DNA from: a virus
Virus record (IMG/VR): IMGVR_UViG_3300023116_000356
Location: 1 to 23,956 of that record
Length of the DNA: 23,956 bases
Reading direction: 5' to 3' (one strand)
Shown: in pieces, positions 1 to 23,956 of the stretch
Numbering within the stretch: the first letter of the stretch is position 1
Layout: each line of letters starts with the position of its first letter
The notes under the pieces: model-generated
What the model was told of the DNA's origin: nothing
Databases searched by the model: none
What the model saw: only the letters and a program-made list of their open reading frames with translations
Position numbers and translations under genes: made by a program

Positions 1-2364
1 GATAGATGCACACAACAGAGTCAGATAATAGATACCATCACTCACACCACGCTCAAATGATTGAACTTCCTGAGTATCGTAGATGTAATATACCTTGTTC
101 AGGTTATAGTTAGTGTTGTCAGTGTTGTAGGGTTGGAGTACAAAACCACTGATAGGTGCTCTAGGCAGAGGAGGATTCTGGTCCTTAGGAATGACATAAC
201 GAACGCGATAAGTTCTGTCAGTCAGGTTTCTAGCATCAGGAACACGCTTAATAAACGTTGTAGGAGTAAAGTTCAGAGTAGCGTATGTGGTGGTATTAGT
301 GCTGAGAGTCTGATAAATCTCGTTATTTGTGGCGTTGACAGACAGATACCAACCGCCAACCTGATTCGCTTGACCATTGATAGTGTAAGTATTACTATCA
401 AATTGGATAGGCGAACCATCATTACCTGCGGTAGTTCCAGATACAGTGGGACCAAAAGGATTGATCTCAGCAGAACGAATTGTGGGAGATTGACCAGCAG
501 CAGGAATCAACAAACAATAGAGTTTATCGGGCACTGCATTAACACCAGTGCCATCTTGTCTGGCACCTACAACATAACCCTGAACTTTGTTGGGTGGAGG
601 TGCAGTCTGAGACGTGTAACCATAGATATACAGTCTAGAACCAAGTACACCACCCTGACCAGCAAGTGCAGAGTTAATTACCTTAGTTCTAGCAATATCA
701 ATGTTAGTCCAGTTGATAGAAATCTCTGCTACATCAGACAAAGACTTGGGAGGAATGATGTGGGTGAGAGTTCCTGCCTTATCTTTAGTAAATGCAGTGC
801 GCTTAAATCCTTTAGAACGCAGTGCAGTATTACCAAAGTTAGAGTTACTGTTGGTGATAGACATGTCAGCACCAGCGTAACCAGCAAAGTGGTCACCATA
901 TCCCACGGCGAACACCGAAACGACCTGAATGAACGAGTCATTAGAACACTTAACGTGCGTATGTCTCCACCCTTTCTTATACTCAGCGAAACCATCTAGG
1001 TGAGCACCAGGACCACCCTCATCATAGTTTCCAGTTGATGCGTTATATTTAACGAACGCACGATCATCTTTTTGCAGTGACAGTCCAGTGAACTGTGCCA
1101 CAACCATAGATTTGAAACCTGTTGCTTTTGCACCATCAGCGTGCATACCATTCATGCCCCAGGTAGATCTAAGGGACAGGTTAAAGATGTAAGGAGATGC
1201 AGAGTCAACAGTGTCAATTTCAACTTTAACAACAATGTTAGAACCAATAGCATTGCCGCTAGGTTCTTCTGCTAATTGATAGGTAAATACGTTACCTGAT
1301 GCACTAGTTACCGAGAAAGATCCGTTGTAGAGTTGTGCGTCCAACTCCGACTGGTTTCCAGTAGATCCAGTGACACCAGAAATGTTAACGTTAACGCCGA
1401 CAGAAAACCCGTGGTTTTTTGGGTTTCCCTGCTCGTCAACTGTAATTGCTGTAGCAGTGTTGCCGTTGCGTGTAATTTGGAGAACTCTAAATTCATCGGA
1501 GATAGGTCCAACAATTCTGTTTTCCTCTACCCTTGCCTGAATCTGGTCAGTTGCAGGATCACCAGAGGTGTCAGGAATAGTAGCAAAACCGCGAGATACT
1601 TTCTGATAGTAAATATCTAGGTCGGTTCTTTCTAGCAGGTTAGGAATAGAAGAACCAGTAATCTCAGCAGAGTTTTCTACAGTGCCAAGGTCGTTAATCA
1701 GTTGGTTGAGAGTATTCGTACCATCGGCAAATTCAAATGCCGTAAGTTTGTGGTGAGAATACGAAGGAGGGATGGTTTCAGAATCATCTGGTTTGAAATA
1801 CACACCAGTTTGATCACCATCAAAGAATGAAAACTGCCAGAAGTAGCAACCACCAGTTACACGGAAAATGGCAGTTTGTGAGGGAACTTGTTCCTCAGTG
1901 TTGATACCTTTAGCAGGATAAGTTGTAGGATAGGGGACGTACTTAGGAATAATTTTAGTACGACGGAGGTCCATACCAACTAGAGAACAACCTCTAGGTA
2001 CGATTACGCCACCTTCTACAGAATTGTACTTATAGAGTACATTATTGGGAGAGGTAACATCCATGTTGGAGTTAGAATCCAACGGAGGAATGTTAGTGTA
2101 AAGGACTTCACCAGGACGATTGTCAATAATATACTCAGAAGGATAGAGCAGAATACTGAAGGCATCAAATTCGTCGTTAGACAAACCAACTCTGTACGAG
2201 AACCTTGCTACTTCAAGGAAAGCACGTTGCAGAGATTTGAATGGTCTGAGTGAGGAATTACCTCTGTTATCAATATCATCACTCGCATCAAAGTCATCAG
2301 GGTTGACATAAATGATACGACCCGTACGGGACGTGATGATATTCTTAAGACGAGTTAGTGCCAT
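1..2364 (-). CDS. Large virion structural / tail fibre-like protein, 3' end beyond window
   Basis: The reading frame is open from an ATG at 2364 to the left edge: 788 codons with no stop, so the C-terminus lies outside the window. The protein starts MALTRLKNIITSRTGRIIYV and soon shows a PFKSLQRAFLEVARF segment, which resembles the entry to a right-handed beta-helix (the 'PF.tlq.A' pattern of pectate-lyase-like fibre proteins). The rest is rich in Thr, Asn, Ser and Gly with short beta-type stretches and has no catalytic motif I recognise. A late promoter box (AATAAATA, 2389-2396) and an AAGGA element lie just upstream. From the lineage and its place beside two other structural genes I infer a tail fibre or other long surface protein. 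Its exact virion position is unknown. Confidence 0.75.
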   Translation of the reverse strand, partial: MALTRLKNIITSRTGRIIYVNPDDFDASDDIDNRGNSSLRPFKSLQRAFLEVARFSYRVGLSNDEFDAFSILLYPSEYIIDNRPGEVLYTNIPPLDSNSNMDVTSPNNVLYKYNSVEGGVIVPRGCSLVGMDLRRTKIIPKYVPYPTTYPAKGINTEEQVPSQTAIFRVTGGCYFWQFSFFDGDQTGVYFKPDDSETIPPSYSHHKLTAFEFADGTNTLNQLINDLGTVENSAEITGSSIPNLLERTDLDIYYQKVSRGFATIPDTSGDPATDQIQARVEENRIVGPISDEFRVLQITRNGNTATAITVDEQGNPKNHGFSVGVNVNISGVTGSTGNQSELDAQLYNGSFSVTSASGNVFTYQLAEEPSGNAIGSNIVVKVEIDTVDSASPYIFNLSLRSTWGMNGMHADGAKATGFKSMVVAQFTGLSLQKDDRAFVKYNASTGNYDEGGPGAHLDGFAEYKKGWRHTHVKCSNDSFIQVVSVFAVGYGDHFAGYAGADMSITNSNSNFGNTALRSKGFKRTAFTKDKAGTLTHIIPPKSLSDVAEISINWTNIDIARTKVINSALAGQGGVLGSRLYIYGYTSQTAPPPNKVQGYVVGARQDGTGVNAVPDKLYCLLIPAAGQSPTIRSAEINPFGPTVSGTTAGNDGSPIQFDSNTYTINGQANQVGGWYLSVNATNNEIYQTLSTNTTTYATLNFTPTTFIKRVPDARNLTDRTYRVRYVIPKDQNPPLPRAPISGFVLQPYNTDNTNYNLNKVYYIYDTQEVQSFERGVSDGIYYLTLLCASI

Positions 2365-2388
2365 CTTTTAGACTTTATCCTTCTGAGT

Positions 2389-2396
2389 TATTTATT
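2389..2396 (-). promoter_or_regulatory. T4-like late promoter box AATAAATA
   Basis: On the minus strand AATAAATA lies 25 nt before the ATG at 2364, between the stop of the 497-aa gene and the large fibre gene. It differs from the T4 late consensus TATAAATA only at the first base. Promoter function is inferred from motif and position. Confidence 0.55.
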
Positions 2397-2412
2397 GGAT
2401 CATCAAAGGGAA

Positions 2413-3906
2413 TTACGGTGCATCATCACCAGCACCACCAGCAGTATCTGCAACAGCGGTCTGATAATCAGTCGTACGCTGATAAAGACTCGTAGTAAGT
2501 TCGCTTACAGTATCTTGGAAAGCATCCAGTACAAAATTGACGCGACCGTTAGTTGCTTCAACCTTAATGGATTGTCCAGGTCCAATAATAATTCCCTTAC
2601 GCTCTTCAGAGGCAGACTGTGCGATAGCATCAGCATTGATAATTACATCAGCGGCATCAGTATTGCTAACGCTGCTGATAGTTGCAGTTGCCTTGCTAGT
2701 TGCAGTCTGACGGGGAGAATCTAGGAAAGTGTCAGTACCAACCCAGAGAGCAGATCCAGGACCATTAGTTACATAAGCGATGCCAGTCGCATCATCCCAA
2801 TCAAGAACAGTGCCATAACTGTCGCCAGCGATAGCATCAACAGCATAGGTAACATCACGATAGGTAAATGAATCGGTGATGACCCATCCGCTAACATCTT
2901 TAAGTCCTTCATCTACTTGAGTATATACCCAAACTTCATTGAAAGTATACTCCTCAGAGAAGACAAACCACTGTGAATCGTCATCATAGTTAGCATCCGC
3001 AAAATCAAATGGATACCATTGAGTAACAAGTTCAGCACCACTTAGATCGTATTGAACATACGCATTAGCAGAACCTGCGGTGCCAGAGGTAGTCTTACCA
3101 GTGGTATATTCAGTCTGTCCAGTGTTAGTACCACCAGCAAATTCCGAGAATCTCAAATCAATACCAGTCATGCTGGTGTGAGATACATCAAAACGATAAA
3201 CACGGTCGGTCAGCAGTTCAGGTTGAATCTGATTTTGCAGACGATATACAGTACCGCTAGCGCCATCGTTAAACACAAATCTACTTACAGCAGTAGCAAT
3301 ACCACCAACACTAACAGTACCAGAAGTGGTTGATGAACCACCAGTAAGAACATCGCCTTCAGCAAATGTACCACCAGCAACATTACCCACCCAAAGAACA
3401 CCATCATTGTCTACACCAGGGACAAATTCGTAGACGGTTCCAGTAACACCACCACCATTACTTACAGTTTCACCATTAGCATAATCTGGCGAGGGACTAC
3501 TTGCATTATCGGCAACGTTTTCTAGGGTGAAAGCAATCAGAGATTCATATCTTACCAGATAAGTTGTAATTGCAGGGTCAACAACATCTAGGAGATACGC
3601 ACACTTCTCACCATCAGTGCTGGTGAACTTAGTGCCAGGAATTGCATCTGCGAGAGGAATAGCAGCAGACAGACTCCACTTTACGTTACTGATAATATCT
3701 CCACGATGCAATTTATAAGTGGTAGCATCCAAAGTCAATGCCTGATCCCACTGTCGTAGAGAAATGTTGTAAGTATCAGCACCACTATTGTCACAGTTTA
3801 CAATAACTGTTCCAGTAGCAGAACTGAATACATCGTTCTTAAATAGTGTGGTCTCGGTCGCCGCAGCAGGTTTTACCGCGCCAAGAACTCCAGTGTTAGT
3901 TGCCAT
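2413..3906 (-). CDS. Virion structural protein (497 aa)
   Basis: An ATG start at 3906 (MATNTGVLGAVKPAAATETT) follows the upstream stop by only 4 nt, so the gene is probably co-transcribed with the 439-aa gene. The protein is acidic, rich in Gly, Thr, Ser and Val, and has no cysteine-rich or enzymatic motif. Two internal segments look related: one around GVLWVGNVAGGTFAEGDVLT and one around SALWVGTDTFLDSPRQ, each after a G-T-V turn, suggesting a repeated small beta-domain. The composition fits a secreted or virion beta-protein rather than an enzyme. Context (between two fibre-type genes, behind a late promoter) supports a structural role. I cannot say whether it is tail fibre, head decoration or baseplate. 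Confidence 0.7.
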   Translation of the reverse strand: MATNTGVLGAVKPAAATETTLFKNDVFSSATGTVIVNCDNSGADTYNISLRQWDQALTLDATTYKLHRGDIISNVKWSLSAAIPLADAIPGTKFTSTDGEKCAYLLDVVDPAITTYLVRYESLIAFTLENVADNASSPSPDYANGETVSNGGGVTGTVYEFVPGVDNDGVLWVGNVAGGTFAEGDVLTGGSSTTSGTVSVGGIATAVSRFVFNDGASGTVYRLQNQIQPELLTDRVYRFDVSHTSMTGIDLRFSEFAGGTNTGQTEYTTGKTTSGTAGSANAYVQYDLSGAELVTQWYPFDFADANYDDDSQWFVFSEEYTFNEVWVYTQVDEGLKDVSGWVITDSFTYRDVTYAVDAIAGDSYGTVLDWDDATGIAYVTNGPGSALWVGTDTFLDSPRQTATSKATATISSVSNTDAADVIINADAIAQSASEERKGIIIGPGQSIKVEATNGRVNFVLDAFQDTVSELTTSLYQRTTDYQTAVADTAGGAGDDAP

Positions 3907-3910
3907 TTAA

Positions 3911-5230
3911 TTAAAAGATCTGTGAGAGGTAAAGTTGTTGTTGACGAACGCGAGAGGTTAATTTTTGAGCACCAATACCAGCACCAAATTGTACGTCTTC
4001 AAGGGCAACGTTGTTGGTGGACAGCAACGTAGCGTCAGAATCTGGGAACTTGATGTTACGAAGTTGAGTAATGTTAGTCAGATCAATTCTGACTCGTCTT
4101 TGCTCGTCAAGATCATCAACCAGATCAACTCTATTTAGTTCCTTGTTAGTAAGTTTCTGAGTGGCGTTAGTAGTTACCAGAACACTCGGATTGAGAGGTT
4201 CGTTAAGGTTCTCACTAGGAAACTGGAACTGATAGTTAAGAGACTCAAACTGATTAGTCAGATTGAAAATAACTCTCTTGGTAGGAGTTGTACCATCAGC
4301 AAGAATCAGATCTTCAATAACTTTGTTACTGAGAGATTGAGTAGAATCAGTACCAACCAGAGTCAGAGAAAGATCAGGGAAGACTACTGTACGATCAGAG
4401 GTTAGTGATGCTGTGTCAAACGTAATAGCAGGTGCATCAGTTGCAGTAGTGGATGCAAACTTGGCATCAATGAGAGTCTTACCAGACAGTTTCTGGGTAG
4501 ACACATCATCAACAAGTTCACTCGTTACAACAGCAATACCAGGATCGGGCAACTGATAAGTTTTAGTGCCAGTTACAGTTTCATCCCAGTCAAAAGTGAA
4601 ACGAGCGTTCTTTTCATTGTTACCAACACCATCACGAATAGTGAATCGTTGGTCTTCAATAATAATATCTTTGTTTGTAATCAACTGGTTGGTATCATCA
4701 CCCAGAAGAACAGTACCACCGCCAGTAACAATCTCAGGCAGAGTAAATACTCGGGTGCCACCAGTATTACCGATGTTACCTACTTCAAAACGTGCCTTAC
4801 GAGTGTTATCACTATTATCTTGAAGGACAAATAGGTTGTCATTAAGTAGAAGTTGACCAGTAACTTCTACTCTACCCGCACCTTTGGGAGAGATAATAAT
4901 GTTGGAGTTAGTAGCAGAGTCGTCGGCAACTGTGATCAGGTTCGTAGAAGAACCATCGGTATTCTCAATACGAGAGAAATAGAAACCACCAGAACCATAC
5001 GAGATACCGAATTGATTGTACGCATTTTGGTACAGTCCAGTATCACGGTCTAGGTCAAAACACAGTCCAGGTGCTGCTTTAGTACCTGCCGAAACAGTCT
5101 TAAAAAGTTGATTAACTTTTGACTTACGGTTAGGAATCAGTGGGTCTGATACGACAACGGGGAGAATTGCTTCTCCTGACAAGTTGGCGTCATCAATGCC
5201 ATCTAACTGTGAGATTTTCTTAGTTGCCAC
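3911..5230 (-). CDS. Repeat-containing tail fibre-like structural protein (439 aa)
   Basis: I chose the GTG at 5230 because the MATKKISQLDGI N-terminus is typical of phage fibre proteins and a TATAAATA box lies 25 nt upstream. An N-terminal segment (about 55-125) carries GLCFDLDRDTGLYQ, a common fibre head motif. From about residue 146 to the end there are about five copies of a unit of 51-64 residues. Each begins near ARFxF or RVxF, continues through a beta-hairpin ending in FPD or LPE, and closes with TQxLTNKxL (residues 181, 245, 297, 357 and a degenerate copy at 421). TLTNK-type repeats are known from trimeric phage fibres. The inferred role is an extended repetitive virion fibre or collar component. 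No enzyme motif was seen. Confidence 0.7.
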   Translation of the reverse strand: MATKKISQLDGIDDANLSGEAILPVVVSDPLIPNRKSKVNQLFKTVSAGTKAAPGLCFDLDRDTGLYQNAYNQFGISYGSGGFYFSRIENTDGSSTNLITVADDSATNSNIIISPKGAGRVEVTGQLLLNDNLFVLQDNSDNTRKARFEVGNIGNTGGTRVFTLPEIVTGGGTVLLGDDTNQLITNKDIIIEDQRFTIRDGVGNNEKNARFTFDWDETVTGTKTYQLPDPGIAVVTSELVDDVSTQKLSGKTLIDAKFASTTATDAPAITFDTASLTSDRTVVFPDLSLTLVGTDSTQSLSNKVIEDLILADGTTPTKRVIFNLTNQFESLNYQFQFPSENLNEPLNPSVLVTTNATQKLTNKELNRVDLVDDLDEQRRVRIDLTNITQLRNIKFPDSDATLLSTNNVALEDVQFGAGIGAQKLTSRVRQQQLYLSQIF

Positions 5231-5253
5231 AGACTCAATATCTTGCTACTTTT

Positions 5254-5379
5254 TTATTTATACGTTCTAGGATAGAGCGTATTGTACATCATAAACCCTC
5301 GGAGTCTTCGGACTGGATCCCAAGGAACTCCGAGAGATAAGCAGCACTCTTTATAACTTTCCCACTCAGTCAAGGGCAT
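5254..5379 (-). CDS. Small hypothetical protein (41 aa)
   Basis: An ATG at 5379 gives MPLTEWESYKECCLSLGVPW and so on, ending YPRTYK and TAA at 5254. It overlaps the last 14 nt of the 90-aa gene upstream, the same tight style as other genes of this block, and fills what would otherwise be a 135-nt gap. It has a Cys pair (residues 12-13) and a basic C-terminal half. No clear ribosome binding site is visible. The last codons double as a late promoter box, and the middle can fold into RNA hairpins (5298-5334), so the sequence could instead be conserved for regulation. I do not recognise a family. Confidence 0.45.
   Translation of the reverse strand: MPLTEWESYKECCLSLGVPWDPVRRLRGFMMYNTLYPRTYK
5255..5262 (-). 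promoter_or_regulatory. Late promoter TATAAATA for the 439-aa fibre gene
   Basis: A perfect TATAAATA on the minus strand, 25 nt before the GTG at 5230. It is written over the last codons and stop (TAT AAA TAA) of the 41-aa frame at 5254-5379. It is an exact match to the T4 late consensus, but activity is inferred. Confidence 0.75.
5298..5334 (-). repeat. Inverted repeat with an alternative UUCG tetraloop hairpin
   Basis: CTCGGAGT (5298-5305) pairs with ACTCCGAG (5327-5334) across a 21-nt loop. On the plus strand the sequence AGTC-TTCG-GACT (5303-5314) can form a competing hairpin with a C(UUCG)G tetraloop. On the transcribed minus strand the tetraloop would read CGAA, so the 8-bp outer stem is the relevant one for minus-strand RNA. 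There is no T-run after it, so it is not a standard terminator. It lies inside the 41-aa frame. Confidence 0.4.
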
Positions 5380-5638
5380 CAAGTTTGCTGTGCTTTCGGG
5401 AGGTTGGTTGTTGTCGTCCACAAATAAGACTCTTTACTGATTGTGCTTTTTGCATGTACTGTTCATGATACTTTTCCCACTCAGTAACTACATCAATTAG
5501 ATCGTAGAAAAAGTCGGAAGGAGTAATATCTTCATCGTTCAGATAATCTGCAACACAGTCATCTAAACGATTTTTACGTTGTTCAGAATAAGTGCCAGGA
5601 TACACATAAGGAACATCAGGCAGATTGTTGATTTTCAT
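5366..5638 (-). CDS. Small conserved-looking hypothetical protein (90 aa)
   Basis: I take the ATG at 5638 (MKINNLPDVPYVYPGTYSEQ) rather than the longer upstream frame, because the upstream extension is only the antiparallel reading of the neighbouring gene and the MKINNLPDVP start looks natural. It overlaps the 3' end of the 71-aa gene by 23 nt. The protein has an acidic helical core (DDCVADYLNDED, then DLIDVVTEWEKYHEQYMQKA), which looks like a short helical bundle, and a Lys/Ser-rich tail. There is no signal peptide, membrane segment or enzyme motif. It sits in the dense block of small genes and its function is unknown. Confidence 0.6.
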   Translation of the reverse strand: MKINNLPDVPYVYPGTYSEQRKNRLDDCVADYLNDEDITPSDFFYDLIDVVTEWEKYHEQYMQKAQSVKSLICGRQQPTSRKHSKLDALD

Positions 5639-5831
5639 GTTTCTTAGTTTGGAAGTAAAGTTTGTAATAACGTTGTTTAATGCTATCAAGTGTATCCATG
5701 TCTTCCTTAAATCCCATATACTTGAGGAGTGAGTATGACCCCTCAAGTTCAGAGATTAGGCGGAGAATGTTAACCGAATGGGGTTCCATTCCGCCAAATT
5801 TATATGTGCTATTCTTTTGACTTGGGTGCAT
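5616..5831 (-). CDS. Small hypothetical protein (71 aa)
   Basis: The frame opens at ATG 5831 (MHPSQKNSTYKFGGMEPHSV) and ends TGA at 5616. It overlaps the preceding 48-aa gene by 23 nt and the following 90-aa gene by 23 nt. An alternative start is the internal ATG at 5789 (MEPHSVNIL), which has GGCGGA directly before it but at very short spacing. I keep the longer form because the neighbours overlap similarly. The body is helical (residues about 20-65, SELEGSYSLLKYMGFKEDMD) with a Lys/Gln-rich end. No known domain was recognised. Confidence 0.5.
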   Translation of the reverse strand: MHPSQKNSTYKFGGMEPHSVNILRLISELEGSYSLLKYMGFKEDMDTLDSIKQRYYKLYFQTKKHENQQSA

Positions 5832-5955
5832 GTGGGGGCGTCACTCGGTTATTAACTACAGAGTTATGCAGTTGTTTCAGTGCAGCAGCAGTTTCAGGAG
5901 TTTCCTCCCAGGTCCAAGTGTTGCCGTTTTTGTCAACAAATTCGCGGGTTGTCAT
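5809..5955 (-). CDS. Small hypothetical protein (48 aa)
   Basis: An ATG at 5955 gives MTTREFVDKNGNTWTWEETP and so on, ending APKSKE and TAG at 5809. The start is well supported: GGAGG lies at 5962-5966, with the spacing expected of a strong Shine-Dalgarno, and the ATG overlaps the upstream stop as ATGA (5952-5955), which implies translational coupling. The N-terminal DKNGNTWTWEETPE segment looks like a small beta-hairpin followed by a helix (ETAAALKQLHNSV). I recognise no family. It fills an otherwise empty gap between two better-sized genes. Confidence 0.65.
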   Translation of the reverse strand: MTTREFVDKNGNTWTWEETPETAAALKQLHNSVVNNRVTPPHAPKSKE

Positions 5956-6254
5956 AGTTTTCCTCCAACTACTCCAGAGTTAAGAACTGTACTGTGATCA
6001 TCAAGACTTCCATCTTGAATAGATTTGAGATGCCAACGTGTGATTTCTAGCACCGTTTGATAATCCAGACCAGTGATAAAGTGCTGACCTAGGGGTTCTT
6101 TTAGAATACTAGTATGCATTCCAAAACGAGTCTCTTTGATGTAAAACGCATCATCAATCCACTCAACATCTTCGGGGATGTTTTTTTCAACTGTTCCGCC
6201 AAAAGAGTCGGACAGTTTTACTTTTCGTTTGGTTTCGGGTTGAGTTTCAGTCAT
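5952..6254 (-). CDS. Hypothetical protein (100 aa)
   Basis: ATG at 6254 (MTETQPETKRKVKLSDSFGG), stop TGA at 5952 overlapping the next ATG. It starts 3 nt after the stop of the 56-aa gene. The sequence has a basic start, then EKNIPEDVEWIDDAFYIKET, a helical segment with ITRWHLKSIQDG, and a conserved-looking end NSGVVGGKL. That C-terminal end also encodes the Shine-Dalgarno of the downstream gene. There is no membrane segment and no recognised catalytic motif. It belongs to the small-gene block, probably on the same transcript as its neighbours. Its function is unknown. Confidence 0.6.
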   Translation of the reverse strand: MTETQPETKRKVKLSDSFGGTVEKNIPEDVEWIDDAFYIKETRFGMHTSILKEPLGQHFITGLDYQTVLEITRWHLKSIQDGSLDDHSTVLNSGVVGGKL

Positions 6255-6257
6255 AGG

Positions 6258-6428
6258 TCATTCAGACTGTTTGCAGTCTAGCACATAATCTACCGTATTG
6301 GCAACATCTAACATCGCATCTTTAAGAAACTCTCGTTGCCCAGACTCCATCAGACTGTGGTCATCGTCATCTGTAAGAGTCCATCGCCACTGTTTCATCT
6401 CTGTGGCATACCATAGATTGATTTTCAT
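6258..6428 (-). CDS. Small hypothetical protein MKINLWY... (56 aa)
   Basis: I choose the ATG at 6428 (MKINLWYATEMKQWRWTLTD) over the ATG at 6446. A late promoter box GATAAATA occupies 6446-6453, so a transcript from it would begin downstream of the first ATG and upstream of the second. The protein is rich in Trp and Asp early (QWRWTLTDDDDHSLMESGQ) and ends in a helix (REFLKDAMLDVANTVDYVLD). It resembles, from memory only, small proteins common in T4-like cyanophages, with no assigned role. It stops 3 nt before the next gene. Confidence 0.6.
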   Translation of the reverse strand: MKINLWYATEMKQWRWTLTDDDDHSLMESGQREFLKDAMLDVANTVDYVLDCKQSE

Positions 6429-6445
6429 GTCGGATGCTTTTTCCA

Positions 6446-6453
6446 TATTTATC
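6446..6453 (-). promoter_or_regulatory. Late promoter box GATAAATA overlapping an oxygenase stop codon
   Basis: GATAAATA on the minus strand shares TGA with the end of the 198-aa oxygenase-like gene (stop at 6452-6454). It lies 17 nt before the chosen ATG at 6428. One base off TATAAATA. Function is inferred. Confidence 0.55.
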
Positions 6454-7048
6454 AGATGCGATGGAGAAAGTATAGCAAAGTTAATCGGGAGTCGTCAAGA
6501 TTGTCACCAAAGAATGACTCTTCCGAGTGAGTAACATTGCTGTACCACATTGCCATGCGATTGTAAACATTATCAATAGTATGAACTTTACGATAACAAC
6601 TACGAATCGTGTTGTTTGCCTCCATGGCATCATCGTAGTTTGGATCTGGATCCATGAAAAACTTTTTACGATTGTACTTCACATCTCTCGCTTTAGTACA
6701 ACCTGGGACTGGTTCATAAAAACTTGTCCCACTGTTCTTAGCAGGATTTGGCGATAGATATATAGCACCTGCTAATGTAGCATCGTCATCTATGTGAGGC
6801 CAACCCTGACCAAATTTGGCAGGAACGTATGCAAACTCTGCCTTCATTACGTTGAGTCTATGTCTAGAACAGATTGGAAACTGCATTAGACGTAGTGACA
6901 GTTCATCCCACAGATTTTTGTCAATCTCATGAATCATCTTAGATCTAAATCCAGGATAGTTATCATGACCATGCTTTCCATATTCTTGCGCTAGAGCAAG
7001 TTGACGGATTTCATCTGGTTTGTCAAAAAAATTGTCTGAAATGTACAT
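6452..7048 (-). CDS. 2OG-Fe(II) oxygenase-like protein (198 aa)
   Basis: ATG at 7048 (MYISDNFFDKPDEIRQLALA); its first base is the last base of the upstream TGA (TGATG coupling). The motif set fits the double-stranded beta-helix dioxygenases. W-P-H85-I-D87 is the HxD iron pair; LAGAIYLSP follows as the next strand; GTSFYEP comes after that. The distal iron ligand is H174 in NVTHSEESFFG. R188 in DSRLTLLYF is the expected 2-oxoglutarate salt-bridge residue. Such enzymes hydroxylate proteins, nucleic acids or small molecules using O2 and 2-oxoglutarate, and T4-like cyanophages are known to carry several. The substrate is unknown. The adjacent 205-aa gene has the same fold signature, so the two may act together. 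Confidence 0.7.
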   Translation of the reverse strand: MYISDNFFDKPDEIRQLALAQEYGKHGHDNYPGFRSKMIHEIDKNLWDELSLRLMQFPICSRHRLNVMKAEFAYVPAKFGQGWPHIDDDATLAGAIYLSPNPAKNSGTSFYEPVPGCTKARDVKYNRKKFFMDPDPNYDDAMEANNTIRSCYRKVHTIDNVYNRMAMWYSNVTHSEESFFGDNLDDSRLTLLYFLHRI

Positions 7049-7665
7049 CAGATTGGGATGAATGTGAAGGTCTTACATTGGTACTTAGTATCACTGCTAC
7101 GCATCACATTTCCAGCAATAGTAACTCTGGGCATGTGATCAAATTCTCCTGTAGGAACTACTTCGTGCATTCTATCTCCAGGACCAATATACAACTTTCC
7201 AGTCTCATTCTTGATACGATATAACTCATCATCACCATCATAGAATACAGTTTCAGTATTCTGTGGATAGATTGACAAATACCAATGAATTGGATACTGA
7301 TGGAAATGTTTATGTAGCAAACCATCTTTGGGATGAGTATTTACCCAACATTGTGTCCATGCACGTTCTTCCATTCCGATGTAATCTCGGATAGATTCCT
7401 TTACATGAGCAAACAGATCATAGACTACATTATCTCTGGGATTGCAGGCAAAAAAGTTATAATAACCATACAACCATGTGCTGTTAGGATAGTCTGGATT
7501 GTGCTGATGTTTGCCCTCTCTAACATATGAAACGCCATCTAAAACACCAGATGCTCTTGCACTGGTTTCGGCACATGCGTCACACAAGTGTATATGATAC
7601 TGACGAACAAAGTCAATATCATATACCTTATAGTCGCTTAGTTTGTCTGTTGAAGATGAATTCAC
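7048..7665 (-). CDS. Putative 2OG-Fe(II) oxygenase / cupin-like protein (205 aa)
   Basis: ATG at 7665 (MNSSSTDKLSDYKVYDIDFV), overlapping the CpeT-like gene by 38 nt and coupled to the next gene through TGATG. The C-terminal half (about 100-205) reads as a jelly-roll: WVNTHPKDGLLHKHFHQYP holds candidate metal ligands H118 and H120, then HWYLSIYPQ, then GPGDRMHEVVPTG with distal H167, then R180 in PRVTIAGNV. This is the order seen in 2OG-Fe(II) oxygenases of the HxH type. The N-terminal half has CDAC (28-31) and many aromatics and is not recognised. I am fairly sure of the fold and unsure of activity or substrate. Confidence 0.6.
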   Translation of the reverse strand: MNSSSTDKLSDYKVYDIDFVRQYHIHLCDACAETSARASGVLDGVSYVREGKHQHNPDYPNSTWLYGYYNFFACNPRDNVVYDLFAHVKESIRDYIGMEERAWTQCWVNTHPKDGLLHKHFHQYPIHWYLSIYPQNTETVFYDGDDELYRIKNETGKLYIGPGDRMHEVVPTGEFDHMPRVTIAGNVMRSSDTKYQCKTFTFIPI

Positions 7666-8086
7666 TTGCTACATTACCGATGACACGTTTACCATTTCGG
7701 AAACCTTGATCCCAACTGCGATACTCATGCTGAGTAAGTTGTCCTTTATAAAAGATCTCCAGGTCTCCATATTTACATTCGCCATTAGATTTGTATCCTG
7801 TGCCGAATGGTTTCCATATAATATCACAACCTACTGGTTCCCAGTTTAGAGTGTGATTTCTTAATACAATGTTGTCTCCCTCAGTCTCAACAATAAAATT
7901 GCGCTCTCGGTATACTTCTTTGGTGTGATGATACCACTGACGAGACTGAATCTTATTATCGTCTAACTTTATCCATTGAATCCAAACCCAGGCATGTCCA
8001 GTGGGGTCGGACATTGCCTGCGATTTATTTGTATAGGATCCTTCTATCAGTTTGATGAAGTGTTCTCTTCTAGAGTCGCCATCCAT
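7628..8086 (-). CDS. cpeT: CpeT/CpcT-family bilin lyase-like protein (152 aa)
   Basis: ATG at 8086, overlapping the previous gene by 40 nt. The sequence follows the CpeT/CpcT pattern: FIKLIEGSYTNKSQA (N20..QA24), DP28, a basic-aromatic stretch SRQWYHH, VYRERNF (59-64), DNIVLRNHTL, then GCDIIWK (86-92), a short Cys-containing loop, SWDQGF (124-129) and a final GNVASEFIFNR. In cyanobacteria these proteins attach phycobilins to phycobiliprotein cysteines. Phage homologues are known auxiliary genes, shorter than the roughly 200-aa host proteins, and their activity is uncertain. This copy is short like the phage type. The overlapping neighbours place it in the small-gene block. Confidence 0.7.
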   Translation of the reverse strand: MDGDSRREHFIKLIEGSYTNKSQAMSDPTGHAWVWIQWIKLDDNKIQSRQWYHHTKEVYRERNFIVETEGDNIVLRNHTLNWEPVGCDIIWKPFGTGYKSNGECKYGDLEIFYKGQLTQHEYRSWDQGFRNGKRVIGNVASEFIFNRQTKRL

Positions 8087-8277
8087 TCTTTCTTAAACTC
8101 CTCAACTTGATCAACAATATCAGGGTCAATAGTCGGTTTCTCAAAAATAGGAACCAGCATTAAGTATTTGCCATTGTGCTTGATACGGAACGGTTGAAGG
8201 TTACTATGGCAAAGATCAACAATAAATTCAAAGTTCTCCTCAAATTGAGCAGAATCAATGTCAAGAGGCGACTTCAT
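8047..8277 (-). CDS. Small protein, possibly Phd/YefM-like (76 aa)
   Basis: I choose the ATG at 8277 (MKSPLDIDSAQFEENFEFIV), which overlaps the upstream gene by 17 nt, over a longer frame that merely runs antiparallel-free through that gene. The pattern (short strand, then a helix QFEENFEFIVDLCHS, then strands PFRIKHNGKYLMLVP) resembles the Phd/YefM antitoxin fold, where a similar 'F..nf..i...v...g..f.i...g..v.vvP' order occurs. No toxin gene is adjacent, so if the fold is right it may be a stand-alone regulator. The C-terminal acidic helix (VDQVEEFKKEWMATLEE) is consistent with a partner-binding tail. This assignment is tentative. Confidence 0.55.
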   Translation of the reverse strand: MKSPLDIDSAQFEENFEFIVDLCHSNLQPFRIKHNGKYLMLVPIFEKPTIDPDIVDQVEEFKKEWMATLEENTSSN

Positions 8278-8455
8278 AGTGGTAGGTAAATAGGGAAGGA
8301 TTGAGTTCAGAGAAGTTTGCGAGAGTTTCTGCGAATCCTTCGGATCCTTCTTCGTCAAACTTGAATCGGATGGTTTCGTCATAACCCTCATTATCCATGA
8401 TTTTTACTTCACGCTTAGAAACATTGATCCAAACGTGCTCTAGATAGGTTTCCAT
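8261..8455 (-). CDS. Small hypothetical protein (64 aa)
   Basis: ATG at 8455 (METYLEHVWINVSKREVKIM), stop TGA at 8261, overlapping the next gene by 17 nt. It is the first gene after the gp5-like gene, separated by a GC-rich hairpin (8461-8477). The fold looks like a small alpha/beta protein: VWINVSKREVKIMDNEG, then TIRFKFDEEGSEGFAETLAN. It is acidic overall. No visible Shine-Dalgarno precedes it. It resembles small proteins I associate with cyanophage genomes, but I cannot give a family or function. Confidence 0.55.
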   Translation of the reverse strand: METYLEHVWINVSKREVKIMDNEGYDETIRFKFDEEGSEGFAETLANFSELNPSLFTYHYEVAS

Positions 8456-8460
8456 GAGGT

Positions 8461-8477
8461 TGGGGGGTGAACCCCCA
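8461..8477 (-). terminator. GC-rich hairpin between the spike gene and the small-gene block
   Basis: TGGGGG and CCCCCA form a 6-bp stem with a 5-nt loop, 18 nt after the gp5-like stop and 6 nt before the next ATG. There is no T-run, so it is at best a weak or processing hairpin rather than a canonical Rho-independent terminator. It could also mask the start of the 64-aa gene. Confidence 0.35.
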
Positions 8478-8495
8478 CATCATAGCACAGATCCG

Positions 8496-11000
8496 TCAAT
8501 TAAGCAAGATGGTGGCAGCAGTGACTTTTACGTTTGCCGTAGCGGTGATGTTGATCGCGGCACCAGCGACGATACTGGCAGCACCAGCAGCGGCGTTCAG
8601 GGTGATAGCACCCGTGGCAACGTTGGCAGCAAAAGCACCAGCAGCAACAGTGAATAGAGCACCACCAGCAGCACAGTTGACCAGGAAAGGACCAGGGGTG
8701 TTGATAGAGAATCTGGGGATAGGATCTGCAGAAGGTGCAGGGAACATAACGTAATCAACAGGACCACCAACAGTGTTAAAGATACCAGTCTTACCCTTAG
8801 GAATAACACCATCAAGAGTGTTGATGAAGTGATACTCTGCAGGTGCAGTCATCGTGATTGAGTTACCTGCAGACAACTTAATCTCAGATGCAGAGATCTC
8901 ATAACCCTGAGCATCAATCTTAGTGTTACCGTTAGGTGCAATAATTTCAGCGTTAGTACCACCTTTGCCTGCTACAGTGTTGCCGATTGCCTGTGCCTGT
9001 AGGTGACCTTTACAATCAATAGCAGTATCTGATGCAAAGTTAATAGTATTTTTTTGAGTCTTAGTTTCACCTTCTCCAGGTGCGCCAGACACGTCAATAA
9101 ACATACCACCACCAATTTCCAGGTGGAAGTCTCCAGTAACTTTCAGGCGGTAGTCACCATCAATGGTGATGATGTTGTCCTTTGCAATAGACTCACACTT
9201 AGACTGTTTGTACTCAGCAGAATAGTTGCCAGGACAATCAACGTGAGTACCAACCAGAGGATCACTACTACCTTTAGAGTCTGGGTTTAATTTTTTAGCA
9301 GTCTCAGCAGATTCAGTAGCAGATTGCCCTGCTTGGACTCGTGCAACGTGTTCTGTATATTCTTTGTTATCTACCCTAGCATCGGTAACTGTATAACCAG
9401 AAGCATATCTAGTGATTGAACCTTGCCTACCAGGAGTGCTCAGTTGCAGATTATATGCACCGTTGATAAAACTTTGAGCAGAGTTTAGGTAAGTGTTAGC
9501 ATCGTTAAAGATGGCATCAACGATAGTACCTCCACCACCTGATCCTCCACATGGGGGGTATGCATTACCTAGTTTGCCCTTCAGTTTATCTAGGTCATCC
9601 TTACTACATCCCGTGACTCCTAAGAATGGATAGAATTGTTTACTAGTTGACGCTCGTGCTCCAGGTTTTCGGTTACATCCACCAAAGTCAAACAGTGAGA
9701 AGATGATACTAATCAACTGAGAGATAGACTGAAGATTGATTTTACTAATGTCAGTCTTACCAGTAAAGATGTCCTTACCGTTTTCAAATACATCCTTCAA
9801 GGTGTCAAAACCCTCGGCAACAGCAGTTGCTGCCTTAACCAGTTGAAGGATCTGACCTACAAAACCAAGACCACTTTGAATGGAACAGGTGATCTGGTTA
9901 ATAATATCTTGAACGCCAGCGGTTGCAGCAGTAGCAGCATCCATTGCCTGATCAAGGAGTTGCTCCGCCATGGAAGTAACGACGCCCATGGGGTCAGCAA
10001 CCATCTGTTTAATCAAATCATCCAGACCACAAATCTGGTTGAGGAGCGCCTCAATAATTGTCTGAACAATTTGAAGAACAACAAAAGGAATACCAGTAAA
10101 TTTAGAGATGATTCCTGCCATTGACAGACCTTCACCTGCAATCACGGTGAGTTGTTCCTTAAATGCAGAGACAACTTGTGCCATGACTGCTGTAAGAAAT
10201 CCTTGGATCTTTTGCGTCAGGTCATCTACCTTAGCAATTTTGTTCTCAAACACATCAATAAACTCACCCTCTTCATTCTTAACAACAGAGGATGCAGTTG
10301 AGATGAGATCTTCTACAAGTTGCCTCAATTTAATCTCTAGGGTCTTCCAAGGACCACCAACACCAGACGCAGCAGGAACACCATTCTCTCTAACAGTTGG
10401 TTTAGTAGTGTTACTACTAGTTGCAGGTGCTCTGTTACCCAGGGCAGCAGGTGCCTGATTGTTAGTAACTGTGGCGTCAGTTTCGCCAGGAGTTTTTACA
10501 GTGTTACTGCCAGTGTTAGGTTTAGTCTTGTCCGACTGTTGAGATGTTGCACCAACCTCTTTATTAGTTGGGTTGATATCCTGTCTGTTCGGTGCATTAG
10601 TGAACAGGAAAGAACTTTGCTTAGAATCTAACTTACCAGACTGAGCATTGCTGATTCTCAAAACACCCATAACAATGGGTAGTTGTGCTTCTTCACCGTC
10701 AAGGAAAAATCCCATGACAATAGCACCAGGACGCAGTTGGTGAGAAGATTTACCAACACCGTCAATACCTGCCTGGTCAGTAGGTTGCAATACAGTTGCC
10801 CATGGCAAGTCTTTAGTTTCAAGATCCTTACGGAAACCTGCCTGAGGACCAGTGTAAAAACCCAGAACTCTACACTTTACCCTACCAATCTTCTGAGGAT
10901 CTTCACTATCCTCAACCTCACCTACCCACCAGATAAATCCATCTTTACCTACAAAATCTGTAGAAGATTCACCTACGATATTATCAACGTATGCTGCCAT
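8496..11000 (-). CDS. gp5-like baseplate hub / tail spike protein (834 aa)
   Basis: ATG at 11000, 23 nt after a late promoter box (11023-11030). An OB-fold-like N-terminus (about 20-115) reads WWVGEVEDSEDPQKIGRVKC, then a LPWATVLQP turn and PGAIVMGFFLDGEE, the signature of gp5/VgrG spike proteins. Next come a Thr/Asn/Pro-rich linker (about 120-210), a long helical and hydrophobic middle (about 215-440) with Cys residues, and a C-terminal region (about 600-834) with short alternating hydrophobic strands (DGDYRLKVTGDFHLEIGGG, then Ala/Val/Thr repeats to the end) that fits a triple-stranded beta-helix needle. I see no lysozyme domain, unlike T4 gp5. It would form the membrane-puncturing spike below the gp27-like hub, whose gene is upstream. 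Confidence 0.8.
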   Translation of the reverse strand: MAAYVDNIVGESSTDFVGKDGFIWWVGEVEDSEDPQKIGRVKCRVLGFYTGPQAGFRKDLETKDLPWATVLQPTDQAGIDGVGKSSHQLRPGAIVMGFFLDGEEAQLPIVMGVLRISNAQSGKLDSKQSSFLFTNAPNRQDINPTNKEVGATSQQSDKTKPNTGSNTVKTPGETDATVTNNQAPAALGNRAPATSSNTTKPTVRENGVPAASGVGGPWKTLEIKLRQLVEDLISTASSVVKNEEGEFIDVFENKIAKVDDLTQKIQGFLTAVMAQVVSAFKEQLTVIAGEGLSMAGIISKFTGIPFVVLQIVQTIIEALLNQICGLDDLIKQMVADPMGVVTSMAEQLLDQAMDAATAATAGVQDIINQITCSIQSGLGFVGQILQLVKAATAVAEGFDTLKDVFENGKDIFTGKTDISKINLQSISQLISIIFSLFDFGGCNRKPGARASTSKQFYPFLGVTGCSKDDLDKLKGKLGNAYPPCGGSGGGGTIVDAIFNDANTYLNSAQSFINGAYNLQLSTPGRQGSITRYASGYTVTDARVDNKEYTEHVARVQAGQSATESAETAKKLNPDSKGSSDPLVGTHVDCPGNYSAEYKQSKCESIAKDNIITIDGDYRLKVTGDFHLEIGGGMFIDVSGAPGEGETKTQKNTINFASDTAIDCKGHLQAQAIGNTVAGKGGTNAEIIAPNGNTKIDAQGYEISASEIKLSAGNSITMTAPAEYHFINTLDGVIPKGKTGIFNTVGGPVDYVMFPAPSADPIPRFSINTPGPFLVNCAAGGALFTVAAGAFAANVATGAITLNAAAGAASIVAGAAINITATANVKVTAATILLN

Positions 11001-11021
11001 TTTTAATTAGACTGGGTGATA

Positions 11022-11573
11022 TTATTTAGCGATAAATTCAAACGATACAACCACACGATCATCGCCTTCCATCTGGGGAAAGAAGTGAGTCAAATTAGAT
11101 GGGAACAAAACAAGTTGACCCTCTTTCACAGGTGGAATAAAGTTAGCAGTGTTCCACATCGTAGGGCGATTCTCTTTCAAATCAATACTAGGAACCAAAG
11201 TATTTCGGAAAGGATTCTCAATGACAAGGGGAGTATGACCTACCTGCTCATCATACTTCACCATGTAATATCCAGTGATGTAAGTACCGCGATGAATATG
11301 TGCAGGAATTTGAGTGCCTGTTTGTGACACTTGTACCTCAGTGAACATAGTCAGTTCAGCATTGTACCCAAGGACTTCTGTAATGTAGAAGTTTGCACGT
11401 TCTTCTACCCAGTTATAGAAACCCCCACAGTCGGGTACTTGACCTTTAAGGACAAATACATCACCTTCTCTTTGTACATCATCCCATGATGCTTCTAGAT
11501 TAGAAACTAGATGATCTTTAATTTCAAACTCATCTACTAATACGGGATATGAGAAGGAAGGAATAATTTGCAT
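11022..11573 (-). CDS. 2OG-Fe(II) oxygenase (183 aa)
   Basis: ATG at 11573, only 17 nt after the 3' end of tRNA-Val, so it is probably read from the tRNA transcript. The core matches the 2OG-FeII_Oxy_5 type: IPAHIHRGTYITGYYMVKYD with iron ligands H92 and H94, then HTPLVIENPF, then EGQLVLFPSNLTHFFPQ with distal H163, and R173 in DDRVVVSFEF as the likely 2-oxoglutarate anchor. All key residues are present, so an active enzyme is plausible. T4-like cyanophages commonly carry members of this family, with undefined substrates. It ends in GCT AAA TAA, which doubles as a late promoter box for the spike gene. Confidence 0.8.
   Translation of the reverse strand: MQIIPSFSYPVLVDEFEIKDHLVSNLEASWDDVQREGDVFVLKGQVPDCGGFYNWVEERANFYITEVLGYNAELTMFTEVQVSQTGTQIPAHIHRGTYITGYYMVKYDEQVGHTPLVIENPFRNTLVPSIDLKENRPTMWNTANFIPPVKEGQLVLFPSNLTHFFPQMEGDDRVVVSFEFIAK
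11023..11030 (-). promoter_or_regulatory. Late promoter-like box GCTAAATA before the spike gene
   Basis: GCTAAATA on the minus strand, written across the last codons of the oxygenase gene (GCT AAA TAA, stop 11022-11024) and 23 nt before the ATG at 11000. CTAAATA recurs at 12065-12071 and 19908-19914 in the same position relative to the next gene, so it probably is this phage's variant of the late box. Confidence 0.55.
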
Positions 11574-11590
11574 GATGATATGTTATCAAG

Positions 11591-11662
11591 TGGGTGATGA
11601 GGGATTTGAACCCCCGACTGCCTCGGTGTAAACGAGGAACTCTACCGCTGAGTTAATCACCC
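11591..11662 (-). tRNA. tRNA-Val (anticodon TAC)
   Basis: A 72-nt cloverleaf can be folded by hand: acceptor GGGTGAT pairs with ATCACCC, D-stem ACTC/GAGT, anticodon stem CCTCG/CGAGG with loop TTTACAC, a 5-nt variable loop, and T-stem GGGGG/CCCTC (one G-U) with TTCAAAT. Anticodon UAC reads GUA. The discriminator is A; no CCA is encoded. It lies 3 nt after tRNA-Asn. Confidence 0.93.
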
Positions 11663-11665
11663 TCA

Positions 11666-11737
11666 CTCCTCCGCTTGGATTTGAACCAAGGACATTCCGA
11701 TTAACAGTCGGATGTTCTGCCGCTGAACTACAGAGGA
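11666..11737 (-). tRNA. tRNA-Asn (anticodon GTT)
   Basis: A 72-nt cloverleaf: acceptor TCCTCTG with CGGAGGA (one U-G), D-stem GTTC/GAAC, anticodon stem TCCGA/TCGGA with loop CTGTTAA, T-stem CTTGG/CCAAG with TTCAAAT. The discriminator is G and no CCA is encoded. It starts about 40 nt after the predicted start point of the sigma-70 promoter. Confidence 0.93.
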
Positions 11738-11783
11738 TTGTAAAAGTTGATCTTAGAGGTGTCTCTGACCAACTGACATTGTG

Positions 11784-11812
11784 ATTATAGCACTATGTAT
11801 GAGGTTTGTCAA
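11784..11812 (-). promoter_or_regulatory. Consensus sigma-70 promoter for the tRNA pair
   Basis: On the minus strand TTGACA (11812-11807), a 17-nt spacer and TATAAT (11789-11784) match the bacterial housekeeping consensus exactly. The -35 box contains the TGA stop of the CP12-like gene. It would be read by host polymerase early in infection and would transcribe tRNA-Asn, tRNA-Val and probably the oxygenase. The leader holds a small inverted repeat (AGAG-ACAC-CTCT). Confidence 0.85.
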
Positions 11813-12036
11813 TCGTCATAGACGAGACATTCTGGTTCCGAAGGATTCTGATCGCAATACAACTCAAGAGGTGTGGGATCGTGATGATCTCCCGCTTCAA
11901 TCTCTTCTTTGTGATGCTCTACATATTCTTCCAAATCATGAAGTTCTCCCTCAATGTGACGGCGACGTTGAGGTGAGATTTGCGGATCTTGAAGTTCTTC
12001 CTTGTCCGCCTCAATGTGCTTTTCAATAGATTCCAT
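11809..12036 (-). CDS. cp12: CP12-like Calvin-cycle inhibitor (75 aa)
   Basis: ATG at 12036 with GAGGA 4 nt upstream. The C-terminus PLELYCDQNPSEPECLVYDD is the CP12 signature: C61 and C70 flank the loop that forms a redox disulfide and inserts into GAPDH, and the chain ends in YDD as in host CP12. In cyanobacteria CP12 binds GAPDH and phosphoribulokinase and shuts down the Calvin cycle; phage copies are thought to divert carbon and reductant to nucleotide synthesis. The N-terminal half (IEKHIEADKEELQDPQISPQ, then a charged helix) lacks the first Cys pair of classical CP12, so phosphoribulokinase binding may differ. It stands between the hub gene and the tRNAs, with a CTAAATA box upstream. 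Confidence 0.8.
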   Translation of the reverse strand: MESIEKHIEADKEELQDPQISPQRRRHIEGELHDLEEYVEHHKEEIEAGDHHDPTPLELYCDQNPSEPECLVYDD

Positions 12037-12063
12037 TTTCCTCTGTGGAATTGATTGTTTGTA

Positions 12064-13410
12064 TTATTTAGGTGCCACCTTGATACTGTCTCTCAAAAGG
12101 TGCAGAGTTGTTTGCATTTGAGAAACTTTGTAGACGTGAGTGACACCACCAATAAGATAGGTGCCAGAATATACTTTGTCAAGTTCTACCTTTTTACCCT
12201 TTGCCTGCATTCGTGGAATTTCTACTTTTACACCTTCACCAGCGTTCAGTCCTAAGTTGCCAGGAACTTCAATTTGCAGTTGAATAGTTTCAAGTGCCTT
12301 CTTTCTAAGATAGTTGTATGCAGCAGTGTCCAAATAGTAGTTAAGGTTCTTAGACTTCTTACTACTATTTCCATCTTTAGATGGTGTATCCCACAAGTGA
12401 GTAGGCAACACCCTATAATGAACACGCTTAGGATTGTTAATCATCTTTGAGACGATTGGATCCTTTGTGTCTATTGGAATCTTTCCACCTTTCTCTAGAA
12501 GAGAAAACTCTTTGTAGTACGTTTCAATGTTATAATATGCAGTTTCTGCAGTCACTTTTTTATTCTTAGTTGGCAATACAGATTCTCCCAGAGTGCTAGG
12601 ATCCAAACCAATAATATATCCAGACCATGTACCTTGACGGAGATTTTCTAAACTGTTGTACGACTTTGGAAATGTAAGTCTGTTAATAAGATACTGGTTT
12701 CTGCCAGGATCATCCGATACTGCCTTTTGACCATACACATAGGTAGGTTTATCTTGTGCAACTGCATTCTCAACCAACTTGTCTAGGGTTTTGAAATGAT
12801 AACCCTTGGCGTTTTCATAGAAAACATATGCACCCTGTGCTTTATCTGCCTTAGAACCAGTTCTAGTTGCCTTAGATGCTACGAAGTTGATGGCATCAAA
12901 CGGTCTCCAGTTAGGAGCAGTAAATCTCATTTTGTTTGCTGCCTCAACATCAAACTTTTTACCATTCTTTCCGCCAAGAGTGGTAACCATCTCTAAAATC
13001 TTTTTGACGTGTGCCCCAGCATCCAGAGATTGATACGCACCAAATACATTGACAATTTCATTGGTGATAAAAGCGGGAGACACCATCTTCAGAACATACG
13101 CTTCCTTCTTCTCTTGCTTAGATCGGGATCCAATCTCATAACACTGGAGGATATATGTAACCTGGGTGCCAAATGCCTCCAGTTCAATTCTCCAATACTC
13201 ATTACCAATTAGAGTGTTGATGAAGTCTGTGGCATCAAAAATTGCAACCTCAGCAAAGATTGCAGGCATACTGATGCTCTCAATAATCTTAACTTCGGAG
13301 ATGAGTTCTGTGAGGTCGCGAGCACCATCTTTTGCAGTTCTTATCTGACCATTGCCATCTAACAGGAACGCTTTAAGTGCAGTTTGTCCCGATTTTTGTA
13401 GTGGTGCCAT
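12064..13410 (-). CDS. gp27-like baseplate hub protein (448 aa)
   Basis: I place the start at ATG 13410 (MAPLQKSGQTALKAFLLDGN), which shares its A with the upstream TAA (TAATG coupling); GGAGG lies 13 nt upstream. An in-frame TTG at 13419 is possible but less likely. The N-terminal part reads LTELISEVKIIESISMPAIF, then IGNEYWRIELEAFG and EAYVLKMVSPAFITNEIVNV, the pattern of tube-like hub domains in gp27. The C-terminal end has a short beta-barrel-like segment (GLNAGEGVKVEIPRM, then YSGTYLIGGVTHVYK). Its position after the two large tail proteins and before the spike gene fits the hub that carries the spike. Sequence identity to T4 gp27 looks low. Confidence 0.65.
   Translation of the reverse strand: MAPLQKSGQTALKAFLLDGNGQIRTAKDGARDLTELISEVKIIESISMPAIFAEVAIFDATDFINTLIGNEYWRIELEAFGTQVTYILQCYEIGSRSKQEKKEAYVLKMVSPAFITNEIVNVFGAYQSLDAGAHVKKILEMVTTLGGKNGKKFDVEAANKMRFTAPNWRPFDAINFVASKATRTGSKADKAQGAYVFYENAKGYHFKTLDKLVENAVAQDKPTYVYGQKAVSDDPGRNQYLINRLTFPKSYNSLENLRQGTWSGYIIGLDPSTLGESVLPTKNKKVTAETAYYNIETYYKEFSLLEKGGKIPIDTKDPIVSKMINNPKRVHYRVLPTHLWDTPSKDGNSSKKSKNLNYYLDTAAYNYLRKKALETIQLQIEVPGNLGLNAGEGVKVEIPRMQAKGKKVELDKVYSGTYLIGGVTHVYKVSQMQTTLHLLRDSIKVAPK
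12065..12072 (-). promoter_or_regulatory. Late promoter-like box CCTAAATA before the CP12-like gene
   Basis: CCTAAATA on the minus strand covers the last codons and stop of the hub gene (CCT AAA TAA, stop 12064-12066), 28 nt before the CP12 ATG. Same arrangement as at 11023-11030 and 19908-19915. Confidence 0.5.
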
Positions 13411-15947
13411 TAACCCCAACCTCCGCCGAATAATCCAATCTTAGGCATAAATGCTAACCAATCTGGCATTTTATTATCTGGTATATTTACCGTTGTTGGA
13501 GGTGGTGCAGTTCCTTTATCATCTGAAGATGTTTTTGCTGCGTCTGCCTTAGTTGCAGCAGTGGCAACAGCAGTTGCTGCCTCAACTTTTTTGGTTTGCT
13601 CTTCCTGTACAGTCTTTTCTGCACTCTCTTTCTCTTCAGCAACTTCTTCAGTAAACCCTAGAACCTTTCTAGTTTCATCAATACCTTTAGCGAGCATATC
13701 AAACGCTTGCCTTTTGAGTGCCTCTGGATCTACAGCAGGTGCAGCAGCAATGGTATCACCACCGCCACTTCCACTACTAGGAACACCCGCGATGTTTAGA
13801 TTGGGATTGTCGCTAACCAATGGGGATCCACCTCTGGCACCATCAATCGCTGCCTCAACCTCAGCAACGGTGTGCGCTGCTCTGTTTCCACCATAGATAG
13901 TGTTTCCAGTGTCAGGGTGTGGAATTGATGCCCATTCTTGAGCGAGAGCAAGGATTGCACCTCGTCTGTCGTTATGCTCTTTTTTGATATATTTCCAGGC
14001 ATAAGGTTTTTTGAATTGGATCAATCCAGCACCAATTTTATCCTGTGTCGCTTTGTCAAATTTGGCATTCTTATCAATGTTCATTGTTCTTACAATGCTC
14101 GCCATTGTTGCAGGAATGACCTGATAACGACCAGCAGCAAAAATTCCGTAATCACCTACCTGAGGATTTGCCTTGTTCATAAGGTACGCCTGACGTTCCA
14201 TAATTTCACCAACAGTCATGTCAGTCAAGTTCTTGCCAATCTTACCCTTAGCGTCATGAGTAGAACCAACAATCCTGTCGTTAATCGTACCCTGGTTCAT
14301 AGAGTTATATCCACCCTCACCAGATGCAATGAAGTCTAGCAGACCGCCTGCAGCATATCCAGGAATACGGGCAGATATTTCATTCATGGTAGACATGAAT
14401 TTTCCACCACCATCAAACCCCTTAAACATTCCACCGAGGTCAAACCCACCCCGAATTGCTTCACCCATCCTACGGTTAGTTAGACCAGGATTATTTTTAG
14501 TTGCAGGAGTATCAAATGGTACTACAAAACCACCGCCTGCCTTTTTCTGTGCAACATATTCTGTCCCGTGACCAATAAAGTCTATACCTTGACCAGTAAG
14601 TGATACTGGGTATCCAGACTGAGGACCCTGAATCCAACCACCCGCCGCTTTTTCGGGTACTTTTGCTTCTGATGCAGGTTTCAGTTTACTCTTAACTGCA
14701 CTTGCAACAACTGTTGCACTCTTACCTCTGTGTGGATATCTAGGAGTATCTGCCCATTCAGCATTACTGTCACCAATAACAGGTGCTCCATTATACTTAC
14801 CCTGAATCCTCTCCATCTCCTTGGGAAGGATATGCGTATAGGGCCAAGTAGCATCATTAGGGTCGTAATTAGCCTGTTCAATAGTAGCACCTGCTTTCTG
14901 TGCCGCTTCTACAGTTGCAGCATGAACAGGTTTATATCTGTCCATATTTGCAGGTGGAATGAATACAGGGTTGTATCCAAGTTCTTTAGCATTTTTGATC
15001 GCATCTGCAACACCTCTGGCACCCTTGTCAGGATCACCAAAATCATTGGTGCCAGCAGCAATAATAAGAGTTTTATCCGTGTTACCAGTTCCGCCTGGTG
15101 TAGTATTTGCACCATTTCCTTCTGTTGTGGTTGGAGTAGTTCCATCAGGCAATGATTTTGCAACCTGATAAGTTACCACACCTGCTGCTGTAACTGTTGC
15201 CAACGTTGTAAAGGCACCGAGGATCCTACCCCACTTGCCTCTCTTCATCCTCTTCTTACTGTTAGTAAGATTAGTCCACAAAGTCTTCAGGACCCAGATG
15301 AAATCATTGACCATTTTCATCGGGTTTGTCAACCACCTAAGTCCTAGCAGTAGTGTGCCAAATCCTAATAAGAATTGTCCAAATCCAATTATCTTGTCCC
15401 ACCATGTTGCCTCTGGATCCCACATCTTAGCGATGCCATCCAACATGTTGAATATAGAACTAGTAAAGAAGTTGTATAAGAACTCAGCAACAGACTTAAT
15501 ACCGTTCCAGATCTTTTCAATCTTCTCTAGGTTTTTGGGATCTGATAACCATTTAAGAATACCTCTTGCAACAAGAGTCCTGAATAAAAATCCTGCAAGT
15601 TGAGCGAGACCCTCAAAGAATGACCCTAAAACAGGAACAACAAAGTCTGTAATTCCACTAGACTTCTTCTTTTTAGCAGGAGTCTTATTGTCGTCCCTAC
15701 GCTTTGGTTTTATGTTCTCTAAGAGTTTTCCTTGAGCAGCAGCATTTTGCTTAAGGATATCTCTAATTTCTGTTACTACACCAGCAATACCATTCAGAGT
15801 TTGTCCTAAGGAGTTAATTCCTTGTACAGTTTTTGATCCGAGAGCATACCCCGCCTGTGCTCCCTCCGAGTCATCTTTTACCTGACCCTTCGGACTTATA
15901 AACTTGTACAAGTCAATTTTTGTCGTTTTTCCTGACTTCTGTGCCAT
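13410..15947 (-). CDS. Large tail protein with lysozyme-like domain (845 aa)
   Basis: ATG at 15947, coupled to the upstream stop by TAATG. N-terminal region (1-250): MAQKSGKTTKIDLYKFISPK, then INSLGQTLNGIAGVVTEIRD, a KPKRR linker, hydrophobic helices and SDPKNLEKIEKIWNGIK; this part is paralogous to the 1012-aa protein. About 295-410: a stretch with GTNDFGDP and later IGDSNAEW and YPHRGK, possibly SGNH-hydrolase-like. About 420-530: Gly-rich AAGGWIQGPQSGYPVSL and GHGTEYVAQ. About 535-680: lysozyme-like fold, LLDFIASGEGGYNS with candidate catalytic E544, then GIFAAGRYQVIPATM (about 600-613). The C-terminal PEALKRQAFDMLAKGIDETR also matches the paralogue. Probably a virion-borne peptidoglycan hydrolase, replacing the lysozyme missing from the gp5-like spike. 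Confidence 0.75.
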   Translation of the reverse strand: MAQKSGKTTKIDLYKFISPKGQVKDDSEGAQAGYALGSKTVQGINSLGQTLNGIAGVVTEIRDILKQNAAAQGKLLENIKPKRRDDNKTPAKKKKSSGITDFVVPVLGSFFEGLAQLAGFLFRTLVARGILKWLSDPKNLEKIEKIWNGIKSVAEFLYNFFTSSIFNMLDGIAKMWDPEATWWDKIIGFGQFLLGFGTLLLGLRWLTNPMKMVNDFIWVLKTLWTNLTNSKKRMKRGKWGRILGAFTTLATVTAAGVVTYQVAKSLPDGTTPTTTEGNGANTTPGGTGNTDKTLIIAAGTNDFGDPDKGARGVADAIKNAKELGYNPVFIPPANMDRYKPVHAATVEAAQKAGATIEQANYDPNDATWPYTHILPKEMERIQGKYNGAPVIGDSNAEWADTPRYPHRGKSATVVASAVKSKLKPASEAKVPEKAAGGWIQGPQSGYPVSLTGQGIDFIGHGTEYVAQKKAGGGFVVPFDTPATKNNPGLTNRRMGEAIRGGFDLGGMFKGFDGGGKFMSTMNEISARIPGYAAGGLLDFIASGEGGYNSMNQGTINDRIVGSTHDAKGKIGKNLTDMTVGEIMERQAYLMNKANPQVGDYGIFAAGRYQVIPATMASIVRTMNIDKNAKFDKATQDKIGAGLIQFKKPYAWKYIKKEHNDRRGAILALAQEWASIPHPDTGNTIYGGNRAAHTVAEVEAAIDGARGGSPLVSDNPNLNIAGVPSSGSGGGDTIAAAPAVDPEALKRQAFDMLAKGIDETRKVLGFTEEVAEEKESAEKTVQEEQTKKVEAATAVATAATKADAAKTSSDDKGTAPPPTTVNIPDNKMPDWLAFMPKIGLFGGGWG

Positions 15948-18900
15948 TACTTAGTAGGATACGAAGCGTTAGTGGACTTGGTAGTGACAACAACTTCACT
16001 TGAAGTATTTAGGACCTTCGTCTTAGTGATAGGTAGTATCACTGGTTCAGTTTTTGCAGTACCTTTTTCTACTGCTTCACTTGCTCTGTCTAGTGCATTT
16101 TTAGCACTTTGATCGGCAACAGAGGGTTGACTGGATGGTGCTGCTGTAGGAGTAGTGTTGTTAGTTTTTCCTCCGTCTGCTGCTTCATTTACTGGATTTG
16201 CCGTTTCCTTGTCTCCAACTTCTCTGGGTGCAAATCCCATAACTTGACGAGTTTCATCAAATGCTTTAGCAAGGGCATCAAATGCATTTTGACGCATCTG
16301 TTCGGGACTAAGTGATGGTACTACAGGTAAAGCATTACCTCCAGCATTTGTATTTGCAGTACCAGCACTTGAACTTGAACTTGATCCTCCCACATCTGCA
16401 GCAGACGCGGGTGAGGTTTGAACGTTAGGATCTTTAGCACCAGTACCAGTTAAGTTTTCAAAGTGCCATGCTTCATGCTGTCCAGGTCTGTTAGGGGCAA
16501 GACCCCAATAACCTTTGTCTAGTGTAGTAAATCCAAACTTCTCAGAGTTTGCCCATAACCACTTATATCCGTCATCGGTGTAGTTAAGGTCAGCAGCAAG
16601 TCCAAGTCCATGTTTTGACGTGCCAGGAGTAGCAGCAAGGTTACCCTTAGTCTGCTTCATATAAACTTGATCATCATACGTTCTATAGGTATCATTGATA
16701 CCCAGCATATGACCTGCTTTTTTAGCAGCATCCATCATAGATTGGAATTGAGTGGCAACACTCTTGTGCAGAATACCAGAACCCGCTTGCCCCCAACCAC
16801 CAGGATAACCATGGACTTTTACCATCTCTGCTGCTGGAACTTGTCCATTTGGATGATTGTGTGTACTACCACCAGCAGCGAACTCATTCCACTTAGAAAT
16901 GTTGTTAGTTTGTGCCAGAGCAGTTCCAGGTGTCGGCATGACAGTTGCCATACCTATGTACTTTTCCTGCTGTCTATTGTATCTAGCAATAGCAGATGCT
17001 TTGCCACCCTTTTTACGAACAGTACCACCCTTTGCCTTCTCTTCCTGTTTACCCTGAAACGCACTAACAATATTATTGATCATATCGCCCATTGGATCAG
17101 GCATTTTTGATGCAATACCTTGCATCATTGTATATGCCTGTCTCATTCCAGGAATCTTATCTATGAATGCCTCTTCTAGTTCTCTAATACCAGGAACAAG
17201 ATCTCTAATTAAAGAGAAAATGTCAATACCCAATGAGATAAATGGACCAGGGGCAAAACCAAACACACCAGACAGGTCAAAACCTGCAGACAGTGCTTCA
17301 TACATGGCACCAATAAGGTCACCCTCTTTTGCCCTAGACAAGGCAAACATGAGGTTAACCAAACCACCAATAATAGCAATGCCTTTAGCACCTACCTTGC
17401 CCAAAAGTGGCAGGGGTTTACTAAGACTACCAATACCCTTCTTCTGAAGGTATTGTTCTACCATCTGCCCCATGGGAGAGTTGGTAATTGCTTTCCAGGC
17501 AGAATCTCCTAAACCCTTAAAAAAGTTAAGTGCTGGTTTGAAAAGTTCTTTCATGGGTTGGACGATATATTTCATCGCCTGCTCTTGAGCAAACCCACCA
17601 AGTTTTTTCCCTTGCTCAGAGACGTAGTTGGCAGCACCACCAACGGCACCAGAGATTGCACCCCATCCCGCTTTGCCCTTCGCCAGCATTCCCTTGCCGA
17701 CGCTCTTAGACCATTTTACCCCGTCGTCAAACTTTTTCCTTGCAGTATCACTCATCCGTGCCCAGAGTTCTGCAAAGTTATTTGGCAGATTATATTTCTT
17801 CTTTGCGTGAGCAAAACCCTTTTTCAATGCATCGGCAGGTCTGTCAATCAAAGAACCTTTAAGATGCTTACCCCACTCGCCCAGTTTGTTCATGAACTGC
17901 TGGACGTTATTACCCAACCATCTAGCAGTTCCATATGCTGCATCCTCTGCCCAGTTAAACATCTTGCCAAAGATGCCAGCAGGTCTGTTCTTCCTTGCCT
18001 GTCTAACCAGACGTGTGGTTACTTCATCGGTGATCTCTTCACCCGCTTCAGTCGCTGCCTTTTTTAGTCGCAGATATTCTTCTGCCTGTTCTGCAGATGC
18101 AAAACCGTGACGCTTTTGAACCTGTTCTAAGATCTGCTGACGCGACCTTACATTGTCAGCAGCAGCATCTGCACCTTTTCTGGCATCGTTAGCAGCATCA
18201 ACAGCATCTTTTGCCGCTTCTGCCTGTTGCCATGCGTCAATGGCATCTGCCATCCCCATGATATCTTGGACCAAGGAGAATGGGTTGAGCAACCATCCTA
18301 ACACTTTAAGTCCAGCAATACCCATCAGGACTTGACCGAATCCCACGATCATGTCCCAGGCACCGCCTAGTTTTCCATTCTTAATCTTATCTGCACCACC
18401 AAATATATTTGCAAATCCATCAAATAGGGCACCTATACTTCCTTCCGCCAAACCCATGATAAAGGTTCCGATGTCAGATAAGGTATTCCAGAACGTTTCA
18501 ACCTTCTCTAGGTTTTTGGGATCTGCAAACCATTCTAGAACTACTTTACTAATAATTGTCCTTGCCAACCACTCCACTAGTGGTTTTAATGGTCCAAGGA
18601 TCTTATCTAACCATGCCAAAGGACCCTTTTTGCCCTTGGGCATCTTCTTTTTAAGTTCCTTTTTCCCTTTGGTCTTCTCTTGCGCTCCAACTTTTTTACC
18701 CGCACCCTCTGCCTCTCTTTCGGCAGCATCGTCTTTAGCACGATCTTTGGCACGTTCTAAATCTTCTGCAGTGTCCTTAATTAGAACACTATTTCCCTTA
18801 ACAATATCGCGAATCTCTTCTGTAACCTTACCAATACCGACTAAGGTTTTTCCTAATTGATTAAAAGACTTTGTAGTTTTGATGGCAACCAGTTTAACTC

Positions 18901-18985
18901 CTCTACTAGGCACATAAGACCCTTGGATCTCATCGGAACCAATAGAAGGGGAGATTAGTTTTTGTGCCTTAATTTTGGTTGCCAT
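15947..18985 (-). CDS. Large tail protein with M15/VanY peptidase domain (1012 aa)
   Basis: ATG at 18985 shares its A with the TAA of the -1 frame extension upstream. N-terminus ISPSIGSDEIQGSYVPSR, then FNQLGKTLVGIGKVTEEIRD, a highly charged Lys/Glu/Ala linker, then ADPKNLEKVETFWNTLSDIG and hydrophobic helices; long helical middle with Ala/Lys-rich coiled-coil-like parts, as in tape-measure proteins. At about 735-845 a peptidase domain: YRTYDDQVYMKQ, SKHGLGLAADLNY with zinc ligands H792 and D799, and EAWHFEN with E838 and H841, the M15 D-Ala-D-Ala carboxypeptidase / endolysin-type endopeptidase signature. C-terminus PEQMRQNAFDALAKAFDETR. Likely a tail protein that cuts peptide cross-links during entry; it could also act as a tape measure, since it directly follows a chaperone-like gene pair. 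Confidence 0.8.
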   Translation of the reverse strand: MATKIKAQKLISPSIGSDEIQGSYVPSRGVKLVAIKTTKSFNQLGKTLVGIGKVTEEIRDIVKGNSVLIKDTAEDLERAKDRAKDDAAEREAEGAGKKVGAQEKTKGKKELKKKMPKGKKGPLAWLDKILGPLKPLVEWLARTIISKVVLEWFADPKNLEKVETFWNTLSDIGTFIMGLAEGSIGALFDGFANIFGGADKIKNGKLGGAWDMIVGFGQVLMGIAGLKVLGWLLNPFSLVQDIMGMADAIDAWQQAEAAKDAVDAANDARKGADAAADNVRSRQQILEQVQKRHGFASAEQAEEYLRLKKAATEAGEEITDEVTTRLVRQARKNRPAGIFGKMFNWAEDAAYGTARWLGNNVQQFMNKLGEWGKHLKGSLIDRPADALKKGFAHAKKKYNLPNNFAELWARMSDTARKKFDDGVKWSKSVGKGMLAKGKAGWGAISGAVGGAANYVSEQGKKLGGFAQEQAMKYIVQPMKELFKPALNFFKGLGDSAWKAITNSPMGQMVEQYLQKKGIGSLSKPLPLLGKVGAKGIAIIGGLVNLMFALSRAKEGDLIGAMYEALSAGFDLSGVFGFAPGPFISLGIDIFSLIRDLVPGIRELEEAFIDKIPGMRQAYTMMQGIASKMPDPMGDMINNIVSAFQGKQEEKAKGGTVRKKGGKASAIARYNRQQEKYIGMATVMPTPGTALAQTNNISKWNEFAAGGSTHNHPNGQVPAAEMVKVHGYPGGWGQAGSGILHKSVATQFQSMMDAAKKAGHMLGINDTYRTYDDQVYMKQTKGNLAATPGTSKHGLGLAADLNYTDDGYKWLWANSEKFGFTTLDKGYWGLAPNRPGQHEAWHFENLTGTGAKDPNVQTSPASAADVGGSSSSSSAGTANTNAGGNALPVVPSLSPEQMRQNAFDALAKAFDETRQVMGFAPREVGDKETANPVNEAADGGKTNNTTPTAAPSSQPSVADQSAKNALDRASEAVEKGTAKTEPVILPITKTKVLNTSSEVVVTTKSTNASYPTK

Positions 18986-19179
18986 TACCTTCCTTGTTGT
19001 TGCCGCTCTTTATACCGTTTTGCTTCCTCTTCAAGATGTTTGATGAGAAGATTAGTATAAATCTCCTTCTCCCATGGCATTACATTGTCCAAATACTCAG
19101 GGTTCCACTTATGATGGTGAATTAGTGCGAAGTTAGTTTCATAATAATTCACCAAATTAGTGTGGAGAAGGGCTATCCG
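18985..19179 (-). CDS. -1 frame extension of the gp26-like gene (64 codons)
   Basis: After a -1 slip on T TTT TTC the frame reads CGG at 19179-19177 and stays open for 64 codons to TAA at 18985-18987, which overlaps the next ATG. The peptide starts RIALLHTNLVNYYETNFALI and continues through a HHHKWNPEYLDNV segment, MPWEKEIYTNLLIKHLEEE and a basic KRYKERQQQGR end. The sequence is clearly protein-like (helical, amphipathic). A stand-alone start is possible at GTG 19152, but no ribosome binding site precedes it, and the frame is open all the way back to the slippery site. The position (between a gp26-like gene and a tape-measure-like gene) matches tail-assembly chaperone pairs. It may be what is called gp51 in related phages. 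Confidence 0.65.
   Translation of the reverse strand, partial: RIALLHTNLVNYYETNFALIHHHKWNPEYLDNVMPWEKEIYTNLLIKHLEEEAKRYKERQQQGR
19116..19153 (-). repeat. 9-bp inverted repeat downstream of the slippery site
   Basis: GGTGAATTA (19153-19145) and TAATTCACC (19124-19116) pair perfectly over 9 bp with a 20-nt loop on the minus-strand RNA. It starts 25 nt after the heptamer, further than the usual 5-9 nt for a frameshift stimulator, so it may act through a more complex fold or not at all. Confidence 0.5.
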
Positions 19180-19886
19180 AAAAAAGATGATAGTCCTTCA
19201 AGTACATAAGTTTGTTCAACCTTAGTATTTGGATTCATGAACTTAATCTCATGAGACAGTTTGGGCATAGTTTCAAAGAACGTTTGAATTTGCTCAAACT
19301 GTTTGGAGTCAAACTGCTCTAAAAACTCTTGAAGTTCTTCTCTAGAAGACTCTCTGGCATCATATACTTCTTCACCATCAACAATCTGATCAATGCAACT
19401 AATAGTAACTTCAAATACGTTGTCAAGTTGATCGCCAGTCTCAAAATTAGCACTAACAAAGGTATCCATTTTGGGATACTTCATCACCATGGAGATGGTT
19501 TTGTCAAGTTTGATGGTGTTGGTGTGCTTAGGATTTCTCTTGACTTCAACCTGTGAAAGGTCAACAGTCACTTGAACTTGAGTTTCCATGTCATCAGGAC
19601 AGGTCATCATAAGATCAACAGTTTCACCAACAGACTTAGAACGAATCTGCAGGAACAGGTATTCAATGTCAAATGTCGGCAGATTGTCAACGTCTGGCAT
19701 AGACAAATTAGTGGTGTTCACGATCAGATCTTTAATGGTATCAACCATGTTTTGCTGATCTTGCGTCTCCATAGCAAGGAGGAGAAGTTTCTCTTCCTTT
19801 ACAAGGAATGGTCTATACTTAACTTTTCTACCGTCAGACGGGAGTTTCAATTCATATCTGGGGACTTGTAATTTAGGTAATGCCAT
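19173..19886 (-). CDS. gp26-like baseplate hub assembly protein (237 aa)
   Basis: ATG at 19886 (MALPKLQVPRYELKLPSDGR), behind a CTAAATA box. The N-terminal KYRPFLVKEEKLLLLAMETQ motif and the following helical MVDTIKDLIVNTTNL are typical of T4 gp26-type baseplate proteins (Pfam T4 base plate family, recalled from memory). A beta-rich middle (VDLMMTCPDDMETQVQVTVD) and a C-terminal helix (SREELQEFLEQFDSKQFEQI) follow. The frame ends LSSFFG at TAG 19173, and the two Phe codons form a slippery heptamer that could extend the protein to about 300 residues. In other tailed phages proteins at this position are chaperones for the tape-measure protein, and the next gene is a 1012-aa tail protein. Confidence 0.7.
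   Translation of the reverse strand: MALPKLQVPRYELKLPSDGRKVKYRPFLVKEEKLLLLAMETQDQQNMVDTIKDLIVNTTNLSMPDVDNLPTFDIEYLFLQIRSKSVGETVDLMMTCPDDMETQVQVTVDLSQVEVKRNPKHTNTIKLDKTISMVMKYPKMDTFVSANFETGDQLDNVFEVTISCIDQIVDGEEVYDARESSREELQEFLEQFDSKQFEQIQTFFETMPKLSHEIKFMNPNTKVEQTYVLEGLSSFFG
19179..19185 (-). promoter_or_regulatory. Candidate -1 ribosomal frameshift site (T TTT TTC)
   Basis: The heptamer T TTT TTC is in the X XXY YYZ register of the gp26-like frame (TCT TTT TTC GGA TAG), 3 nt before the GGA-TAG end. GAAGGA (19199-19194) lies 8 nt upstream, resembling the internal Shine-Dalgarno that stimulates dnaX frameshifting. The -1 frame is open to 18985. Frameshifting is inferred, not shown. Confidence 0.6.
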
Positions 19887-19907
19887 AGTTGTTCACTTCA
19901 TTGAAAG

Positions 19908-19915
19908 TATTTAGC
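19908..19915 (-). promoter_or_regulatory. Late promoter-like box GCTAAATA before the gp26-like gene
   Basis: GCTAAATA on the minus strand overlaps the stop of the gp54-like gene (GGC TAA ATA; stop 19911-19913), 21 nt before the ATG at 19886. Third instance of CTAAATA laid over a stop codon in this window. Confidence 0.55.
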
Positions 19916-20900
19916 CATTATTATCTGGAGCAGTGTTACCCCAGAAGTTAAGTCCAGCGGTGCCAGGTGGTTGGGTAAATGTACTAACATCTAATGCCAA
20001 ATTAGACTGGAAGTCTACATTAAACTCTGGTTTAGCAACAGCACTAAAATCAAAGTTATTGTTAGACAGGAATTCCGAATAGTTCTCATTCAGAATAGGA
20101 TTGGTAAATGCATTGAATGCATCTTGGGCCAATGACTGATCTCCAAGACTATTCACATAATTTTGCTGTGGATTTGTACCCAACTCAGTAAAAGATCTCA
20201 AATCAATATTTTTATTATTAGGATAGAATCTAAAATTACGATACTGGAATCCTACAGTAAAAGTTGTAAAGTCTGCTTTACCTGAAGTCAGTTGAATTTG
20301 ACTGAGGTTTGTAGGGAATACATCAGTCAGAACCCAACAACCAGTGATCTCATTTTGATAGTAAAAACCTTGCTTTTTACCCGAACCACCCTGCTGCTCT
20401 TTGATCAGATCACTCTCTTTATATTCTACCTTCTTACCTTGTCCACGCTCAAACTTAAAAATCTTCATAGTGCAGGAATAGTTGCTCATAAAGTCAACGT
20501 ATTGATCCGCATCACTGGTGATGGACATCATCCACCTTTCAAAAAAGGTATACGTTCTAGTGTCTCTGGACATGATGAATGTTCCAGTAACTTCACTATG
20601 ACTTTGAGCGGTAGCATACTTAAATGCTGCACCAATTTGATTTACCTGCGAAGTGGTAATATTTCTAGTGGGAGTGCCAATTTCTGTGCAGTAGTGATTT
20701 AACTGAACACTAAGACCCTCTGACAGAAAACCACCAGGAATCAACCTCTGTCCATACTTCTCTGTGAGAACGGGAGGAGCAGAAAATTCAATTCCGTATA
20801 AGTTGTTGAGAGAAGGTGCGGTCTTTCTACCCTTAATCAGCGATTGAAACGCTGTAAAGGAGTTGTCGTAAGATCTGTCCTGCCCGAATGAAATTGCCAT
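19911..20900 (-). CDS. gp54-like baseplate tail tube initiator (329 aa)
   Basis: ATG at 20900 shares its A with the TAA of gp4 (TAATG). The protein begins MAISFGQDRSYDNSFTAFQS and shows the tail-tube type of beta-sandwich: VQLNHYCTEIGTPTRNITTS, then TFIMSRDTRTYTFFERWMMS, later GCWVLTDVFPTNLSQIQLTS and DFTTFTVGFQYRNFRFY. These strand patterns are shared by gp19/gp54/gp48 tube-fold proteins. The C-terminal third is Asn/Phe-rich. Its partner, the gp48-like cap, lies across the divergent spacer. The split between 'gp54' and 'gp48' for the two tube-fold proteins rests on position and length; the fold assignment is firmer than the number. Confidence 0.6.
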   Translation of the reverse strand: MAISFGQDRSYDNSFTAFQSLIKGRKTAPSLNNLYGIEFSAPPVLTEKYGQRLIPGGFLSEGLSVQLNHYCTEIGTPTRNITTSQVNQIGAAFKYATAQSHSEVTGTFIMSRDTRTYTFFERWMMSITSDADQYVDFMSNYSCTMKIFKFERGQGKKVEYKESDLIKEQQGGSGKKQGFYYQNEITGCWVLTDVFPTNLSQIQLTSGKADFTTFTVGFQYRNFRFYPNNKNIDLRSFTELGTNPQQNYVNSLGDQSLAQDAFNAFTNPILNENYSEFLSNNNFDFSAVAKPEFNVDFQSNLALDVSTFTQPPGTAGLNFWGNTAPDNNG

Positions 20901-21319
20901 TATACTTTAAGTTCTTTTTCGGTTATTAGCATAAACTCTAATGAATTATCTTTGCAGAACTCTCTTGCTGCTTTCCACTTCGCCTGATTGACACTCCATG
21001 TGACAACCTCATTTATGTATCGTTTGGTAATCCGTTTTTGTTGTTTCGGTTCCATGGTCTGCCGTAGTGGTTTGACCTCAACGATATACTTCTTATTATT
21101 CACCTTTACATAGAAATCGGGGAAATACCGATGCCTTTTCCCATCTACGGGGGAAATATATGGAATGATAATCTCTTCACTACCCCATTCCTGTACGGTA
21201 GGGGTCACGTCGCACCATTTCATAAATTTGTACTCCCAAGATGATCTGTAAACAATGTCGTTTACATCACCACGGTACTTCATAGGGAAAGATGGACGGT
21301 ACTTTCCTTGGTAGCGCAT
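20900..21319 (-). CDS. gp4-like head completion nuclease (139 aa)
   Basis: I start at ATG 21319 (MRYQGKYRPSFPMKYRGDVN); a longer frame to 21370 would run through its own late promoter TATAAATA (21343-21350), so it cannot be the late product. The sequence has the PD-(D/E)XK nuclease layout: YRSSWEYKFMKWCD with E29, RHRYFPDFYVKV with D68, and YIVEVKP with E81 and K83, followed by a basic helical segment. T4 gp4 (also called gp50), about 150 aa, completes DNA-filled heads before tail joining. Length and motifs agree. It is the first gene of the long minus-strand operon and overlaps the next start. Confidence 0.85.
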   Translation of the reverse strand: MRYQGKYRPSFPMKYRGDVNDIVYRSSWEYKFMKWCDVTPTVQEWGSEEIIIPYISPVDGKRHRYFPDFYVKVNNKKYIVEVKPLRQTMEPKQQKRITKRYINEVVTWSVNQAKWKAAREFCKDNSLEFMLITEKELKV

Positions 21320-21324
21320 AAATA
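21317..21324 (+). promoter_or_regulatory. Late promoter CATAAATA for gp48 and gp53
   Basis: CATAAATA on the plus strand, 26 nt before the GTG at 21351. Its CAT is the complement of the gp4 start codon. One base off TATAAATA. It is the only such box in front of the plus-strand pair. Confidence 0.6.
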
Positions 21325-21342
21325 TAGTTGGACCATTACATA

Positions 21343-21350
21343 TATTTATA
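21343..21350 (-). promoter_or_regulatory. Late promoter TATAAATA for gp4 and the tail operon
   Basis: Perfect TATAAATA on the minus strand, 23 nt before the gp4 ATG (21319). It directly abuts the GTG start of the divergent gp48-like gene at 21351. Confidence 0.75.
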
Positions 21351-22379
21351 GTGGCATCGTCAAAGACCAACGTAACACTTAAGTATCCAGAGAAACTTCC
21401 TTTTGCAGAGAAGGGTCCGTCTGTAGGTGATAGTTATCAACCTAGAGCAGCGGACTATGTAAAGTTTTCTAGATATTCATTCAAAGGTGGTGGCGGAGCA
21501 CAATACTTTAATGTTCCCGATAACGCCAGCAAAAGTAATAAGTCTCTTATTACTTCGGCATATATTGCAATGCCCAACAGTCTGAGTGTTGACTATGGTG
21601 CTGCATACAACCAAACCAACCTTGGTGCTCTTGGTAGAGCAGCAACTGGTGCTCTTGCTGGTAAAGATGGTGCCGAAGTCGCTAAAGCATTACAACAGGC
21701 AGCAGATGCAGGTCTTCCTGAGTCTGCATTTAACAATCTGGCACAAGGTGTCCAGGGTGTTGGTAACCTCCTTGCATTAAACACTCAAGGTGTTGATGCC
21801 AACTCTCTGATGGCAATCTCTCAGGGTAAAGTTCTCAACCCCTATTCAGAACAAGTATTCAACGGTGTTGGATTCCGCCAGTTCCAATTTAACTTCAAAA
21901 TGGTCGCTACTAGCGAAAAAGAGGCACAATCTATCCAGGATATCCTTGAGATGTTCAAAGTTGGTATGCTTCCCTCTTATGCTGGTGGTGATAGTGGAGA
22001 AGGTGGTGGTTTAGGTGGTCTTTTGAGCGAAAGTTCTGCCGCCCAGCGTTTCCTTTCCGTACCCGATAAGTTTTTGATTGAATTTAAGAGAATCCATGAA
22101 GGTTCTCTTACCGCAGAAAGTCTAGACCACTTCAAAATTGACTTCTGTGTCCTTACAGGTATGTCGGTCAACTATACTCCTGATGGACAGTATGTTGCTA
22201 TTAAGAGTAATAGACTTGCAAAGAAGTATAGAGCTGCCAATAAAATCAGCAATGGTAGTGATGCAAATGTGGTTAAAGGGCAATCACCTAATGTCATTTT
22301 TGTACCTGCTGTAGAGATTAGTTTGTCATTCACTGAAACTTCTATTGTCACTCAAGAGAAAGCACTGGTAGGTTACTAA
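21351..22379 (+). CDS. gp48-like baseplate tail tube cap (342 aa)
   Basis: GTG start at 21351 (MASSKTNVTLKYPEKLPFAE); no in-frame ATG occurs before AMPNSLSV, and no Shine-Dalgarno is visible. The layout is N-terminal YPEKLPFAEKG..., a tube-fold segment ITSAYIAMPNSLSVDYGA, an Ala/Gly-rich helical insertion (about 85-150), then GVGFRQFQFNFKMVATSEKE, AQSIQDILEMFKVGMLPSYA and a C-terminal DFCVLTGMSVNYTPDGQYVA strand set. FxFxFxM... and NYTPDG are typical of gp48/gp54 tube proteins. It would terminate the baseplate and start the tail tube. It ends TAATG, coupled to gp53. Confidence 0.75.
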   Translation: MASSKTNVTLKYPEKLPFAEKGPSVGDSYQPRAADYVKFSRYSFKGGGGAQYFNVPDNASKSNKSLITSAYIAMPNSLSVDYGAAYNQTNLGALGRAATGALAGKDGAEVAKALQQAADAGLPESAFNNLAQGVQGVGNLLALNTQGVDANSLMAISQGKVLNPYSEQVFNGVGFRQFQFNFKMVATSEKEAQSIQDILEMFKVGMLPSYAGGDSGEGGGLGGLLSESSAAQRFLSVPDKFLIEFKRIHEGSLTAESLDHFKIDFCVLTGMSVNYTPDGQYVAIKSNRLAKKYRAANKISNGSDANVVKGQSPNVIFVPAVEISLSFTETSIVTQEKALVGY

Positions 22380-23278
22380 TGGCTGCATATTTTTCATACT
22401 TGCCCAACATCTATGTTGGGACATCAAGTACAACTAATACTAAACAAGAATATTCTGTTGTTAAGAATATCTTTCGTAGAATCCAGGCGCGAGAGGATCT
22501 GTCAAAGTACACTGAATTCTTTGAGCAAGTCTCCATTGAGGATGGACAATTGCCATTCCAGATTGCTAACAAATACTATGGCGATCCTGAACTTGATTGG
22601 GTAGTTCTTCTCACTAATAATATCATTGATGTTTATGAAGAATGGCCCAAAAGTAGAAGGGAGTTAGAATACTTTACCCAACAAAAATATGATGATGTTG
22701 ATGGAGTCCATCATTGGGAAACTAATGAAATTAAGTGGAAAAATCACGTTCTAGTTGAACAGGGAATTGAAGTTTCTGAAGATTTTAGTTACACTCTGCC
22801 CGATGGAATTCTGGTAACGGGCACTAACGCAAGATTCCCAGTTTCTAACTGGGAATATGAATATTACAAGAATGAACTAAAGCGCAATATCTACATTACT
22901 ATGCCAAATGCGCTAGAAGCGTTTATTGACGAATTTGAAGATCTTGTCGGTTATGAACCGAATACTGAAGTTGATGATAATGGAGTCAAAAAGACCAATA
23001 TCTCTATTGCAGAAAAATTCCTTACCAAAGGTTCTGGTGGTGGTATTGGTCGTCAGTACAGCTCTACTTACACGGGCACTGGTAGAGTTGCAACTAACCT
23101 GAGTGTTTCGGGTGCTACATCTTCTGCTGGAACTGGGGTTCAAGTTGAAGTAACAGTTCAACAAGATGCATCTACAGGTGTACAAGTTGCATCTGACACT
23201 GGTACTGCTAGTGGTGGCACAACCTCCACAACTACTACAACCCAAGGATCTTCCAGTTCTGGTAGTAGCGGATACTAA
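22379..23278 (+). CDS. gp53-like baseplate wedge protein (299 aa)
   Basis: ATG at 22379 shares its A with the TAA of the gp48-like gene. The N-terminus MAAYFSYLPNIYVGTSSTTN leads into VKNIFRRIQAREDLSKYTEF, then VSIEDGQLPFQIANKYYGDP and ELDWVVLLTNNIIDVYEEWP, a LysM-like pattern ('d...la.kyYGdp.ldwvil..N.i.d.y.eWP') seen in gp53 of T4-like phages. YDDVDGVHHWETNEIKW follows. The last about 60 residues are Ser/Thr/Gly low complexity. gp53 holds the wedges to the hub in the T4 baseplate. The protein is longer than T4 gp53 (about 196 aa) because of the C-terminal half. The terminator lies 16 nt after the stop. Confidence 0.85.
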   Translation: MAAYFSYLPNIYVGTSSTTNTKQEYSVVKNIFRRIQAREDLSKYTEFFEQVSIEDGQLPFQIANKYYGDPELDWVVLLTNNIIDVYEEWPKSRRELEYFTQQKYDDVDGVHHWETNEIKWKNHVLVEQGIEVSEDFSYTLPDGILVTGTNARFPVSNWEYEYYKNELKRNIYITMPNALEAFIDEFEDLVGYEPNTEVDDNGVKKTNISIAEKFLTKGSGGGIGRQYSSTYTGTGRVATNLSVSGATSSAGTGVQVEVTVQQDASTGVQVASDTGTASGGTTSTTTTTQGSSSSGSSGY

Positions 23279-23294
23279 AAAACCCTACAGACAA

Positions 23295-23327
23295 AAAAAT
23301 ACCCCGAGATTTTTTCGGGGTATTTTT
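23295..23327. terminator. Bidirectional Rho-independent terminator
   Basis: A 13-bp stem (AAAAATACCCCGA / TCGGGGTATTTTT) with a 7-nt loop gives a GC core followed by T-runs on both strands. It sits between the convergent gp53-like and glycine-zipper genes and would stop both transcripts. Confidence 0.9.
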
Positions 23328-23350
23328 GTAATTAAAAGTTGATTTTGGTT

Positions 23351-23881
23351 TCACCCTCCATCAACCTGACACCCTACAAGGGCACCGCCAACGATTCCAG
23401 TGGGGATTGCCCACCAGCGACCGTCTCCTCTGCTTAGAGCGGCACCTAGACCCCCTCCAGCGATGCCTCCGATGATGCTTCCCTCAATGCAGGAATTGTC
23501 GTCGGTTTGATGCTGTTTTTGCGGAGGTCTTACAGAGGAATGATGGTGATGGTGCCCATGACGATGCTTATTGATGCAACGTTGCCATGGGTGGCGACGA
23601 AACTCCTTCATTGAAGTGCCATCGCTGTAGAGAGTGACGTGGACTTCCTCTTTGGTACAGGTTGCCCAGTCACGATCTCTCATGTAACTGTAACGATCAA
23701 TTACATAGGGAGAACGGTGAGATGCCAATGCAGGAGATGCAACGCTAACCAGCAGCACCGCAGAGGCGACGAGTTTCGCCTTCAGAGCAGCACGACGTGC
23801 TTTTGCCTGACGCAATGCCTGAGGTTTCAGTTTGCGCTTCTGTTCCTTTTTGGAGTGGTGTTGCCAGTTAGGGAGTTTCAT
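23351..23881 (-). CDS. Exported glycine-zipper protein (176 aa)
   Basis: ATG at 23881, overlapping the upstream stop as ATGA. A long basic N-region (1-36) is followed by a hydrophobic stretch LVASAVLLVSVASPALA (about 37-53) with an A-x-A site before S54, so it is probably secreted. The mature part has Cys75 and Cys102, an aromatic/charged segment (DRYSYMRDRDWATC, then SMKEFRRHPWQRC), a His-rich stretch (H106-H114) and a C-terminal glycine zipper GSIIGGIAGGGLGAALS ... IVGGALVGC (about 134-171) as in 17-kDa/2TM outer-membrane antigens. The zipper inserts into or packs in membranes. A role in the host envelope is inferred. No lipobox was seen. Confidence 0.7.
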   Translation of the reverse strand: MKLPNWQHHSKKEQKRKLKPQALRQAKARRAALKAKLVASAVLLVSVASPALASHRSPYVIDRYSYMRDRDWATCTKEEVHVTLYSDGTSMKEFRRHPWQRCINKHRHGHHHHHSSVRPPQKQHQTDDNSCIEGSIIGGIAGGGLGAALSRGDGRWWAIPTGIVGGALVGCQVDGG

Positions 23882-23956
23882 CGTCCGAATTTGCGATCCA
23901 TCCGTAGTTTAACATAATACATACCAATGACCCAGAGGGAGAACAGTGCTCCCTCA
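23878..23956 (-). CDS. C-terminus of a small membrane protein, 5' end beyond window
   Basis: The frame enters at the right edge and reads 25 residues, EGALFSLWVIGMYYVKLRMD and RKFGR, then TGA (23878-23880), which overlaps the next ATG. The hydrophobic ALFSLWVIGMYYV stretch followed by basic residues suggests a membrane anchor with a cytoplasmic tail. It is too short to identify. The ATGA overlap suggests co-translation with the glycine-zipper gene. Confidence 0.5.
   Translation of the reverse strand, partial: EGALFSLWVIGMYYVKLRMDRKFGR

Follow-up and report, generated by a model that had tools for sequence, protein, structure and literature searches.

The window, by which we mean the whole stretch of 23,956 nucleotides of viral DNA that was analysed, comes from a marine, T4-like cyanophage and encodes on its minus strand a gp26-like protein of 237 amino acids (19173-19886, 0 frame; PF12322, phrog_150) which is predicted to be a short tail assembly chaperone. 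The 3' end of this gene, read directly from the sequence, is GAA GGA CTA TCA TCT TTT TTC GGA TAG. It contains the slippery heptamer T_TTT_TTC at 19179-19185 (-), in the X_XXY_YYZ register of the 0 frame and recognised from the sequence as well as from relatives, followed one codon later by the 0-frame stop TAG (19173-19175, -). A Shine-Dalgarno-like GAAGGA at 19194-19199 (-), supported by codon bias in relatives, precedes the heptamer with a spacer of 8 nt. Read in the -1 frame from the heptamer, the sequence runs through 64 sense codons (19179 to 18988, minus strand) before it closes with a TAA at 18985-18987, so that the extension as a whole occupies 18985-19179 (-); phrog_634 and its match to the C-terminus of T4-type gp51 identify it as a gp51-like domain. 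The last base of this TAA is the first base of the ATG of a gene for 1012 amino acids. The predicted long form has 300 residues, made up of gp26 residues 1-236 and the 64-residue extension. The only starts that the -1 frame offers are TTG/GTG near extension codons 9-10, neither with a Shine-Dalgarno sequence, and then an ATG at codon 34. A preliminary description of this DNA had proposed a programmed -1 frameshift from these features, and its account of the heptamer in canonical register, the GAAGGA 8 nt upstream, the 64-codon protein-like frame, the want of a good start and the overlap with the next gene was borne out in each respect.

The gp26-like protein matches PF12322 (E=5e-72) and phrog_150 (E=2e-82) and has 693 phage records at E<=1e-5, while the extension matches phrog_634 (E=9e-27) and 488 phage records. 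The same pairing of PF12322 with a phrog_634 extension is found in whole genomes of relatives, and by these sequence matches the gene and its extension can be assigned to the T4 gp26/gp51 family. For a predicted model of gp26 (pLDDT 88.8), the top two Foldseek rows are both the HK97 tail assembly chaperone 2ob9, at a weak E of about 1, and VIA-align placed 3fgx, 2ob9 and 3klu as the top three with Z of 7.5-7.7 (weak, Z <8) over about 86 N-terminal residues. These model-based matches agree with a chaperone role for gp26, short of proof. The gp26 profile found no relative among the sequences of solved structures, and a search of the PDB with a model of the T4-type gp51 found nothing.

The 1012-aa protein (15947-18985, -) carries a VanY peptidase domain (PF02557, E=1e-8). 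Its best PHROG match is phrog_790, labelled 'endolysin' (E=1e-122), with a weaker match to the tape-measure family phrog_16823, and we call it tape-measure-like mainly from its position and size. A long gene with a VanY peptidase domain would fit a tape-measure protein that carries a cell-wall enzyme. It is succeeded by a gene for 845 amino acids (13410-15947, -), so that both come after gp26 and the extension; the two proteins share matches to phrog_790, phrog_1200, phrog_2588 and phrog_17500 in their N-terminal parts, with VanY in the first, and the pair resembles two tape-measure-like proteins that carry cell-wall enzymes.

Scanning IMG/VR with the gp26 of the window yielded 80 loci. The position of T_TTT_TTC is the same in all 80, and an open -1 frame encoding a related protein is likewise present in 80/80. 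The set was widened with loci from KVP40-like, Aeh1, phiM12 and Melnitz queries and with annotated phages to 200 distinct junctions, which reduce to 138 genes after clustering at 90% identity. Every one of the 200 has an in-frame T_TTT_TTN no more than 31 nt from the gp26 stop (exactly 31 nt ahead of it in five junctions), and in 191 of them the stop follows the heptamer directly or one codon on. The heptamer was absent from the scan patterns, thus its conservation is not built into this result. Its last base is C in most junctions and T, A or G in the others. Past the heptamer, 56-73 codons (mean 63) stay open in the -1 frame in every complete case, and for nearly all phage records among the matches listed the homology to the extension begins at its residue 1, which is where the slip would occur. 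The register is kept down to about 25% protein identity, among others in Aeh1, KVP40-like phages, phiM12, Mendera and relatives among the pelagiphages and methylophages.

There are variations on this arrangement. The perfect heptamer is missing in a few Vibrio phages, K476, D528 and Kuja (L268, L275 and L276), where it has decayed to CTT TTT or CTT TTC and the extension is still in the -1 frame; there is no ATG nearby in Kuja, so a weaker slip by a single tRNA may operate there. In Melnitz-like phages (L088, L125, L179-L191) the slip run has at least seven T and the stop comes directly after it (TTT TTT TAA/TAG), so the stop codon adjoins the slip codons.

The codons of the slip site are more uniform than codon usage would give. 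Under a codon-usage null for a preceding codon ending in T and a first Phe codon TTT, log10 P is about -51 when the 136 non-redundant genes are treated as independent. Of 56 independent sequence pairs, 0 and 1 differ synonymously at the first and second slip codon, against 13.7 and 14.7 expected, and the five-codon windows over the slip site are the most suppressed of the gene, ahead of those in the gene start region. An alignment of the junctions, as the preliminary description had proposed, thus shows the heptamer and its register retained and the -1 frame open across the 200, and the sequence pairs show synonymous change suppressed at the slip codons. Upstream, codon choice at the Glu-Gly pair of the relatives is also biased: GAG makes up 70% against a background of 31%, GGA/GGG 78% against 38%, and GGT only 17% against 52%. 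This preference keeps a purine-rich, Shine-Dalgarno-like stretch, and the sequences indicate selection at synonymous positions for the GAGGG/GAAGGR element. By its substitution pattern the extension evolves as a protein under purifying selection, with a median dN/dS across relatives of 0.077 vs 0.101 for gp26. Upstream of the heptamer the -1 frame is closed over a 60-codon stretch in 134/134 sequences, with a mean of 8.7 stops per 60 codons.

T4 provides a natural control. Its gp26 has neither the heptamer nor the extension, and in its gp51 the extension comes after a gp26-like domain. In a profile comparison with the T4-type gp51, residues 22-236 of gp26 match residues 14-200 (E 4e-13), and residues 6-46 of the extension match 206-245 (E 9e-7), co-linear with the gp26 match. 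PF12322 is present in two copies in T4, a Krischvirus, Cronus, RB43 and two more genomes of the T4 type, but in a single copy in every frameshift-type genome tested. Two genes, short and fused, in place of one gene with a slip offer a clear example of a recoding signal traded for gene duplication, and the presence of duplication and fusion in the place of the frameshifting of other lineages argues that the short and the long product are both needed. The fused T4 gp51 also predicts what the long form of the cyanophages should look like. The two PF12322 copies of RB43 (L265, 3001-4294) are neighbours on the same strand and come right after a tail-tube-like position, while those of T4 are divergent. 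In another T4-like contig (L263, 2501-3246) the length of the gp51 match is not divisible by three and the match has many in-frame stops, which we take as an indel or a sequencing error.

Structure in the RNA downstream of the slip site is more variable. The preliminary description had pointed to a perfect 9-bp inverted repeat, and such a repeat does exist at 19115-19154 (-), where the MFE fold pairs the arms TGGTGAATTA (19145-19154) and TAATTCACCA (19115-19124) over 9-10 bp, but it is not conserved: the nearest relative (L001) lacks it, and the window's clade has no consensus helix there. We have rejected it as a conserved stimulator on this ground, and a stimulatory role for it is unproven. 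The 60 nt past the heptamer are more stable than synonymous shuffles (mean z -1.6 vs -0.6 for a control stretch). A sister clade of P-SSM2-like phages has a 10-bp hairpin that begins some 5 nt past the heptamer and shows compensatory changes, two adjacent pairs having 4 and 3 such events on the tree. No conserved structure downstream of the heptamer was found in the window's own clade. A possible long-range stem (19065-19171, -) would pair CCTTCTCC (19164-19171) with GGAGAAGG (19065-19072), with z=-2.6 against synonymous shuffles. The corresponding pairing of extension nt 8-18 with 103-114 (register i+j=121) has strong pair counts in 60 relatives, and the window version has 8 bp and is one base off register. 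Counted on a tree, compensatory co-changes came to one per pair, with no excess over other pairs, and since this control lends no support to independent co-evolution the stem is only a lead, suggestive as a stimulator. As a tentative idea, which we hold as rather less than even, stimulatory stems may be lineage-specific and interchangeable, with the 5' arm always some 5-7 nt after one conserved slip site: a local hairpin in P-SSM2-like phages, a reach of about 85 nt in other phages, including the window.

The comparative evidence strongly supports a programmed -1 frameshift that joins gp26 to the 64-codon extension, and -1 ribosomal frameshifting very probably yields a short (237 aa) and a long (300 aa) tail assembly chaperone, as lambda does with G and GT. 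Most ribosomes would end at the TAG and release the short form. A minority, with both P and A site occupied by tRNA-Phe over T_TTT_TTC, would shift one base backwards to TTT TTT and read on in the -1 frame to make the long form, and the purine-rich GAAGGA upstream probably pairs with the anti-Shine-Dalgarno of the 16S rRNA to make the ribosome pause. On the model of lambda G/GT, the short forms may coat the tape-measure protein and the extension of the rarer long form may recruit tail tube subunits. The sequences themselves show the heptamer in its register, a -1 frame that is open and protein-like, selection both on the slip codons and on the SD-like element, and one gene copy where T4 has a duplicate and a fusion; we infer the slippage itself and its efficiency, and likewise any role of downstream RNA structure and the chaperone function.

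Most database records annotate gp51 as a small gene of its own, which would be translated by internal or coupled initiation and would leave the T6 run as nothing but two Phe codons. KVP40-like, Mendera and RL38J1 phages do have an ATG that overlaps the gp26 stop, alongside the heptamer, so a separate small protein could be made there too, and for the KVP40-like phages we would entertain, with the same reserve as the interchangeable stems, a second route to free gp51. As a general explanation, however, we consider separate initiation very improbable. The fixation of the Phe-Phe codons and of the third base before them goes far past codon usage, the fused form is present in T4, and 42 of the 138 genes have no ATG, GTG or TTG at all before extension residue 13. 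Relatives with a start and Shine-Dalgarno sequence of their own and no heptamer, which would speak against frameshifting, were looked for; a start with an SD-like sequence before that residue occurs in only 4/138. The gp51 starts in the records are set at arbitrary ATGs which remove conserved residues (S-RSM4, Melnitz), and in the record of an ACG-2014d isolate the extension region is left unannotated. In a group that ranks among the most common marine viruses, many records give gp51 separately from an arbitrarily chosen start or omit it, and ribosomal frameshifting would correct their annotation.

Both forms could also arise from mixed mRNAs if RNA polymerase slipped on the run of six or seven T. 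The element is indeed a T run, and some relatives have seven T, but C breaks it at position 7 in 107 of 136 sequences, and a run of this size is short for transcriptional slippage in general; the selection on the SD-like element and the clade with the hairpin fit ribosomal stimulation. Of the readings considered we give this one the least chance. A different objection accepts the frameshift and questions what its products do. T4 gp26 and gp51 were genetically defined as hub and hub-assembly proteins, and the labels in annotation follow suit, so the two forms might serve the baseplate hub and not the tape measure. We regard this as unlikely, though less so than the two preceding alternatives, given that the gene stands directly before a long tape-measure-like gene, makes a short/long pair by a -1 slip and has a chaperone-like N-terminal fold in its predicted model. 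Papers citing Vladimirov et al. (2022), in the passages concerned, also point to a published reassignment.

The E. coli dnaX signal also has an SD-like element a few nt upstream of its heptamer, but the latter is A_AAA_AAG, the frameshift product is the shorter one and there is a strong downstream hairpin. The -1 frameshift of lambda G/GT and its general conservation were reportedly described by Xu, Hendrix and Duda in 2004. As is proposed for the window, lambda uses a -1 slip immediately ahead of its tape-measure gene to make a short and a long tail protein; its heptamer is G_GGA_AAG instead of T_TTT_TTC, and the proteins reportedly have no evident sequence similarity. Another close system is that of the T4-like gp26 and gp51, which belong to the same families (PF12322, phrog_634); T4 itself differs in having two genes, a short gp26 and a fused gp51. 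The view in the preliminary description that such a frameshift was undescribed for the gp26/gp51 pair does not hold: passages of two later papers (PMC12846349, PMC10885494) credit Vladimirov, Gautam and Davidson (2022; Virology 566:9, doi 10.1016/j.virol.2021.11.003) with recognising which proteins are the tail assembly chaperones in T4-like phages and with the poly-T slip signals in the short-chaperone genes, and PRFect (PMC10885494) cites the same work for T4-like phages with a short gene and a fused long gene instead. With all three credited there, the phenomenon is of a known kind and such a slip in T4-like tail chaperones appears, from these passages, to have been reported already. Vandenendeviridae and Andersonviridae (phage Adele, PMC12846349), which are other phage families than that of the window, likewise have a conserved -1 poly-T slip (GTTTTT) and an extension of more than 200 bp, which has been mis-annotated as a separate gene. 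The 200 junctions, the selection on the SD-like element and the clade-specific hairpin extend this known phenomenon.
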